A stretch of DNA of 64,000 nucleotides from Modicisalibacter tunisiensis (GTDB lineage Bacteria > Pseudomonadota > Gammaproteobacteria > Pseudomonadales > Halomonadaceae): positions 1,269,337 to 1,333,336 of the forward strand of contig NZ_JAGXFD010000001.1 of the NCBI RefSeq assembly GCF_020148005.1, given 5' to 3'. This document shows positions 1 to 64,000 of the stretch, in pieces. The translations under genes were made by a program, and so were the position numbers. The stretch's first letter is position 1. Each line of letters opens with the position of its first letter. Below the pieces are notes generated by a model. It searched no databases. It had not been told where the DNA came from and saw only the letters and a program-made list of their open reading frames with translations.

Positions 1-438
1 CAGCACGTTGATCAGCCGCTGGGTGATCAATCGCTCCTGCCGGGCGGCGGAGGCCTGCAGGGCCCAGTCGAGGCGACGAGAGCAGCGCATCAGTTCGGAG
101 ACGCGCTCCACGGGATAGGCGCTCACCTGGCCGGTGGTGAGCATTACCGCCGTGCTGGTGTGGTCGTGATAGGTCAGGTCGCGCAGCCCCATGATGTCGC
201 CGGGCACGAACAGGTCGAGTATCTGCTGCGAGCCGTTGGCGGAACGGTGGTAACTGCAGGCCCAGCCGCGACACAGCGTGTAGAGGTGATCGGACGGCCT
301 CTGCGTCTGCCAGAGTTCCGAGCCCCGGGGCACGCGCCGGGGGTGGGCATCGAGTTCGGCGAGCAGGCTGGCGTCGCCGCCCGACAGCGTGACGTGCCGG
401 TCGATGTTCCTGGCCAGGTGGCTTTCCTGCGACAGCAT
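1..438 (-). CDS. Crp/Fnr-family regulator, partial at the window edge
   Basis: The gene starts at the ATG at 438 and runs off the left edge in frame, so only the first 146 residues are visible. An AGGAGTGG ribosome site precedes the ATG. The visible part is the cyclic-nucleotide-binding-type beta-roll of the Crp/Fnr family, with LYTLCRGWA, a GSQQILDLFVPGD segment and the start of the long dimer helix (LQASAARQERLITQRL). The DNA-binding domain lies outside the window. It is clearly a paralogue of the next gene (617-1363, same strand), with the same segment order and near-identical GWA, QQ-LD-F-PGD and SAARQ blocks. I see no N-terminal cysteine cluster, so it is not a classical oxygen-sensing Fnr. 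The ligand cannot be told. Confidence 0.85.
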   Translation of the reverse strand, partial: MLSQESHLARNIDRHVTLSGGDASLLAELDAHPRRVPRGSELWQTQRPSDHLYTLCRGWACSYHRSANGSQQILDLFVPGDIMGLRDLTYHDHTSTAVMLTTGQVSAYPVERVSELMRCSRRLDWALQASAARQERLITQRLINVL

Positions 439-616
439 GGCACCACTCCTTGTGCACCTTCTGTCTGTTTGTCACCAGCTCGCCGGCTCGAGGCGCAAGC
501 GGCCGGCGGTGATCGCTGGCACGAGGCGTGATCCAACCTGTCATCTTGGCAACAATTCGAGGCCAGTAGCAAGAAGCAAAATGTTACGGGAGCCGGCGGG
601 GCTGTCGTGGCCGGGG

Positions 617-1363
617 TTACTCGAACAGGTGCGCCAGGCAGGGATTGATGTGATCGCTGAACTTCTCGGGGCGAAAGTCGGAGATCTGCGAGAGGGTTTC
701 CAGGTCGTTGATCTGGAAGCTCCGGCGTCGGCGGGTAATCAGTCCGCGCTCCGCCAGGTCGCTCATGGTGCGGCTGACGTGGACTTCGCTCATGCCCAGC
801 AGCATGGCCAGCTGGCGCTGGGTGAGGGGCAGCGTGAAGCTGTTGCCGGTGGTTTCCTCGATCCGCTTGAGCCGGTAGTAGACCTCCAGGGCGAAGTGGC
901 CCAGACGCGAGCAGGCGTCGTTGCTCAGGACGTTCACCAGGCGTTCGGTGATCACGCTCTGCTGTCGTGCCGCCGAGGCATGCAGCCCCAGCGCCAGGCG
1001 CGGCGACCGGGTGAAGAGATCCTCGAGGCGGACCGTCGGGAACGGGCAGATGACGCCATCGGTGAGCATGACGGCGGTGGTGTAGTGGCTTCTCGAGGTT
1101 GCATCGCGAATCCCCATCACGTCGCCCGGGAGGAAGATGTCGAGCACCTGCTGGGCGCCGTTCTCGGAGCAGTGAAAGGCATAGGCCCAGCCGCTGCGCA
1201 GGGTGTAGAGCTGGGTGGGCGTTTCGTGCGCCTCCCACAGCACCTTGCCCTTGTCGACCTTCCGTGGATCCTTCTCCAGCGACTTGAGAAGGGCGATGTC
1301 GGAGGCCTGAAGGTTCACGTGGTGGGCGAGGTTCCTGGTGACGCAACTCACTGGCTGCTGCAT
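617..1363 (-). CDS. Crp/Fnr-family transcriptional regulator
   Basis: The protein has 248 residues, usual for the family. It has an N-terminal beta-roll with LYTLRSGWA and QQVLDIFLPGD, a dimerisation helix and a C-terminal winged helix-turn-helix (LTQRQLAMLLGMSEVHVSRTM). The longest open frame begins with a GTG at 1369, but AAGGA lies seven bases before the ATG at 1363 and only one base before the GTG, so I chose the ATG. The single near-N-terminal cysteine does not make a four-cysteine Fe-S site. It is tandem with its paralogue at 1-438 and divergent from the amidase at 1568. The shared upstream region (1364-1567) is where it could control the amidase and ectoine-synthase-like gene; that is inference from orientation only. 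Confidence 0.88.
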   Translation of the reverse strand: MQQPVSCVTRNLAHHVNLQASDIALLKSLEKDPRKVDKGKVLWEAHETPTQLYTLRSGWAYAFHCSENGAQQVLDIFLPGDVMGIRDATSRSHYTTAVMLTDGVICPFPTVRLEDLFTRSPRLALGLHASAARQQSVITERLVNVLSNDACSRLGHFALEVYYRLKRIEETTGNSFTLPLTQRQLAMLLGMSEVHVSRTMSDLAERGLITRRRRSFQINDLETLSQISDFRPEKFSDHINPCLAHLFE

Positions 1364-1567
1364 GTCCACATCCTTGTGTTACTGCGCGTGTCGGTGGCGT
1401 GCCCGGCCGGGCCTGACCCGGCGAGCGCCGACATAAATGTACAAGAAGTTCTTCGGGGACGGGAGTCCGGCGGCCGGAATGTGCTTGGGGCGGTTGGCCT
1501 GCTCGTCGATAGTCCGCTACGGTTATCAGAGACAAAGGAGTGAACGCACGGATTCAGGGAGGATGAT
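1364..1567. promoter_or_regulatory. Divergent promoter region between crp-like gene and amidase
   Basis: About 200 bases separate the two divergent starts. On the plus strand a weak sigma70 candidate is TTGGCC at 1494-1499, an 18-base spacer and TACGGT at 1518-1523. Around 1434-1446 there is an ACAT-AA-ATGT dyad running into TGTACAAG. The octamer TGTACAAG also occurs in the dyad upstream of the small RNA (3531-3538). This is a candidate operator for a local regulator, but the evidence is thin. Confidence 0.35.
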
Positions 1568-2983
1568 GTGAGCGATACTGACCTGGGAACCATGGATGCC
1601 GGTTCGCTGGTACGGCTGTTCGAATCCGGCGAGGCCTCGCCGCTGGAAGCGACACGGGCAGCGCTCGAGCGCATCGAACGCTTCAACGACGCGGTCAATG
1701 CCTATGTCCATGTGGATCGGGAGGGCGCCGAGAAGGCGGCCCGCGCCTCGGCCCGGCGCTGGGGCCAGGGCAAGCCGCTGAGCCCGATCGACGGGGTACC
1801 GGCCTCGCTGAAGGATCTTACCAATGTCGCCGGCATGCCGGCCCGGGAGGGGTCGCTGACCACCCCGGACACCCTCTGCGAGATGGACGCTCCTCCGGCG
1901 GCACGGCTGCGCGAGGCCGGGGCCGTGCTGCTGGGCAAGACCAATACCCCCGAGTTCGGCTGGAAGGCGGTCACCGACAACCGGGTCTACGGGACCACCT
2001 GCAACCCGTGGGACACGCGCCTGACTCCCGGTGGCTCGTCGGGCGGCGCGGCGGTGGCGGCCTCGCTCAACATGGGCGTGCTGCACCAGGGGGGCGATTC
2101 CGGCGGCTCGATACGCATTCCCGCGGCCTTCACCGGGGTCTTCGGCTTCAAGCCGACCTTCGGCTGGACGCCGCAGTGGCCGCCGGCCCAGGAGCCCTCG
2201 CTGTCGCACATCGGCCCGCTGACCCGCACGGTGTCGGATGCCGCGCGCATGCTCAACGTCATCGGCCGCTACGACTACCGTGACCCCTACGCCACCCGCG
2301 GCCAGCCCGACGACTGGGGCGTCGACATGGATTGCGACCTGCGCGGCCTGCGCATCGCCTATTCGCCGACGCTGGGCTATGCCGAGGTGGACCCGCAGAT
2401 CGCCGACCGGGTCCACGAGGCCGCGAAGCGGCTCGAGGCGCTGGGCGCCGAGCTCGTCGAGATCAATCCCGGGTTCACCTCGCCGATCGATATCTTCCGC
2501 AAGCTGTGGTTCACCGCCTCGCTGGAGCTGTGGTCGCAGTGCAACGAGCGCCAGCGCAAGGAGCTCGATCCGGGGCTGGTCGCCAACGCGCGTCACGCCG
2601 AGGCCTGGAGCGCGCTCGACCTGTTCCGGGCCCAGGCCGACCGGGCGCGCCTGGCCGAACAGCTCGAGCACTTCAATCAGGAGTATCACCTGCTGATGAC
2701 GCCGACGGTGCCGATCGAACCCTTCGAGATCAATCACGAGGTGCCGCCGGGCAGCGACATGCGTGACTGGGAGGAGTGGGCGCCGTTCTCCTACCCCTTC
2801 AACCTCAGCCAGCAGCCGGCGGCCTCGGTGCCGTGCGGCTTCACCGACGCCGGGCTGCCGGTGGGCTTTCAGCTGGCGGGGGGCAAGTACGACGACATTC
2901 GCGTGCTGCGCGCCTGCCATGCCTACATGGAGGCGCACCCGGCTCGCCACCCCACCGTGCCGGACCCCGCCCAGTACGGCTGA
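1568..2983 (+). CDS. Amidase signature family hydrolase
   Basis: This 471-residue protein is an amidase-signature enzyme, hydrolysing a C-N amide bond with a Ser-cisSer-Lys triad. The triad is visible as K82 (ASLKDL), S157/S158 (TPGGSSGGAA) and S181 (GDSGGSIRIP). The length matches the family's usual 450-500. The start is a GTG at 1568 with AGGGAGGA six bases upstream; two nearby ATGs run straight into TGA. About 120 bases downstream lies the ectoine-synthase-like gene on the same strand, and the two may be co-transcribed. There is no signal peptide, so it acts in the cytoplasm. The substrate is unknown: aryl or aliphatic amides, or an N-acyl amino compound related to ectoine metabolism, are possible, but only the neighbour suggests the latter. 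Confidence 0.9.
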   Translation: MSDTDLGTMDAGSLVRLFESGEASPLEATRAALERIERFNDAVNAYVHVDREGAEKAARASARRWGQGKPLSPIDGVPASLKDLTNVAGMPAREGSLTTPDTLCEMDAPPAARLREAGAVLLGKTNTPEFGWKAVTDNRVYGTTCNPWDTRLTPGGSSGGAAVAASLNMGVLHQGGDSGGSIRIPAAFTGVFGFKPTFGWTPQWPPAQEPSLSHIGPLTRTVSDAARMLNVIGRYDYRDPYATRGQPDDWGVDMDCDLRGLRIAYSPTLGYAEVDPQIADRVHEAAKRLEALGAELVEINPGFTSPIDIFRKLWFTASLELWSQCNERQRKELDPGLVANARHAEAWSALDLFRAQADRARLAEQLEHFNQEYHLLMTPTVPIEPFEINHEVPPGSDMRDWEEWAPFSYPFNLSQQPAASVPCGFTDAGLPVGFQLAGGKYDDIRVLRACHAYMEAHPARHPTVPDPAQYG

Positions 2984-3102
2984 ACCGCGGAATTCACCAG
3001 GTCGCCGCTGGGGCCGCAGGGCCCCGGTCGGCACGGGCCCGGCGTAGCGTGCCGCCGGCGGCCTGTCACCACGCCGACAGTCGAAGCAAGGAGGAGCGTT
3101 CG

Positions 3103-3504
3103 ATGATTGTTCGTGACCACAAGGATGCCGAAGCCAGCGCCGTCGACGAGGAGAAGTTCATCAGTCGCCGTTACACGCTGCGTGCCGACGGCATGGGCCA
3201 TTCCGTGCACGAGACTTATATCAAGCCCGGGCAGGCGCTGCACATGTGGTACAAGAACCACAAGGAGTCGGTCATCTGCATCGAGGGCGAGGGCCGGATC
3301 GAGGATCTGACCGAGGGTGGCTCCTGGGAGCTCAAGCCGGGGGTGCTCTATGCCCTCGACAAGCATCAGAAGCACATCCTCAGCAGCGAGAAGGGCATGA
3401 CGGTGCTGTGCGTCTTCACGCCGTCGCTGGTCGGCCCCGAGGATCACGATGCCGAGGGCAGCTATCCGCTCTACGATGACGACGGCACGCTGATCAAGCA
3501 TTGA
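3103..3504 (+). CDS. Orphan ectoine synthase-like protein (EctC family)
   Basis: This 133-residue cupin belongs to the EctC family, which cyclises N-gamma-acetyl-diaminobutyrate to ectoine. Hallmarks seen include CIEGEGRIEDL, the DKHQKHIL segment and VFTPSLVGPEDH. Aligned by eye to EctC, the metal ligands are all present: E55, Y83 and H91. The substrate-pocket residues T38, C103, F105 and E113 are also kept, while the usual Trp near residue 20 is Phe (F19). A GGAGG ribosome site sits before the ATG. There is no ectA or ectB beside it, so it is a solitary ectC homologue behind an amidase. EctC is known to have side reactions with other amino-acid amides such as glutamine, so it may make or open a related cyclic amidine. 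Function beyond the family is inference. Confidence 0.88.
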   Translation: MIVRDHKDAEASAVDEEKFISRRYTLRADGMGHSVHETYIKPGQALHMWYKNHKESVICIEGEGRIEDLTEGGSWELKPGVLYALDKHQKHILSSEKGMTVLCVFTPSLVGPEDHDAEGSYPLYDDDGTLIKH

Positions 3505-3509
3505 GTTCG

Positions 3510-3547
3510 TTGGACAGCCTGTAAAAAATTGTACAAGGCTTGTCCAA
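3510..3547. repeat. Long imperfect inverted repeat upstream of the small RNA
   Basis: The arms are TTGGACA-GCC-TGTA (3510-3523) and TACA-AGGC-TTGTCCAA (3532-3547), with an 8-base AT-rich centre; the arms match apart from two single-base gaps. It starts six bases after the ectC-like stop and its right arm overlaps the -35 element of the small-RNA promoter. It could be an activator or repressor site for the small RNA. The inner TGTAA...TACA dyad only loosely resembles the GacA/UvrY consensus. A transcription-end role for ectC is less likely because no U run follows. Confidence 0.6.
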
Positions 3548-3568
3548 TAAATCCATGTTGTCTATATT
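3540..3568 (+). promoter_or_regulatory. Sigma70 promoter of the small RNA
   Basis: TTGTCC at 3540-3545, exactly 17 bases, then TATATT at 3563-3568. Predicted transcription start is near 3575. There is no coding start at a sensible distance downstream, which fits an RNA gene. Confidence 0.65.
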
Positions 3569-3574
3569 GAAGGT

Positions 3575-3749
3575 GAAGCGGCGGCCGGGACGGCTGCCTC
3601 GCGACGCAAGGAAGCGTGGGCCAGGAAAGGCCCGGCATTGGCAAGGGGCACGGAACGGCGCCGTCACGACAGGGAGTCATGACCGCCAGGGAAGCCCGCC
3701 AGCACCCCCATCTCCCTTGAACCCCGTACCCCCTGCGGGGTTTTCTTTT
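3575..3749 (+). ncRNA. Probable CsrB/RsmZ-type sRNA (CsrA-sequestering)
   Basis: A stretch of about 175 nt between a good sigma70 promoter and a strong intrinsic terminator carries six GGA motifs (near 3588, 3610, 3624, 3652, 3673 and 3690). Four sit in the loop of a short perfect or near-perfect hairpin: GCC-GGGAC-GGC (3584-3594), ACGC-AAGGAA-GCGT (3604-3617), GGGCC-AGGAAA-GGCCC (3618-3633) and GAC-AGGGA-GTC (3668-3678), the last extended by outer GTCA/TGAC pairs. GGA presented in small loops is the defining feature of CsrB/CsrC/RsmY/RsmZ RNAs, which titrate the translational regulator CsrA/RsmA. No convincing reading frame with a ribosome site spans it. The exact 5' end is inferred from the promoter. 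Confidence 0.75.
3721..3749 (+). terminator. Intrinsic terminator of the small RNA
   Basis: Stem ACCCCG/CGGGGT with a nine-base loop, followed by TTTTCTTTT (the stem's last T begins this run). It ends the GGA-hairpin RNA. Confidence 0.85.
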
Positions 3750-3893
3750 GTCCTGGGTAGAGAAGACGATGGCGTGTCACCGCCGTCGAGGAAAATCGTG
3801 GCCCGCCATTTGAGTGGAGGCAAAAATATGGCATCGTTGTCTCCCCCAGTGCATGGGCGCCAGTGACGTGAAGGTAGCCAAGGAGGTATAGCG

Positions 3894-4064
3894 GTGGCGA
3901 CGGAGCTCGACAAGGAAGAGGCAAGGCTGGCGCAGAGTGACGCGGAGGCATACCTGCGTCTGGCCAATGCCATGAGCGAGGCGGGCATGGCATCGGTCAC
4001 GCCGCATTATCTGCGGACCCTGGCGGAACAGCTGCGCCAGGAGCGCGACTCGAAGGAGGCCTGA
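3894..4064 (+). CDS. Small hypothetical cytoplasmic protein (56 aa)
   Basis: The frame begins with GTG at 3894, preceded at a good distance by AGGAGG (3881-3886), and ends at TGA 4062-4064. The 56-residue product starts MATELDKEEARLAQSD and is acidic, with two probable helices (residues 8-30 and 36-52) separated by a short VTPHY turn. There is no signal peptide, cysteine or membrane segment. I do not recognise it. It lies between the small RNA's terminator and the tRNA-Thr promoter and is not obviously linked to either. The strong ribosome site is the main evidence that it is real. Confidence 0.6.
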   Translation: MATELDKEEARLAQSDAEAYLRLANAMSEAGMASVTPHYLRTLAEQLRQERDSKEA

Positions 4065-4080
4065 TCCAAGGGGCAGGCGC

Positions 4081-4109
4081 TTGTCGAGCCGCGGGCAAGT
4101 GAGTAATAT
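4081..4109 (+). promoter_or_regulatory. Sigma70 promoter of tRNA-Thr
   Basis: TTGTCG at 4081-4086, 17-base spacer, TAATAT at 4104-4109. The predicted start is a few bases before the tRNA 5' end at 4120. Confidence 0.7.
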
Positions 4110-4119
4110 CCGGCCCAGC

Positions 4120-4195
4120 GCCGGCGTAGCTCAGCTGGTAGAGCAACGCACTCGTAATGCGTAGGTCGGTGGTTCGAGTCCACTCGCCGGCACCA
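4120..4195 (+). tRNA. tRNA-Thr (anticodon CGT)
   Basis: A complete cloverleaf: acceptor arm GCCGGCG/CGCCGGC, D arm with AGCTCAGCTGGTAGAGC, anticodon stem ACGCA/TGCGT around loop CTCGTAA (anticodon CGT, reading ACG), T arm GGTTCGAGTCC, and an encoded 3' CCA after discriminator A. Total 76 nt. Nothing on the 3' side looks like an integrated element, and I see no duplicated tRNA end. Confidence 0.97.
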
Positions 4196-4207
4196 GAAAG
4201 ATCATGA

Positions 4208-4245
4208 AAAACGGTCACTTGGCGATTCGTCGCGGTGGCCGTTTT
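4208..4245 (+). terminator. Intrinsic terminator after tRNA-Thr (bidirectional form)
   Basis: An 11-base stem AAAACGGTCAC/GTGGCCGTTTT with one G-U pair and a 16-base loop. The T run lies within the right arm, and the A run on the left makes it usable from the other strand too, where the HAD phosphatase gene ends at 4286. Confidence 0.65.
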
Positions 4246-4285
4246 GCGTTGATGGATCGGCAAGCCGCTTTCCCCCTTCGGGGCC

Positions 4286-5098
4286 TCAGCACCGGCCGGG
4301 GCGAGCCCGCCGGGCGGCAAGCAGATGCTCGGCCATCTCCACGAAGCCTTCCCCATGGCCGGCCTCGCACAGCCAGCGCGGCGGCGTGGGCAGTTGGTCG
4401 AGGTGCGGCGCGAGGTTGGCGACCCCCACGCTGAGGGGCTGCCGCGCGAACAGCGGCGCGTCGTTCGGGGCATCGCCGATGAACAGCACGCGCCGCTGCT
4501 GCTCCGCCACCGACAGCCCCAGGTCGTGCTCCAGCACCCAGGCGGCCATCGTCGCCTTGTCATGCTCGCCGAACCAGGCATTGACGTGGATCGAGCTGGC
4601 CCGGGCCCGGGCGCCCTCGGCCCGGAAGGTGGCCAGCAGGCGCTCGACTTGAGCCGCGGCGAGGGGCGGCACGTCCTGGGCATGGTCGACGGCGACATCC
4701 GCCAGCCGGTAGGGCTGGTCGGCAGCCAGCCGTGCGTCCGGTACCGCCTGCATCGCGCGCTCGGCGATCGTCAGCAGTCGGCGCTGCTCGTCGCGCAGCG
4801 TGGCCAGCGGGCGCACGCTGTGGCAGTCCAGGCCGCCGCCGGCGGCGCGCTTCAGGCGCAATGCGCCGCTCTCGCCGATGACTGCCGCGACCGGCCAGGC
4901 GCGCACGATATGGTCGCACCAGCCGGCACAGCCGCCGGTAACCGGCACCACCGCGACTCCCGCGTCGGCCAGGCGCTCGATGGCGGCCAGCGTGGCGCTG
5001 GACAGCCGCCCCCGGCGGGTCAGGGTGTCGTCGACATCGGTGAGCACGACATCCACGGCGGCCAGTTCCGGGGACGACGTCATCTTCATCGGGCTCAT
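4286..5098 (-). CDS. HAD-superfamily phosphatase (class IIB, Cof/MPGP-like)
   Basis: About 270 residues. The HAD motifs are visible in order: VLTDVDDTLT near the N-terminus (nucleophile and acid Asp), VPVTGG (motif II), the lysine in EHDKATMAAW (motif III) and FIGDAPNDAPLF (motif IV). The spacing, with a large cap between motifs II and III, is that of class IIB enzymes such as Cof-type sugar phosphatases and mannosyl-3-phosphoglycerate phosphatase. I set the start at the ATG at 5098 because upstream codons translate into low-quality sequence; methionines at 5089 and 5083 are alternatives. It lies just downstream of a Crp-like gene on the same strand. A link to a glycosylglycerate osmolyte is possible but unsupported here, since no synthase is adjacent. 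Confidence 0.75.
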   Translation of the reverse strand: MSPMKMTSSPELAAVDVVLTDVDDTLTRRGRLSSATLAAIERLADAGVAVVPVTGGCAGWCDHIVRAWPVAAVIGESGALRLKRAAGGGLDCHSVRPLATLRDEQRRLLTIAERAMQAVPDARLAADQPYRLADVAVDHAQDVPPLAAAQVERLLATFRAEGARARASSIHVNAWFGEHDKATMAAWVLEHDLGLSVAEQQRRVLFIGDAPNDAPLFARQPLSVGVANLAPHLDQLPTPPRWLCEAGHGEGFVEMAEHLLAARRARPGRC

Positions 5099-5183
5099 GG
5101 GCACTCTCGATCGGCGGTGGTGGCTGACAGCGGATGGTGCCGCACTCGGCGACGAATCGCCACGCCGGATGTCACCGGCGAGA

Positions 5184-5945
5184 CTATCCCGGTTCGATGG
5201 TGGTCGGCGGCTCGGCGGCCAGCAGCTGGGTGTCGCACTGCAGGTAGGCGCCATTGAAGCCGGCCAGGCGCTCCAGGCGGACCGGGTCGAGAATCTGGAT
5301 GTGGTAGTGCTGGCGACGCACCAGGCCCAGGCAGGCCAGGGATGAGAAGGTGCGGCTGATGTGCACCGGACTCATGCCCAGCGCATCGGCCAGGTCCTGT
5401 TGCGACAGGGGCAGCAGAAAGCCCTGCCGGGCATCGTTCGCCGGTTCCTGCAGCCGTGCGTGGCACTCGCAGAGAAAATGCGCCAGGCGCTCGCGAGCGT
5501 TGCGGCGGGCGATGCTCACCAGGCGCTCGGCGAGCATCGCCTGACGCTGGTTGGCAATGACGAACAGGGCGCTGCGCAGGCGCGGGGCGCGCTCGAAGAG
5601 CTCGCGTAAATGGGAGTAGGAATATTCGCTGATCTCCCCGTCGGTGAGCATCGAGACATCATTGCGTCGTGCGCCATCGGCCAGTTCGCCGAAGCCCAGG
5701 ATGTCGCCGGGCAGGAAGATTTCCAGCAGCTGGCGACTGCCGTCGGGCAGGTAGCGGGCGGAGCAGGCCCAGCCTTCCCTGAGCACCAGCAGGGTATCCG
5801 CCGAGTCGCCCTCGTGCCACAGCCAGTCGCCTGCCGAGACGGCACGGGGGGCACGTTTCATGTCGACGAGTAGGGCCAGCTCGGCCCTCGTCAGAGACAC
5901 TATATGCTGAAGCCGCCTTATCATGTGACTGCTAAAGTCCTGCAC
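5184..5945 (-). CDS. Crp/Fnr-family transcriptional regulator (third in the region)
   Basis: This 253-residue protein has the same architecture as the two at 1-1363: beta-roll with LLVLREGWA and RQLLEIFLPGD, a dimer helix (LFVIANQRQAMLAERL) and a C-terminal helix-turn-helix (LSQQDLADALGMSPVHISRTF). The longest frame starts with a TTG at 5963, but AGGAGA lies just upstream of the GTG at 5945, so I chose that; an ATG at 5924 lacks a ribosome site. It is divergent from ectD, separated by about 360 bases, and so is a candidate regulator of ectD. It lacks an Fnr-type cysteine cluster. Its C-terminal tail is longer than usual (about 25 residues after the wing). Confidence 0.87.
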   Translation of the reverse strand: MQDFSSHMIRRLQHIVSLTRAELALLVDMKRAPRAVSAGDWLWHEGDSADTLLVLREGWACSARYLPDGSRQLLEIFLPGDILGFGELADGARRNDVSMLTDGEISEYSYSHLRELFERAPRLRSALFVIANQRQAMLAERLVSIARRNARERLAHFLCECHARLQEPANDARQGFLLPLSQQDLADALGMSPVHISRTFSSLACLGLVRRQHYHIQILDPVRLERLAGFNGAYLQCDTQLLAAEPPTTIEPG

Positions 5946-6303
5946 GCACTCTCCTGAGCACAACCCGAAAAAGGGGCCAAGAAACCACGTTGGCCCGCGT
6001 CTTGCGATAACGTGGGTTTACTTTTTTGAGCGACTTTCTCTGCAGGTTCCTCGCCATTCGTGCTCGGCGCCAGGCACGGCGGCACGGCTTGTCTGGCGGC
6101 CAGTTGGCAGCGCGGCGACAGGATCCCCGTCGCCGGTACTTTACCGGCAAGCCTTTGGGGGGCCGAGAACGGTTGCAAGTTATGTTAAATATTCTAGGAT
6201 ACAGCCGCCAAGGCCAGACAAGGATTTCGGAAGACTCCGTGTGATTCACGCTGATGGCTGAGGACTGGACCTGAACCTGATCACAGGCACTGGAGGTGAT
6301 TGG
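5946..6303. other. Intergenic region between crp-like gene and ectD
   Basis: This 358-base stretch has no supported gene; short frames in it lack ribosome sites. It is locally AT-rich around 6173-6200, where the ectD promoter candidate lies. Nothing else stands out. Confidence 0.6.
6173..6200 (+). promoter_or_regulatory. Candidate ectD promoter
   Basis: TTGCAA at 6173-6178, 16-base spacer, TAGGAT at 6195-6200, inside the most AT-rich patch of the intergenic region. It would give a leader of about 100 nt before ectD. Confidence 0.5.
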
Positions 6304-7248
6304 ATGTCAGTACAGACCGCATCCCGCAACCTGAATACCGCAGCACACGACCCGCAGCGCCGGGACGCCTACCCCACCCGGCTCGCCGGGCAGCCCGACA
6401 CCCTGCTGATGCCGCGTCATGAAAGGGTGGTCAAGGGCACGGCCGAGGAAGGCCCCCTTGATGATCAACAGCTCGACACCTTCGAGCGCCAGGGCTTTCT
6501 CTTCGAGCCCGGTTTCCTGTCCGCCGCCGAGGTGGCCGAGTTGCGCAATGAACTCAAGGCGCTGCTCGACAACGATGCCTATCGCGGCAAGGACTTCTCC
6601 ATCACCGAGCCGGACAGCCGGGAGATCCGTTCGCTGTTCGCCGTGCATTTCCTGTCGCAGCGCTTCGCCGAGCTGGCTCGCGACCCGCGGCTGACCGGCC
6701 GCGTGCGCCAGATTCTCGGCGGCGACGCCTACGTGCACCAGTCGCGGATCAACTACAAGCCCGGCTTCCACGGCAAGGGCTTCAACTGGCATTCGGACTT
6801 CGAGACCTGGCACGCCGAGGACGGCATGCCGGCGATGCACGCCGTGAGTGCGTCGATCGTGCTCACCGACAACCACCACTTCAACGGCCCGCTGATGCTG
6901 ATCCCCGGCTCGCACAAGGTCTTCGTGCCCTGCCTGGGAGAGACCCCGGACGATCATCACAAGCAGTCGCTGAAGACCCAGCAGTTCGGCGTGCCCGGCT
7001 TCGATGCGCTGGAGCAGTTGATCGACGCCAACGGCATCGAGTCGCCCACCGGGGCGGCCGGCGGTCTGCTGCTGTTCGACTGCAACACCCTGCACGGGTC
7101 GAACGCCAACATGTCCCCGGACCCGCGCAGCAACGTGTTCTTCGTCTACAACCGCTGGGACAACGCCTGTGTCGAGCCCTACGGCGCCCGCCGGCGTCGG
7201 CCCGCGTTCCTCGCCCATCGCCCCGAGGAAACCTGGCGCCCCGAGTGA
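6304..7248 (+). CDS. ectD: Ectoine hydroxylase EctD
   Basis: EctD is a cytoplasmic non-haem Fe(II)/2-oxoglutarate dioxygenase that converts ectoine to 5-hydroxyectoine. The 314-residue protein carries the family signature FNWHSDFETWHAEDGM at residues 160-175. The iron triad is H163, D165 and H264 (NTLHGSN), and R275 (DPRSN) fits the 2-oxoglutarate salt bridge. GGAGGT precedes the ATG. It stands alone, away from any ectABC operon, behind its own promoter and in front of a strong terminator, as is common where ectD is separately induced by salt or heat. The first 40 residues are family-typical and show no export signal. Confidence 0.97.
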   Translation: MSVQTASRNLNTAAHDPQRRDAYPTRLAGQPDTLLMPRHERVVKGTAEEGPLDDQQLDTFERQGFLFEPGFLSAAEVAELRNELKALLDNDAYRGKDFSITEPDSREIRSLFAVHFLSQRFAELARDPRLTGRVRQILGGDAYVHQSRINYKPGFHGKGFNWHSDFETWHAEDGMPAMHAVSASIVLTDNHHFNGPLMLIPGSHKVFVPCLGETPDDHHKQSLKTQQFGVPGFDALEQLIDANGIESPTGAAGGLLLFDCNTLHGSNANMSPDPRSNVFFVYNRWDNACVEPYGARRRRPAFLAHRPEETWRPE

Positions 7249-7288
7249 CGCCGACCCCACTGTCTCCCGACGAGGCAGCGAGCCGACG

Positions 7289-7320
7289 ACGACCCCGCCC
7301 GAGCGCGGGGTCGTTGTTTT
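7289..7320 (+). terminator. Intrinsic terminator of ectD
   Basis: A perfect 10-base stem ACGACCCCGC/GCGGGGTCGT with a six-base loop, followed by TGTTTT. It starts about 40 bases after the ectD stop. Confidence 0.9.
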
Positions 7321-7340
7321 CTGGCGAGCGGCCTGGGGTA

Positions 7341-7360
7341 GACTGGCGTTTTCGCCAGTC
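7341..7360. repeat. Perfect 8-bp hairpin in the leader of the FAH-family gene
   Basis: GACTGGCG-TTTT-CGCCAGTC, immediately upstream of the AGGGGA ribosome site of the next gene. The preceding TAGACT could be a -10 element, making this a hairpin at the very 5' end of the message, or it may be an operator. Confidence 0.55.
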
Positions 7361-7379
7361 ATCAGGGGACATCCTCATC

Positions 7380-8060
7380 ATGCCGTTTACCGCCCGTTTC
7401 GCCGATGGCCGCCTCTTTGCCGCGCCGCTGGGCAAGATCGTCTGCGTGGGTCGCAACTATGCCGAGCATGCCCGCGAGCTGAACAACCCCGTGCCCAGCG
7501 CGCCGCTGCTGTTCATCAAGCCGGCGAGCGCCGCCGTGGCGCTCGAGACGCCACTGGAAGCGCAGTTCGCGCGGGGCGAGGTGCACTTCGAGACCGAGCT
7601 GGCGCTGCTCATCGGCAAGCCATTGACGGCCGCCACGCCCGACCAGGCGGCACGGGCGGTGGCCGGCCTGGGGCTGGCGCTGGACCTGACCCTGCGCGAC
7701 GTGCAGTCGCGGCTCAAGGAGAAGGGACATCCGTGGGAGATCGCCAAGGCGTTCGACGGCGCCTGTCCGCTGTCGGCCTTCGCGCCGGTGAGGGGCGAGG
7801 TCGACTGGCAGGCGCTGCACTTCAGCCTCGATATCGACGGCGAGCGCCGCCAGAGCGGCGACACCGGCGACATGCTGTTCGCCATTCCCGAGCTGCTCGC
7901 CGAGATGAGCCGCCACTTCACGCTCGAGCCCGGCGACGTGGTGCTCACCGGCACGCCCGCCGGCGTCGGTGTGCTGCCGCGGGGCGCCGAGCTGCGCCTG
8001 CAGCTGGCCGGCGGGGCGGGGCACGGCGGTGTCGAGGCCGTGACCCGCACCGCCGCCTGA
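7380..8060 (+). CDS. Fumarylacetoacetate hydrolase-family protein (acylpyruvase-like)
   Basis: A 226-residue enzyme of the FAH fold, close in size to YcgM/FAHD1-type acylpyruvate hydrolases and oxaloacetate decarboxylases. Visible motifs are KIVCVGRNYAEHA at the N-terminus, the metal-binding HFETELALLIGK (two Glu), LALDLTLRD (Asp) and GDVVLTGTPAGVG near the C-terminus. The upstream extension of the open frame overlaps the ectD terminator and is not coding; the ATG at 7380 gives the family-typical start. The gene converges on speA with only three bases between stops, so no separate terminator fits. The exact acylpyruvate substrate cannot be read from sequence. Confidence 0.88.
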   Translation: MPFTARFADGRLFAAPLGKIVCVGRNYAEHARELNNPVPSAPLLFIKPASAAVALETPLEAQFARGEVHFETELALLIGKPLTAATPDQAARAVAGLGLALDLTLRDVQSRLKEKGHPWEIAKAFDGACPLSAFAPVRGEVDWQALHFSLDIDGERRQSGDTGDMLFAIPELLAEMSRHFTLEPGDVVLTGTPAGVGVLPRGAELRLQLAGGAGHGGVEAVTRTAA

Positions 8061-8063
8061 GGG

Positions 8064-9962
<1,899 letters not shown>

Positions 9963-10064
9963 GGCAGACTCCTCGACATGACGTGACCCGGTGGCGGCGC
10001 GCGCCGGTGGCGGCGCGCCGCGCGTGTCAGCGACAGGCTGACGCGGGGTTCAGGGTAGCAACGC

Positions 10065-11015
10065 TCAGGCCGGTAACGGCAAGGCGCCCTCGGCAATCCG
10101 GCGCTTCAGGATGAGGCGGAAGCGCTCGGGGTCGTGCGGGGTCAGCTCGTGGGCCGGGGGATCGACGTAGATCACCAGCAGCCGCGAGAGCCAGTAGCGC
10201 AGGGCGGTCATGCGCAGCATCATCGGCCAGGCGTCGCGCTCGGCATCGGTCAGCGGCCGCTGGCTCTGGTAGGCCGTGAGCAGGGCGTCGTGACGCCCCG
10301 GGTCGAGGCGGCCGTCGTCGTCGCTGGCCCAGTCGTTGATGACGATCGCCAGGTCGAACAGCAGGTCGCCGGTGCAGCCGTTGTAGAAGTCGATGATGCC
10401 GCCCAGGGTGTCGCCGTCGAACAGGGTGTTGTCGCGGAACAGGTCGCCGTGGATCGCGCCCCGGGGCAGGGCGTCGGCATCCCCGAACACCCCCTGGTAG
10501 GTGTCGACCTCGTCGGCCATCAGGGTCTGGTCCTCGGGCGTCAGGTAGCCGAGCACCTTGTGATGACTGGCCAGCAGCCAGTGCAGGTCGCGCGGGTTGG
10601 GGCGATGGCCCTCGAAGCGCTGGCCGACGTGGTGCAGCCGCCCCAGGGCCTCGCCCAGGGCGCGGCACTGGGCGAGGTTGGGGGCGCGGGGATGCCTGCC
10701 GGGCAGGCGCGGGAACAGCAGCGCCGGCTTGCCGGCCAGGCTCTGCAGGGCGATGCCCCGGCGGTCGTGCACGGGCCCCGGCACCGGCAGGCGGTGCTCG
10801 TCAAGGTAGTCGAGCAGATCGACGAAGAACGGCAACTCCTCGTGGTCGCCCTGCTCGAACAGGGTCAGCACCAGCGAGGCGCGATCGGTGGTGACGAAGA
10901 AGGTGGTGTTCTCGGTGCCGCTGGCGACGCCCTCGAGCGTCACCAGGCGGCCCGTATCGAAACGCTCGAGAAAGCTCGCGACCTGGGCGTCGTCGAGCGG
11001 GGTGAATACGGCCAT
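10065..11015 (-). CDS. thrB: Homoserine kinase (APH-fold ThrB)
   Basis: A 316-residue homoserine kinase of the aminoglycoside-phosphotransferase fold, the type found in Pseudomonas and many other bacteria rather than the GHMP-type enzyme of E. coli. It phosphorylates homoserine in threonine synthesis. Kinase motifs are GTENTTFFV near residue 35, the catalytic loop AIHGDLFRDNTLFDG near residue 190 and GIIDFYNGCTGDLLFDLA (metal-binding Asp). It lies 84 bases downstream of the DUF2782 gene on the same strand, as in pseudomonads where DUF2782, thrB and polA are neighbours. The ribosome site is weak. Confidence 0.93.
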   Translation of the reverse strand: MAVFTPLDDAQVASFLERFDTGRLVTLEGVASGTENTTFFVTTDRASLVLTLFEQGDHEELPFFVDLLDYLDEHRLPVPGPVHDRRGIALQSLAGKPALLFPRLPGRHPRAPNLAQCRALGEALGRLHHVGQRFEGHRPNPRDLHWLLASHHKVLGYLTPEDQTLMADEVDTYQGVFGDADALPRGAIHGDLFRDNTLFDGDTLGGIIDFYNGCTGDLLFDLAIVINDWASDDDGRLDPGRHDALLTAYQSQRPLTDAERDAWPMMLRMTALRYWLSRLLVIYVDPPAHELTPHDPERFRLILKRRIAEGALPLPA

Positions 11016-11099
11016 GATGATCTCGCCCTGATTGCCAAGCCGGCTATTGTAGCGGCTTGGCGCGCCGCCTTGCAGTCATCGGGCGAGACCGATCGACGC

Positions 11100-11399
11100 C
11101 TACCAGCGGATCAGCACCCACTGCGGCGGCACGACGCGCTCGTTGTCGCTGCGCCGGAAATCGCCGTCGCCGTTGTCGTCGACCAGAAAATAGGAGGGGC
11201 CATGCTTGGGCTTGATCTCGATGGCGTAGAGCTGGCCGTTGACGCGGTACTCGCGAATCGTGCGGTCCTTCTCCTGGCGCACGGTGATATCCGGCTTGAC
11301 CGCGGCGTCTCCGTCATCCTGGGCCAGGGCCGGTGTGGCGGCCCCCAGCAGCAGGGCAGCGGCGAGACCGAGAGCGGTGAACAGGCGATGGGCTTTCAT
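11100..11399 (-). CDS. DUF2782 periplasmic protein
   Basis: A 99-residue protein with a clear Sec signal peptide (about residues 1-26, ending PALAQ) and a C-terminal beta-rich DUF2782 domain ([25 protein letters not shown], then DDNGDGDF). No catalytic residues are known. GGAGG lies before the ATG. It is encoded upstream of thrB and divergent from polA, a conserved arrangement in related gammaproteobacteria. Function unknown. Confidence 0.85.
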
Positions 11400-11623
11400 G
11401 GCGGCCTCCGGTAGCGGCGGGCAAAAGAGGTGCCAGTGTAGGGGTAGGCGCCGACACCTGTACTGATTCTAGTCAATTCCTCCGGGACGTTGCATCGCCT
11501 CGCGGGCGACGACACCCCTACCCGGGCGTGATGCGTCCGCCGTCTCGCGGCGAGCGCCTGACGCCCCGCGGTGGCTTGCGTATCATGAGGGCATCGATCG
11601 TTTTCATCGCTCAGGTGCCCCGC

Positions 11624-14392
11624 ATGGCTGATACCCAACCCCCCATCGTGCTCGTCGATGGCTCCTCCTATCTGTATCGCGCCTTTCATGCCCTGCCGGC
11701 GCTGACCACCTCGAACGGTCAGCCGACCGGGGCGGTCAAGGGCGTGCTCAACATGCTCAAGAGCCTGATCAAGCAGTATCCCGACAGCCCCATGGCGGTG
11801 GTCTTCGACGCTAAGGGCAAGACCTTCCGCGACGAGCTCTTCGAGCAGTACAAGGCCCACCGTCCGCCGATGCCCGACGACCTGAGAAGCCAGGTCGAGC
11901 CGCTGCACCGCTGCATCCGCGCGCTGGGTGTGCCGCTGCTGTGCATCGAGGGAGTCGAGGCCGACGACGTGATCGGCACCCTGGCGCGCCATGCCACCGA
12001 AGCCGGTCGCGACGCGGTGATCTCCACCGGCGACAAGGACATGGCGCAGCTGGTCAACCGCCACATCACGCTGGTCAACACCATGAAGGGCGAGACCCTC
12101 GACGTCGACGGCGTGACCGAGAAGTTCGGCCTGCCCCCCGAGCGGATCATCGACTTCCTCGCGCTGATGGGTGACAAGGTCGACAACATCCCCGGCGTGC
12201 CCGGCGTCGGCGAAAAGACCGCGCTGGGCCTGCTGCAGGGCATCGACGGCGGGCTCGACGCCATCTACGCCGACCTCGAGGCGGTCAAGTCGCTGAGCTT
12301 CCGTGGCGCCAAGACCCTGCCCAAGAAGCTCGAGGCCAACCGCGAGCAGGCCTTCCTGTCGTATCAGCTGGCGACCATCAAGACCGACTGCGACCTGCCG
12401 GTGGGCCTCGACGACCTGGACATCGCCCATCCCGACCGCGAGGCGCTCGTCGCGCTGTATCGCGAGCTGGAGTTTCGGAACTGGCTCGCCGAACTGCTCG
12501 AGGGGCGCGACGAGGGCGTCGATGCGCCCGCCGATGACGACGCGGACGTTCCCGCCGGTGGCGCGGCGTCGTCGCGCCGGGACCACAGCGTGCTGACGCA
12601 GGAGGCGTTCGATGCCTGGCTCGAGCGGCTGAACGCGGCAAAGGCCTTCTGCTTCGACCTCGAGACCACCAGTCTCAACTACATGGAGGCCGAGATCGTC
12701 GGTGTCGGCCTGGCGCTGGAACCCGGCGAGGCCGCCTATGTGCCGCTCGCCCACGACTACCTCGACGCCCCCGAGCAGCTCGACCGCAACGCCGTGCTGG
12801 CCGCGCTCAAGCCGCTGCTCGAGGACCCGGAGCGGGGCAAGATCGGCCAGAACCTCAAGTACGATATCTCGGTGCTCGCGCGTTATGACATCCATGTCGC
12901 CGGGGCGCTGACCGACACCATGCTCGAGTCCTACGTGCTCAACTCCACGGCGACCCGTCACGACATGGACTCGCTGGCGCTGAAGTACCTGGGCGAGACG
13001 ACCATCACCTTCGAGTCGATCGCCGGCAAGGGCGCCAGGCAGCTGACCTTCAACCAGATCGCCCTCGAGCAGGCGGTGCCCTATGCCTGCGAGGACGTCG
13101 ACATCACGCTGCGCCTGCACCGCGAGCTGCGCCCGCGGATCGAGGCCGAGGGGCGCCTGGCCGAGGTGCTGGATACCCTGGAGCGGCCGATGATCCCGGT
13201 GCTGTCGCGCATGGAGCGCACCGGGGTGGCGCTCGACGTGTCGCGCCTGCACGCCCAGAGCAAGGAGCTCGAGGGGCGCATCCGCGACATCGAGCAGGAC
13301 GCCTTCGAGATCGCCGGGCGCGAGTTCAACCTGGGCTCGCCCAAGCAGCTCGGCGAGATCCTCTTCGACGAGCTCAAGATCCCGGTGATCAAGAAGACCC
13401 CCAAGGGCGCGCCGTCCACCGCCGAGGCGGTGCTCGAGGAGCTGGCGCTGGACTACCCGCTGCCCAAGGTGATCATGGAGCATCGCGGGCTGAGCAAGCT
13501 CAAGTCGACCTATACCGACAAGCTGCCGCAGCTGATCAACGCCACCACCGGACGCATTCACACCAGCTATCATCAGGCGGTGACCGCCACCGGGCGGCTG
13601 TCGTCGTCCGACCCCAACCTGCAGAACATCCCCATCCGCACCGAGGAGGGGCGCAAGATCCGCCAGGCGTTCATCGCCCGGCCGGGCTGTCGGCTGGTCG
13701 CCGCCGACTACTCGCAGATCGAGCTGCGCATCATGGCCCATCTCTCCGAGGACCAGGGGCTGCTCGAGGCCTTCGCCGAGGAGCGCGACATCCACACCGC
13801 CACCGCCGCCGAGGTATTCGGCATCGCCCCCGACAAGGTCAGCGGCGAGCAGCGGCGCAGCGCCAAGGCGATCAACTTCGGGCTGATCTACGGCATGAGC
13901 GCCTGGGGGCTCTCCCGCCAGCTGCACATCGAGCCCGGCCAGGCGCAGACCTACATCGATCGCTACTTCGACCGCTACCCCGGCGTGGCGCGCTTCATGA
14001 ACGACATCCGCGCGCGGGCCGCCGACGAGGGGCATGTCGAGACAGTGTTCGGCCGGCGCCTCTACCTGCCGGAGATCAACGCCCAGAACCGTGCCCGTCG
14101 CCAGGCCGCCGAGCGCACCGCGATCAACGCGCCGATGCAGGGCACCGCCGCCGACATCATCAAGCGCGCGATGATCGACGTCGACGCCTGGCTCAATCCC
14201 CGCGACGGCGAGGCCGAGTTCGACGCCTGGATGGTCATGCAGGTCCACGACGAGCTGGTCTTCGAGGTACGGGATGCCCAGGCCGAGGATTTCCTGGGGG
14301 CCGTGCGCCGGCGCATGGAAGCCGCCGCCGAGCTGAAGGTGCCGCTGGTGGTCGAGGCCCATGCCGGCGCCAACTGGGACGAGGCGCACTGA
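11624..14392 (+). CDS. polA: DNA polymerase I
   Basis: A 922-residue Pol I, near E. coli's 928. The three domains are present: the 5'-3' exonuclease (residues 1-about 290, [37 protein letters not shown], the H3[12 protein letters not shown]); the 3'-5' exonuclease ([10 protein letters not shown] keeps the Asp and Glu, so proofreading is likely active); and the polymerase ([45 protein letters not shown]). The open frame extends upstream, but the ATG at 11624 gives the canonical [14 protein letters not shown] start. It is divergent from DUF2782-thrB. Confidence 0.97.
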
Positions 14393-14412
14393 GTCCGACC
14401 ACCGTGCGAAAC

Positions 14413-14442
14413 GAGAAAAGGCCCGCGGCAGTGCCGCGGGCC
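14413..14442 (-). terminator. Intrinsic terminator downstream of the iron-binding protein gene
   Basis: Perfect 10-base stem GGCCCGCGGC/GCCGCGGGCC with a three-base loop, followed on the minus strand by TTTTCTCGT. It serves the minus-strand fbpA-like gene; on the plus strand (polA) no T run follows. Confidence 0.85.
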
Positions 14443-14467
14443 TGGTGCATCCGGGGGGAGCCGGGGC

Positions 14468-15496
14468 TTACCGCCAGCCGACCCGGTCGAAGATGCGGAT
14501 CGCCTCGGGGTTGTTCTCGCCCAGGGCGCTGACGTTCAGGTCGTCCCGCTTGAAGTCGCCCCACGACTCCAGCACCGGATCCTTGGCCACGCCGTCGACC
14601 ACCGGATACTCGTGGTTGCCCTTGACGAACAGCGCCTGGGCCTCGTCGGAGGCGAGGAACTCGAGGAAGCGCACGGCGTTCTCGCGATGCGGCGCGTCGC
14701 GGACCACGCCGGCGCCGCCGATATTGACATGGGCGCCGCGGCCGTCCTGGTTGGGGAAGAGGATCTGGACCTTCTTGGCCGCCGCGCGGTCGTCCGGGTT
14801 GTCCGACTCGAGCAGGCGCGCATAGTAGTAGTGGTTGGCCACGGCGATGTCGCATTCGCCGCTGGCCACGCCGAGGATCTGGTCGGTGTCGCCGCCTTCC
14901 GGGTCGCGGGCCATGTTGTCGACCACACCCTGCGCCCATTGCTCGGCCTTTTGCTTGCCGTCGTGGGCGATGATCGAGGCCAGCAGCGACTGGTTGTAGA
15001 TGTTGTTCGACGAGCGGATGCACAGCTCGCCCTTGAAGCGCGGATCGGCCAGGTCCTCATAGGTCTTGAGGTTGGCCGGATCGACGTCCTGCGGGTCGTA
15101 GAAGATCGCCCGCACCCGCTGGCTGAAGCCGAACCACTTGCCGTCGGGCTGGCGCACGGTGGCGGGCAGGCGCTCGTCGAGCACCTTCGAGTCGACGCTC
15201 TGGAAGATGCCTTCCTCCTCGGCGCGCCACAGGCGGCCGGCGTCGACGGTGATCATCACGTCGGCGGGGCTGGCCTTGCCCTCGCGCTTGATGCGCTCGA
15301 TGAGCTGGTCGGAGCTGCCCTGGAGGACGTTGACGTCGATGCCGGTCTTCTCGGTGAAGGCGTCGTAGAGGGCCTGGTCGGAATCGTAGTGGCGGGCCGA
15401 GTAGATGTTGACCTCCTCGGCGCTGGCGGTGCCGGCGGCGGTCAGGCCGGCGGCGAGTACCGCCAGGGGAACGGCGAAGCGCAGACGTGCGGGCAT
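14468..15496 (-). CDS. fbpA: Ferric-iron ABC transporter, periplasmic binding protein (FbpA/FutA-like)
   Basis: A 342-residue extracytoplasmic ferric-iron binding protein. It has a Sec signal (residues 1-about 26, ending ASAEE), then VNIYSARHYDSDQALYDAF, the ADVMITVDAGRLW segment, SQRVRAIFYDP and the tandem-tyrosine iron site NHYYYARLL. GAGGA precedes the ATG at 15496; a longer frame upstream overlaps a Fur box and is rejected. The ATPase is encoded divergently and the permease further away on the minus strand, so this is a split fbpABC system. A Fur-type site lies 25 bases upstream. Confidence 0.93.
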   Translation of the reverse strand: MPARLRFAVPLAVLAAGLTAAGTASAEEVNIYSARHYDSDQALYDAFTEKTGIDVNVLQGSSDQLIERIKREGKASPADVMITVDAGRLWRAEEEGIFQSVDSKVLDERLPATVRQPDGKWFGFSQRVRAIFYDPQDVDPANLKTYEDLADPRFKGELCIRSSNNIYNQSLLASIIAHDGKQKAEQWAQGVVDNMARDPEGGDTDQILGVASGECDIAVANHYYYARLLESDNPDDRAAAKKVQILFPNQDGRGAHVNIGGAGVVRDAPHRENAVRFLEFLASDEAQALFVKGNHEYPVVDGVAKDPVLESWGDFKRDDLNVSALGENNPEAIRIFDRVGWR

Positions 15497-15520
15497 GGGC
15501 GATCCTCGGTGGTGGTTTTT

Positions 15521-15539
15521 AATGAGAATACGTTGCATT
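15521..15539. promoter_or_regulatory. Probable Fur box between fbpA and fbpC
   Basis: AATGAGAATACGTTGCATT, a 19-mer with GAGAAT and a TTGCATT half typical of gammaproteobacterial Fur sites. It sits in the divergent fbpA/fbpC promoter region. Two further sites ending in TTGCATT precede the fbpB-like gene and the piuC-like gene in this window. Confidence 0.65.
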
Positions 15540-15668
15540 ATTGGCCGTATTCAAGCGCGTCGTGCGGCGAACGTCAATCATTCGCGCCGTTCCACCGCAG
15601 GACGCGGCCTCCACCGGCGTTTCGCGTTACCATCGCCGGGCGATTCATTCACTCGAGCAGCTTCGCCC

Positions 15669-16817
15669 ATGACCACCATGACCTCTCCGAGCTCCGAGGC
15701 CTCCCGGGCCACCGCCACGCCGCGTCACGCCACCCTGCTGGCGATGCGTCATGTCCGCCATGTCTACGACGGCGCGCAGGTGGCCGTCGACGATGTCAGC
15801 CTGACGGTGGGGCCCGGCGAGGTGGTCTGCCTGCTGGGCCCGTCCGGCTGCGGCAAGACCACGCTGCTGCGCATCGCCGCCGGGCTCGAGGCCCTGCAGG
15901 AGGGCGAGCTGAGCCTGCGCGGCGAGCCGCTGAGCGTGCCCGGCGGCCGGCATGTGCCGCCGGAGAAGCGCAGCGTGGGACTGGCGTTCCAGGATTCGGC
16001 GCTGTTTCCCCACCTGCGGGTGCTGGAGAACGTCGGCTTCGGCCTGGAGTCGCTGCCCGCCGGCGAACGCCGCGAGCGGGCCATGGCGCTGCTCGAGCAG
16101 CTGGGCATGGCCGACTACGCCCGTACCTACCCGCACCAGCTCTCGGGCGGGCAGCAGCAGCGCGTGGCGCTGGCCCGGGCGCTGGCCCCGGCGCCGGCGC
16201 TGATGCTGCTCGACGAGCCCTTCTCGAGCCTCGATGCGCGGCTGCGCGAGCAGATTCGCGACGACACCCTGCACGTGCTCAAGCGGGTCGGCGCCGGCAC
16301 CCTGCTGGTGACCCACGACCCGGAAGAGGCGATGTTCATGGCCGATCGCATCGCCCTGATGCATGACGGCCGCATCATCCAGATGGGCACGCCCCGCGAG
16401 CTCTACTGCGAGCCCGAGGACCCCTTCGTGGTGTCGTTCTTCGGCGCGGTCAACGAGTGGAGTGGCGAGGTGCGCGATGGCCGGGTGGCCACGCCGGTGG
16501 GGCCGGTCGCGGCGCCGGCGCTGGCCGAGGGCGCGCGTGCACGGGTGATGATTCGGCCCGAGGCGCTGCGCGTCACCCCCGTCGAGCTGCCGGACGACGA
16601 GCGTCGCGAGGAGCCGGCCCGGCGGGGGCAGGTGATTCAGGCCCGGCTGCTCGGCCGCAGCAGCCTGGTGCAGCTGCATGCCCGTGGCGCGGACGGCAGC
16701 GAGGCGAACCTGCAGGCGCAGGTGCCGGGGGTCTTCCTGCCCGAGCCGGGGCAGCCGGTGGCGCTGGCGCTGGACACCTCACAGACCTTTGTCTTTCCCG
16801 CCGGCGCCGGGGCGTGA
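15669..16817 (+). CDS. fbpC: Ferric-iron ABC transporter, ATP-binding protein (FbpC-like)
   Basis: A 382-residue ABC ATPase: Walker A GPSGCGKTTLL, Q loop (FQDSALFPHLRV), signature LSGGQQQRVALARAL, Walker B LMLLDEPFSSLD, switch His in VTHDPEEA, and a C-terminal TOBE-like domain with VMIRPEALRV. Start ATG at 15669 gives the MTTMTSPSS leader; the ribosome site is weak. Its 3' end overlaps the 3' end of the convergent permease gene by 39 bases, which is unusual for partner subunits. Partner proteins: binding protein divergent at 14468-15496, permease at 16779-18473. Confidence 0.92.
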   Translation: MTTMTSPSSEASRATATPRHATLLAMRHVRHVYDGAQVAVDDVSLTVGPGEVVCLLGPSGCGKTTLLRIAAGLEALQEGELSLRGEPLSVPGGRHVPPEKRSVGLAFQDSALFPHLRVLENVGFGLESLPAGERRERAMALLEQLGMADYARTYPHQLSGGQQQRVALARALAPAPALMLLDEPFSSLDARLREQIRDDTLHVLKRVGAGTLLVTHDPEEAMFMADRIALMHDGRIIQMGTPRELYCEPEDPFVVSFFGAVNEWSGEVRDGRVATPVGPVAAPALAEGARARVMIRPEALRVTPVELPDDERREEPARRGQVIQARLLGRSSLVQLHARGADGSEANLQAQVPGVFLPEPGQPVALALDTSQTFVFPAGAGA

Positions 16818-18473
16818 GCGGCGGATCGCCCGGCTGAGCAGGATCACCGGGATCACCCCGACCAGCACGATGGTCAGCGACGACGTGGCGGCCTCCGCCA
16901 GCCGCTCGTCGGCCGCGAGGTTATGGGCCCGCACCGCCAGGGTGTCGAAGTTGAACGGGCGCAGGATCACCGTGGCCGGCAGTTCCTTCATCACGTCGAC
17001 GAACACCAGCAGGGCGGCGGCGAACAGGCTGCCGCGCATCAGCGGCGTGTGCACCCGGCGCAGCGTGCCGCCGGCGGTCTGGCCCAGGGTCCGCGAGGCG
17101 GCGTCCATGCTGGGTGTCACCTTGCCCAGGCTGGCCTCCACGGTGTTGAACGACACCGCCAGGAAGCGCACCACGTAGGCGTAGATCAGGATGAACGCCG
17201 AGCCGCTCAGCAGCAGCCCCGGCTGGATGCCGAACCAGGCGTCGAGCCCGGCGTTGAGCTGGCGGTCCAGCCAGGCGAAGGGGATCAGGATGCCCACCGC
17301 CACCACCGAGCCGGGCACGGCATAGCCCATGGCGGCGACCCGCGTGGCCAGGCGCGATACCCGTCCCGGATGCAGGCGCACGCCGTAGCTCAGCGCCACC
17401 GCCAGGCAGACCGCCACCAGCGAGGCCACCGCGGCCAGCGTCAGGCTGTTGCCGACGAACTCCAGAAAGCGCGAGCCCAGCACACTGTCGCCCGTCTCGA
17501 GCGCGAGATTGGCGAGAATCGCGCTGGGCGCGACGAAGCCCACCAGCACCGGCAGGGTGCAGGCCGCGATGGCACCCCAGGCCCGCCCGCCGCGCAGATG
17601 GAACTCCGGCAGCTGGCGATAGCGCCCGGTGGTGTGGAAGTACTGGCGCTTGCCCCGCGACCAGCGTTCGAGCAGCACCGCGAGGATCACGAACAGCAGC
17701 AGACAGGCCGCCAGCTGGGCCGCCGCGACCTGCTCGCCCATGCCGAACCAGGTGCGGTAGATGCCGGTGGTGAAGGTGTCGACGCCGAAGTACTGCACCG
17801 CGCCGAACTCGTTGAGGGTCTCCATCAGCACCAGCGAGACGCCGCCGACGATGGCCGGCCGCGCCAGCGGCACGGCGATGGTGGTGAACAGTCGCCACGG
17901 TCCGCGCCCCAGGGTCCGTCCCACGTCCAGCACGCACACCGACTGCTCGAGGAAGGCGGCGCGGGCGAGCAGGTAGACATACGGATAGAGCACCAGGGTG
18001 ATCAGCAGCGCCGCGCCCCACAGCGAGCGGATGTCGGGAAAGACATAGTCGCCGTGCTGCCAGCCGAACAGCGCGCGCAGCTCGCTCTGCAGCGGCCCCG
18101 AATACTGCAGGAAGTCGGTATAGGCGTAGGCGATCACGTAGGTGGGCACCGCCAGCGGCAGCAGCAGGGCCCACTCGAACAGTCGCCGCCCCGGGAAGCG
18201 GCACATCGCCACCAGCCAGGCCGTGCCGGTGCCGATCACCGCCGTGCCGAGGCCCACGCTGAGCGCGAGAATCAGGGTGTTGCTCAGGTAGCGTCCCAGC
18301 ACGGTGCCGGCCAGGTGGCTCCAGATCTCGCGGCTGGGAATCAGGATGTGCGCCAGTACCACCAGCACCGGCACGGCGACCGCCAGGGCGATGCCGAGCG
18401 TGGTGAGCGTCCAGGGATCGAGGCGCCGCCGGGTGCGTGGTGCGGTCGACCGTGTCGTGGCGAAAAGGGACAC
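16779..18473 (-). CDS. fbpB: Ferric-iron ABC transporter, fused permease (FbpB-like)
   Basis: A 564-residue inner-membrane permease with two homologous halves, each carrying about six membrane segments and an EAA-like loop (first half LDVGRTLGRGPWRLFTTIAVPLARPAI; second half MDAASRTLGQTAGGTLRRVHTPLMRGSL). This two-domain layout is typical of FbpB/SfuB/HitB iron permeases. I start it at the GTG at 18473, seven bases after AAGGAGT; the longer frame to 18569 would run through the Fur-like site. Encoded convergently with fbpC and overlapping its end by 39 bases. Confidence 0.92.
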   Translation of the reverse strand: MSLFATTRSTAPRTRRRLDPWTLTTLGIALAVAVPVLVVLAHILIPSREIWSHLAGTVLGRYLSNTLILALSVGLGTAVIGTGTAWLVAMCRFPGRRLFEWALLLPLAVPTYVIAYAYTDFLQYSGPLQSELRALFGWQHGDYVFPDIRSLWGAALLITLVLYPYVYLLARAAFLEQSVCVLDVGRTLGRGPWRLFTTIAVPLARPAIVGGVSLVLMETLNEFGAVQYFGVDTFTTGIYRTWFGMGEQVAAAQLAACLLLFVILAVLLERWSRGKRQYFHTTGRYRQLPEFHLRGGRAWGAIAACTLPVLVGFVAPSAILANLALETGDSVLGSRFLEFVGNSLTLAAVASLVAVCLAVALSYGVRLHPGRVSRLATRVAAMGYAVPGSVVAVGILIPFAWLDRQLNAGLDAWFGIQPGLLLSGSAFILIYAYVVRFLAVSFNTVEASLGKVTPSMDAASRTLGQTAGGTLRRVHTPLMRGSLFAAALLVFVDVMKELPATVILRPFNFDTLAVRAHNLAADERLAEAATSSLTIVLVGVIPVILLSRAIRRSRPGAGGKDKGL

Positions 18474-18551
18474 GCGGGACTCCTTGCGGTAGTTGGGCTG
18501 GCGATAGCGGGGCGTTGGCAGCGGCCAAGGCGGGAAGCCCTGTCCGCGGCG

Positions 18552-18570
18552 AATCATAGCAATTTGCATT
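18552..18570. promoter_or_regulatory. Probable Fur box upstream of fbpB
   Basis: AATCATAGCAATTTGCATT, again ending in TTGCATT as at 15521-15539. On the minus strand it contains TATGAT, a possible -10 element, so Fur binding would block the fbpB promoter. Confidence 0.55.
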
Positions 18571-18690
18571 GCGCCTCGCAGCGTCGCCGCGCGGCGCGAT
18601 TGACGAATTTCATCGCCACGATAGCGGTGCCGGGCGCGCCGGAGCGCCTATGCTGGAGCAACTTTCAGCGCTGAACAGGGAGAGACAGGG

Positions 18691-19218
18691 ATGACCCGCG
18701 ACTCACGCCAGAGCCCCGACACGCCGGACGAGGAGACCCTGCGCCTGGCCGCGGAAGTCTTCAACGCGGCCCGCGACGGGCATGCCGCGGCCTTTCGACG
18801 CTGGCTGGCCGGCGGCCTGCCGCCGGACCTGTGCAACCACAACGGCGACAGCCTGCTGATGCTGGCCAGCTATCATGGCCACCACGATACCGTGCGGGTG
18901 CTGCTGGCTCACGGCGCCGACCCGGAACGCTACAACGACCGTGGCCAGAACCCGCTGGGCGGCGCGGCCTTCAAGGGTGACCTGGCGATGGTCGAGCTGC
19001 TTCTGGCACATGGCGCGGCGGTGGACGGCACCACCGCCGACGGCAAGACGCCGCTGATGTTCGCGGCGATGTTCGGCAACCACGACGTGCTCGACTGCCT
19101 GCTGGCCCACGGCGCCGACCCCGCGGCCCGGGAGGCGGGTGGACTGACAGCACTCGACCTGGCCGTGGCGATGGGGGCGGAGTCGACCCGGGCCCGGCTG
19201 GCGGCGCTCGCGTCGTGA
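18691..19218 (+). CDS. Ankyrin-repeat protein
   Basis: A 175-residue cytoplasmic protein without signal peptide. After an N-terminal helix (residues 14-44) it has about four ankyrin repeats from residue 50: GDSLLMLASYHGHHDTVRVL, QNPLGGAAFKGDLAMVELLL, KTPLMFAAMFGNHDVLDCLL and LTALDLAVAMGAESTRARL, with LLAHGADP linkers. A GGGAGAGA ribosome site precedes the ATG. Ankyrin repeats mediate protein contacts, so the partner is unknown. In some bacteria a similar protein accompanies catalase; no such gene is adjacent here. Confidence 0.9.
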   Translation: MTRDSRQSPDTPDEETLRLAAEVFNAARDGHAAAFRRWLAGGLPPDLCNHNGDSLLMLASYHGHHDTVRVLLAHGADPERYNDRGQNPLGGAAFKGDLAMVELLLAHGAAVDGTTADGKTPLMFAAMFGNHDVLDCLLAHGADPAAREAGGLTALDLAVAMGAESTRARLAALAS

Positions 19219-19312
19219 GCCGGTGCCGCGGCTCCGCCCAAGGTCGTCTTGCCAGGCGTGGCGGCCGTGACGAGGCTGAAGCGATACCCACAGGACAGCT
19301 GCCGGAGCCAGC

Positions 19313-20716
<1,404 letters not shown>

Positions 20717-20718
20717 GC

Positions 20719-20819
20719 GTCCGGAATTCCGGAGGGTGTCCGATTTTTCGGACGCCCGGGAGGCGGTCGGTGGGCGTTTCCGGGGCGCCGTGGCCGTCGA
20801 GGCGTCCGGATTTTCGGAC
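20719..20819. promoter_or_regulatory. Three enhancer (UAS) dyads for the sigma54 activator
   Basis: Three 16-base sites of the form GTCCG-N6-CGGA(C/G): 20719-20734 (GTCCGGAATTCCGGAG), 20738-20753 (GTCCGATTTTTCGGAC) and 20804-20819 (GTCCGGATTTTCGGAC). The first two are 19 bases apart centre to centre and the third 66 bases further. They lie about 130-220 bases upstream of the predicted TRAP transcription start, the usual place for enhancer sites. Confidence 0.82.
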
Positions 20820-20918
20820 GACGGCGTGTCGCGGTCACGCCGCGAGCGGCTTCCCGGCGCGGTGCGAGCGTCTGGAACCCGCGCCAGTGAGCTGACGGGA
20901 AAGGCTTTTTGCCGGAAC

Positions 20919-20934
20919 TGGCAGTCTCCTTGCT
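20919..20934 (+). promoter_or_regulatory. Sigma54 promoter of the TRAP operon
   Basis: TGGCA, six bases, TTGCT: an exact fit to the -24/-12 core spacing, with GG at 20920-20921 and GC at 20932-20933. The predicted start near 20944 leaves a 47-base leader before the ATG at 20991. Confidence 0.88.
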
Positions 20935-20990
20935 GGGCATTGACGAGCCCCATGACGGGGGAACAACAACAATGCTCAAGGAGAACGTTC

Positions 20991-22106
20991 ATGCCTCACA
21001 CCGTCACCACCCGCTCGCTGCTGGCCTCGGCGATCGCCCTGGCGAGCGCCGCCATGCTGACCGCGCCGGCCCACGCCGAGGGCCCCAAGCGGCTCGACGT
21101 GGCCAGTACCTTCTCGACCCAGAACTTCCTTGGTGCCGGGGCCGAGCACCTGTCCAAGGAGCTCGAGACCGCCACCGGCGGCGCGGTGTCGCTGCGCGTG
21201 CACGAGCCGGGGGACCTGGTGCCGCCCTTCGAGGTCTTCAACTCGGTGTCCTCCGGGGCCGTGCAGGCCGGCTGGGACTGGATCGGCTACTGGGCGGGCA
21301 CCGTGCCGATCACCAACCTCTACGGTGCGCTGCCGTTCGGCCCGTCGCCGGAGGCCTTCATGTCGTGGATGTGGGCCGGCGAGGGTACCGAGCTGCTGCA
21401 GAAGGCCTATGACCCCTACGGCGTGAAGGTGCTGCCGTGCTTCATCTCGCCCCAGGAGACCGGCGGCTGGTACAACAAGGAGATCAAGTCGCCCGAGGAC
21501 TTCAAGGGCCTGTCGATGCGTATCTCCGGGCTGGGCGCCAAGGTACTCAACAAGCTCGGGGCCTCGACCCAGCTGGTGCCGGGCAACGAGATCTACCTGG
21601 CGCTGGAGCGCGGGCGCGTCGATGCCACCGAATTCTCGGTGCCGCAGGTCGATGCGGCGATGGGCTTCGACGAGGTCGCCAAGTACTACTACTTCCCCGG
21701 CTGGCACCAGAGCGCGAGCTGGTTCTCGCTGCTGATCAACCAGCAGGTCTGGGATCAGTACAGCGACGAGCGCAAGGCGCAGTTCGAGACGGCCTGTCGT
21801 TCGACCCTGCAGTGGGCCATGGCCGAGGCGCCGCCCGCGCAGGTGCGTGCCATCCACAAGCTCGAGGAGAAGGGCGTGCAGGTCAAGCGCTTCCCCGACT
21901 CGGTGATCCAGGCGCTGCAGGATGCCTGGGTCGAGGTGCGCCAGGAGGAGATGCAGCAGAACCCGGCGTTCGCCGAGGCCTACAAGTCGCTGATGAAGCA
22001 CGTCAGGCTGATCGACGAATGGTACAAGCTGCAGGCGCTGCCCGCGCCGGAGCCGGTCAAGGACACCGACTCGGACGGCACCAGCGGGTCTGAAGGAGAC
22101 GCCTGA
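20991..22106 (+). CDS. TRAP transporter substrate-binding protein (DctP family, TakP-like)
   Basis: A 371-residue periplasmic binding protein with a Sec signal ending near residue 23 (APAHAEG). The core resembles the TakP/lactate subgroup of TRAP binders that take 2-oxo or 2-hydroxy monocarboxylates: WDWIGYWAGTVP, QETGGWYNKEIKSPEDFKGLSMRI (with the family-conserved Arg) and LERGRVDATEFSVP followed by AKYYYFPGWH. AAGGAGAA precedes the ATG. First gene of a dctPQM-type operon; its stop overlaps the next start by one base. The acidic hydrophilic C-terminal tail is longer than needed. The exact substrate is inference. Confidence 0.9.
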   Translation: MPHTVTTRSLLASAIALASAAMLTAPAHAEGPKRLDVASTFSTQNFLGAGAEHLSKELETATGGAVSLRVHEPGDLVPPFEVFNSVSSGAVQAGWDWIGYWAGTVPITNLYGALPFGPSPEAFMSWMWAGEGTELLQKAYDPYGVKVLPCFISPQETGGWYNKEIKSPEDFKGLSMRISGLGAKVLNKLGASTQLVPGNEIYLALERGRVDATEFSVPQVDAAMGFDEVAKYYYFPGWHQSASWFSLLINQQVWDQYSDERKAQFETACRSTLQWAMAEAPPAQVRAIHKLEEKGVQVKRFPDSVIQALQDAWVEVRQEEMQQNPAFAEAYKSLMKHVRLIDEWYKLQALPAPEPVKDTDSDGTSGSEGDA

Positions 22107-22738
22107 TGCCCACCGCCGACCTTGCGCCCTGGCGCAGTCGAGGCGGCACGGCATGCGAGGCCCTGGCCCGACCGCTGGTCGGGCTGGGGCTGTGGGTGGG
22201 CCGCGTCACCAGCTGGCTGGTGCTGCTGGTGATGCTGGCCGTGCTCACCACCGTGACCCTCAACGCCCTGGGCATCAACGAGATCGCCGAATGGCAGACC
22301 GACGTGCTGCTGTTCGGCAAGGCCCTGACCATCAACAGCATCACCGAGCTGCAGTGGCACCTGTTCGGCGTGCTGACGCTGTTCGGCGGCACCTACGCCC
22401 TGCACCACGACACCCACGTGCGCGTCGATCTCGTCTACCACCGGCTGTCGCCGCGCGGGCGGGCGATCATCGACATCCTCGGCCACGTGATTTTCCTGAT
22501 TCCGTTCTGCCTGCTGGTGGCCTGGCTGTCCAAGCACTTCGTGACGATGTCGTATCTCTCCGGCGAGCATTCCAACTACGGTGGACTCACCGACCGCTAC
22601 CTGATCAAGGCGATCCTGCCGATCAGCCTGGTGTTCCTGGCCATCGGGGCCCTGGGGCAGGTGCTGCACAACCTCGCCGGGCTGTTCGACCCGGCGCATC
22701 TGGCCTCCGACCACCACGAGGAGGCGCCGCATGGCTGA
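22106..22738 (+). CDS. TRAP transporter small permease (DctQ family)
   Basis: A 210-residue inner-membrane protein with four predicted membrane segments, starting with TSWLVLLVMLAVLTTVTLNAL. The NEIAEWQTDVLLFGKAL and HHDTHVRVDLVYHRLSPRGR stretches are typical of DctQ. Translationally coupled: its ATG overlaps the stop of the binding protein and its end overlaps the large permease by eight bases. It has a long N-terminal tail of about 30 residues before the first membrane segment. Confidence 0.92.
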   Translation: MPTADLAPWRSRGGTACEALARPLVGLGLWVGRVTSWLVLLVMLAVLTTVTLNALGINEIAEWQTDVLLFGKALTINSITELQWHLFGVLTLFGGTYALHHDTHVRVDLVYHRLSPRGRAIIDILGHVIFLIPFCLLVAWLSKHFVTMSYLSGEHSNYGGLTDRYLIKAILPISLVFLAIGALGQVLHNLAGLFDPAHLASDHHEEAPHG

Positions 22739-24086
22739 GTTCCTGAGCGAGTACGCACTGGCGCTGGCGATGATCGTCACCCTGCTGGCGGGAATCTTCA
22801 CCGGCTATCCCGTCGCCTTCCTGCTCGGCGGGCTGGGCATCGTCTTCTCGTTCATCGGCGGGGTGCCGCTGCCCTTCCTGGGCACGGTCAGCTCGCGGAT
22901 CTTCGGCGGGGTGGTCGAGAACTGGCTGATGATCGCCATTCCGCTGTTCGTGTTCATGGGGCTGATGCTCGAGCGTTCCGGGGTCGCGCGGCGCCTGCTG
23001 CTGACCCTGCAGCGGCTGTTCGGGCGCACCCACGGCGGGCTGGCGGTCTCGGTGGCGATGCTGGGCATCGTCATGGCCGCCAGCACCGGGATCATCGGTG
23101 CCTCGGTGGTGATGCTGGGCCTGCTGGCGCTGCCGGTGATGCTCAAGCAGGGCTACCGCGCCGAGATGGCCTGCGGGGTGATCGCCGCCTCGGGGACCCT
23201 GGGCATCCTGATTCCGCCGTCGATCATGCTGGTGCTGATGGGCTCGATCCTCCAGGTCTCGGTGGGCGCGCTGTTCAAGGCCGCGCTGCTGCCCGGGCTG
23301 CTGCTGGGCGGGCTGTACATCGCCTATCTGCTGATCACCGCGCGGCTCAAGCCGGACTGGGCGCCGCTGGTCGACCAGAATTCCGCGGAGGCCGACACCA
23401 CGCCGCTGCCGCTGGCGCTGCTACGCGACCTGCTGGGACCGGTGGCGCTGATCGTCGCCGTGCTCGGCTCGATCATGGCCGGCATCGCCACGCCCACCGA
23501 GGCGGCGGCGATCGGCGCGGGCGGCAGCCTGCTGCTGGCGCTGGTCATGCGCAGCCTGGACTGGGCGACCCTGCGCGAGGCGGTGCGCGAGACCTCGCGG
23601 ACCTCGGCGATGATCCTGTTCGTGGTGATCGGCGCGACCTGCTTCTCGGTGATCTTCAAGCGCCTGGGCGGCGCCTACATGATCGAGGACCTGATCACCG
23701 GCACCGGCCTCGGCCCCTATGGCCTGATGCTGCTGATCATGGGCCTGATCTTCGTGCTCGGCTTCTTCCTCGAGTGGATCGAGATCAGCTTCGTGGTGCT
23801 GCCGCTGGTCGCGCCGGTGATCGAGTCGCTGGACTTCGGCTACGGCCTCTCCGGCCAGGGGCTGCTGGTGTGGTTCGCCATCCTGGTGGCGATCAACCTG
23901 CAGACCAGCTTCCTGACACCGCCGTTCGGCTATGCGCTGTTCTACCTCAAGGGCATCACCGAGGGGCAGATCGGCATCGGTACCATCTACCGCTCGATCA
24001 TCCCCTTCGTGCTGCTGCAGCTCGCCGGGCTGATCCTGTGCATGGTCTTTCCGGCGCTGGTGCTGTGGCTGCCGGGGCTTCTGTGA
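22731..24086 (+). CDS. TRAP transporter large permease (DctM family)
   Basis: A 451-residue inner-membrane protein with about 12-13 membrane segments, the transport subunit that couples solute uptake to sodium. Typical blocks are FTGYPVAFLLGGLGIVFS near the N-terminus, AASTGIIGASVVMLGLLALPVML, IAASGTLGILIPPSIMLVLMG and the PTEAAAIGAGGSL segment. It closes the dctPQM-type operon driven by the sigma54 promoter at 20919. No terminator with a T run is seen after it. Confidence 0.94.
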   Translation: MAEFLSEYALALAMIVTLLAGIFTGYPVAFLLGGLGIVFSFIGGVPLPFLGTVSSRIFGGVVENWLMIAIPLFVFMGLMLERSGVARRLLLTLQRLFGRTHGGLAVSVAMLGIVMAASTGIIGASVVMLGLLALPVMLKQGYRAEMACGVIAASGTLGILIPPSIMLVLMGSILQVSVGALFKAALLPGLLLGGLYIAYLLITARLKPDWAPLVDQNSAEADTTPLPLALLRDLLGPVALIVAVLGSIMAGIATPTEAAAIGAGGSLLLALVMRSLDWATLREAVRETSRTSAMILFVVIGATCFSVIFKRLGGAYMIEDLITGTGLGPYGLMLLIMGLIFVLGFFLEWIEISFVVLPLVAPVIESLDFGYGLSGQGLLVWFAILVAINLQTSFLTPPFGYALFYLKGITEGQIGIGTIYRSIIPFVLLQLAGLILCMVFPALVLWLPGLL

Positions 24087-24262
24087 GGAAACACTGACGC
24101 CATGTCTGCGCTGACCCATCGCGGCGTTGCGCGGTGCTCGGTCGCGAGCCCGCTCGACAACTCGCCCGACATAACATCCCGTCATGTCGCGTTGTCTGTG
24201 CGCCGTGCGCCTTGCGTTTGGCAATGCTCGTCGATTTCTCAGCGCTTCCTGGAGAAAGAGCT

Positions 24263-24835
24263 GTGCGTAAACGGGTCTTGATTGCCGGCGGCGGCGAGCT
24301 GCTGGAGCCGCTGGCGCGGGCCTTCCTCGAGGAGGGCGCGACGGTGGCGCTGCTGACGCCGGATGCCGTCGGTCTGTCCCGGACGCTCGATGCCCTGGGC
24401 GGCGAGCGCGAGGATCGCTTCGGTCACGTGGCCGAAGCCGGTGCGCTGGATACCCTGCTCGGGCGCCTGAGCCGGCTGGATGTCCTGGTCTGCGCGCCGC
24501 CGCCGCTGGCGCCCAGCGTGCCCCTGGCGCGGCGGCTGAGCGAGCAGGTCGCCGAACCCTCGGCCCTGCTGCAGATCGCCCGGGCCTGGATGCACAGCCG
24601 TGGCGGCGGGCGTCTGGTGGCCGTCGCCCCGGACGGCGACAGCCAGGCGGCGAGCATGGTGCGCGAGGCCCTGGCGGCGCTGGTGCGACGGCTGGGCGAC
24701 GCCGGGAGCGCGGGGGTGTGCATCAACCTGCTGTGCCCGCGTGGGGCATCGCGCTCCGCCGTGGCGGACTGCGCGCGCTTTCTGGCCGGCGGCGCCGGGC
24801 GGGCCTTGAACGGGCAGGTGCTGACCCTGACCTAG
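24263..24835 (+). CDS. SDR-fold protein lacking the catalytic Tyr/Lys
   Basis: About 190 residues with an N-terminal Rossmann start (RVLIAGGGELLEPLARAFLEEGATVALL) and the general SDR order, including a LVCAPPP strand and GGRLVAVAPDGDS. Where an active SDR has Ser-...-Tyr-x3-Lys, this protein reads DSQAASMVREALAALVRRL, with no Tyr or Lys, so it is probably catalytically inactive or a divergent enzyme. I chose the GTG at 24263 because of the GGAG before it and because the domain begins there; 43 extra codons upstream look non-coding. Its TAG overlaps the TAG of the convergent TetR gene in a shared CTAG. Function unknown. Confidence 0.65.
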   Translation: MRKRVLIAGGGELLEPLARAFLEEGATVALLTPDAVGLSRTLDALGGEREDRFGHVAEAGALDTLLGRLSRLDVLVCAPPPLAPSVPLARRLSEQVAEPSALLQIARAWMHSRGGGRLVAVAPDGDSQAASMVREALAALVRRLGDAGSAGVCINLLCPRGASRSAVADCARFLAGGAGRALNGQVLTLT

Positions 24836-25485
24836 TCGCGCCACTCGGCGGGACGTGCCCCGCCCAGGAAGATCGCCACGCACTGGCGGGCGCGCTCGGC
24901 GCACTGGGCGTCGTCGGGGGCGGGGTGGCGGCCCAGCAGGGCGTCGATGTGCCACTCGCCGAGCAGCATGCCCATGAACATGCCGGCGGCCTCGCGCGGG
25001 TCGGCGAGCGCCAGGTTGCCGGCGGCCACCTGGTCGCGCAGGTAGTCGGCCAGATCCTGGCGGGTGCGGTCGGGGCCGCGGCGCAGGAACAGTTCGCCGA
25101 GCGCGGGGGCCCGCTCCGCCTCGAAGGCCAGCCCCCGCGTCAGCCGGATCACTCCGGGGTCGAAGACCAGTGCCAGCATCCGCCGGCCCAGCTCGAACAG
25201 CACCTGCTCCGGTGCGGCGGCATCGCGCCGCCCGGCCTCCAGGACCTCCCAGGCGGTGGCGATATGGCGCTCCATCGCCGCCATGAACAACCCTTCCTTG
25301 TTGCCGAACAGCTTGTAGAGCGTGGCCAGCGACCCGCCGGCCCGCGCGACCACGTCGTTGACGCTGGCGCCGGCATACCCCTGTTCCAGGAAGACGTCGC
25401 GGGCGGCATCGAGCAGCCGTTCACGGCGCGCCTCGCCGCGCGGGGTGCAGGCCCGTGCGCACGGGCCGGGGCGGGATTCGGACAT
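24832..25485 (-). CDS. TetR-family repressor of the adjacent efflux pump
   Basis: A 217-residue TetR-type regulator. The helix-turn-helix is at residues about 20-65 (RRERLLDAARDVFLEQGYAGASVNDVVARAGGSLATLYKLFGNKEGLF); the all-helical C-terminal half is the ligand-binding and dimer domain. AGGAGT precedes the ATG. It is divergent from an EmrAB-like efflux pair with a clear palindrome between them, the classic layout for a drug-responsive repressor controlling itself and the pump. Confidence 0.92.
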   Translation of the reverse strand: MSESRPGPCARACTPRGEARRERLLDAARDVFLEQGYAGASVNDVVARAGGSLATLYKLFGNKEGLFMAAMERHIATAWEVLEAGRRDAAAPEQVLFELGRRMLALVFDPGVIRLTRGLAFEAERAPALGELFLRRGPDRTRQDLADYLRDQVAAGNLALADPREAAGMFMGMLLGEWHIDALLGRHPAPDDAQCAERARQCVAIFLGGARPAEWRD

Positions 25486-25521
25486 GCGGACTCCTGGCCG
25501 GATCGATCATCGATGGTCATG

Positions 25522-25543
25522 TAGTGTAGCATTCATTACACTA
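25522..25543. promoter_or_regulatory. Operator palindrome between tetR-type gene and emrA-type gene
   Basis: TAGTGTA (25522-25528), eight-base spacer, TACACTA (25537-25543): a perfect dyad. TACACT can also serve as the plus-strand -10 element for the efflux genes, so repressor binding would occlude the promoter. Confidence 0.8.
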
Positions 25544-25639
25544 TGTGGCAGCGGCCCGGGTGATGGAAGCCACGAAGCCCGGGCAGGCCCGCAAGGCGCG
25601 CGGCATCCGCGCCGGGGCGCAGCGAACCGAGGAGTCGAC

Positions 25640-26773
25640 ATGAAGCAGACGGGCAAGATCGTGGGCGCGCTGGTGGCCGTCGTGGCGCTGGCCGTGCTGG
25701 GCTGGCGGGGCTGGGAGTGGTGGCAGGTCGGTCGCTTCATCGAGGAGACCGACAACGCCTACGTGCATACCGACAGCGTGGCGATCCGCGCCGAGCTCGC
25801 CGCCCGGGTGGCCGAGGTAGTGGTCGACGACAACCAGCCGGTGACGAAAGGGCAGCTGCTGGTGCGCCTCGACGACGCCAGTTATCGCGATCGGGTCAGC
25901 CAGGCCCGGGCGCAGCTGGCGGTGGCCACGGCCGCGATCGCCCAGGCCCGGCGGCAGGTGGCGTTGCAGAAGGCGGCGATCGACGAGGCCGGAGCGCAGG
26001 TCGAGGCGGCCCGGGCCGATGTCGACCAGGCCCGGCAGCATCTGGCGCGCTCCTCGAAGCTGGCCTCGCGCAACTATGCCTCGCGCCAGCAGCACGAGGA
26101 CGACCAGGCCGCCCTGCGGGTCGCGAAATCGACGCTCGCCGCGCGGCAGGCCGCGGTAACCTCGGCACGGCGCCGGCTGGCCGTTGCCGAGTCGGATGTC
26201 GACAGTGCCCGGGCCAGGCGCGACGCCGCTCGGGCCGATCTGGCCTACGCCCGTCATCAGCTCGACAAGACCCGCATCGTCGCCCCCCGCGACGGCGTGG
26301 TCGGCAACCTGACCGTCGAGGCCGGCACGCTCGCCCAGCCGTCGCTGACGCTGATGCAGCTGGTGCCCATCGACTCGGCCTACGTGGTGGCCAACTACAA
26401 GGAAACCCAGCTCGCGCGGATGCGGGTCGGCCAGCCGGTGGATATCCATGTCGACGCCTTTCCCGACACGACCTTCAGCGGCGTGGTCGACAGCCTGGCG
26501 CCGGCCACCGGTACCCAGTTCAGCCTGCTGCCGCAGGACAACGCCACCGGCAACTTCAACAAGATCGTCCAGCGGGTGCCGGTGAAGATTCGCGTCACCG
26601 GCCCCGACGACGCCCTGGGCCGGCTACGTGGCGGGCTGTCGGTGGTGCCGGGGATCGACACCCGTGACCGGGACGCCGATACGCCCGGAAAGCCGGCCTC
26701 CGGAAAGCCGGCCTCCGGAAAGCCGGCCTCCGGAAAGCCGGCCTCCGTGGCCCGTAGCGGGAGCGGCGCGTGA
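25640..26773 (+). CDS. Efflux pump periplasmic adaptor (EmrA/HlyD family)
   Basis: A 377-residue membrane-fusion protein with an N-terminal membrane anchor (residues 8-25), barrel-sandwich halves (TDNAYVHTDSVAIRAELAARVAEVVV and KTRIVAPRDGVVGNLTVEAGT), a long alpha-hairpin with many Gln/Arg/Ala heptads, and a C-terminal beta barrel. GAGGAGT precedes the ATG. The stop overlaps the EmrB-type start (GTGA). Oddity: the C-terminal tail holds four exact tandem GKPAS repeats encoded by a perfect 15-base direct repeat. Confidence 0.93.
   Translation: MKQTGKIVGALVAVVALAVLGWRGWEWWQVGRFIEETDNAYVHTDSVAIRAELAARVAEVVVDDNQPVTKGQLLVRLDDASYRDRVSQARAQLAVATAAIAQARRQVALQKAAIDEAGAQVEAARADVDQARQHLARSSKLASRNYASRQQHEDDQAALRVAKSTLAARQAAVTSARRRLAVAESDVDSARARRDAARADLAYARHQLDKTRIVAPRDGVVGNLTVEAGTLAQPSLTLMQLVPIDSAYVVANYKETQLARMRVGQPVDIHVDAFPDTTFSGVVDSLAPATGTQFSLLPQDNATGNFNKIVQRVPVKIRVTGPDDALGRLRGGLSVVPGIDTRDRDADTPGKPASGKPASGKPASGKPASVARSGSGA
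26686..26745 (+). repeat. Four perfect 15-bp tandem repeats in the adaptor gene
   Basis: CGGAAAGCCGGCCTC occurs four times without a mismatch (26686-26745). It adds GKPAS units in frame near the protein's C-terminus. The absence of any drift suggests recent expansion by slippage, and copy number may differ between strains. Confidence 0.95.
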
Positions 26774-28323
26774 GCGACGCCGCGGCCGACGGCGCCCGTC
26801 AGGGCGTCAGCGACCTGCCGCCGTGGCCGCAGCGCTTCGGCTTCATCGCCGCGGTGTTCGGCATGTTCATGGCGATCCTGGATATCCAGATCGTCGCCAG
26901 TTCGCTCAACGAGATCCAGGCCGGGCTGTCGGCCAGCCAGGACGAGATCTCCTGGGTGCAGACGGCCTACCTGATCGCCGAGATCGTGATGATCCCCCTG
27001 TCGGGGATGCTGATGCGCATTCTCTCGACGCGGGTGGCCTTCACGCTCTCCTGCGCCGGTTTCACGCTGGCCAGCCTGGGCTGCGCACTGGCCGGTTCCA
27101 TCGAGCAGCTGATCGTGCTGCGCGCCATCCAGGGCTTCGCCGGCGGGGCGATGATTCCCATCACCCAGGCGGTGAGCTTCTCGATCTTTCCCCGGCGGGT
27201 GATGGGCAGCGTGCAGGCGGTGATCGGCATGGTGGTGACCATGGCGCCCTCGATCGGCCCCACGGTGGGCGGCTATCTGACCGATATCGCCAGCTGGCAC
27301 TGGCTGTTTTTGGCCAACGTGATCCCCGGGGTGCTGGTGTGCTGGGCGGCCTGGACCTTCCTCGACATCGACCGGGCGAACCATGCCGTCGCCCGCCGTC
27401 TGGACTGGATCGGCCTGGCGCTGATCGCGGTGTTTCTCGGCTCGCTGGAGTTCGTGCTCGAGGAGGGCCCCGGCGACGACTGGTTCGCCAGCGATCGCAT
27501 CGTCGTCATGACACTGCTCTGCGTGCTGGCGGGGGTCTGGTTCTTCGCCCGCACCCTGCGTCGCGAGCATCCCATCGTCGACCTCTACGCCTTCGCCAAC
27601 CGCAACTTCGCCCTCGGCGCCGGGCTGGGCTTCATCATCGGCATCGCGCTCTACGGGCTGGTCTACCTGATGCCGCTGTTCTTCGGCCAGGTGCGCCACT
27701 TCTCGAGCCTGCAGATCGGCGAGGTGATGTTTGTCACCGGCCTGACCATGTTCTGCTGCGCGCCGATCGTCGGCCAGCTTTCCAATCGCCTGGACCTGCG
27801 CGTGCTGCTCGTTGCCGGTCTGCTGCTGGTGGGCATCGGCTCGATGATGAATGCCGACCTGACCGTGGAGTCGGGGTTCTGGCAGTTCTTCTGGCCGCAG
27901 GTGGTGCGCGGCATGGGGCTGATCCTGTGCATCATTCCCGCCTCGCGGATCGCGCTGGGTACCTTGCCGCCCCACGAGGTCGGCAATGCCAGCGGGCTGT
28001 TCAACGTGATGCGCAACCTCGGCGGGGCGGTGGGGCTGGCGCTGCTCGACACGCTGCGCGACTGGCGCGAGGACTTTCACTGGAACGCGCTGGCGCCGGC
28101 CATCGATAGCGGCCGCGAGGTGGTGGTGGCGGAAATCGCCAGGTACGAGGCGATGCTCGCGGGCTCGGTGCCTGACGCCCACCGGGCCGCGGTGGGCATG
28201 CTGGTCCAGCGCCTCTCCGAGCAGACGGTGGTGATGGCCTTCAACGACATCTTCCTGTGGCTGGGCATGATCTACCTGCTCAGCGTGCCGCTGGTGTTCC
28301 TGCTGCGGCGCATCGAGGCCTGA
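26770..28323 (+). CDS. MFS efflux transporter (EmrB/QacA, DHA2 family)
   Basis: A 517-residue, 14-segment major facilitator of the DHA2 family. It has FGMFMAILDIQIVASSLNEIQAGLSAS at segment 1, QTAYLIAEIVMIPLSG in segment 2, and motif C in segment 5 (MVVTMAPSIGPTVGGYLTD). The start is GTG at 26770, overlapping the adaptor's stop. With the adaptor and an outer-membrane channel encoded elsewhere it would form a tripartite pump. The adjacent TetR gene suggests induction by a toxic compound. The substrate is unknown. Confidence 0.94.
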   Translation: MSDAAADGARQGVSDLPPWPQRFGFIAAVFGMFMAILDIQIVASSLNEIQAGLSASQDEISWVQTAYLIAEIVMIPLSGMLMRILSTRVAFTLSCAGFTLASLGCALAGSIEQLIVLRAIQGFAGGAMIPITQAVSFSIFPRRVMGSVQAVIGMVVTMAPSIGPTVGGYLTDIASWHWLFLANVIPGVLVCWAAWTFLDIDRANHAVARRLDWIGLALIAVFLGSLEFVLEEGPGDDWFASDRIVVMTLLCVLAGVWFFARTLRREHPIVDLYAFANRNFALGAGLGFIIGIALYGLVYLMPLFFGQVRHFSSLQIGEVMFVTGLTMFCCAPIVGQLSNRLDLRVLLVAGLLLVGIGSMMNADLTVESGFWQFFWPQVVRGMGLILCIIPASRIALGTLPPHEVGNASGLFNVMRNLGGAVGLALLDTLRDWREDFHWNALAPAIDSGREVVVAEIARYEAMLAGSVPDAHRAAVGMLVQRLSEQTVVMAFNDIFLWLGMIYLLSVPLVFLLRRIEA

Positions 28324-28407
28324 CTTCAGCCAATGCCTGGCGTCCTGCCGGCCGGGCATCGGTTCGGCGCTGCTCCATCGGGCCGGTGCCATCGAACGGA
28401 CACGAAA

Positions 28408-28425
28408 GTGTCAGCCGGCTGTCAT
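28408..28425 (+). promoter_or_regulatory. Probable Pho box upstream of phoX
   Basis: GTGTCAG-CCGG-CTGTCAT, two 7-base half-sites separated by four bases, matching the PhoB consensus CTGTCAT-N4-CTGTCAT with two changes in the first half. It lies 110 bases before the phoX start, within a 211-base intergenic region. A GACAC-GAAA-GTGTC hairpin overlaps its left side. Confidence 0.65.
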
Positions 28426-28534
28426 CGTGGTGCCGGATCATGCGGTCATGTCGATCATGGCGTCGGTGCCTCTTGTGGCCAGGCCGACGTCGTTCGACGC
28501 CACTTCGATCCGCCTGACGACCAAGGACGTTCCC

Positions 28535-30439
28535 ATGACCCAGTCTGTCGATAGCAATCGCCGCCGTCTGCTCGGCTTCATGGCGGGCGCGCCACTGCTG
28601 CCGCTCGCCGGTGGTCTCGCCGGCCTCGGTGCCAGCCGTTCCGCGGCCGCCGCGACCGAGGCCACGCTCGATTCCGTCAGCTTCCTGCCCATGGCGGCGC
28701 CCTCGCTGAGCAACCCGGTCGCCATGGCGACCACCACCATCGGCTCGGCCATGCAGCTTCACATGAGCGACGGCAGCAGCCGCCAGGTCAAGCTCGCCTA
28801 TCATCCGTTCTTCATCACCGGCGATCGGGTGCCCGACGGTCAGGGCGGCACGGTGGTCGCCGGCGGCTACTACGACATCGACAACCGGCCGATCCTCGAC
28901 CCCTCGGCCGGCAATCGCCAGTTCTTCTCCGACTGCCCGGACGGCACCAGCCTGCTGACGGTCGACAACGCCCGGGTCGACGGCGTGTACGGCAACCCCG
29001 TGTTCGCCGTCGTGCAGTTCGAATACACCACCCGCGACGGCGCCGGCGAGTCGATGTACGGCCGCCTGCCCTCGCCGATCGCGGTGCTGACCCTGGATCA
29101 GAACCCGGAAACCGGCGAGCTGACGCTGGTCAAGTACCACAATGTCGACACCTCGCCGGTGGGCGGGCTGTGGATCACCTGCGGCGCCAGCCTGTCGCCC
29201 TGGGGCACCCACCTGTCCAGCGAGGAGTACGAGCCGGACGCCGCCGCCCCCGACGACGAGTTCAAGAGCTACTGCCGGAACCTGTTCGGCGACGAGAACC
29301 GCGGCACGCCCTACAACTACGGCCACCTGCCGGAAGTGACGGTCAATCCGGACGGCACCGGCACCCTCGTCAAGCATTACAACCTCGGGCGTCTCTCCCA
29401 CGAGTTGATTCAGGTCATGCCTGACGAGCGCACCGTGCTGATGGGTGACGACGCCACCAACGGCGGCCTGTTCATGTTCGTCGCCGACAAGCCGCGGGAC
29501 CTGTCGTCCGGCACCCTGTACGTGGGCAAATGGACCCAGGTCTCGGGCAAGGGCCCCGGCGCCGGCGACATCGGCTGGATCCGTCTGGGCCATGCCGACA
29601 GCGCCGAGATCAAGCAGCTGATCGACGACGGTATCCAGGCGTCGGATATCATGGATATCCGCACCGAGGACCCGCAGGACGAGGGCTTCACCCGCATCCC
29701 CTACAGCGGCAAGATCAACTGGGTCAAGCTCAAGCCGGGCATGGAGAAGGCCGCCGCCTTCCTCGAGACGCACCGCTACGCGGCCCTGGTCGGCGCCTCG
29801 ATGGGCTTCACCAAGATGGAAGGCACCACCGTCAACGCCGCCGACAAGAAGGCCTATTCGGCCATGTCCTACATCTACAAGACGATGACCGACGGCAGCA
29901 GCGATATCCACGTCGAGGGGCCGACCGCCGGGGCGGTCTACGAGCACACCCTGCGCGGCGGCCAGAAGGACAGCGGCGGCCAGCCCATCGACAGCGAGTG
30001 GGTGTCGGTACACATGGCACCGCCGGCCAACCTCGTCGGCGAGGACCTGGCCGAACCGGACGCGCTGGGCAACACCGCCCATGCCGACCGCATCGCCAAC
30101 CCCGACAACATCAAGTTCTCCGAGGAGCTGCGCACCCTGTTCATCGGCGAGGACAGCGGCAACCACGTCAACAACTTCCTGTGGGCCTACAACGTCGACA
30201 GCGGCAAGCTCACGCGCCTCCTGTCCTGCCCCGCGGGCGCCGAGTCCACCGGGTTGCAGGCCGTCGACTCGATCAACGGCTGGACCTACATCATGAGCAA
30301 CTTCCAGCACCCAGGCGACTGGGAAAGCCCGCTGCACGACAAGGTCCGCGAGACGCTCGACCCCTACGTGCGGGCCAACTACAAGGACCGCTACGGCGCC
30401 GCGGTGGGCTACATCACCGGCATGCCGAAGCTGGGCTGA
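28535..30439 (+). CDS. phoX: PhoX-type alkaline phosphatase (DUF839), Tat-exported
   Basis: A 634-residue PhoX-family phosphomonoesterase, which uses an iron-calcium cofactor to release phosphate in the periplasm. The N-terminus NRRRLLGFMAGAPLLPLAGG is a twin-arginine-type signal, with cleavage expected near residues 35-40 (SAAAATEA). The family block SPWGTHLSSEEYEP with the preceding TCGAS segment, and the later ELRTLFIGEDSGNHVNNFLWAYNV, are typical of PhoX. Start ATG at 28535 follows AAGGA; upstream codons are non-coding. A Pho box lies 110 bases upstream, so phosphate starvation is the likely inducer. Confidence 0.92.
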   Translation: MTQSVDSNRRRLLGFMAGAPLLPLAGGLAGLGASRSAAAATEATLDSVSFLPMAAPSLSNPVAMATTTIGSAMQLHMSDGSSRQVKLAYHPFFITGDRVPDGQGGTVVAGGYYDIDNRPILDPSAGNRQFFSDCPDGTSLLTVDNARVDGVYGNPVFAVVQFEYTTRDGAGESMYGRLPSPIAVLTLDQNPETGELTLVKYHNVDTSPVGGLWITCGASLSPWGTHLSSEEYEPDAAAPDDEFKSYCRNLFGDENRGTPYNYGHLPEVTVNPDGTGTLVKHYNLGRLSHELIQVMPDERTVLMGDDATNGGLFMFVADKPRDLSSGTLYVGKWTQVSGKGPGAGDIGWIRLGHADSAEIKQLIDDGIQASDIMDIRTEDPQDEGFTRIPYSGKINWVKLKPGMEKAAAFLETHRYAALVGASMGFTKMEGTTVNAADKKAYSAMSYIYKTMTDGSSDIHVEGPTAGAVYEHTLRGGQKDSGGQPIDSEWVSVHMAPPANLVGEDLAEPDALGNTAHADRIANPDNIKFSEELRTLFIGEDSGNHVNNFLWAYNVDSGKLTRLLSCPAGAESTGLQAVDSINGWTYIMSNFQHPGDWESPLHDKVRETLDPYVRANYKDRYGAAVGYITGMPKLG

Positions 30440-30474
30440 GCCGCCGCCGACCGTCGGGCACTGGCCTCGACGCC

Positions 30475-30503
30475 GTGCATGGCGCATCCTGTGCGCCATG
30501 CAC
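30475..30503. repeat. Perfect 12-bp hairpin enclosing the tmcA start codon
   Basis: GTGCATGGCGCA (30475-30486), five-base loop, TGCGCCATGCAC (30492-30503). The ATG of tmcA (30498-30500) is inside the right arm. No Shine-Dalgarno sequence is visible upstream. No T run follows, so it is not a phoX terminator. Confidence 0.85.
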
Positions 30504-32735
30504 GACTCCCTGATCGCCGCCCTCGCGGCGCTGCGCAAGACGCTCAATGATCGCCGCCACCGTGGCCTGCTGTGGGCCGACGGCGAGGCGGCGATGGTGC
30601 GTGAGCGGGCCCTTGGCATCTGGCGTGGCGGCGACTGGCAGGCGCCGCTGTGGCTGGGCCCCACCGCCCCCGCCGATGATATCCCCGTGCTGCCCGCCGC
30701 CAAGGCCCGTACACGGCTGGGCGGCGAGCACGAGCTGGTGGTGGTGGACGCCGCCACCCCGGGCGGCGGCTTCGACCCCGAGGCCTTCGGCGCCGTCGCC
30801 GGCACGGTGCGCGCCGGTGGCTTGCTGCTGCTGCTGACGCCCGCCGACTGGCGCACCGCCGCGCCACGCCCCGACGCCGACTATGCCCGGCTGGCCAGCT
30901 GGCCCCATGCCGTCGACTCGCTCAGTGCCCATACCCTGGCACGGCTGGCCCGTTGCCTGCGCACCGCCGACACCCTGCTGCACTGGCCGGCCGAGGCCGA
31001 GCGTCCCGACCTGACGCCGCCGGCGGCCGGCGAGGCCGCAGCGCCATCGGACGTGGCCGATCCGGACTGCCTGAGTGCCGATCAGGCCGAAGCGGTGCGC
31101 CGCCTGAGCCGCCTGCGTCGCCGCCGCCCGCTGGTGATCAGCGCCGATCGCGGCCGCGGCAAGAGCGCGGCGCTGGGCATCGCCGCGGCCCGGCGGCTGG
31201 CCGGCGGCGAACGCGAGCTGTGGTTGACCGCGCCGCGCCCCGGCGCCGTCGAGCCGGTGTTCGAACGCCTCGCCGCGCTGCTGCCCGGGGGGCGGCGTGA
31301 GGCCAATGTCTTTGTGGTGACCACCGGCCAGGGCCCGGCGCGGCTGCGCTTTCTGCCGCCGGATGGCGTGATGGCGGCCCTGGCCGAGGCGGGGGGCGAA
31401 CCGAGTGCCGCGCCGACGCTGCTGGTCGACGAGGCGGCGGCGATTCCCGCACCGCTGCTGGGACGCTGGCTGGCGGCCTTTCCGCGGCTCGCCTTCGCCA
31501 CCACCGTGCATGGCTACGAGGGCACCGGGCGCGGCTTTGCGGTGCGCTTTCGCGAGCGGCTCGCGCGCGAGACGCCGGACTGGCGGGCCTGTCGGCTCGC
31601 GACCCCCGTGCGCTGGGCGCCGGGCGATCCGCTCGAGGCGCTGACCCGCGAGCTGCTGCTGCTCGACGCCGAACCGGCGGACGACGACCGGGTCACCGCG
31701 GCGCTCGCCGCTGAGCCGGTACAGCTGGCCGAGCTCGACCGGGCGGCGCTGGCCCGTGACACCCCGGCGCTGACCGAGCTCTTCGGCCTGCTGGTCCAGG
31801 CGCACTACCGCACCACGCCCGGCGATCTGCGCCAGCTGCTCGACGCCCCGGACACCCGGCTGCTGGCGGCCCGGGTCGGCGGGCACTGCGTGGGGGTGTG
31901 CCTGGTTCAGGCCGAGGGCGGACTGCCGGCGGCGCTGGCCGCGGCGGTCCACCATGGCGAGCGTCGCCCGCGGGGCCATCTGCTGGCCCAGTCGCTGGCG
32001 GTGCACGGCGGCTGGCGCGAGGCGGCCGAAACGCGCTGGTGGCGCATCCAGCGCATCGCCGTGCATCCCGCGGCACGCCGGCGCGGGGTGGGCTCGCGGC
32101 TGCTCGCGGCGGTGGCCGAGCGGGCCCGCGTCGCCGGCATCGACGCCCTGGGTACCAGCTTCGGCGGCGAGCCCGCCCTGCTGGCCTTCTGGCGCTCCCG
32201 GGGCTACGCCACCCTGCGCCTGGGCCTGTCCCGCGAGGCCTCCAGCGGTGAGCATGCGGTGATGATGGGGCTGCCCCTGCACGCCGACGCCCGTCGGCGG
32301 CTGACCGACTGGCAGGCCGAGTTCCACGAGCTGCTGCCGACCCTGCTGGCCGCCGAACTGGACGAGCTCGATGCCGCCCTGATCGTGGCGCTGCTCGACG
32401 AGGCTCCCGTGCCACCGCTCGATACGGCCACGCCGGCGCGGCTGGCCTGGTTCGCCGCGGGCGGTGGCGAGCTGGCGCTGGCACGGCCCTGGCTGGCCCG
32501 GGCCTGGCGCATCGCCCGTCATCGCGCGCCCTCCGCGCTGGACGAGGCCGAGTGGCAGGCGCTGGCGGCGCCGCTGTTCCAGGGCCGCGAGGTGCCCGCC
32601 GGCTGGACGGCGGCGGGTCGCAAGGCACGCCTGCGCCACTGGCGCGAGCTGGCCGGGCGGCTCCAGGCGGCGCTCGAGACGACGCGTCCCGACAAGCTTG
32701 ATGCACGTCAAGCGGGTGGCATCGGCAGTCCGTAG
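30498..32735 (+). CDS. tmcA: tRNA(Met) cytidine acetyltransferase TmcA
   Basis: A 745-residue enzyme that makes N4-acetylcytidine at the wobble position of elongator tRNA-Met using ATP and acetyl-CoA. In order: N-terminal domain, RNA-helicase-like ATPase with Walker A SADRGRGKSAALG (near residue 215) and Walker B TLLVDEAAAIP, GNAT domain with RIAVHPAARRRGVGSRLL (acetyl-CoA loop), and a C-terminal tRNA-binding region. Somewhat longer than E. coli TmcA (671). The start aligns with the family, yet it has no ribosome site and lies in a hairpin. Its 3' end contains an ANR box for the downstream cydDC genes. Confidence 0.94.
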   Translation: MHDSLIAALAALRKTLNDRRHRGLLWADGEAAMVRERALGIWRGGDWQAPLWLGPTAPADDIPVLPAAKARTRLGGEHELVVVDAATPGGGFDPEAFGAVAGTVRAGGLLLLLTPADWRTAAPRPDADYARLASWPHAVDSLSAHTLARLARCLRTADTLLHWPAEAERPDLTPPAAGEAAAPSDVADPDCLSADQAEAVRRLSRLRRRRPLVISADRGRGKSAALGIAAARRLAGGERELWLTAPRPGAVEPVFERLAALLPGGRREANVFVVTTGQGPARLRFLPPDGVMAALAEAGGEPSAAPTLLVDEAAAIPAPLLGRWLAAFPRLAFATTVHGYEGTGRGFAVRFRERLARETPDWRACRLATPVRWAPGDPLEALTRELLLLDAEPADDDRVTAALAAEPVQLAELDRAALARDTPALTELFGLLVQAHYRTTPGDLRQLLDAPDTRLLAARVGGHCVGVCLVQAEGGLPAALAAAVHHGERRPRGHLLAQSLAVHGGWREAAETRWWRIQRIAVHPAARRRGVGSRLLAAVAERARVAGIDALGTSFGGEPALLAFWRSRGYATLRLGLSREASSGEHAVMMGLPLHADARRRLTDWQAEFHELLPTLLAAELDELDAALIVALLDEAPVPPLDTATPARLAWFAAGGGELALARPWLARAWRIARHRAPSALDEAEWQALAAPLFQGREVPAGWTAAGRKARLRHWRELAGRLQAALETTRPDKLDARQAGGIGSP

Positions 32736-32738
32736 ACT
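32698..32738 (+). promoter_or_regulatory. ANR/FNR-dependent promoter of cydDC
   Basis: TTGAT-GCAC-GTCAA at 32698-32711, one base from the perfect TTGAT-N4-ATCAA site, lies inside the end of tmcA. TAGACT at 32733-32738 is the -10. With the start near 32746 the box is centred at -41.5, the class II position for Fnr-type activators. Confidence 0.78.
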
Positions 32739-32785
32739 AGTCCGGATTTCTTGTTCACTGACGACTCGCGTTCCCACGCTCCCTT

Positions 32786-34540
32786 ATGCAGACTTCCTCC
32801 ACGGCAAGACCCCGCGACTGGCTCAAGCAGGAAAGCCGTCGCGTGCGCACGCCGGTCAGCTGGGCCATCGGCCTGGGCCTGGCCAGCGGCGTGCTGCTGA
32901 TCCTCCAGGCGACCCTGCTCGCCCATGTCGCCGACGGCGCCATCTTCCAGGGCACGCCGCTGGCCACCCTGTGGCCGGCCTTCGCCGGCATGCTGGCGAT
33001 CCTGCTGGTGCGCGCGGGGCTGACCTACGCGGTCGAGCGCTGCGCCTTCGCCGCCGCCGCCACGGTCAAGCTGGCGATCCGCGACCGACTCATGCACCAG
33101 CTCGAGGCGCTGGGGCTGGCCTGGCAGCGCGACACCCAGACCGGCGACATCGTCAACAGCGTCACCGACGGCGTCGAGCACCTCGAGGCCTACTACGCCC
33201 GCTACCTGCCGCAGACGGCGCTGGCCGCGCTGATTCCGCTGGCGATCCTCGCGGTGATCCTGCCCATCGACTGGGTCTCGGGGCTGATCCTGCTGGTCAC
33301 CGCGCCGCTGATCCCGGTGTTCATGATCTTCATCGGCAAGGGCGCCGAGAAGCTCAACCAGCGCCAGTGGCGGCGCATGGGGCGGCTCTCGGGGCATTTC
33401 CTGGACGCGCTGCAGGGGCTGACCACGCTCAAGGTCTTCAACCTGGGCCGGCGCGAGGCACGGCTGATCGAGCGGCTCTCCGACGACTATCGGGCCAGCA
33501 CCATGAAGGTCCTGCGGCTGGCCTTCGTCTCCTCGCTGGTGCTGGAGTTCCTGGCCACGGTGAGCATCGCCATGGTCGCGGTGCTGATCGGCTTTCGCCT
33601 GCTGTGGGGCGAGCTGGGCTTCGAGGCGGGCTTTCTGGTGCTGTTGCTGGCGCCGGAGTTCTATCTGCCGCTGCGCAACATGGGCAGCGTCTACCATGCC
33701 CGCATGGAGGCGCTGGGCGCGGCCGAGCGCATCGTCGAGCTGCTCGACACCCCGGCCCGGCCCTGGAGCGGCACGCGCCGCGATGTGCGGACGCCCGGCG
33801 ATCCGCCGCGGGTGGCGCTGGAAGGGCTGGCCTACGCCTATCCGGGCGGCGTGCAGGCGCTCAGCGACATCGACCTGACCATCGCCCCGGGCGAGACGCT
33901 GGCCATCGTCGGCCCCTCGGGGGCGGGCAAGAGCACCCTGGCGCTGCTGCTGCTGGGCCTGCTGCGCGCCGGGTCGGGGCGGCTCGCGGTCAACGGCGTG
34001 GCGCTCGACGAACTCGACATCGACACCTGGCGCGAGTCGCTGGCCTGGGTGCCCCAGCAGCCGCGGCTGTTCTTCGGTACGGTGCGCGACAACCTGTGCC
34101 TGGGGCGCGACGACATCGACGATGCGGCCCTGTGGCGGGCGCTGGAACAGGCCCAGGCGAAGGCGCTGGTCGCCGCGCTGCCGCAGGGGCTGGACACGCC
34201 GCTCGGCGAACGCGGGGTACGCCTGTCCGGCGGCGAGGCACAACGCCTGGCGATCGCCCGGGCCCTGGTCCGCGAGGCGACCTTCGTGGTCGCCGACGAG
34301 GTCAGCGCCCACCTGGATTCCGACAACGAGCGGGCGCTGGTCGCGGCGCTCGAGACGTTGGGGCAGGGGCGCAGCCTGGTGATCATCGCCCACCGGCTGG
34401 CGACCGTGCGCCACGCCGACCGCATCGTGGTACTCGACGGCGGGCGCATCCGCGAGCAGGGCAGCCATCAGGCCCTGATGGCCGCCGGCGGGCTCTATGC
34501 CCGGCTGGTGGCCGGTGCCGACGGGGAGGTGCCGGCATGA
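32786..34540 (+). CDS. cydD: Cytochrome bd assembly ABC exporter subunit CydD
   Basis: A 584-residue half-transporter: six-helix membrane domain (residues 20-320), then an ATPase domain with Walker A GPSGAGKSTLALLL, signature LSGGEAQRLAIARAL, and Walker B FVVADEVSAHLD, in which the usual catalytic Glu is present (ADEVSAH). CydDC is a heterodimer that exports or handles cysteine and glutathione and is needed to mature cytochrome bd. No clear ribosome site is seen before the ATG at 32786. The stop overlaps cydC's start by four bases. It is upstream of cydAB, consistent with a joint bd-oxidase module. Confidence 0.93.
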   Translation: MQTSSTARPRDWLKQESRRVRTPVSWAIGLGLASGVLLILQATLLAHVADGAIFQGTPLATLWPAFAGMLAILLVRAGLTYAVERCAFAAAATVKLAIRDRLMHQLEALGLAWQRDTQTGDIVNSVTDGVEHLEAYYARYLPQTALAALIPLAILAVILPIDWVSGLILLVTAPLIPVFMIFIGKGAEKLNQRQWRRMGRLSGHFLDALQGLTTLKVFNLGRREARLIERLSDDYRASTMKVLRLAFVSSLVLEFLATVSIAMVAVLIGFRLLWGELGFEAGFLVLLLAPEFYLPLRNMGSVYHARMEALGAAERIVELLDTPARPWSGTRRDVRTPGDPPRVALEGLAYAYPGGVQALSDIDLTIAPGETLAIVGPSGAGKSTLALLLLGLLRAGSGRLAVNGVALDELDIDTWRESLAWVPQQPRLFFGTVRDNLCLGRDDIDDAALWRALEQAQAKALVAALPQGLDTPLGERGVRLSGGEAQRLAIARALVREATFVVADEVSAHLDSDNERALVAALETLGQGRSLVIIAHRLATVRHADRIVVLDGGRIREQGSHQALMAAGGLYARLVAGADGEVPA

Positions 34541-36330
34541 GCGACCTGCGCTGGTGGCTGTCGATCGCCCGTCCCTACCTGGGCTACTTCGCGCTGGGCA
34601 TCCTGCTCAGCGTGGTGACCGTCTCCGCCAACATGGCGCTGCTGGCGGTGTCCGGCTGGTTCCTGGCCAGCATGGCGGCGGCGGGGCTCGCCGCGGCGGA
34701 CTTCAACTACTTCACTCCGGCGGCGCTGATCCGCGGCCTGTCGATCGCCCGCACCGGCGGTCGCTATCTCGAGCGGCTGGTCAGCCACGACGCCACCCTG
34801 CGGCTGCTCACCGGCCTGCGGGTGTGGTTCTACCGTCAGGTGGAGCCGCTCTCGCCGCAGCAGCTGCAGGGGCTGCGCAGCGGCGACCTGCTGGCACGGG
34901 TGCGCTCCGACATCGACACCCTGGACAACGTCTATCTGCGGCTGCTGACGCCCGCCGTGGTGGCGCTGATCTGCCTCGGCGGCGCGGTGCTGGTGCTGGC
35001 CACCTACAGTGTGCCGGTGGCGCTGGTCAACCTGGCGCTGCTGGTGCTGGCGGGCGTGGCCCTGCCGGCGCTGGTCGAGCGGCTCGGGCGCGAGCCGGGC
35101 CGCCAAGGTGTGGCGATCGCCGCCGAGCTCAAGGCCAGCGTGGTGGATGCGGTCGAGGGGCTGGGCGAGCTGAGCGTGTTCGGCGACCTGCCCCGCCGAC
35201 GCGCGGAGATTCATGAGCTGAGCCGACGCTGGCTGGCGGCCCAGGCGCGGCTTGCGCACCTGTCGGGGCTATCCGGCGCCGGTGTGCTGCTGCTCACCAA
35301 CCTCGCCGTGCTGGTCACCGCCTGGCTGATGGTGCCGCTGGTGCAGGGGCCGGGGCTGGCGGCGGTCGACTTCGCCCCGGTGGTGCTGCTGGTCATGGGC
35401 TGCTTCGAGGCGATCGCCCAGCTGCCCGGCGCCTGGCAGGCCCTGGGACAGCTGCGGGCGGCGACGCGGCGGCTGCGGGCCTTCGAGACGCTCGCGCCCA
35501 ATGTCACCGACCCCGCCGAGCCGGCGCCGCCGCCCGAGGACGATACCCTGTGCTTCGCCGGCGTCGGCGCACGGCATACCGCCGACGGCCCCTGGGCGCT
35601 GACGGATCTCGACCTCACCATCGCCCCCGGCGAGCATGTCGCGCTGGTGGGGCCGAGCGGGGCCGGCAAGAGCACGGTGACGCAGCTGCTGCTGCGCCTG
35701 ATGCCGGCCGAGCGCGGCGAGATCCGCTGGGGCGGGCGGCCGGTCGAGGCCTACCGCAGCGAGGACCTGCGGGCACGCCTCGCCGTGGTGCCGCAGAAGA
35801 TCTACCTGTTCCATGCCACGGTGCGCGACAACCTGCTGCTGGGCAATCCCGAGGCCGACGAGGCGGCGATGGTCGAGGCGGCGCGACTGGCCTGTCTGCA
35901 CGACGAGATCCTGGCGCTGCCCGAGGGCTACGACACCATCGTGGGCGAGGAGGGGCTCAAGCTCTCCGGCGGCCAGATCCGCCGGCTGGGCATTGCCCGC
36001 GCCCTGCTGCGCGACGCCCCGGTGGTGATCATGGACGAGCCGGGCGAGGGGCTCGACACCGCCACCGCGGCGCGGCTGCGCGCGAATCTGGCCGGCTATC
36101 TCGCCGGGCGTTCGCTGCTGCTGATCTCGCACCATCCGGGCTGGGCGCGTCTGGCCGAACGAGTGTTGCTGCTCGAGCGCGGGCGGCCGATCGCGAGCGG
36201 TGATCATGCCTCGCTGATGCGCGATTGCGCCACCTACCGACGCCTGGCGAGCCCCGGGCTGACGAGCCCGGCGCCCCTGGCCGAGACGGCTTGCGACAGC
36301 CTGCCGCAGGCCGGCGGCGAGTGCCGGTGA
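34537..36330 (+). CDS. cydC: Cytochrome bd assembly ABC exporter subunit CydC
   Basis: A 597-residue half-transporter partner of CydD. The membrane domain begins WWLSIARPYLGYFALGILLS and includes the CydC-typical FNYFTPAALIRGLSIARTGGRYLERLVSHDAT. The ATPase domain has Walker A GPSGAGKSTVTQLL, VVPQKIYLFHATVRDNLLLG, signature LSGGQIRRLGIARALL and Walker B VVIMDEPGEGLD. The start ATG at 34537 overlaps the cydD stop by four bases, and AGGT of GGGGAGGT serves as ribosome site. It has a roughly 30-residue hydrophilic C-terminal tail. Confidence 0.93.
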   Translation: MSDLRWWLSIARPYLGYFALGILLSVVTVSANMALLAVSGWFLASMAAAGLAAADFNYFTPAALIRGLSIARTGGRYLERLVSHDATLRLLTGLRVWFYRQVEPLSPQQLQGLRSGDLLARVRSDIDTLDNVYLRLLTPAVVALICLGGAVLVLATYSVPVALVNLALLVLAGVALPALVERLGREPGRQGVAIAAELKASVVDAVEGLGELSVFGDLPRRRAEIHELSRRWLAAQARLAHLSGLSGAGVLLLTNLAVLVTAWLMVPLVQGPGLAAVDFAPVVLLVMGCFEAIAQLPGAWQALGQLRAATRRLRAFETLAPNVTDPAEPAPPPEDDTLCFAGVGARHTADGPWALTDLDLTIAPGEHVALVGPSGAGKSTVTQLLLRLMPAERGEIRWGGRPVEAYRSEDLRARLAVVPQKIYLFHATVRDNLLLGNPEADEAAMVEAARLACLHDEILALPEGYDTIVGEEGLKLSGGQIRRLGIARALLRDAPVVIMDEPGEGLDTATAARLRANLAGYLAGRSLLLISHHPGWARLAERVLLLERGRPIASGDHASLMRDCATYRRLASPGLTSPAPLAETACDSLPQAGGECR

Positions 36331-36336
36331 GCGGCC

Positions 36337-36378
36337 TTGATACAGGTCAAGAGGCGTTTTCCGGCGCTGCGTTAGGCT
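36337..36378 (+). promoter_or_regulatory. ANR/FNR-dependent promoter of cydAB
   Basis: TTGAT-ACAG-GTCAA at 36337-36350 with TAGGCT at 36373-36378 as the -10; the start near 36385 puts the box at about -41.5. Same half-sites and same geometry as at cydDC. Confidence 0.8.
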
Positions 36379-36458
36379 GAGGCCGCACTTCCGTCGCTGT
36401 CCACGCCGCCGGGCGTGGAGAGCGTCGGTCACGCAGGGATCACGGAGAACACCTCGCC

Positions 36459-38042
36459 ATGCAAGAACTAGACACCGTCATCGAGCTGTCGCGACTCCAG
36501 TTCGCGGCCACGGCGTTGTATCACTACCTTTTCGTGCCGCTGACGCTGGGCTTCTCGGTGTTGCTGGCGACGATGGAAACCATCTACGTCATCACCGGGC
36601 GCGACATCTACCGGCAGATGACCCACTTCTGGTCGAAGCTGTTCGCCATCAACTTCGCCCTGGGCGTGGCCACCGGCCTGACCATGGAGTTCGAGTTCGG
36701 CACCAACTGGTCGACCTACTCGCATTTCGTCGGCGACATCTTCGGCGCGCCGCTGGCCATCGAGGGCCTGATGGCGTTCTTCCTCGAATCGACCTTCGTC
36801 GGCCTGATGCTGTTCGGCTGGGGCAAGCTGTCGCGCGGCAAGCACTTGCTGGTGACCTACATGGTGGCGCTGGGGTCCAACCTCTCGGCGCTGTGGATCC
36901 TGATCGCCAACGGCTACATGCAGAAGCCCACCGGCTCGGCGTTCAATCCCGACACCATGCGCATGGAGCTGACCAGCTTGCCGGACCTGATCTTCAGCCC
37001 CGAGGCGCAGGCCAAGTTCGTCCACACCAGCATCGCCGGCTACGTGACCGCGGCGATCTTCGTGCTGGGCATCAGCGCCTTCTACCTGCTGCGGCGCCGC
37101 CACATCGAGCTGGCCAAGCGCTCGTTCCGGGTCGCCGCGCTGTTCGGCGTGTTCGCCAGCATCGGTGTGATCTCGCTGGGCGACGCCCTGGGCTTCATCA
37201 ACGGCGGCGCCCAGCCCACCAAGCTGGCCGCCATGGAAGGGCTGTGGGAAACCGCCGAGGCCCCGGCCGGCTTCAACCTGATCGCCTGGCCCAACCAGGA
37301 GGAGCAGCGCAACGACTTCGAGGTACAGATTCCGTACCTGCTGACGCCGCTGGTCACCCACACCTTCGACGAGTCGATTCCCGGGGTGAATGATCTGGTG
37401 GCCGAGGCCGAAACACGGATTCGCAACGGCATCCCGGCGTTGAGCGCTCTGCAGACGCTGCGCGAGAACCCCACCGACGCCCAGGCACGCGCCACCTTCG
37501 AGGCCCATCAGGACGACCTGGGCTACGCGCTGCTGGTCCAGCGCTACGTCGAGGACGTTTCGCAGGCCACCGATGCCCAGATCGCCAAGGCGGCGGCCGA
37601 CACCATCCCGCCCGTGGCGCCGGTGTTCTGGTCGTTCCGCGTCATGGTGGCGACGGCCTTCCTGATGATGGCCTTCCTGATCCTGGCGGTGATCTTCTCG
37701 CTGCGTGGCACCCTGCATCGGCATAACTGGTTCCTGCGCCTGGCGCCGTGGATGATTCCGGTACCGTTTATCGCCAACGAGGCCGGCTGGGTGGTCGCCG
37801 AGCTGGGACGCCAGCCGTGGACGGTCTACGGCCAGCTGCCGACCTGGCTGTCCGCTTCGACCCACAGCGTCGGCTACATGATCTTCTCGCTGACCGGGTT
37901 CGTGCTGCTCTACAGCCTGTTCATCGTCGTCGAGATGTACCTGATGGTGAAATTCATCCGTCTGGGGCCGAGCGAGGGCAAGCATGACGCGCATGCCGAT
38001 TCGGTCCGTCAACAACATTCATCCCAGTGGAGCGAGGCCTGA
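36459..38042 (+). CDS. cydA: Cytochrome bd ubiquinol oxidase subunit I
   Basis: A 527-residue inner-membrane subunit carrying the haems of the quinol oxidase that reduces oxygen to water at low oxygen. It starts with LSRLQFAATALYHYLFVPLTLGFSVLLA (His ligand of the haem pair in HYLF), and includes GVATGLTMEFEFGTNWSTYSHFVGDIFGAPLAIEG with the conserved Glu and the second haem region, and GWVVAELGRQPWTVYG near the end. The length matches E. coli CydA (522), so it has the long Q-loop form rather than the short CioA form. GGAG lies before the ATG. Followed four bases later by cydB. Confidence 0.96.
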   Translation: MQELDTVIELSRLQFAATALYHYLFVPLTLGFSVLLATMETIYVITGRDIYRQMTHFWSKLFAINFALGVATGLTMEFEFGTNWSTYSHFVGDIFGAPLAIEGLMAFFLESTFVGLMLFGWGKLSRGKHLLVTYMVALGSNLSALWILIANGYMQKPTGSAFNPDTMRMELTSLPDLIFSPEAQAKFVHTSIAGYVTAAIFVLGISAFYLLRRRHIELAKRSFRVAALFGVFASIGVISLGDALGFINGGAQPTKLAAMEGLWETAEAPAGFNLIAWPNQEEQRNDFEVQIPYLLTPLVTHTFDESIPGVNDLVAEAETRIRNGIPALSALQTLRENPTDAQARATFEAHQDDLGYALLVQRYVEDVSQATDAQIAKAAADTIPPVAPVFWSFRVMVATAFLMMAFLILAVIFSLRGTLHRHNWFLRLAPWMIPVPFIANEAGWVVAELGRQPWTVYGQLPTWLSASTHSVGYMIFSLTGFVLLYSLFIVVEMYLMVKFIRLGPSEGKHDAHADSVRQQHSSQWSEA

Positions 38043-38045
38043 GCC

Positions 38046-39179
38046 ATGGATCCGTACGTACTTCTCAAGGTGACCTGGTGGGTGCTGCTGGGTGTGCTGC
38101 TGATCGGCCTGGCGGTGATGGTCGGCATGGATATGGGGGTCGGCGCCGCGCTGCGCTACCTGGGCCGCACCGACGGTGAGCGCCGCGCGGTGATCAACAT
38201 GATCGCCCCGCACTGGGACGGCAACCAGGTGTGGTTCATCCTCGGCGGCGGGGCGGTGTTCGCCGCCTGGCCGACCATCTACGCCACCGCCTTTTCCGGG
38301 CTCTATGTGGTGATGCTGGTGCTGCTGTGGTCGATGATCGTGCGCCCGCTGGGCTTCGAGTACCGCAGCAAGCTGCCGGGTGAGCGCTGGCGCGGCGCCT
38401 GGGACTGGATGCTGTTCATCTCCGGCGCGGTGCCGATGATTGTCTTCGGTGCGGCGATGGGCAACATGCTCGAGGGTGTGCCGTTCCACTTCTCCTGGAA
38501 CATGGTCTCCTACTACACCGGCAGCTTCATCAGCCTGTTCAACCCCTTCGCCGTACTGTGCGGAGTGATGGCGCTGGCGCTGGCGCTCTATCAGGGCGGC
38601 GCCATGGTGATGAACCGCGGCACCGGGGTGATCCGCGAACGCGCCTGCCGCTTGCTCACCATCGCCGGTCTGGTGGCGCTGGCGGTGTTCAGCCTCTGCG
38701 GCATCTGGGTGACCCTGATGCACGGCTACGAGATCACCGCGGGCGGCGACCCGGCCGGCCCGGCGCTGCCGCTCAACAAGACCGTGGAAACCGCCGCCGG
38801 CGCCTGGCTGGCCAACTACACCGCCCACCCGGCGCTGTGGCTGGTCCCGGCGAGTGTCTACCTGGCCGTGCTGGGCGGCATCGCCGCGGCGCGCGCCGGC
38901 CTGTCGCACCTGGCCTGGTGGCTGGGCGCGCTGGCCTGGGCCGCCACCCTGGTCACGCTGGGTGCGGCGATGTTCCCGTTTTTGATGCCGTCGTCCAGCG
39001 AGCCGAGCCACAGCCTGACCGTGTGGGATGCGTCCTCGAGCCTGGGCACGCTGGGCTGGATGCTGGCCTTCACCGCGGTCTTCATCCCGATCATCGGCAT
39101 CTACACCAGCTGGGCCTTCTGGGTGATGCGCGGCAAGGTGACGCCGGAATCGATCGCCCACGACGAACACGCCTACTGA
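38046..39179 (+). CDS. cydB: Cytochrome bd ubiquinol oxidase subunit II
   Basis: A 377-residue inner-membrane partner of CydA (E. coli CydB 379). Family blocks are WWVLLGVLLIGLAVMVGMDMGVGAALRYLGR at the N-terminus, MIAPHWDGNQVWFILGGGAVFAAWP, and SLTVWDASSSLGTLGWML near the end. It begins four bases after the cydA stop and ends 16 bases before the small subunit gene, so one transcript is likely, ending at the terminator at 39412. Confidence 0.96.
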   Translation: MDPYVLLKVTWWVLLGVLLIGLAVMVGMDMGVGAALRYLGRTDGERRAVINMIAPHWDGNQVWFILGGGAVFAAWPTIYATAFSGLYVVMLVLLWSMIVRPLGFEYRSKLPGERWRGAWDWMLFISGAVPMIVFGAAMGNMLEGVPFHFSWNMVSYYTGSFISLFNPFAVLCGVMALALALYQGGAMVMNRGTGVIRERACRLLTIAGLVALAVFSLCGIWVTLMHGYEITAGGDPAGPALPLNKTVETAAGAWLANYTAHPALWLVPASVYLAVLGGIAAARAGLSHLAWWLGALAWAATLVTLGAAMFPFLMPSSSEPSHSLTVWDASSSLGTLGWMLAFTAVFIPIIGIYTSWAFWVMRGKVTPESIAHDEHAY

Positions 39180-39195
39180 TTGCGGAGCCCGGACC

Positions 39196-39390
39196 ATGAA
39201 ACAGATACTGCACTTCCTCTTCTGGCTGCTCCTCGCGGTGGTGGCCATCGCCCTGACCATCGTGCTGGGCGAGCGCGGCGCCTGGTACTTCGCCTGGGTG
39301 CTGGGCACTGTGATGATCGTGCTGATCGCCGCGGCGGGCACGGCGATCATCGATGCCCGCTACGACGAGAGCCACGACGACCACTACTGA
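39196..39390 (+). CDS. CydX-like small subunit with an extra N-terminal membrane segment
   Basis: A 64-residue membrane protein directly after cydB. Residues 29-46 read AWYFAWVLGTVMIVLIAA, which carries the CydX/YbgT hallmark WYFAW-LGT; CydX is the accessory subunit that stabilises cytochrome bd. Unlike the usual CydX of about 35-40 residues, it has a preceding hydrophobic segment (ILHFLFWLLLAVVAIALTIVLG). This may be an extended CydX or a CydX joined to a YbgE-like segment. It ends DARYDESHDDHY, a His/Asp-rich tail. GGAG lies before the ATG. Confidence 0.8.
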   Translation: MKQILHFLFWLLLAVVAIALTIVLGERGAWYFAWVLGTVMIVLIAAAGTAIIDARYDESHDDHY

Positions 39391-39411
39391 GCGTCGCCCC
39401 GCTTGCGTTCG

Positions 39412-39449
39412 CGCCGCCGCCCCGGTCATCGCCGGGGCGGCGGCGTTTT
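39412..39449 (+). terminator. Intrinsic terminator of the cyd operon
   Basis: Perfect 14-base stem CGCCGCCGCCCCGG/CCGGGGCGGCGGCG, six-base loop, then TTTT. Confidence 0.92.
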
Positions 39450-39547
39450 CGGACAGGACGAGGAAAAGTCCCGGGCGGAAGGCTTCGTGACGGGGTCATG
39501 ATCGCTACAATGACCGGCGATCGATATCGTCGCCTTCAGGACCCGTC

Positions 39548-41026
39548 ATGAACGAGCATCTGGAAACCCTGACGCCGCGCCCGCTGTGGCGCCATTTCCG
39601 CACCCTGTGCAACACGCCGCGGCCCTCCGGCCACGAGGCCGGCATCCGCCGCACGCTGATCGCCTGGGCCGAGGCCCGGGGCCTCGCCCACGATCTCGAC
39701 GCCGCCGGCAACCTGCGCCTGAAGAAACCGGCGACGCCGGGCTGCGAGCAGGCCCCGGGGGTGATCCTCCAGGGCCATCTGGACATGGTCGCCCAGGCCA
39801 ACGCCGAGCATCCCCACGACTTCACCAGCGATCCCATCGAGACCGTCATCGCCGACGGCTGGCTGCATGCCCGCGGCACCACCCTGGGGGCCGACAACGG
39901 CCTGGGCGTGGCCGCGGCGCTGGCGATTCTCGAGGATGACACCCTGCGCCACGGCCCGCTCGAGGCGCTGTTCACCGTCGAGGAGGAGTCCTCCATGGGC
40001 GGCGCGCTGCACCTGGCCGAGGGCTGGCTGGAGGGGCGCATCCTGCTCAACCTGGACTCCGAGGATCGTGGTCAGGTCTACATCGGCTGCGCCGGCGGCG
40101 CCGACGTGGTGGTCGAGGCCAACCTGCCGACCAGTGCCGTGCACGCCGAGGAGCGCACCTGGCGGCTGTCGCTGACCGGGCTGGTCGGCGGCCACTCGGG
40201 GATCGACATCCACAAGGGGCGCGGCAACGCCAATCGCCTGCTGGTGCGGGTGCTGCGCGCCCTGGAGCCCTGCGGTGTGCGCCTGGTCGACTATCACGGC
40301 GGCACGCTGCGCAACGCCCTGCCGCGCGAGGCCTTCGCCACCCTGGTGATGGCCGACGGCGAGGAGGGCGCCGCCCGGGCGCGCCTGGCGGCCCTGCAGG
40401 ATGAGCTGCGCGCCGAGCTCGAGGGCGTCGATGAAGGGCTCGCACTGGCGCTGGAGCCGGCGGCGCGGGCCGAGACGGCCCTGACGCCCACCGCCAGTCG
40501 CATGCTGGTCGCCGCGCTGCATGTGGCGCCCTGCGGCGTGGAGCGCATGAGCGTCGCGGTGCCCGGGGTGGTGGAAACCTCCAACAACCTGGGGGTGGTG
40601 AGCCTCGAGGCGGGGCGCCTGCATCTGTGTGCCCTGGTGCGCTCGCTGCGCGACAGCGCCTGCGCCGACATGGCGGATCGTTTCCGTGCGCTGTTCGGCC
40701 TGATCGGTGCCGAGGTGCGCATGGAAAACGCCTACCCGGGGTGGACACCGGCCCCCGAGAGTCCGCTGCTGACGCGCTTCCGCGAGCTGCATCAACGGCT
40801 GACGGGCGATGCGCCGGCGGTCAGGGTGATCCACGCCGGGCTGGAGTGCGGGATTCTCGGCGGCAAGTATCCCGGCCTGCAGATGATCTCCTTCGGCCCG
40901 CAGATTCGCGGCGCGCACTCGCCCGACGAACGGGTCGAGATCGACTCGGTGGCGGAGTTCTGGCAGCTGCTGCGGGCGATGCTCGAGTCGCTGGCCATTG
41001 ATCCGCTCAGTCCGGCGAATGCCTGA
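39548..41026 (+). CDS. pepD: Aminoacyl-histidine dipeptidase (peptidase D)
   Basis: A 492-residue cytoplasmic metallopeptidase of the M20 clan (E. coli PepD 485), cleaving Xaa-His and other dipeptides. Zinc-site blocks are LQGHLDMVAQ (His, Asp), TTLGADNGLGVAAALAIL (bridging Asp), FTVEEESSMGGA (catalytic Glu and ligand) and LLNLDSED; the late HAGLECGILGGKYPGLQMISFGP is typical of PepD. AGGA precedes the ATG. Its 3' end overlaps the convergent App1-like gene by 20 bases. Confidence 0.94.
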   Translation: MNEHLETLTPRPLWRHFRTLCNTPRPSGHEAGIRRTLIAWAEARGLAHDLDAAGNLRLKKPATPGCEQAPGVILQGHLDMVAQANAEHPHDFTSDPIETVIADGWLHARGTTLGADNGLGVAAALAILEDDTLRHGPLEALFTVEEESSMGGALHLAEGWLEGRILLNLDSEDRGQVYIGCAGGADVVVEANLPTSAVHAEERTWRLSLTGLVGGHSGIDIHKGRGNANRLLVRVLRALEPCGVRLVDYHGGTLRNALPREAFATLVMADGEEGAARARLAALQDELRAELEGVDEGLALALEPAARAETALTPTASRMLVAALHVAPCGVERMSVAVPGVVETSNNLGVVSLEAGRLHLCALVRSLRDSACADMADRFRALFGLIGAEVRMENAYPGWTPAPESPLLTRFRELHQRLTGDAPAVRVIHAGLECGILGGKYPGLQMISFGPQIRGAHSPDERVEIDSVAEFWQLLRAMLESLAIDPLSPANA

Positions 41027-42098
41027 CCGCCGCCAGGCCGTCGGCGGAGATCAGGCCGTGGCGGAAGGCATGCTCGGCCATGCCCAGGCTGCTGTCGGCC
41101 AGCAGCAGCGTGCAGTCGTGCGCGTCGACCTCCTCGGCCAGCCGGGCGATGTCCGCCTTGCGCGCGGCGCTGTGGTCGACGTCGCGGATGTAGATGGCGC
41201 GGATGCGCCCGGGGTGGTCATGCACCAGGCGGGCGTAGGTCTCGGGATCCTCCTGGCCGCTGTCGCCGATCAGCACGAAGGGCAGGGTGTCGTAGAGCGC
41301 CAGCATGCGCTCGATCACCATCACCTTGTGGTCGCTGGCCTTGCGCGGCCAGGGGCGCTGCAGGGTCAGCCCCCATTCGCGCAGGAACAGGATCGGACCG
41401 ACGGGGATGCGGTTGCGCTGGAAGAAGGCTTCCAGTATCTCGTAGATGCTCCAGGGCCCCCGCGAGACATAGAGCATCGGGCGCCGGCGCTGCCCGTCGG
41501 TACCGTCGAACAGTGCCTGATAGAAGGCCGCGACGCCGGGGAAGGCCGTGCGGCGGTCGGCCTTCTCGAGGAACAGGCGGTAGGCCATCTTCAGCTTGTT
41601 GGCGACCCCGGTGTACATGACCGTGTCGTCGATGTCGCTGATCACCGCTAGGTCGACCGTCGGTGGCGGCACGTAGATCTCGGCCCGCTCGCTGACCGTG
41701 TGCGCGCCGTCGACGTGCACGTCGAGATCGGCATGATGCCAGCTGTGATCGAGCGGCAGCGGGGTGTCGAGGCGCATCCGGGCGTCGTAGTAGCCGTCGC
41801 GGTCGGTAGTCACGGTCAGCGTGCTGCCGTTCAGGCGCAGGGTGACTGCCGCCTCCCCGACGCCCCAGCGCACGCCGCGTCGCACCACGTCGGCCACGTC
41901 GCGGGCCAGTGTGCCCTCGGCCAGCGGCAGCCCCAGGCTGGGCTGGTGAAAGACGCGGCCCATCAGGTAGACCTCATGGGCCGTGCCGTAGCCTCGATAG
42001 GCATGCACCACGATGCCGCCGCGCCCGCGGTCCGACTTCATCGGCCGGGCGGCGATATGCAGCAGCTTGCGCAGGGCCTGGCGGGGGTGGCGGGACAT
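41007..42098 (-). CDS. App1-like phosphatase (DUF2183)
   Basis: A 363-residue protein with the DUF2183 domain found in yeast App1 phosphatidate phosphatase. The phosphatase motif DIDDTVMYTG is at D155-x-D157, followed by FLEKADRRTAFPGVAAFYQAL, LYVSRGPWSIYEIL and FVLIGDSGQEDPETYARL, the typical DUF2183 order. The first 140 residues form an N-terminal beta-rich domain with YRGYGTAHEVYLMGRV. AAGGAGT precedes the ATG. Substrate in bacteria is not established; a lipid phosphate or related ester is inferred. Overlaps the pepD end tail to tail. Confidence 0.85.
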   Translation of the reverse strand: MSRHPRQALRKLLHIAARPMKSDRGRGGIVVHAYRGYGTAHEVYLMGRVFHQPSLGLPLAEGTLARDVADVVRRGVRWGVGEAAVTLRLNGSTLTVTTDRDGYYDARMRLDTPLPLDHSWHHADLDVHVDGAHTVSERAEIYVPPPTVDLAVISDIDDTVMYTGVANKLKMAYRLFLEKADRRTAFPGVAAFYQALFDGTDGQRRRPMLYVSRGPWSIYEILEAFFQRNRIPVGPILFLREWGLTLQRPWPRKASDHKVMVIERMLALYDTLPFVLIGDSGQEDPETYARLVHDHPGRIRAIYIRDVDHSAARKADIARLAEEVDAHDCTLLLADSSLGMAEHAFRHGLISADGLAAVRHSPD

Positions 42099-42193
42099 GC
42101 GGGACTCCTTGAAGGCGGCCTTGGCGAGGCCGTACGCAAAGCGTCCGCCTCGGCGGGCGAGGCGGACGCAAGCGGGACTCGAGGGGATGCCGG

Positions 42194-42757
42194 TCAGGCG
42201 TGCTGGTGGCTGTGGCGCCCTTCGCCGATCTCCTCGATCAGCTTGCGGCAGAAGGCGTCGAGATCATCGGGCTTGCGGCTGGTGACCAGGCCGCTGTCGA
42301 CCACCACTTCCTCGTCGACCCACTCGGCGCCGGCGTTCTTGAGATCCTGGGCCACCGAGGGGAACGACGTCATGCGGCGCCCCTCGACCACGCCGGCGTT
42401 GATCAGCAGCCAGGGACCGTGGCAGATGGCCGCGACCGGCTTGCCGGCCTCGAAGAAGTGCCGGGCGAAGGCCTGGGCCTTCTCGTTGGTGCGCAGGCTG
42501 TCCGGATTGAACAGGCCGCCAGGCAGCACCAGGGCGTGGTAGTCGGCGACATCGGCGTCGTCGAGGGCCACGTCGACATCGTAGGTGTCGCCCCAGTCGG
42601 TTTCCGCCCAGGCGCGGATGCCCTTCTTGTCGGGCGCGACGATGTGCACGGTGATGCCCTGGGCATCGAGTTCCTTGCGCGGCACCGCGAGTTCGGATTC
42701 CTCGAACCCGTCGGTGGCGAGGATGGCGACGCGCTTGCCACTCAGTTTCTGGCTCAT
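42194..42757 (-). CDS. PfpI/DJ-1 family stress protein (YhbO-like)
   Basis: A 187-residue class I amidotransferase-like protein of the PfpI/DJ-1 group. Active-site features are the nucleophile elbow AAICHGPWLL (Cys followed by His) and the acid in TDGFEESELAVP. GRRMTSFPSVAQDLKNAGAEWVDEEVVVDSGLVTSRKPDDL is typical of the YhbO/general-stress-protein-18 group, with protein/DNA deglycase or chaperone activity proposed. The ATG at 42757 is chosen because AAGGAGG precedes it; the longer frame is non-coding. It ends in a His-rich tail (RHSHQHA). A G8 run at 42841-42848 lies about 85 bases upstream. Confidence 0.88.
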   Translation of the reverse strand: MSQKLSGKRVAILATDGFEESELAVPRKELDAQGITVHIVAPDKKGIRAWAETDWGDTYDVDVALDDADVADYHALVLPGGLFNPDSLRTNEKAQAFARHFFEAGKPVAAICHGPWLLINAGVVEGRRMTSFPSVAQDLKNAGAEWVDEEVVVDSGLVTSRKPDDLDAFCRKLIEEIGEGRHSHQHA

Positions 42758-42811
42758 GGCTACCTCCTTGCGGCTCAGTGAGCGAATGCGGTTTCGACCG
42801 CGACAGGACTC

Positions 42812-42840
42812 ATCCTTGGGGCGGCGGCCGCCACGGACAA
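42812..42840 (-). promoter_or_regulatory. Weak promoter candidate for the PfpI-like gene
   Basis: On the minus strand TTGTCC (42835-42840), 17-base spacer, AAGGAT (42812-42817). The -35 abuts a C8 run (42841-42848). Weak -10, so tentative. Confidence 0.3.
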
Positions 42841-42916
42841 GGGGGGGGCGGCCGACGCTGGGTTCAGCATAGGCCATCATGACGCGACCTCAAGCGGCCG
42901 AGTGCCACGAGGCCCG

Positions 42917-42952
42917 AAAACGTCGCCGCCGCTCCGGGGAGCGGCGGCGACG
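42917..42952 (-). terminator. Intrinsic terminator of dps
   Basis: A 14-15-base GC-rich perfect stem (GGAGCGGCGGCGACG pairing with CGTCGCCGCCGCTCC), followed on the minus strand by TTTTCGGG. It begins 20 bases after the dps stop. Confidence 0.82.
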
Positions 42953-42972
42953 GGGCGGGATGACGCGCGGGC

Positions 42973-43446
42973 TCAGCCGAGGTAGGCGTTGAGCATCCAC
43001 ACGGTCTTCTCCTGCTCGCGGATATAGTCGCTGGCCAGCGAGGCGGTACCCTCGTCGTCGGCGTCGGAGGCCAGGGAGAGCAGCTCGCGCTGCAGCTCGA
43101 TCAGCGTCTGCAGGCCCTGGACGATGCCGCGCACGCAGGCCTCGCCGTCGTGGACGTTCTTGTCCTCGGCGATGTCGGCGATACGCACGTAGTCGCTGTA
43201 GGCATGCAGCGGCTGGTGGCCCAGGGTCAGGATGCGCTCGGCCACCTCGTCGATCTTGGTCAGCAGGTCGGTGTAGTACTCCTCGAACTTGGTGTGCAGT
43301 TCGAAGAAGTGCTGGCCCTTCACGTTCCAGTGATAGCCGCGCACGTTCATGTAGAAGATCTGGTAGTTGGCCAGCAGGGCGTTGAGCTTGTCGGCCAGCT
43401 GGTCGGCGCTGGCCTGATGCAGGCCGATGGCGTTGGTGTCTGCCAT
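42973..43446 (-). CDS. dps: Dps-family DNA-binding ferritin-like protein
   Basis: A 157-residue Dps/miniferritin that oxidises and stores iron and protects DNA in stress. The inter-subunit ferroxidase residues are in NVRGYHWNVKGQHFFELHTKFEEYYTDLLTKIDEVAERI (His, His, Asp, Glu positions all kept). The N-terminal tail (MADTNAIGLHQASADQ) is short and not Lys-rich, so DNA binding may be weak. GGAGGG precedes the ATG at 43446. It sits near other stress and iron genes, with its own terminator. Confidence 0.95.
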   Translation of the reverse strand: MADTNAIGLHQASADQLADKLNALLANYQIFYMNVRGYHWNVKGQHFFELHTKFEEYYTDLLTKIDEVAERILTLGHQPLHAYSDYVRIADIAEDKNVHDGEACVRGIVQGLQTLIELQRELLSLASDADDEGTASLASDYIREQEKTVWMLNAYLG

Positions 43447-43590
43447 GAGAGAACCCTCCGTGATGGAACCTGCCTCGATGATAACCGGCCCGCCGGGAGG
43501 CGCCCAGTGAGCGGAAGTCATCGGCGGCATAGCGGCAATCTATCGTCATGGGCGCCTCGACGGCCGGCCGCCGGGGCGCCCGTCGGGAGG

Positions 43591-44643
43591 TCAGTGGCGC
43601 AGCGGGGAGGTCACCAGCTCGAAGCGGGCGACCTCCGCATAGACCTCGCCCGGCGCCTTGACCGGCTCGGCCGGGGGCACGGCCTCGGGCCAGATGCGAG
43701 AGAGTGCCTCCAGCTCGGCCTCACCCTTGGAGTAGACCTTGCCGTCGGCGTCGCGCAGGGTGTCCGCGCTGGTCTGCCACAGCTGCGTGGCGACCTGCAC
43801 GAAACCGCGGCCGTCCTGGTACTCGGCGGCGTTGGCGAAGCGGCCGTCCTTGACGGCTTCCTCGTACTCCGCGGCGGCCTGCTTGAGCAGTGCCAGCGTC
43901 ACGTCGCCGATGAAACGCGGGGACTGGCGCGTCTCGACGGCGACATCGGCCTGGGCCGCGTCGATCGCCTGGCGGGCCTTCGCCACGGCGGGGGCCAGCT
44001 GCGCCCAGTCGGCGGTCTGGCCGGCCTTGTCGGAAAGGGCTTCCAGCGCCGACTCCAGCGGGGCTTCCTCGTCGTGTGCCTCGAGTGCCGGCTCCAGCTT
44101 CGGGTACTGCTCGATCAGCGGGTGGGTGAGATGGGCCGCGCCCTGGTCGCCGTGGCCGCTGCGGTAGAGCGCCTCGGCCGTGGCCAGGTGGCCTTCCATG
44201 AAGGCAAGTTCGGTATAGTAGATGCCGGGCGAGGTCAGGGCGCTGGGGGCAGGCGTGTCACCACTTTCGCCGCCTTCGCCCCCCTCGCTGACCGCTACCG
44301 GGAAGTGGCTGAAGACGAAGCCGACGGCGCCGCCTTCACCGCCTTCGCCACCGTGATGGGATTCACCGCCTTCGCCGCCGTGGCCGGATTCATCGCCTTC
44401 ACCGCCGTGATGGGACTCACCGCCTTCACCGCCGTGGTGGGCTTCGCCGCCCTCGCCACCGTGGCGGGATTTGCCAGCTTCACCGCCATGGTGAGTCTCG
44501 CCGCCCGATTCGGCGGTCAATTCAGTCTTCTGGGGCTCGTCGGCGGCGGGATCGCCGCCGTGGGCCAGAGCCGCCTGGCCGCCGGCTCCCAGGAAGGTCG
44601 TCATGCCGATGCCGACCCACAGTTTCAGGCGCTGTTCCATCAT
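43591..44643 (-). CDS. Periplasmic protein with six His/Gly/Glu-rich 9-residue repeats
   Basis: A 350-residue secreted protein: Sec signal at residues 1-27 (cleavage near ALAHGG), then a repeat domain at residues 51-104 made of six 9-residue units of the form HHGGEGGES, then a mainly helical domain (residues 130-345) containing MEGHLATAEALYRSGHGDQGAAHLTHP. The repeats are rich in His and Glu and should bind transition metals. GAGGG precedes the double ATG. It is divergent from a PiuC-type hydroxylase with a Fur-like site between them, suggesting an iron-limitation role. I do not recognise the helical domain as a named family. Confidence 0.8.
   Translation of the reverse strand: MMEQRLKLWVGIGMTTFLGAGGQAALAHGGDPAADEPQKTELTAESGGETHHGGEAGKSRHGGEGGEAHHGGEGGESHHGGEGDESGHGGEGGESHHGGEGGEGGAVGFVFSHFPVAVSEGGEGGESGDTPAPSALTSPGIYYTELAFMEGHLATAEALYRSGHGDQGAAHLTHPLIEQYPKLEPALEAHDEEAPLESALEALSDKAGQTADWAQLAPAVAKARQAIDAAQADVAVETRQSPRFIGDVTLALLKQAAAEYEEAVKDGRFANAAEYQDGRGFVQVATQLWQTSADTLRDADGKVYSKGEAELEALSRIWPEAVPPAEPVKAPGEVYAEVARFELVTSPLRH
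44332..44493 (-). repeat. Six degenerate 27-bp tandem repeats encoding HHGGEGGES units
   Basis: Units: HHGGEAGKS, RHGGEGGEA, HHGGEGGES, HHGGEGDES, GHGGEGGES, HHGGEGGEG. The 9-residue period and the HGGE core are exact; other positions vary. The DNA repeats are imperfect, so this is an older expansion than the one in the EmrA-type gene. Confidence 0.92.
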
Positions 44644-44741
44644 GCTGATGCCCTCGTCGTGTTCAATGCCTTGCTGGTGGAGAAATAAAGGGGCCCGCCG
44701 GTACGCTGGCGTATCATGGCGTGGAACAATAACATAACCCA

Positions 44742-44760
44742 CACGAGAGTTATTTGCATT
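44742..44760. promoter_or_regulatory. Probable Fur box between repeat protein and PiuC-type gene
   Basis: CACGAGAGTTATTTGCATT, sharing GAGA and TTGCATT with the site at fbpA (15521-15539). It lies 32 bases before the PiuC-type ATG and about 100 bases before the repeat-protein start, in an AT-rich patch with an AATAAC/GTTATT dyad. Confidence 0.55.
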
Positions 44761-44791
44761 CACGTTCGCATCACTGACAGGGGAGCAGGCA

Positions 44792-45466
44792 ATGATTCTG
44801 TGCGTGGCGGATGTCCTCGATGCCGAGCAGCTGGCGGCGCTGCGGCGGGATCTCGACGAGGACGCGCATTTTCGGGACGGCCGGGAGACGGCAGGCTGGC
44901 ACGCCCGCCAGGTCAAGGCGAACCAGCAGGCCGACGGCCAGGCGCCGGTGGTGCGCCAGTGGAGCGAGCGCCTCGGCGAGGCGATCCGCCGCCATCCGCT
45001 GTTCCAGATGGCGGCGCGGCCGGCGCGCATGACGCCGGTGCGCTTCAGCCGCTACCGCCCGGGCATGCACTACGGCAACCATGTCGACGACCCGGTGATG
45101 GGCGGCGCGGCGCCGGTGCGCACCGATCTCTCCTTCACCCTCTTCCTCGAGGCACCGGAGGCCTACGACGGCGGCGAGCTGGTGACCGACACCACGGCCG
45201 GCGAGCAGCGCTACAAGCTGCCGGCCGGGGCGATGATCCTCTATCCGTCGTCGACCCTGCACCGGGTCGAGCCGGTCACGCGGGGGCAGCGCCGGGTGGC
45301 GATCGGCTGGGTGCAGAGCCAGGTCCGCGACCCCGCCGCGCGGGAGATCCTCTTCGACCTGGACACCGCGCGGCGCGGCCTGTTCGAGCGCGAGGGCAAG
45401 AGCGAGACCTTCGACCTGATGAGCAAGTCGCTGGCCAACCTGCAGCGCATGTGGGTGGAGGTGTAG
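44792..45466 (+). CDS. piuC: PKHD-type Fe(II)/2-oxoglutarate hydroxylase (PiuC/YbiX)
   Basis: A 224-residue dioxygenase of the PiuC/YbiX family, which is usually iron-repressed and linked to siderophore uptake. The fold's iron ligands are visible: YGNHVDDPVM (His-x-Asp) and SSTLHRVEPVTRG (second His), and RRVAIGW supplies the 2-oxoglutarate Arg. VRFSRYRPGMHYGNHVD is typical. GGGGAGC precedes the ATG at 44792. No TonB receptor is adjacent, unlike many piuC genes; the neighbour is instead the metal-binding-like repeat protein, divergent with a Fur-type site between. Confidence 0.92.
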   Translation: MILCVADVLDAEQLAALRRDLDEDAHFRDGRETAGWHARQVKANQQADGQAPVVRQWSERLGEAIRRHPLFQMAARPARMTPVRFSRYRPGMHYGNHVDDPVMGGAAPVRTDLSFTLFLEAPEAYDGGELVTDTTAGEQRYKLPAGAMILYPSSTLHRVEPVTRGQRRVAIGWVQSQVRDPAAREILFDLDTARRGLFEREGKSETFDLMSKSLANLQRMWVEV

Positions 45467-45472
45467 CCGACC

Positions 45473-46609
45473 TCAGCCGCGGCAGGCGCCGAACAGCCGC
45501 AGCACCGCCTCGGCCCGGTCGGCGAGCAGCTCGGCGCAGCGGCTCAGGGCCTCGTCGAGCGTCATGGGGCCGTCGGCCAGGGCGAGGGCCGCCAGCACGC
45601 CTTCGTCGTGGGCCGCCTGCCAGCCGTCCCCCAGGCGCCCGGCCAGCACCACCGTCGGTACGCCGTGCTCGCGGGCGCGGCGGGCGATGCCGATGGGCGT
45701 CTTGCCGGCCAGGCTCTGGCCGTCGAGCTGGCCCTCGCCGGTGATCACCAGGTCGGCCCCGGCGAGCCGCTGCGCGAAGCCGGCCTGCTCCATGACCAGC
45801 TCGATCCCGGGGCGCAGGGCGGCGCCGAGCACGCTGGCGGCGGCGAAGCCCATGCCGCCGGCGGCACCCGCGCCGGGCCGGTCGCGCTCGTCGCGTCCCA
45901 GGGCCCGGGCGAGATGATCGGCGAAGTGGTCCAGGGCAGCATCGAGATGGCTGACGTCCGCCGCCGAGGCCCCCTTCTGCGGGCCGAACACCGCGCTGGC
46001 GCCGCGCGGGCCGGTCAGCGGATTGTCGACGTCCACCGCCGCTTCCACCGTCAGCTCGGCCAGGCGCGGGTCGAGTCCACTCAGGTCGAGCCGCGCCAGC
46101 TCGCCCAGCGCCGCGCCGCCCGGGGGCAGGGGGCGCTCCTCGGCGTCCAGCAGTCGCGCGCCCAGTGCCGCCAGCATGCCCGCGCCGGCGTCGTTGGTGG
46201 CGCTGCCGCCGAGGGTTAGAATCAGCCGCCGGGCGCCGGCGTCGAGGGCCGCGCGAACCAGCTCGCCGACGCCGTGGGTGGTGCTGTCGCGGGCGGTGCG
46301 CTCCTCGCGGCTCAGGGCCTGCAGGCCGCTGGCCTCGGCCAGCTCGACATAGGCGCTGCGGCTGGCGGCGTGCCAGCCCCAGGCGGCGGTGGCGGGCCGG
46401 CCCAGGGCATCCTGCACCCGGGCATGGCGACGCTCGGCGCCGGTGGCGGCGATCAGGGCGTCCAGGGTGCCTTCGCCGCCGTCGCCCATCGGACACTCGA
46501 CGAGTTCGGCCTCGGGGCGCACGCGACGCAGCCCGGCGGCGATCGCCGCGGCCGCCTCGCGGGCCGGCAGGGCATCCTTGTAGCTGTCGGGGGCGATCAG
46601 GATCTTCAT
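45473..46609 (-). CDS. Glycerate kinase (GarK/GlxK type)
   Basis: A 378-residue glycerate 2-kinase of the GarK/GlxK family. It starts MKILIAPDSYKDALPA and carries CPMGDGGEGTLDAL, LTLGGSATNDAGAGMLAALGA, VDVDNPLTGPRGASAVFGPQKGA and DLVITGEGQLDGQSLAGKTP, which are the family's nucleotide and substrate blocks. GAGGA precedes the ATG. Convergent with piuC, with six bases between stops. No glycerate dehydrogenase or transporter is adjacent. Confidence 0.95.
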   Translation of the reverse strand: MKILIAPDSYKDALPAREAAAAIAAGLRRVRPEAELVECPMGDGGEGTLDALIAATGAERRHARVQDALGRPATAAWGWHAASRSAYVELAEASGLQALSREERTARDSTTHGVGELVRAALDAGARRLILTLGGSATNDAGAGMLAALGARLLDAEERPLPPGGAALGELARLDLSGLDPRLAELTVEAAVDVDNPLTGPRGASAVFGPQKGASAADVSHLDAALDHFADHLARALGRDERDRPGAGAAGGMGFAAASVLGAALRPGIELVMEQAGFAQRLAGADLVITGEGQLDGQSLAGKTPIGIARRAREHGVPTVVLAGRLGDGWQAAHDEGVLAALALADGPMTLDEALSRCAELLADRAEAVLRLFGACRG

Positions 46610-46748
46610 CGGCGTCCTCGTGTCGTGGGCTCGTCGGCAAGGCTGTCAGCCTAGCGCGAAACGGTCCGCGGCGGGAGTTCGCCGACGTCCCGCGCTATGC
46701 TCGAAGAGCCGGGCCCGGGCGGCCCGTGACGCCGTGAGGAGAGACACC

Positions 46749-47300
46749 ATGAAACAGCCACTGTATGCACTGATGCTGCTGGCCGCCGTCGCGCTCGGCG
46801 GGTGTCAGGCCATGGGCAGCGACCCGCTGGCCGGCGATGCCCGGGCGCTGCCCGCGGCCTGCCAGTGGCCGCGTGAGCCGGCGGCGTCCCGCGAGGCGTG
46901 GGTCCGCGCGGCCATGGCGGAACTGGAGGCGCGGGGCTTCGCCATCCGCAGTACCGACCTGGCCCTGGGCGTGGTGAGCGCGGAGCGTACCACCCGCCAG
47001 CCGGGGCTGGGCGCCATCGACGAACCGTGGATCGACGGCGGCATGGGCTGGGGAGGCTGGGGCCACGCGGGCGGCGGGGTGCACTTCGGCCTGGGCATGC
47101 GCATCGGCGACGAGCCGGTCCAGGTCGAGCGGGTCTCGCTGGTGGTCGACGACACGCGGCTGATGCTGACCCGCGATTCCCGGGTGGTCGCCGATGACGG
47201 CCGGGTCATCGATTCCCGTCCCTACAATCGGGATGCCTTCTGCCGCGAGGTGAGCGGCGCCATCCAGTCACGCCTGCTGAACCGGGAGGGGCAGCCATGA
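46749..47300 (+). CDS. Hypothetical lipoprotein
   Basis: A 183-residue lipoprotein: signal residues 1-18 with lipobox ALGGC (Cys19). The mature part has an ASREAWVRAAMAELEARGFAIRSTDLALGVVSAERTT segment, a Gly/Trp-rich patch (IDGGMGWGGWGHAGGG) and a beta-rich end. GAGGAGAG precedes the ATG. The next gene overlaps by four bases and shares the RGF-I-(S/M)-D-ALG-V-A pattern, so the two are paralogues. Both lie upstream of the DctB-like sensor kinase and are translationally coupled to it; function unknown. Confidence 0.78.
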   Translation: MKQPLYALMLLAAVALGGCQAMGSDPLAGDARALPAACQWPREPAASREAWVRAAMAELEARGFAIRSTDLALGVVSAERTTRQPGLGAIDEPWIDGGMGWGGWGHAGGGVHFGLGMRIGDEPVQVERVSLVVDDTRLMLTRDSRVVADDGRVIDSRPYNRDAFCREVSGAIQSRLLNREGQP

Positions 47301-47677
47301 AACGCCTGTTGACGATGGGAGTGCTGATGGGAGTGCTGATGGGAGTGCTGATGGGCCTGCTCGCCGGCTGCGCGAGCCTGACGCCGCCGCCGACCCGCGA
47401 CGTGCAGGTCACCGCCGAGCCGGAGGCGGCATTGTCGGCGGGGGTCGCGGTGCTGGTCGAGCGCGGCTTCGTGATCCAGATGGCGGATGCGGCCCTGGGG
47501 CGGGTGGATGCCGTGCTGGCCTGGCGCAACGGCTACGCCCTGACGCTCGAGACGCAGGCCGCCGACGGGGGGACCCGGCTTGTGCTCTCCGGGCGACAGG
47601 GCGGGCAGCCGATCGACCCGGCGCGCTTCGACGACCTGCTCGCGGCGATCCGCGCCCGGCTCGAGTCGCGGCGTTGA
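47297..47677 (+). CDS. Hypothetical lipoprotein with repeated signal peptide
   Basis: A 126-residue lipoprotein with lipobox LLAGC. Its signal peptide contains a perfect threefold 12-base repeat giving MGVLMGVLMGVLMG, which lengthens the hydrophobic core. The mature domain (EAALSAGVAVLVERGFVIQMADAALGRVDAVL) resembles the N-terminal half of the upstream lipoprotein. Its ATG overlaps the previous stop and its TGA overlaps the TTG start of the sensor kinase, so three genes form one coupled unit. Confidence 0.75.
   Translation: MKRLLTMGVLMGVLMGVLMGLLAGCASLTPPPTRDVQVTAEPEAALSAGVAVLVERGFVIQMADAALGRVDAVLAWRNGYALTLETQAADGGTRLVLSGRQGGQPIDPARFDDLLAAIRARLESRR
47315..47350 (+). repeat. Three perfect 12-bp tandem repeats in a signal-peptide region
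   Basis: ATGGGAGTGCTG three times (47315-47350), followed by a partial copy. Each unit adds MGVL in frame; each also supplies an ATG. Confidence 0.95.
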
Positions 47678-49521
47678 GCCTGGTACGCCGCCGCCGGCTG
47701 CGGCGGCTGCTGGTCTCCGGAGTGGGGCTGGCGGTCGCCGCCATGCTGTGGTGGGTCTGGCACTGGCAGCTCGACGCCGCCATGCGCGAGGCGCGTCGCC
47801 ACGCCGACGCGCGGCTGGCGCTGTATACCAGCAGTCTCGACGGGGCGCTGGCGCGCTTCGCCTACCTGCCGGATCTGCTGGCCCGCCAGCCGTTGATCCA
47901 GAGCGCCCTGGGGATGGACAACCCGGCGGTGATCCGCCGCGTCAACCGGCATCTGGCGCGGGTGGCCGCGGACTCGGAGGCCGAGGCGATCTACCTGATG
48001 AATCGTCGCGGGCTGACCGTGGCGGCGAGCAATCACGCCACGCCGGGCAGCTTCATCGGCCATCGCTACGACTATCGCCCCTACTTTCGTGCCGCCCTGC
48101 GCGGCGACCAGGGCGAGTTCTTCGCGGTGGGCAGCACCACCGGGCGCCCGGGCTACTTCGTCTCGGCACCGGTGATCAGCGGCCCCCGTGAGGCGGGCGA
48201 CAGACAGCCCGTAGCCGGGGCGCTGGCGGTCAAGGTATCGCTGGAGTCGCTGCAGGCGGACTGGCGCCAGGCCGGCGAGAAGGTGCTGGTCAGCGACGCC
48301 AACGGGGTGGTGATCCTCTCCAGCCGCCCCGACTGGCGCTTCCGCCACTTCGGCCGACTGGACGCGTCCGCGCGTGAGGCGATCCGCGCCCAGCGCCAGT
48401 TCAACGGCGCGGCGCTGGAGCCGCTGGGCGAGCGCCTGGCCGACGGTTCGCTGCTGATCGGTGGCGAGCCGGCCGGCGGGGCGGTGGGCGACCCCGTCGG
48501 GGAGCGCTATTTCATCACCTCCAGCCCGCTGTCGACGCTGGGCTGGCGCATGCACTATCTGGTGCCGGTGCGGCCGCTGTACGCCAGTGCCCGCGATGCG
48601 GTGCTGGTCGCCGCCGCCGGCTGCCTGGCCCTGCTGCTGCTGGGGCTGTGGCTGCGCGAACGCCAGCAGCGGCTGTGGCTGCGCGAGCGCGAGGCGCGGA
48701 TCATGCGCGAGGCCAACGAACGGCTGGAAAGCCGGGTCGCCTCGCGCACCCGCGAGCTGGAGTCGGCCCAGGCCGAACTGGTGCAGGCCGGCAAGCTGGC
48801 CGCGCTGGGCACCATGGCGGCGGGCATTGCCCACGAACTCAACCAGCCGCTGGCCGGGATCCGCACCTACGCGGCCAGCGGCGCGCGGTTGATCGAGCGC
48901 GGACGCGAGGCGACGGCGGCCGACAACTTCCGGCGCATCCAGGCGCTGTCCGACCGGCTGGCCACGCTGATCCGCCAGCTCAAGCTGTTCGCCCGCAAGG
49001 GCGGCGCCCGCGAGCCGGTCGACCTGGCCGCCCGGCTCGATTTCGTGCTCGAGCTGCTCGACGACCGCCTGACGCGCCAGGGCGTGCGGCTGACGGTCGA
49101 GCGCCCGGAAGGCTCGGGGGGCGGGGTGTGGGTCGCCGGCGACGAGGTGCGGGTCGAGCAGCTGCTCACCAACCTGCTGCGCAACGCCCTCGATGCCCTG
49201 CGCGATGTCGCGTCGCCGCAGCTGACGGTCACCCTGGCGGTGGACGAGGCGCAGGTGATCCTGACGGTGGCGGACAACGGCCCGGGCATCGAGGCCGAGG
49301 TGCTCGAGCATCTCTTCGACCCCTTCTACACCACCAAGGCCGTGGGCGACGGGCTCGGCCTGGGGCTGTTCATCGCCTTCGGCATCGTTCAGGATCTCGC
49401 CGGCCGCATCCGGGCCGAGAACCGTCCGGCCGGGGAGGGTGGCGGGGCGCGCTTTCATGTGGAATTGCCGTGCGCCCGGCAGGCGACGCAGCGGCACAGC
49501 AACGAGGAAGCCCAGACATGA
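47674..49521 (+). CDS. Sensor histidine kinase (DctB-like)
   Basis: A 615-residue membrane kinase. Membrane segments at about residues 12-28 and 308-325 flank a periplasmic double-PDC-type sensor (AEAIYLMNRRGLTVAASNHATPGSFIGHRYDYRPYFRAAL, typical of DctB). Then a coiled coil, the phospho-acceptor motif AAGIAHELNQPLAG with His387, and an HATPase domain with N box (LLTNLLRNALDAL), DNGPGIEAEV and GDGLGLGLFIAFGIV. The start is a TTG at 47674 overlapping the previous stop. Its response regulator follows with a four-base overlap. DctB senses C4-dicarboxylates; here the ligand is unknown but a related carboxylate is likely. Confidence 0.92.
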   Translation: MSLVRRRRLRRLLVSGVGLAVAAMLWWVWHWQLDAAMREARRHADARLALYTSSLDGALARFAYLPDLLARQPLIQSALGMDNPAVIRRVNRHLARVAADSEAEAIYLMNRRGLTVAASNHATPGSFIGHRYDYRPYFRAALRGDQGEFFAVGSTTGRPGYFVSAPVISGPREAGDRQPVAGALAVKVSLESLQADWRQAGEKVLVSDANGVVILSSRPDWRFRHFGRLDASAREAIRAQRQFNGAALEPLGERLADGSLLIGGEPAGGAVGDPVGERYFITSSPLSTLGWRMHYLVPVRPLYASARDAVLVAAAGCLALLLLGLWLRERQQRLWLREREARIMREANERLESRVASRTRELESAQAELVQAGKLAALGTMAAGIAHELNQPLAGIRTYAASGARLIERGREATAADNFRRIQALSDRLATLIRQLKLFARKGGAREPVDLAARLDFVLELLDDRLTRQGVRLTVERPEGSGGGVWVAGDEVRVEQLLTNLLRNALDALRDVASPQLTVTLAVDEAQVILTVADNGPGIEAEVLEHLFDPFYTTKAVGDGLGLGLFIAFGIVQDLAGRIRAENRPAGEGGGARFHVELPCARQATQRHSNEEAQT

Positions 49522-50879
49522 GTGAACTGCCGATCTGGCTGGTCGACGACGACCCCGGCGTGCGCGAGTCCCTGACCCAGTGGTTCGAGCTGGGCGAGCT
49601 GCCGGTACGGACCTTCGCCGCCAGCGAGGCGGCACTGGCCGCGCTCACCGCCGGCGAGCCCTGCGGCGTGCTGATCTCCGACGTCAAGATGCCCGGCATG
49701 GACGGGCTGGCGCTGCTCGAGGCGGTGCTGGCCGTCGATGCCGACCTGCCGGTGGTGCTGATCACCGGCCACGGCGACGTGCCGATGGCGGTGGATGCCA
49801 TGCGCCAGGGCGCCTGGGACTTCATCGAGAAGCCCTTCGAGCCCGAACAGCTGGAGGAACAGGTCCAGCGAGCCCTCGAGCGGCGCCGACTGGGGCAGGA
49901 GAACCGGCGTCTGCGTCAGGCGCTGCGCCAGGGCGGGCTGGCCGGCCGGCTGCTGGGCGAGTCTTCGGGCATGCAGCGGCTGCGCGAGCAGATCGCCAAC
50001 CTGGCGCCGACCCGGGCCAGCGTGCTGGTGCACGGCGAGACGGGCAGCGGCAAGGAGGTGGTCGCCCGTTGCCTCCACGAGTTCGGCCCCGGCGAGGCGA
50101 CGCCCTTCGTGGCGCTCAACTGCGGGGCGATCGCCCCCGAGCTGATCGAGTCGGAACTGTTCGGCCACGAGCGGGGCGCCTTCACCGGCGCCCTGGAGAC
50201 GCGGATCGGCAAGCTCGAACACGCCAGCGGCGGCACGCTGTTTCTCGACGAGGTCGAGTCGATGCCGCCGGCCGCCCAGGTCAAGCTGCTGCGGGCCCTG
50301 CAGGAGGGCGAGATCTCCCGGCTGGGCAGCAACCGGGTGATCCATCTGGACCTGCGCGTGGTGGCGGCGACCAAGGCCGACCTGCTCGCGCTCGCTGCCC
50401 GCGGCGAGTTCCGCGAGGATCTCTACTACCGGCTGGCGATCGCCGAGCTGAGCATCCCTGCGTTGCGCGAGCGTCGCGAGGACCTCGCGCTGCTGTTCAA
50501 CCATTTCTGCCGCCAGGCCGCCGAGGTCCACCAGCGCGGCCAGCGCGAGGCGAGTGCCGAGCTGCTCGCCGCCCTGGCCCGGCACGACTGGCCCGGCAAC
50601 CTGCGCGAGCTGCGCAATGCCGCGACGCGCTTCACCCTGGGGCTGGATATTCCGCAGCTGGGGGCCGACCCGCAGGCGGCGCCGAGTGCCGGCGGCTCGC
50701 TGGGCGATCAGGTGGCGGCCTTCGAGGCCTCGCTGCTGCGTGCCGCGCTGGCCCGCCATCACGGCAACATCCAGGCGGTGCTGGACGAGCTCGACCTGCC
50801 GCGGCGTACCCTCAACCAGAAGATGCACCGCTACGGGCTGCGCCGCGAGGCCTTCCTCGACACGCCCTCGGCGAGGTGA
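49518..50879 (+). CDS. Sigma54-dependent response regulator (DctD-like)
   Basis: A 453-residue NtrC-class regulator: receiver domain (acidic DDDP, phospho-acceptor D55 in LISDVKMPGMDG, Lys in FIEKPFEPEQL), AAA+ domain (Walker A GETGSGKEV, sigma54 loop GAFTGALET, Walker [34 protein letters not shown]) and a C-terminal Fis-type helix-turn-helix (HHGNIQAVLDELDLPRRTLNQKM). ATG at 49518 follows GAGGAAG. It pairs with the upstream DctB-like kinase. No sigma54 promoter is immediately downstream; the nearest one, at 54418, precedes the TAXI-TRAP operon, which is a plausible target. Confidence 0.94.
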   Translation: MSELPIWLVDDDPGVRESLTQWFELGELPVRTFAASEAALAALTAGEPCGVLISDVKMPGMDGLALLEAVLAVDADLPVVLITGHGDVPMAVDAMRQGAWDFIEKPFEPEQLEEQVQRALERRRLGQENRRLRQALRQGGLAGRLLGESSGMQRLREQIANLAPTRASVLVHGETGSGKEVVARCLHEFGPGEATPFVALNCGAIAPELIESELFGHERGAFTGALETRIGKLEHASGGTLFLDEVESMPPAAQVKLLRALQEGEISRLGSNRVIHLDLRVVAATKADLLALAARGEFREDLYYRLAIAELSIPALRERREDLALLFNHFCRQAAEVHQRGQREASAELLAALARHDWPGNLRELRNAATRFTLGLDIPQLGADPQAAPSAGGSLGDQVAAFEASLLRAALARHHGNIQAVLDELDLPRRTLNQKMHRYGLRREAFLDTPSAR

Positions 50880-51074
50880 CGCCGCGGCGTTCCTTGGGGG
50901 AAGCCGCACGGGCGACCTACACTGCAGGGACCTCGCCGTGACGAGGGGCGATGCCGGGCAACCAGGGACGCTCATCGCCGAGCCATGTGGGCTCCCGTTC
51001 ATTTCCTTTCGCTGGTTCCGGCATGCCGGCCCCTTGTCGATGGCATTTTCATTGGCATTCAGGGAGGAGCGGCA

Positions 51075-52535
51075 ATGACGGATGAATTCGCGGGGCTGAT
51101 GCGCGAGCGTGCCTACGTCGGCGGCGACTGGGTCGACGCCGGCTCAGAGGCGCGCCAGGCGGTCGACGATCCGGCCACCGAGCAGACCATCGGCCACGTG
51201 CCCGACCTGGCGGCGGCGGACATCGATGCGGCGATCGACGCCGCGGTGAACGCCTTCGCCGACTGGCGCGACACCTCGCCACTGGAGCGCGCCGACACGC
51301 TGCTGGCGTGGTATCGGGGCATGACCGAACACCGCGAGGCGCTGGCACGGCTGATGACCCGGGAGCAGGGCAAGCCGCTGGCCGAGGCACGCGGCGAGGT
51401 CGACTATGCGGCGAGCTTCTTTCGCTGGTTCGCCGAGCAGGCTCGCCGCGCCGACGGCGAGACGATTCCCGCCGACCGGCCCGACGTCGCGCTGGGCACC
51501 GTTCAGGAGCCGGTCGGGGTGGCCGCGGTGATCACGCCGTGGAACTTCCCGCTGGCGATGATCACCCGCAAGGTCGGCGCGGCCCTGGCGGCGGGCTGTA
51601 CCACCCTGGTCAACCCGGCCACCCAGACGCCGTTCTCGGCGCTGGCGCTGGCGGTGCTCGCCGAACGGGCGGGCCTGAATCGCGGCGAGTTCAACGTGGT
51701 CACCGGCAGCGGCAAGCGCTTCGCCGAGCGGGTCTGCGCCGACGACCGGGTCCGGGCGCTGTCGTTCACCGGCTCCACCCCGGTGGGCCGCGAGCTGCTG
51801 CGCCAGAGCGCCGACACCGTCAAGCGCACCGCCATGGAGCTGGGCGGCAACGCGCCGTTCATCATCTGCGACGACGCCGACCTCGACGAGGCGGTCGAGG
51901 GCGCGCTCGCCGCCAAGTTCCAGACCAGCGGCCAGGACTGCGTGGCGGCCAACCGCCTCTACGTGCATCGCTCGCTCTACGCGGATTTCGTCGAGCGCTT
52001 CACCGCGCGCATGAACGACATGGCGGTGGGCAACGGCTTCGACGAGAACAACGCCATCGGTCCGCTGATCAACCGCGACGCCGTCGACAAGGCCCGCTCG
52101 CTGGTCGACGATGCCCGCGACAAGGGCGCGCGAATCCTCGGTCGCGACCAGAGCGAGGCGCCGGGGCCGCGCTTCTTCATGCCCACCGTGATCGCCGACT
52201 TCACCCCCGGGATGCGCGTGGCCGGCGAGGAATCGTTCGCGCCGGTGGCGCCGATCTGCGCCTTCGATGACGACGACGCGGTGATCGCGGCCGCCAACGA
52301 CACCATCTACGGCCTCGCCGCCTACGTCTACACCCACCGCGACGCGCGCATCCGCAAGTTCATGCGGCGGCTCGAATACGGCATGGTCGGCGTCAACACC
52401 ATGGACATCACCGGGGCTCAGGTGCCGTTCGGCGGCGTCAAGCAGTCGGGCCTGGGCCGCGAGGGCGCCGATGCCGGCATGCAGGAATACCTCGAGACCA
52501 AGTACTACTGCGTCGGCGGCGTGCCCAGCCGCTGA
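51075..52535 (+). CDS. doeC: Aldehyde dehydrogenase, probable aspartate-semialdehyde dehydrogenase DoeC
   Basis: A 486-residue NAD(P)-dependent aldehyde dehydrogenase. Catalytic residues are present: N157 (TPWNFPL), E255 (MELGGNAP) and C289 (SGQDCVAANR). The gene directly precedes a diaminobutyrate transaminase (DoeD-like), so it is probably DoeC, which oxidises aspartate semialdehyde to aspartate in ectoine catabolism; succinate-semialdehyde dehydrogenase is the main alternative from sequence alone. AGGGAGGAG precedes the ATG. Oddity: the coenzyme-site Lys usual in the (K)PAxxTP block is Asn here (N180 in LVNPATQTP). A 12-base palindrome CCGGCATGCCGG lies about 50 bases upstream. Confidence 0.82.
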   Translation: MTDEFAGLMRERAYVGGDWVDAGSEARQAVDDPATEQTIGHVPDLAAADIDAAIDAAVNAFADWRDTSPLERADTLLAWYRGMTEHREALARLMTREQGKPLAEARGEVDYAASFFRWFAEQARRADGETIPADRPDVALGTVQEPVGVAAVITPWNFPLAMITRKVGAALAAGCTTLVNPATQTPFSALALAVLAERAGLNRGEFNVVTGSGKRFAERVCADDRVRALSFTGSTPVGRELLRQSADTVKRTAMELGGNAPFIICDDADLDEAVEGALAAKFQTSGQDCVAANRLYVHRSLYADFVERFTARMNDMAVGNGFDENNAIGPLINRDAVDKARSLVDDARDKGARILGRDQSEAPGPRFFMPTVIADFTPGMRVAGEESFAPVAPICAFDDDDAVIAAANDTIYGLAAYVYTHRDARIRKFMRRLEYGMVGVNTMDITGAQVPFGGVKQSGLGREGADAGMQEYLETKYYCVGGVPSR

Positions 52536-52566
52536 ACCGCGTCGTGCCATCATGGAGGAGGCAAGC

Positions 52567-53841
52567 ATGGACACCATCGAACGTCTCGAATCGCAGGTCC
52601 GCGCCTACGTGCGCTCCTTTCCCAAAGTCTTTACAGAGGCCAAGGGCAACCGCCTGACCGCGACCGACGGCACCCGCTACCTGGATTTCTTCAGCGGCGC
52701 CGGGGCGCTCAACTACGGCCACAACGACGCGGCGATGAAGCGCGCGCTGCTCGACTACATCCAGCGCGACGGCATCAACCATGGCCTGGACATGGCCACC
52801 GAGGCCAAGGAGACCTTCCTCGCCACCTTCGAGGCGGTGATCCTCAAGCCCCGCGGCATGGACTACAAGCTGCAGTTCCCCGGACCCACCGGCACCAATG
52901 CGGTGGAGGCGGCGCTCAAGCTGGCGCGCAAGGTCAAGGGCCGCAGCCGCATCGTCCACTTCACCCATGGCTTTCACGGCATGACCCTGGGCTCCATGGC
53001 GGTCACCGCCAATGCCGCGGTGCGCGGCAGTGCCGGGGTGGGCCTCGACGACGCCGTGCTGATGCCCTACAGCCACTACTACGCCGACGGACGCGATACC
53101 GCGAAGGACTTCGAGGCGCTGCTCACTGACGACTTCAGCGGCGTCGACAAGCCGGCCGCGGTGATCGTCGAGACGGTGCAGGGCGAGGGCGGCATCAATG
53201 TCGCCGACGTCGCCTGGCTGCGCGAGATCGAGCGATTGTGCCGCGCACACGACATGCTGCTGATCGTCGACGACATCCAGGCCGGGATCGGCCGCACCGG
53301 GCCGTTCTTCTCCTTCGAGCCGGCCGGCATCTCGCCGGACATCGTCACCGTCGCCAAGTCGCTGTCCGGGATGGGGCTGCCGCTGGCGATGGCGCTGCTC
53401 AAGCCCGAGCTCGACGTCTGGGAGCCCGGCGAGCACACCGGCACCTTCCGCGGCAACAACCAGGCCTTCGTCACCGGCACCGCGGCGCTCGAGACCTACT
53501 GGCGCGACGACGCCCTGGAGCAGGAAACGCTGCGCAAGGGCGAGTACGTCCGCGAGCGGCTGGCCACGATCATGGCCGAGCACCGCCATTTCGAGGCCGA
53601 GGTGCGCGGGCGCGGGCTGTTCATCGGCCTGGCCTGCGAGCGTGCCGAGTTCGGCAACGCCATCATCGACAAGTGCTTCGAGCGCGGCCTGATCATGGAG
53701 ACCACCGGCCAGGAGGACTGCGTGGTCAAGGTCATGCCGCCCTTGATCAGCACCGACGCCGACCTCGACGAGGGGCTGGCGATCATCGAGGACGCCATCG
53801 AGGCGGTGCTCGACAAGCACGGGCTGCTGACCCGCCCCTGA
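52567..53841 (+). CDS. doeD: Diaminobutyrate transaminase, probable DoeD
   Basis: A 424-residue class III PLP aminotransferase close to EctB. Features are DFFSGAGALNYGHND, LQFPGPTGTNAVEAALKLAR, THGFHGMTLGSMA, the PLP-Asp block LLIVDDIQAGIGRTG, and the Schiff-base Lys in VTVAKSLSGMGLPLA. EctB works toward ectoine and DoeD in degradation; pairing with an aldehyde dehydrogenase and the absence of ectA/ectC beside it favour DoeD, converting diaminobutyrate to aspartate semialdehyde, which the upstream enzyme would oxidise. GGAGGAGG precedes the ATG, 31 bases after doeC. Confidence 0.85.
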   Translation: MDTIERLESQVRAYVRSFPKVFTEAKGNRLTATDGTRYLDFFSGAGALNYGHNDAAMKRALLDYIQRDGINHGLDMATEAKETFLATFEAVILKPRGMDYKLQFPGPTGTNAVEAALKLARKVKGRSRIVHFTHGFHGMTLGSMAVTANAAVRGSAGVGLDDAVLMPYSHYYADGRDTAKDFEALLTDDFSGVDKPAAVIVETVQGEGGINVADVAWLREIERLCRAHDMLLIVDDIQAGIGRTGPFFSFEPAGISPDIVTVAKSLSGMGLPLAMALLKPELDVWEPGEHTGTFRGNNQAFVTGTAALETYWRDDALEQETLRKGEYVRERLATIMAEHRHFEAEVRGRGLFIGLACERAEFGNAIIDKCFERGLIMETTGQEDCVVKVMPPLISTDADLDEGLAIIEDAIEAVLDKHGLLTRP

Positions 53842-53847
53842 CGCCCC

Positions 53848-54270
53848 TCATCCCGCCATCAGTGGTGCGGCGAGCCGGTCGATGCGCGTCCGCCATGCCT
53901 CCACCGTCCGGGCCGGCCAGGGCTCGGGCGTGCCCACCCCCCACACCGGCCCGGGCCAGGCGGCATCGTCGCGGCGCCGGACGATCACGTGGAAATGCAG
54001 CTGCGGCACCTGGTTGCCCAGCGTCGCCAGGTTGAGCTTGGCGCCGCCGAGCTCGGCCTTGAGCGCCTCGCCCAGTCGGGTGGCCTCGTGCCACAGCCGC
54101 GCCTGCTCGCTCTCGCTCAGATCACTGACCTCGACGATGGCCTCGCGGCGCGGTACCAGGATCAGCCAGGCGAAGCGGGCGTCGTTCATCAGGCGCACCT
54201 GACACAACGGCAGGTCGAGCAGCCAGTGCGTGTCCGTGGCCAGGCGCTCATCGAGCGTGAAGTCGGTCAT
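53848..54270 (-). CDS. HIT-family protein
   Basis: A 140-residue histidine-triad-fold protein, beginning MTDFTLDERLATDTHWLLDLPLCQVRLMNDARFAWLILVPRR. The catalytic block reads QLHFHVIVRRR, keeping two His of the usual H-x-H-x-H-x-x; the first His is Gln, so the catalytic nucleophile must be the second listed His. This HIT subclass is common in proteobacteria as a small hydrolase of nucleotide esters; function not established. GGAGAT precedes the ATG. Convergent with doeD, divergent from the TAXI-TRAP operon. Confidence 0.85.
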   Translation of the reverse strand: MTDFTLDERLATDTHWLLDLPLCQVRLMNDARFAWLILVPRREAIVEVSDLSESEQARLWHEATRLGEALKAELGGAKLNLATLGNQVPQLHFHVIVRRRDDAAWPGPVWGVGTPEPWPARTVEAWRTRIDRLAAPLMAG

Positions 54271-54305
54271 GAGGATCTCCGTGCAGGGGCGATGTCGGCA
54301 AGCGT

Positions 54306-54354
54306 CGGCAAGAAATGGCCGATGGCGGCGTCCGGCATCGGCCATTTCCTGCCG
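54306..54354. promoter_or_regulatory. Long inverted repeat, probable enhancer site of the TAXI-TRAP operon
   Basis: Arms of 19 bases (54306-54324 and 54336-54354) pair with one mismatch around an 11-base spacer; the core is AAATGGCCGATG / CATCGGCCATTT. It is centred about 110 bases upstream of the predicted TRAP start, the usual distance for a sigma54 enhancer. No gene ends toward it, so it is not a terminator. Confidence 0.7.
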
Positions 54355-54417
54355 GCCGATGCGCGTTCGTCAGGCGGAATGTTTGCAAGATCATGATTTT
54401 CAAGGCCATCGCGGGGA

Positions 54418-54433
54418 TGGCAAGGCATTTGCA
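54418..54433 (+). promoter_or_regulatory. Sigma54 promoter of the TAXI-TRAP operon
   Basis: TGGCA, six bases, TTGCA with GG at 54419-54420 and GC at 54431-54432, the exact -24/-12 geometry seen at 20919-20934. The predicted start near 54443 leaves a 43-base leader. Confidence 0.85.
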
Positions 54434-54485
54434 ACGGTTCTGACGCTTCACACAATAACCGCCAATTCCCAACAGGAGAAACGGC

Positions 54486-55502
54486 ATGCACAAGCGTCAG
54501 TTCCTCAAGTCGGCCATCGGGCTGGCTACCGCAGCGGCACTGGGTGTCTCGGCCGGCTCGGCCATGGCTCAGGAATCCCACAAGTACATCCTGAGCACCG
54601 CGACCACCGGCGGTACCTACTACCCGGTGGGCGTCGCGCTGTCGACGCTGATCAAGGTCAAGCTCGAGCCCAAGACCGGCATCTCGGTGTCGGCGATCAG
54701 CTCCGCCGGTTCCGGCGAGAACCTCAAGCTGATGGACGAGGATCAGGCGCAGTTCGGCATCCTGCAGGGCCTCTACGGCGCCTATGCCTGGAAGGGCACC
54801 GGCCCGGTTCCCAAGGCCTACAAGAACCTGCGCAGCGTGTCGATGCTGTGGCAGAACGTCGAGCACTTCGTGGTCAAGGACGACATGGTCGATTCCGGCA
54901 CCATCGATGACATGACCAACCTCTATGGCGAGCCGTTCTCGATCGGCGCACGCAACTCCGGCACCGAGGGCTCCGGTCGCTACATCCTCGGCCAGTTGGG
55001 CATCGACCCGGAGAAGATGGACATCGCCTACCTGGGCTACGGCCCCAGCGCCGACGCCCTGCAGAACGGCACCATCAAGGGCATGAACATTCCGGCCGGC
55101 GCGCCGGCGGCGGCGGTGACCCGTGCCTATGCCAACGTCGGCGACGACATCACCACGCTGGCCTTCACCGACGAGCAGCTCAAGAAGGTCAACAGCGAGT
55201 TCGAGCTGTGGACCCCGTATGACATCCCGGCCGGCACCTATCCGAACCAGGACGAGGTGATCCACACCATCGCCCAGCCCAACATCCTGGCGGTGCGTGC
55301 CGACGTTCCGGCCGACGACGTCTACGCCATCACCAAGACCATGTACGAGAACCTGCCGTTCCTGCAGAACATCCACCCGGCGACCAAGGCCATGGCCATC
55401 GAGAAGGCGATCGCCGGCCTGCCGATGCCGCTGCACCCGGGGGCGGCTCGCTTCTTCAAGGAACAGGGCATCAAGATCCCCGATCGTCTGATCGCCGAGT
55501 GA
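54486..55502 (+). CDS. TRAP transporter substrate-binding protein, TAXI family
   Basis: A 338-residue periplasmic binding protein of the TAXI type. It has a signal peptide (residues 1-28, ending SAMAQE), the TAXI motif region TATTGGTYYPVGVALSTLI, then VSAISSAGSGENLKLMDEDQAQFGILQG and SIGARNSGTEGSGRYIL. TAXI binders studied so far take glutamate-like or related compounds, so an amino acid or 2-oxoacid substrate is a guess. CAGGAGAAA precedes the ATG. It is followed by two intercistronic hairpins and the fused permease. Confidence 0.94.
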   Translation: MHKRQFLKSAIGLATAAALGVSAGSAMAQESHKYILSTATTGGTYYPVGVALSTLIKVKLEPKTGISVSAISSAGSGENLKLMDEDQAQFGILQGLYGAYAWKGTGPVPKAYKNLRSVSMLWQNVEHFVVKDDMVDSGTIDDMTNLYGEPFSIGARNSGTEGSGRYILGQLGIDPEKMDIAYLGYGPSADALQNGTIKGMNIPAGAPAAAVTRAYANVGDDITTLAFTDEQLKKVNSEFELWTPYDIPAGTYPNQDEVIHTIAQPNILAVRADVPADDVYAITKTMYENLPFLQNIHPATKAMAIEKAIAGLPMPLHPGAARFFKEQGIKIPDRLIAE

Positions 55503-55508
55503 TCCAGC

Positions 55509-55576
55509 GGATCGCGGGGCCGCCCGGCTCCGCGATCCGGCCCTGGACGAGCGCCGCGGCACGCCGCGGCGTTCGT
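55509..55576 (+). repeat. Two tandem hairpins between TRAP binding protein and permease genes
   Basis: Hairpin 1: GGATCGCGG (55509-55517) with CCGCGATCC (55530-55538). Hairpin 2: ACGAGCGCCGCGG (55547-55559), loop CACG, CCGCGGCGTTCGT (55564-55576) with one G-U pair. No long U run follows, so they probably act as mRNA stabilisers or partial attenuators giving more binding protein than permease. Confidence 0.7.
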
Positions 55577-55613
55577 CGTCGATGTTCAGCCCTTCCGTTT
55601 TCAGGAGATCGCC

Positions 55614-57746
55614 GTGAGCGACCCGAACCTTGACTCGATCCGCGACGAGGAGGCCCAGGAGGCCGACGAGCGCCTGACGCATCCGTGGCTGGGGCGCCTG
55701 CTGTTCGCCTTCGCGATCGTCATCGCCCTGGTGCACCTCTATTTCAATACCTTCTCGACGCTGTCCACGCTGTGGACGAGCGCCATGCATTTCGGGCTGT
55801 TCGGTGCGCTGTGCGCGCTGTCGGTACCGCTGGCGCGACCGTCCGGCGCGGGGGCGCAGCGCGCGATCCTGGCCGTCGACGTGCTGCTGGCGGTGGCGGC
55901 GATCGGCTGCGCGCTCTACCTGATGGCCTTCGAGGACGCCCTGTATGACCGTGGCGTGACCTTCAACGCCAGCGACTGGGTGGTATCGATCCTGGCCGTG
56001 GGACTGATCCTCGAGTTCGCCCGGCGCACCACCGGCTGGTTCATCCCGGTGCTGTGCCTGATCGCGCTGACCTACGTGGCCTGGTGGGGCAAGTACGTCG
56101 GCGGCGTCTTCAACTTCCCCGGCCTGAGCTGGGAAACCGTGCTGTTCCGCAGCTACATCGGCGGCGAGGGCATGCTGGGCTCGATCGCCCGCATCTCCTG
56201 GTCGTACGTGTTCATGTTCATTCTCTTCGGCGCCTTCCTGGTCAAGTCGGGCGCCGGGGAGTTCATCATCGAGCTGGCGCGCTGCGCGGCCGGGCGCTTC
56301 GTCGGCGGCCCGGGCTTCGTGGCGGTGTTCTCCTCGGGCCTGATGGGCTCGGTGTCCGGCTCGGCGGTGGCCAATACCGTCTCCACCGGGGTCATCACCA
56401 TCCCGCTGATGCGCAAGGCCGGCTTTCCGGCGCGCTTCGCCGCCGGCGTCGAGGCCTCGGCGTCGACCGGCGGCCAGCTGATGCCGCCGGTGATGGGGGC
56501 CGGGGCCTTCATCATGGCCTCCTACACTCAGGTCTCCTATCTGACCATCATCGGCGTCGCCGCGCTGCCGGCGCTGCTGTACTTCCTGTCGGTGGCGATG
56601 TTCGTGCGCATCGAGGCCAAGCGCAGCAACGCCCAGCATCTCGACGACCCCGATGCGCCGAAGATCGGCGAGGTGCTCAAGAACGGCTGGCACTTCCTGC
56701 TGCCGCTGATCGTGCTGGTGGCGGCGCTGATCTACGGCTTCACGCCCACCTACAGCGCCGGCATCGCCATCGTATCGGTGATCGTGGCGTCCTGGCTGTC
56801 CAGGCAGCCGATGACTCCGAAGCTGATCATTGAGGCCCTGGTGCAGGGCACCCGCAACATGATCACCACGGCGATCCTGCTGATCACCGTGGGGCTGATC
56901 GTCAACGTGGTCTCGACCACCGGTATCGGCAACACCTTCTCGCTGATGATCACCGACTGGGCGGGCGGCAGCCTGCTGGTGACCCTGGTGCTGATCGCCA
57001 TCGCCTCGCTGATCCTGGGCATGGGGCTGCCGGTCACGGCGTCCTACATCGTGCTGGCGACGCTGTCGGCGCCGGCGCTCTACCACCTGATGGCGCACTC
57101 CCAGCTCGTCGACCTGCTGGTGGCCGGCGACCTGCCGCAGCAGGCCCAGGCGATCTTCATGCTCGCCGCCCCGGATCAGGTGCAGGCGCTGTCGGCGCCG
57201 ATGAGCCCGGCGGACGCCCAGGCGCTGCTCGACAAGGTGCCGGACACCTTCTCCAGCCAGCTCTACGAGCAGGCGCTGTCGCCGCACTTCCTGACCATGT
57301 CGCTGGTCGCCGCGCACATGGTGATCTTCTGGCTGTCCCAGGATTCCAACGTCACGCCGCCGGTGTGCCTGACCGCCTTCGCCGCCGCGGCGATCGCCAA
57401 CACGCCGCAGATGCGCACCGGCCTGACCGCCTGGAAGATCGCCAAGGGGCTCTACATCGTGCCGCTGCTGTTCGTGTGGTCGCCGCTGATCACCGGCACG
57501 CCGCTGGAGATGACCACCGTCTTCGTCATGGCGCTGTTCGGCATCTACGCCATCGTCGCCGGCCTGGAAGGCTATCTCGAGCATGAGCTGTCGTGGTGGC
57601 TGCGGCTGCTGATGTTCCCGATCGGCGCGCTGATGCTGTGGCCGCACGGCATGCTCGCCCTCGATCTGGTCGGGGTGGCGATCTTCGCCGCGGTGTTCGC
57701 CTGGAGCGTGCATCAGGGACGAACCCCGCGTGCGGCCACCTCGTGA
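55614..57746 (+). CDS. TRAP transporter fused permease (4TM/12TM)
   Basis: A 710-residue inner-membrane protein joining DctQ-like and DctM-like parts, the form that partners TAXI binding proteins. The N-terminal four-segment part (residues 25-160) is followed by the large transport domain with GSVSGSAVANTVSTGVITIPLMRKAGFPARFAAGVEASASTGGQLMPPVMGAGAF and a mirrored half with LGMGLPVTASYIVLATLSAPAL and HMVIFWLSQDSNVTPPVCLTAF. Start is GTG at 55614 after CAGGAGATC. It overlaps the TauE/SafE gene by four bases. Confidence 0.94.
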   Translation: MSDPNLDSIRDEEAQEADERLTHPWLGRLLFAFAIVIALVHLYFNTFSTLSTLWTSAMHFGLFGALCALSVPLARPSGAGAQRAILAVDVLLAVAAIGCALYLMAFEDALYDRGVTFNASDWVVSILAVGLILEFARRTTGWFIPVLCLIALTYVAWWGKYVGGVFNFPGLSWETVLFRSYIGGEGMLGSIARISWSYVFMFILFGAFLVKSGAGEFIIELARCAAGRFVGGPGFVAVFSSGLMGSVSGSAVANTVSTGVITIPLMRKAGFPARFAAGVEASASTGGQLMPPVMGAGAFIMASYTQVSYLTIIGVAALPALLYFLSVAMFVRIEAKRSNAQHLDDPDAPKIGEVLKNGWHFLLPLIVLVAALIYGFTPTYSAGIAIVSVIVASWLSRQPMTPKLIIEALVQGTRNMITTAILLITVGLIVNVVSTTGIGNTFSLMITDWAGGSLLVTLVLIAIASLILGMGLPVTASYIVLATLSAPALYHLMAHSQLVDLLVAGDLPQQAQAIFMLAAPDQVQALSAPMSPADAQALLDKVPDTFSSQLYEQALSPHFLTMSLVAAHMVIFWLSQDSNVTPPVCLTAFAAAAIANTPQMRTGLTAWKIAKGLYIVPLLFVWSPLITGTPLEMTTVFVMALFGIYAIVAGLEGYLEHELSWWLRLLMFPIGALMLWPHGMLALDLVGVAIFAAVFAWSVHQGRTPRAATS

Positions 57747-58489
57747 CCGGAGGGGAAGGGCTGGCGCTGGTGGTGATCGGTGCCGCCGCCGGCTTCATCA
57801 ACGTGCTGGCGGCGGGGGGCTCGATGCTGACCCTGCCGCTGCTGATGTTCCTGGGGCTGCCGCCCCAGGTGGCCAACGGCACCAACCGGGTGAGCATCGC
57901 CCTGCAGAGCGTCAGCGCGGTGGGCAGTTTCCGTCGCGCCGGGGCGCGGGACCTGCGGATCGGCCTGCGGCTGTCGGTGCCGGCGGTGCTGGGCGCCCTG
58001 GGCGGTGCCTGGCTGGCGCTGGGCATCCCCGATGCCGTGTTCGAGACGGTGCTGGTGGTGGCCATGAGCGGGGCCTCGGTGATGCTGCTGCTGCCCCGGC
58101 CGACGCTGGACACCCGGGCGCTGACTCCTGAGCGGCTGACGCCGGCGGTGTACCTGGCGATGTTCGTAATCGGCCTCTACGGCGGCTTCATTCAGGTCGG
58201 CGTGGGCGTGCTGTTCATCGCCGTGCTCTACCGCATGCTCAGGATCGACCTGGCCCAGGTCAACGGGCTCAAGGTGCTCATCGTGCTGGTCTACACCCTG
58301 CCGGCGCTGGCGGTGTTCGTGCTCGACGGCCAGGTGCGCTGGGCCTACGGCCTGCTGCTGGCGATGGGCAGCATGAGCGGTGCCTGGCTGGCGGTGCGGG
58401 TCAACATGGGCCCGCGCGGTGCGAAGTGGGTTCGCAGGCTGACGCTGGCGATGATCGTGGCGATCATCCTGCGTCTGGTGCTGGGTTAG
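57743..58489 (+). CDS. TauE/SafE-family membrane transporter
   Basis: A 248-residue, about eight-segment membrane protein of the TauE/SafE (sulfite exporter) family. It begins VVIGAAAGFINVLAAGGSMLTLPLLMFLGLPPQVANGTNRVSIALQSV (family motif) with a mirrored GLYGGFIQVGVGVLFIAVLYRMLRIDLAQVNGLK in the second half. I start it at the GTG at 57743, overlapping the TRAP permease stop, because the longer frame is hydrophilic and lies inside the permease gene. TauE/SafE proteins export sulfite, sulfoacetate or other organic anions; here it may handle an anion related to the TRAP substrate. Third gene of the operon. Confidence 0.87.
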   Translation: MTGGEGLALVVIGAAAGFINVLAAGGSMLTLPLLMFLGLPPQVANGTNRVSIALQSVSAVGSFRRAGARDLRIGLRLSVPAVLGALGGAWLALGIPDAVFETVLVVAMSGASVMLLLPRPTLDTRALTPERLTPAVYLAMFVIGLYGGFIQVGVGVLFIAVLYRMLRIDLAQVNGLKVLIVLVYTLPALAVFVLDGQVRWAYGLLLAMGSMSGAWLAVRVNMGPRGAKWVRRLTLAMIVAIILRLVLG

Positions 58490-58556
58490 CCACGCCTCTT
58501 GTGGCACGAGTCGGGATCGGCGATAACAGGCGCAACACTCGTGCGAGGAGAACGCC

Positions 58557-58688
58557 ATGAACAAGCTAGCGATCGCCCTGGCCCTGCTGATGCTGGCGGG
58601 CCTGGCGGGTTGCAACACCATGCACGGCTTCGGTCGTGACGTGCAGAAGGTGGGCTCGGAAATCGAGGAGGCCGCTTCCGGGAAGTAG
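58557..58688 (+). CDS. Entericidin-like lipoprotein 1
   Basis: A 43-residue protein: signal MNKLAIALALLMLAGLAGC with lipobox LAGC (Cys19), then NTMHGFGRDVQKVGSEIEEAASGK, an amphipathic helix. This is the form of entericidin A/B, small lipoproteins that act as a stress-related bacteriolytic/antidote pair in E. coli. GCGAGGAG precedes the ATG. Tandem with a second copy at 58817; both share the CNTMHG start of the mature peptide. Confidence 0.85.
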   Translation: MNKLAIALALLMLAGLAGCNTMHGFGRDVQKVGSEIEEAASGK

Positions 58689-58816
58689 CGGATCCAGCGG
58701 GCAGAATCCGCCCGAGCCTGTTAGGCTGGGGGGTGTGACGCCTTGTCACGCACCGGAACGGGGCCCGGATGATGGTCTCGCCGGTGACTTCATGGATCCG
58801 TTAGGGAGGACGCGAA

Positions 58817-58948
58817 ATGAAGAAACTGACGGCACTGATGTTTCTGGCGCTGGTGAGTGTCAGCGTGCTGAGCGGCTGCAACACCATGCATGGCGCCGGC
58901 CAGGACATCGAAGAGGGCGGCGAGCAGATCCAGGAATCCGCCAGCTGA
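58817..58948 (+). CDS. Entericidin-like lipoprotein 2
   Basis: A 43-residue protein: signal with lipobox LSGC (Cys21), mature part NTMHGAGQDIEEGGEQIQESAS. Related to the protein at 58557. AGGGAGGA precedes the ATG. The 128 bases between the two genes contain TTAGGCT (near 58720), a possible -10 element, and a GTGAC-GCCTT-GTCAC hairpin, so each copy may have its own promoter. Confidence 0.85.
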   Translation: MKKLTALMFLALVSVSVLSGCNTMHGAGQDIEEGGEQIQESAS

Positions 58949-59063
58949 GGTGTCAGCACCCACGCCCGGCGGCTTGGCCGTCGGGCGGGTCGGCTTCCAC
59001 TTCCCGTTCCTTGTCCCCGGCCTTCCTGCCCCCTTTCGCTGTGTCGCTCTCCCCATCTCCCGT

Positions 59064-59828
59064 TCAGGCTGACGCCTCGCCGCCGATCCGATAGCGGCGC
59101 TCCAGGCGTTCGAAGGCCAGGTCGCTGACGATCGCCAGCAGTCCCACCAGTACCGCCCCCTGAATCACGTAGGCGATGTTGTCGCCCACCAGCCCGGCGA
59201 TGATCGGCGTGCCCAGGCTCTGGGCGCCGACCGTGGAGCCGATGGTGGCGGTACCGATGTTGATGATCACCGAGACCCGGACGCCGGCGATGATCACCCG
59301 CATCGCCAGCGGCAGTTCGACGCGCCAGAGAATCTGCCGGGCGCTCATGCCCGTGCCGCGGGCCGCCTCCAGGGTGTCGGCGGGCACGGTGCGCAGGCCG
59401 GTGATGGTGTTCTGCACCACCGGCAGCAGGCCGTAGAGCGTCAGGGCGACGATGGTCGGCACGAAGCCGAATCCGGCCAGCGGCACGACGATCGCCAGCA
59501 CCGCCGCCGGCGGAAAGGTCTGGCCGATTGCCGCCAGCGCCGAGACCAGTGGCTCGAACTCGCGGCCCGTGCGGCGGGTGACGAACAGCCCCGCGGCCAC
59601 ACCCACGCTCACCGAGATCAGCGACGACACCAGCACCAGCACGAGATGATCGAGGGTCAGCCGCCAGAAGCTTTCGCGGGCATAGACGGCCGTCTCCAGC
59701 TGGGGAAAGGCGGCGTGGAACAGCGGCTCGAGGCGGCCCATGAACAGCACCAGCGCCACGAGCAGCACGGTCAGCAGCGGCAGCAGGGCGTCGCGGCGCC
59801 GCTCGGGCCGGAGCAGGGCCGACATCAT
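59064..59828 (-). CDS. Osmoprotectant ABC transporter permease (YehW-like)
   Basis: A 254-residue inner-membrane permease with about six segments, of the OpuB/ProW type. The EAA loop reads TLEAARGTGMSARQILWRVELPLAMRVIIAGVRVS, and the end IGSTVGAQSLGTPIIAGLVGDNIAYVIQGAVLVGLLAIVSDL is typical. It overlaps the ATPase stop by four bases and is last in a four-gene operon whose order (binding protein, larger permease, ATPase, smaller permease) is that of E. coli yehZYXW. Substrate likely glycine betaine or a related quaternary ammonium solute. Confidence 0.9.
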   Translation of the reverse strand: MMSALLRPERRRDALLPLLTVLLVALVLFMGRLEPLFHAAFPQLETAVYARESFWRLTLDHLVLVLVSSLISVSVGVAAGLFVTRRTGREFEPLVSALAAIGQTFPPAAVLAIVVPLAGFGFVPTIVALTLYGLLPVVQNTITGLRTVPADTLEAARGTGMSARQILWRVELPLAMRVIIAGVRVSVIINIGTATIGSTVGAQSLGTPIIAGLVGDNIAYVIQGAVLVGLLAIVSDLAFERLERRYRIGGEASA

Positions 59829-60859
59829 GGCTGACGCCCCATGACCCCCTCGAGGGTCACCTCGCCGACCAGCCGCCCGGCGTCATCGATGACCGGCAGC
59901 ACGCCCACGCGATACCAGACCATGCGCGACAGGGCTTCCTTCATGGTCATGCCCGGTGTCGCCGTCCAGTCATCGGTGACGGCCACGCTCGGCGCCACGT
60001 CTGTCGTCGGGCGGCCGCCGTGCAGGCAGGTCGGGTGCCCCTGTGCGTCGGTTTCCCAGTGGTGGGGCGCCTCGCTGGACATCGTCGCCGCCTGCTGGTA
60101 CTGGTGCACCCAGCGCCGCGAGAGCAGCTTGAGCCCCAGGTCGGCCTTGCCGATGAAGTCGCTGACGAAGGACTCGGCTGGGGCGGTGAGCAGCTCGATG
60201 GGCCGGTCGTACTGGACCAGGCGGCCGGCGTCGAGCAGGGCGATGCGCGAGGCCAGCTTGAGCGCCTCGTCCATGTCGTGGGTGACGAAGATCACCGTCG
60301 TGCCGGTCTGTTCGTGGACGCGGCGCATCTCGTTCTGCAGTACCTCGCGGGTCAGCGGGTCGACGGCGCCGAAGGGCTCGTCCATCAGCAGCACTTCGGG
60401 GTCGGCGGCCAGCGCCCGGGCCACCCCCACGCGCTGGGCCTGGCCGCCGGAGAGCTGGTGCGGGTACTTGTCGCGGAACTCGCCGGCATCCAGGTGGAAG
60501 AGGTCGAGCAGCTCGTCGACCCGCGAGGCGATGCGTGCGCGCGGCCACTTGAGCAGGTTGGGGACCACGGCGATGTTGTCGGCCACCGTCCAGTGGGGGA
60601 ACAGCCCGATCGACTGGATGGCGTAGCCGATCCGCCGGCGCAGCTGTTCCGCCGGCAGGCGGGTGACATCCTCGTCGCCGAGCAGGATGCGGCCCTGCGT
60701 CAGCGGGATCAGCCGGTTGATCATGCGCAGCGTGGTCGACTTGCCGCAGCCCGAGGGGCCGATCAGCACGCTGAACTCGCCGCGCTCGACGCGCAGCGAG
60801 ATGTCGCTGACGACCGTCTTGTCGCCGTAGGTCTTGGTTAACCCTTGAAGCTCTATCAT
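59825..60859 (-). CDS. Osmoprotectant ABC transporter ATPase with CBS domain (YehX-like)
   Basis: A 344-residue ATPase: Walker A GPSGCGKSTTLRMI, AIQSIGLFPHWTVADNI (Q loop), signature LSGGQAQRVGVARAL, Walker B VLLMDEPFGAVD, switch His in FVTHDMDEAL. The C-terminus (MTMKEALSRMVWYRVGVLPVIDDAGRLVGEVTLEGVMG) is one CBS repeat; CBS domains in OpuA/OsmV-type ATPases sense ionic strength. The AAGGA is unusually close to the ATG. Second to last gene of the operon. Confidence 0.92.
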   Translation of the reverse strand: MIELQGLTKTYGDKTVVSDISLRVERGEFSVLIGPSGCGKSTTLRMINRLIPLTQGRILLGDEDVTRLPAEQLRRRIGYAIQSIGLFPHWTVADNIAVVPNLLKWPRARIASRVDELLDLFHLDAGEFRDKYPHQLSGGQAQRVGVARALAADPEVLLMDEPFGAVDPLTREVLQNEMRRVHEQTGTTVIFVTHDMDEALKLASRIALLDAGRLVQYDRPIELLTAPAESFVSDFIGKADLGLKLLSRRWVHQYQQAATMSSEAPHHWETDAQGHPTCLHGGRPTTDVAPSVAVTDDWTATPGMTMKEALSRMVWYRVGVLPVIDDAGRLVGEVTLEGVMGRQP

Positions 60860-60886
60860 TCCTTCGGCTCTCGGTGGAGGCGTCGC

Positions 60887-62080
60887 TCAGCCGGCACCGG
60901 CGGGGCGGCTGACGGCGACCAGGATCTGCAGCAGAAAGTCGGCGACCACCGCCAGGGCGATGGTCGGCACCGCCCCCAGCAGCACCAGGTCGATGGCGTA
61001 CTGGCCCAGCCCCTGGAAGATGAACGCGCCCAGCCCGCCGGCACCGATCAGCGCGGCCACCACGGTCAGGCCGATGGCCTGGACGGTGACGATGCGTAGC
61101 CCCGACAGGATCACCGGCAAAGCCAGCGGCACCTCGACGCGCCACAGGATCTGCCGGCGCGTCATGCCCATGCCGCGCGCCGCCTCGCGGGTCGCCGGGT
61201 CGACGCCGGCGAAACCGGCCTGGGTGTTGCGCACGATCGGCAGCAACGAGTAGAGGATCAGCGCGAGAATCGCCGGCGCGGCGCCGATGCCCGCCACGCC
61301 CAGCGCACCCAGCCAGGGCACGGCATCGCCGAGCGCCGACAGCGGCGCCACCAGCAGCGCGAACAGGGCGATCGAGGGAATCGTCTGGAAGACATTGAGC
61401 ACGCTGAACAGTATCCCGCGTGTGGCAGGGCGGCGGTGCGCCAGCAGGCCCAGCGGCAGGCCGATCGCCAGGGTCGGCGCCAGCGCCAGCCCGACCAGGG
61501 TCAGGTGGGTGACGAACTGGGCGACGAAGGCGTCCTCGATGTTGAAGTATTCCCGCAGGATCGACAGTGCATTGAAGGTGCCGGCGGCGAACAGCGCCGC
61601 GACAGCGGCGATCACCAGGAGGCCGTAGCCGCTGCGGACCCACAGCGACGCGCCCAGACGCTGGAAGGCGTCGACGATCATCAGGCTGGTGCAGAATACC
61701 AGCACCCAGAAGGCCGCGCCCTGGGAGACCCGGGCCGCGGGCGAGGCGTCCGTCAGGGCGCGCTGGGCATAGTCGCCCAGCCCGTACAGCGTCAGCAGCA
61801 GGGCCAGCGGCGCGGCCACCAGCGTCAGGCGGGCGCCGCGACGTTCGCCCAGTGGGCGGACCAGGCAGGCCAGGGCGAGGGCGCCGGCCAGCGCCGCCAG
61901 CCCCAGCACCTGCCAGGCGCGCAGCGCCGTCAGCAGCGACACCGATTCCCCCGACACCAGCCGGTTGGGCGCCATGGCGGCGAACGGCAGCAGCACCGCG
62001 CCGGCCAGGCTCGCCACCAGCAGGGTGGCCAGCACCCGATTGGCGATGCGCCGCGGCTCGTCGTGTGCGTCGAGGCCCAC
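60887..62080 (-). CDS. Osmoprotectant ABC transporter larger permease (YehY-like)
   Basis: A 397-residue inner-membrane permease (E. coli YehY is 385) with an extra N-terminal membrane block of about five segments before the conserved ProW-type domain. The EAA loop is in ATREAARGMGMTRRQILWRVEVPLALPVILSGLRIVTVQ. It starts with GTG at 62080, three bases after the binding-protein stop. The two permeases of the operon presumably form the heterodimeric pore. Confidence 0.9.
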   Translation of the reverse strand: MGLDAHDEPRRIANRVLATLLVASLAGAVLLPFAAMAPNRLVSGESVSLLTALRAWQVLGLAALAGALALACLVRPLGERRGARLTLVAAPLALLLTLYGLGDYAQRALTDASPAARVSQGAAFWVLVFCTSLMIVDAFQRLGASLWVRSGYGLLVIAAVAALFAAGTFNALSILREYFNIEDAFVAQFVTHLTLVGLALAPTLAIGLPLGLLAHRRPATRGILFSVLNVFQTIPSIALFALLVAPLSALGDAVPWLGALGVAGIGAAPAILALILYSLLPIVRNTQAGFAGVDPATREAARGMGMTRRQILWRVEVPLALPVILSGLRIVTVQAIGLTVVAALIGAGGLGAFIFQGLGQYAIDLVLLGAVPTIALAVVADFLLQILVAVSRPAGAG

Positions 62081-62083
62081 GTG

Positions 62084-63001
62084 TCAGTCGAGGAAACCGT
62101 GGTCTTTCAGGTAGTCATGCGCCACCTGTTTGGCCGGCAGGCCCTGGACCTGGATCTGGCTGTTGAGTGTCTGCAGCGTCTCGCGATCCAGCGAGGCGAA
62201 GACCGGTTCGAACAGCCCGGGCAGGTCGGGGTGTTCCTTCAGGACCGCCTCGCGCATCACCACGGCCGGCTCGTAGACCATCTGCACGCCCTTCGTATCG
62301 TCCATCACCTTGAGGCCGGCGGGCTGAATGGCGCCGTCGGTGCCGTAGACCATCGCCGCGTTGGTGCCGCTGGTGCCTTCGGCCGCGGCGCGGATGGTCG
62401 CGGCGGTGTTGCCCCCCGAGAGCACCAGCAGCTGGTCCTGGGAGAGCGTGAAGTCGTAGGCCTTCTGGAAGCTGGGCAGGGCGGCGGCGCTCTCGACGAA
62501 CTCGGCGGAGCCGGCCAGCTTGACGTCGCCGCCGTTGCGCACCCAGCGGCCGAAGTCCGCCATGGTGTCGAGGTCGTTGGCTTCGGCGATTGAGCGCTTC
62601 ACGGCGATCGCCCAGGTGTTGTTGGCCGGGGCCGGCTTCAGCCAGACGATGCCGTGGTTCTCGCGGTCCCAGTCGCGCACCTTCTCGTAGCCGGCCTCGG
62701 CGTTCTTCCAGGCCGGGTCATCGGTGGTGCCGCTGAAGAAGGCGCCATTGCCGGTGTACTCGGGGTAGAGGTCGATCTCGCCCTCGAGCAGGGCCTTGCG
62801 CACGATGTTGGTGGGGCCGAGCTGCAGCTTGTTCTCCACCGGGTAGCCGGCGTCTTCCAGCAGTGCGACCATCATGTTGCCGAGCAGTGCCCCTTCGGTA
62901 TCGATCTTCGACGCCACGCGCAGCGGCTCGGCCGCCACGGCCTGACCGGCCGCCAGCAGCGTGCCGGCCACGAGACCCAAGACATTGCCAATCCTGACCA
63001 T
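62084..63001 (-). CDS. Osmoprotectant ABC transporter binding protein (YehZ/OsmF-like)
   Basis: A 305-residue periplasmic binding protein with a signal peptide (residues 1-24, ending AVAAEP). Features are RVASKIDTEGALLGNMMVALLEDAGY, LYPEYTGNGAFF and the end LPAKQVAHDYLKDHGFLD, typical of OsmF/OpuBC-type binders of glycine betaine or choline-like solutes. GAGGATGGAAG precedes the ATG at 63001; the longer frame is non-coding. First gene of the minus-strand operon; a divergent I78-type lipoprotein gene starts 194 bases away. Confidence 0.92.
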   Translation of the reverse strand: MVRIGNVLGLVAGTLLAAGQAVAAEPLRVASKIDTEGALLGNMMVALLEDAGYPVENKLQLGPTNIVRKALLEGEIDLYPEYTGNGAFFSGTTDDPAWKNAEAGYEKVRDWDRENHGIVWLKPAPANNTWAIAVKRSIAEANDLDTMADFGRWVRNGGDVKLAGSAEFVESAAALPSFQKAYDFTLSQDQLLVLSGGNTAATIRAAAEGTSGTNAAMVYGTDGAIQPAGLKVMDDTKGVQMVYEPAVVMREAVLKEHPDLPGLFEPVFASLDRETLQTLNSQIQVQGLPAKQVAHDYLKDHGFLD

Positions 63002-63195
63002 GAGCTTCCATCCTCTTGTCGGTGAGGGGGTGCGATGAGCGATATCGTGCCTCAATCCCACTGAGCCTAGCCATCGACGACGGATGGCTCCACATTTCAG
63101 GACCTTATCGAGGGTGCCGTGCGGCGTCCAGCGGTTTGGCCGAGGTGCCGGCCATATGTGGCCGGGGCTGCTGGGACCACGAGGGGGAGACGGGG
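63002..63195. promoter_or_regulatory. Divergent region between osmoprotectant operon and I78 lipoprotein
   Basis: It holds a hairpin AGCCATC-N7-GATGGCT (about 63067-63088) and no clear consensus promoter. It must contain the osmoprotectant operon promoter on the minus strand; I cannot pick it out with confidence. Confidence 0.35.
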
Positions 63196-63510
63196 ATGAA
63201 TAGGCGCACCGCGATCGGAATGCTGGTCGCTGGCCTGCTGGGCGGCTGTGCCGGCTCGCCGAGGCACGAACCGGCCTCGGCACCGCCGCCGGTGAGTCAG
63301 GCGGAGGAGGCCTGCAATGCCGATGCCCTGGCCGACTGGGCCGGGCGCGACTACCGGGCCGCGATGACGACACGGGCCCGTGAGCTCGGCGGCGCCGACC
63401 GGGTACGGGTGATCCGTCCGGGGCAGGGCTACACCATGGACTACCGGCCGGATCGTCTGAACCTGCATCTGGACGAACAGGGACGCATCGTGCGCATCGA
63501 CTGCGGCTGA
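63196..63510 (+). CDS. Lipoprotein with peptidase inhibitor I78 domain
   Basis: A 104-residue protein with a lipoprotein signal (LVAGLLGGC; Cys19) and a C-terminal domain from residue 40 that matches the I78 (elastase-inhibitor) pattern: CNADALADWAGRDY, VRVIRPGQGYTMDYRPDRLNLHLDEQGRIVRIDCG, with the two conserved Cys. GGGGGAGA precedes the ATG at 63196; the longer frame is non-coding. Probable role: protects the envelope from secreted serine proteases. Divergent from the osmoprotectant operon. Confidence 0.82.
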   Translation: MNRRTAIGMLVAGLLGGCAGSPRHEPASAPPPVSQAEEACNADALADWAGRDYRAAMTTRARELGGADRVRVIRPGQGYTMDYRPDRLNLHLDEQGRIVRIDCG

Positions 63511-63601
63511 ACGTGCCCTGGGCTGTCAGGCAACGACGGCTTGCATTGCCGGCACTACGCCTCCACCTAGGGGAGACTACGATTTCGTGAAGGAGGCAGG
63601 C

Positions 63602-64000
63602 ATGACCCGCGCTCGAGTTCTTGCCCATGGCACGCTGCACTGTTTTCCCATCGGCCTGCGGGATGCGCAGGGCAATCCGGTCAACGCCGAGGTCTCGGCG
63701 GTGGTGCATGACGGCGAACGGCTGATCCTGGCCAGCGACAAGCCGATTCCCGGCGAGGAGCGCTCAGCGGTCTTCGCCGTCGATGTCGACGGCGAGGGGC
63801 GGCCCGACGAGGCGTCGCTGGTCTACTTCACCCAGCCGCTGATCAAGCAAGCCACCAAGTACGAGGACTTCGCGCTGACCGCCGATGGCCGCCACGTGCT
63901 GGCGACCACCGGGTTCGACCGCATCGCCGAGGACAGTCACGCACTGAACGCCTACAACCACCTGCTGATCTGGCCGCTGGGCAATCCCGATGCCGTGTCC
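63602..64000 (+). CDS. Uncharacterised protein, partial at the window edge
   Basis: The ATG at 63602 follows GAAGGAGG, and the frame stays open to the window end (133 residues seen). The N-terminus (MTRARVLAHGTLHCFPIGLRD) has no signal peptide. The visible part has strand-like repeats (ERLILASDKPIPGEERSAVFAVDVDGEGRP, KYEDFALTADGRHVLATTGFDRI), as in beta-propeller or phytase-like folds. I do not assign a family; the rest of the gene is needed. Confidence 0.7.
   Translation, partial: MTRARVLAHGTLHCFPIGLRDAQGNPVNAEVSAVVHDGERLILASDKPIPGEERSAVFAVDVDGEGRPDEASLVYFTQPLIKQATKYEDFALTADGRHVLATTGFDRIAEDSHALNAYNHLLIWPLGNPDAVS

Follow-up and report, generated by a model that had tools for sequence, protein, structure and literature searches.

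The 64-kb window, that is, the whole stretch of DNA that was analysed, carries a candidate Csr/Rsm-type sponge RNA (hereafter the window RNA) between two co-directional genes, an ectC-like gene upstream and a small open reading frame (ORF) downstream. The features of the locus are listed below in window coordinates.

617..1369, minus strand: Crp/Fnr-type regulator (PF00027 and PF13545), one of six close paralogs in the source genome
3103..3504, plus strand: ectC-like gene (ectoine synthase family; NF009806, 146.5 bits over cut-off; PF06339), upstream neighbour of the RNA
3520..3536, plus strand: TGTAAAAAATTGTACAA, possible activator site, identical in Halomonadaceae bacterium T82-2 although the flanks differ
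3540..3568, plus strand: sigma70-like promoter TTGTCC-17-TATATT (9/12 matches)
3575..3749, plus strand: candidate Csr/Rsm-type sponge RNA, about 175 nt, a predicted transcript assigned from promoter-like site, terminator, orthologs, covariation and profile test
3580..3598, plus strand: stem-loop 1, GGCGGCC-GGGAC-GGCUGCC, 7 pairs, with a GGA triloop in the 175-nt fold
3604..3617, plus strand: stem-loop 2, ACGC-AAGGAA-GCGU (fold)
3618..3633, plus strand: stem-loop 3, GGGCC-AGGAAA-GGCCC (fold, covariation)
3652..3654, plus strand: linker GGA, absent from Modicisalibacter coralii (ortholog alignment)
3668..3678, plus strand: stem-loop GAC-AGGGA-GUC (fold, covariation)
3690..3692, plus strand: last GGA (CAGGGAAG; AAGGATG in M. 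coralii; ortholog alignment)
3719..3749, plus strand: Rho-independent terminator, hairpin 3719-3743 followed by TCTTTT
3894..4064, plus strand: small ORF of 56 aa, downstream of the RNA (family search)
4120..4192, plus strand: tRNA gene, whose counterpart in the orthologs is tRNA-Thr(CGT)
5184..5963, minus strand: second Crp/Fnr-type regulator (profile match), 1.5 kb downstream of the RNA

The initial annotation described a 175-nt unit with a sigma70-like promoter, a terminator and six GGA motifs, four of them in loops, and our predictions reproduce these sites and this fold. The GGA motifs lie at 3588, 3610, 3624, 3652, 3673 and 3690; all four GGA hairpins appear in the minimum-energy fold of the 175-nt sequence, and the second is dropped in the 146-nt fold without the terminator. 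One promoter-like site was found against a shuffle mean of 0.2 (sd 0.5), and two overlapping terminator sites against 0.9 (sd 0.9). The element is thereby predicted to be a stand-alone intergenic non-coding unit with promoter and terminator. A protein family search returned no family match for the small ORF, and the reading frame overlapping the RNA matched no Pfam family.

Taken alone, the GGA-hairpin signature of the window RNA is within chance. A greedy count gave three non-overlapping GGA hairpins against a shuffle mean of 1.53, a value reached in 317/2000 dinucleotide shuffles, and 4–6 GGA hairpins occur elsewhere in the window in segments of the same 175-nt length. Folding energy is likewise indistinguishable from that of shuffled sequences (z = 0.00 for 175 nt; z = 0.41 without the terminator). 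What exceeds chance is the comparative evidence and not the single sequence. The part of the original proposal that is supported is a Csr/Rsm-type sponge RNA, whose GGA loops and stems are conserved in relatives.

Conservation and covariation at orthologous loci

The initial annotation placed the sequence in Halomonas; the nearest named relatives of the source are Halomonadaceae bacterium T82-2 and Modicisalibacter coralii. Both retain the order ectC-like gene, RNA, small ORF and tRNA-Thr(CGT), with the small ORF in the same position by alignment in these two and by eye in Halomonas sp. EAR18. The cross-genome comparison of GGA-loop pairs that had been suggested was informative: the T82-2 ortholog keeps 6/6 GGA motifs at 81.5% core identity and the M. 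coralii ortholog 5/6 at 62.3%. Both promoter hexamers are identical in T82-2 and altered in M. coralii; the terminator hairpin is near-identical in both, and TTGTCTA around −10 is also conserved. In EAR18, a related RNA (L025:3449-3607; 15.1 bits with the covariance model R1 described below) comes after the ectC-like gene, then a second RNA with clear Csr anatomy (3854-4000, 117 bits) and a Crp/Fnr-type gene; farther along lie the small ORF and, again, this tRNA. An ectC-like neighbour is thus common to the window, T82-2, M. coralii and EAR18.

The stems covary across these four species. Stem 1 pairs as GGCGGCC/GGCUGCC, GGUGGCC/GGCCGCC and GGCAAUC/GAUUGUC, and in EAR18 through six pairs as GGGAUC/GAUUCC, in all cases around a GGA loop. 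Of the 75 cells in the four helices, 89.3% can pair, compared with 20–39% when the helices are slid. In stem-loop 1, 96.4% of cells are paired and three pairs have changed on both sides; the position of stem-loop 2 is taken by a linker GGA in the wider family, and T82-2 retains only the two inner pairs of this stem. Five pairs changed on both sides, as many as in 7/500 shuffles, and the covariation score was reached in 0/500, in a test that uses four related sequences, which is few, and a structure taken from one of them. The number of pair types was unremarkable (175/500 shuffles). Loss of the GGA loops alongside retained coding potential had been named as one observation that would refute the proposal; the opposite was found, with GGA kept and the overlapping frame broken between the window and T82-2 by indels of 7 nt and 1 nt. 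In the aligned orthologs, GGA stays constant while the stems vary.

A coupling of the RNA to compatible-solute genes, also suggested at first, finds no support in gene order. A related RNA in genome G006, at 75% to EAR18, has no ectC-like gene in the 2.5–3.2 kb examined around it (L104, L083), and an R1 search near the ectC-like genes in L028, L029 and L031 found no such RNA; a sponge that works in trans, moreover, would not have to regulate adjacent genes. The same G006 locus bears on a cis-acting reading, in which the element would be a leader or 3′ UTR of the small ORF or of the ectC-like mRNA and no free RNA would exist. Its position between two co-directional genes would suit such a role, against which stand the promoter-like site of its own, the terminator ahead of the small ORF and the G006 relative that lacks a nearby ectC-like gene; we regard this reading as very improbable.

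The ectC-like gene itself gave separate observations. Its Shine-Dalgarno (window 3078-3105) lies inside a hairpin loop in the window, T82-2 and M. coralii and may be a CsrA site. When 16 other starts were folded, the hairpin did not recur as such, though some of them (L043, L045, L048) also looped the Shine-Dalgarno. The folding picture across starts is mixed, and the start of the ectC-like gene may or may not carry a CsrA site. Close relatives of the ectC-like protein (3103-3504), at 82–88% identity, come from records of the alphaproteobacteria Roseivivax and Tranquillimonas (L026, L027, L033, L037, L044), which suggests horizontal transfer of the gene.

A multicopy family of Csr-like RNAs in Halomonadaceae

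At the gathering cut-off, an Rfam search with the window RNA returned none of the families CsrB, CsrC, RsmX, RsmY, PrrB_RsmZ and TwoAYGGAY; at E up to 10 there were eight matches, none of them Csr/Rsm, which look like chance. The proposed check with CsrB, RsmY, RsmZ and TwoAYGGAY models was thus negative for the window RNA, as would be expected of an RNA that the initial annotation had called hard to find by similarity. Judged by these models, the window RNA falls outside the Csr/Rsm families of Rfam. BLAST of the window region against plasmids also gave nothing.

Weak BLAST matches of the window region included two RNAs from other genera (L007, L006) whose Csr anatomy is obvious, with repeated GGA-loop hairpins and a terminator; most of the other weak matches (L004, L005, L008-L022) resembled, by eye, coding regions or sequence without relation to it and were not used further. 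Searches with L007, L006 and the EAR18 locus yielded 66 candidate RNAs, some overlapping. The window RNA and its orthologs in T82-2 and M. coralii were removed from this set, as were five candidates (by hand) that overlapped others or were weak and 15 by length; of the 43 left, eight more were dropped by hand before the 35-row alignment A3 was made. A3 has a hairpin with a conserved GGA loop, in which 6/7 pairs have changed on both sides in some of the sequences (between 1 and 15, depending on the pair), as have 5/9 pairs of the terminator. The covariance model R1 was built from the 35 A3 loci; it excludes the window, T82-2 and M. coralii, and includes one source-genome paralog (614506-614670) and the second EAR18 RNA. 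R1 identified seven strong members in the source genome (48–95 bits, E 1e-22 to 4e-10), all on contig G000:C1.

3167987-3168135, minus strand: Csr-like RNA (R1)
3169111-3169245, minus strand: Csr-like RNA (R1)
614506-614670, minus strand: Csr-like RNA (R1), included in the model
2186768-2186914, plus strand: Csr-like RNA (R1)
764959-765107, plus strand: Csr-like RNA (R1)
2181554-2181738, minus strand: Csr-like RNA (R1)
2036303-2036444, plus strand: Csr-like RNA (R1)

Matches to R1 at E ≤ 1e-5 were present in 58/121 Halomonadaceae genomes, the source genome counted, and in 4/145 genomes of a sample of the order, three of which are Halomonadaceae. Genome G004 has 19 matches, or 17 distinct loci (L139-L155) once overlaps are merged; all 17 were inspected and contain 5–10 GGA each in the 150 nt examined. 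Rfam, applied to 26 related loci (among them L028, which contains no such RNA), matched nothing except tRNAs and one guanidine-II riboswitch.

With R1, the window RNA is the top match in the 64-kb window (10.4 bits, E 0.11), aligned collinearly over its full length; the runner-up, at the start of the ectC-like gene, has 8.5 bits (E 0.35). Its orthologs scored 15.9 bits in M. coralii (E 0.007), 15.1 in EAR18 (E 0.012) and 10.2 in T82-2 (E 0.24). Genome-wide the window RNA ranked 34th of 35 and was not significant (E 5.97), with 10.4 bits compared with 48–95 for the paralogs. A profile HMM of A3 without terminators (hmmsearch) gave the window RNA 13.1 bits, a score reached in 0/1000 dinucleotide shuffles; the corresponding counts per 1000 were 1 for T82-2, 0 for M. 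coralii, 5 for EAR18 and 9 for G006. With nhmmer they were 1 for the window RNA and 0 for each of the T82-2 and M. coralii orthologs, and the relatives in EAR18 and G006 were not reported. Trinucleotide shuffles reached the profile HMM score more often (window RNA 3, T82-2 4, M. coralii 4, EAR18 16 and G006 40 per 1000). Scanned over 4057 tiles of the window, the HMM peaked at 3576 (12.8), and tiles 3001-3076, at the ectC-like start, scored 12.0–12.2. Taken together, these comparisons make the window RNA a probable, though divergent, member of this multicopy Halomonadaceae family.

An alternative, a different type of structured small RNA that acts by base-pairing or protein binding and carries GGA loops by chance, would sit well with the unremarkable single-sequence statistics and with an R1 E-value of only 0.11. 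It would leave unaccounted for a GGA that is constant while stems change and the collinear likeness to a family whose Csr anatomy is clear, and we consider it decidedly unlikely.

Other loci of the family show further arrangements. At L106/L101 (G011:C35, about 29324-29556, minus strand), 68-nt direct repeats contain two GGA hairpins each, possibly a giant sponge RNA that grew through tandem duplication. Five tandem Csr-like RNA candidates lie within 1.5 kb at L089:1467-2908 (plus strand). The guanidine-II riboswitch (L087:1813-1863, plus strand) shares its locus with two Csr-like RNA candidates.

Upstream motifs and the proposed mode of action

The source genome encodes CsrA and a UvrY/GacA homolog (52% identity) at most 3 kb from two of the Csr-like RNAs. 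We then examined 68 upstream regions, a set obtained from the 66 candidates by dropping four and adding six source-genome RNAs. GacA boxes with at least 10/12 matches occurred in 18/68 regions compared with 1/64 controls, and the palindrome TAACCTAGGTTA with at least 9/12 in 39/68 compared with 2/64; both were present together in 14/68, including two source-genome RNAs (L103/L124, L127). Two of the seven source-genome Csr-like RNAs have a GacA-box-like site of 10–11/12. The palindrome ends about 23 nt before TANNNT (21 of 66 regions, aligned for motif shape and spacing), and from this spacing we infer a palindrome centre near −41.5. Of the 39 regions with the palindrome, which is written TAACCTRGGTTA for its occurrence upstream of many R1 RNAs, 26 have it 52–56 nt before the first GGA motif.

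The window RNA, its T82-2 and M. coralii orthologs and the EAR18 relative have neither GacA box nor palindrome (6–8/12). Upstream of the window RNA, the best matches to both reach 7/12, and TGTAAAAAATTGTACAA (3520..3536) is not a GacA box. Lacking this box, the window RNA is probably made under conditions other than those of the GacA-box members. The absence of both motifs could also mark a decayed copy, a former family RNA now losing its CsrA sites and promoter control, as could the low R1 score, the GGA missing in M. coralii and the stronger paralogs that could make the window RNA dispensable. Decay accords poorly with GGA retention of 5/6 at 62% core identity, with covarying stems, and with the conserved terminator hairpin and TTGTCTA around −10, and we hold it to be unlikely.

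We consider it likely that the window RNA works like CsrB/RsmZ, as a stand-alone CsrA-sequestering small RNA. Transcription would start near 3575, driven by a promoter belonging to the RNA itself, and stop at 3749, giving a molecule that displays GGA motifs in hairpin loops and linkers where CsrA dimers would bind; sequestration of CsrA would in turn release mRNAs from it. Alongside at least seven other family RNAs predicted in the source genome, the window RNA would be controlled separately from the GacA-box members.

The RsmX, RsmY and RsmZ RNAs of Pseudomonas are short, carry GGA in hairpin loops and linkers, end in a terminator and are preceded by a GacA box. The window RNA shares the short length, the displayed GGA and the terminator, and other Halomonadaceae members have GacA-box-like sites; it differs in lacking an Rfam match and a GacA box, and the copy number is far higher in some relatives. 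The sponge logic is that of Escherichia coli CsrB and CsrC, for which 18 and 11 CsrA sites are given in a 2020 review (PMC7366521), compared with six GGA in the window RNA. The same review describes RsmV and RsmW of P. aeruginosa, called P. aeruginosa-specific there, as Gac-independent sponge RNAs beside Gac-dependent ones (PMC7366521); they offer a precedent for Gac-independent sponges such as the window RNA, likened by control and not by sequence. Many copies are also known in Azotobacter vinelandii, with RsmZ1-7 and RsmY1-2, nine in one genome (PMC7366521, Table 1). The 17 distinct loci of G004 are about twice this number, the highest that we encountered in the literature, which raises the question of why a cell would carry so many CsrA sponges.

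In Table 1 of the review, the Csr/Rsm RNAs of Halomonas anticariensis are listed as unknown despite GacS/GacA and CsrA (PMC7366521), and the present analysis supplies testable loci for a gap of this type. We found no published Halomonadaceae Csr RNA in the open-licence PMC literature, and the family is apparently unrecorded. Halomonadaceae are used for ectoine and bioplastics production.

Crp/Fnr-type regulators beside the RNA genes

The Crp/Fnr-type gene at 617-1369 belongs to six close paralogs in the source genome (≥38%, itself counted), three of which lie within or at the edge of the window; a fourth (G000:C1:3168350-3169066) is flanked by two Csr-like RNAs. We compared RNA and regulator positions in 13 genomes, the source and 12 hand-picked as window relatives or RNA-rich genomes, with regulators listed at E ≤ 1e-15 and RNAs comprising 92 of 99 matches in the 12 genomes, seven source-genome RNAs and the window RNA. 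Among the matches listed, 18/97 RNA loci lay within 350 bp of a Crp/Fnr-type gene and 28/97 within 4 kb, compared with 0.26 and 1.47 expected under uniform placement with shared ancestry ignored. For the window RNA, the distance to the closest such gene is 1504 bp. The pairs come from nine genomes; G027, G093, G135 and G141 have none at distances up to 4 kb, which shows that the link does not hold in every genome. We found no prior report of a Crp/Fnr link to such RNAs in the open-licence PMC literature.

Crp/Fnr sites have a 5-4-5 form, and the palindrome can be read in this form as TTAAC-N4-GTTAA; that the Crp/Fnr-type regulators bind it is a guess. A tentative and rather doubtful extension would be an expanded Halomonadaceae Csr system with up to 17 sponge genes per genome, in which an adjoining Crp/Fnr-type subfamily would directly control the RNAs through TTAAC-N4-GTTAA near −41.5, either together with GacA or in its place. 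The window RNA, which has no GacA box and is surrounded by three regulator genes of this type, would then fall in a Gac-independent branch. The association with Crp/Fnr-type genes suggests that Csr control has an additional input.

GacA-box-like sites were also seen at individual loci outside these comparisons. In G004, they lie upstream of 12/17 loci at ≥9/12 matches and of 7/17 at ≥10, a raw count over these loci. L156 (G331:C74:138327-138464), an R1 match in another family of the order (E 2e-10), has one of 11/12 about 230 nt upstream of the match.
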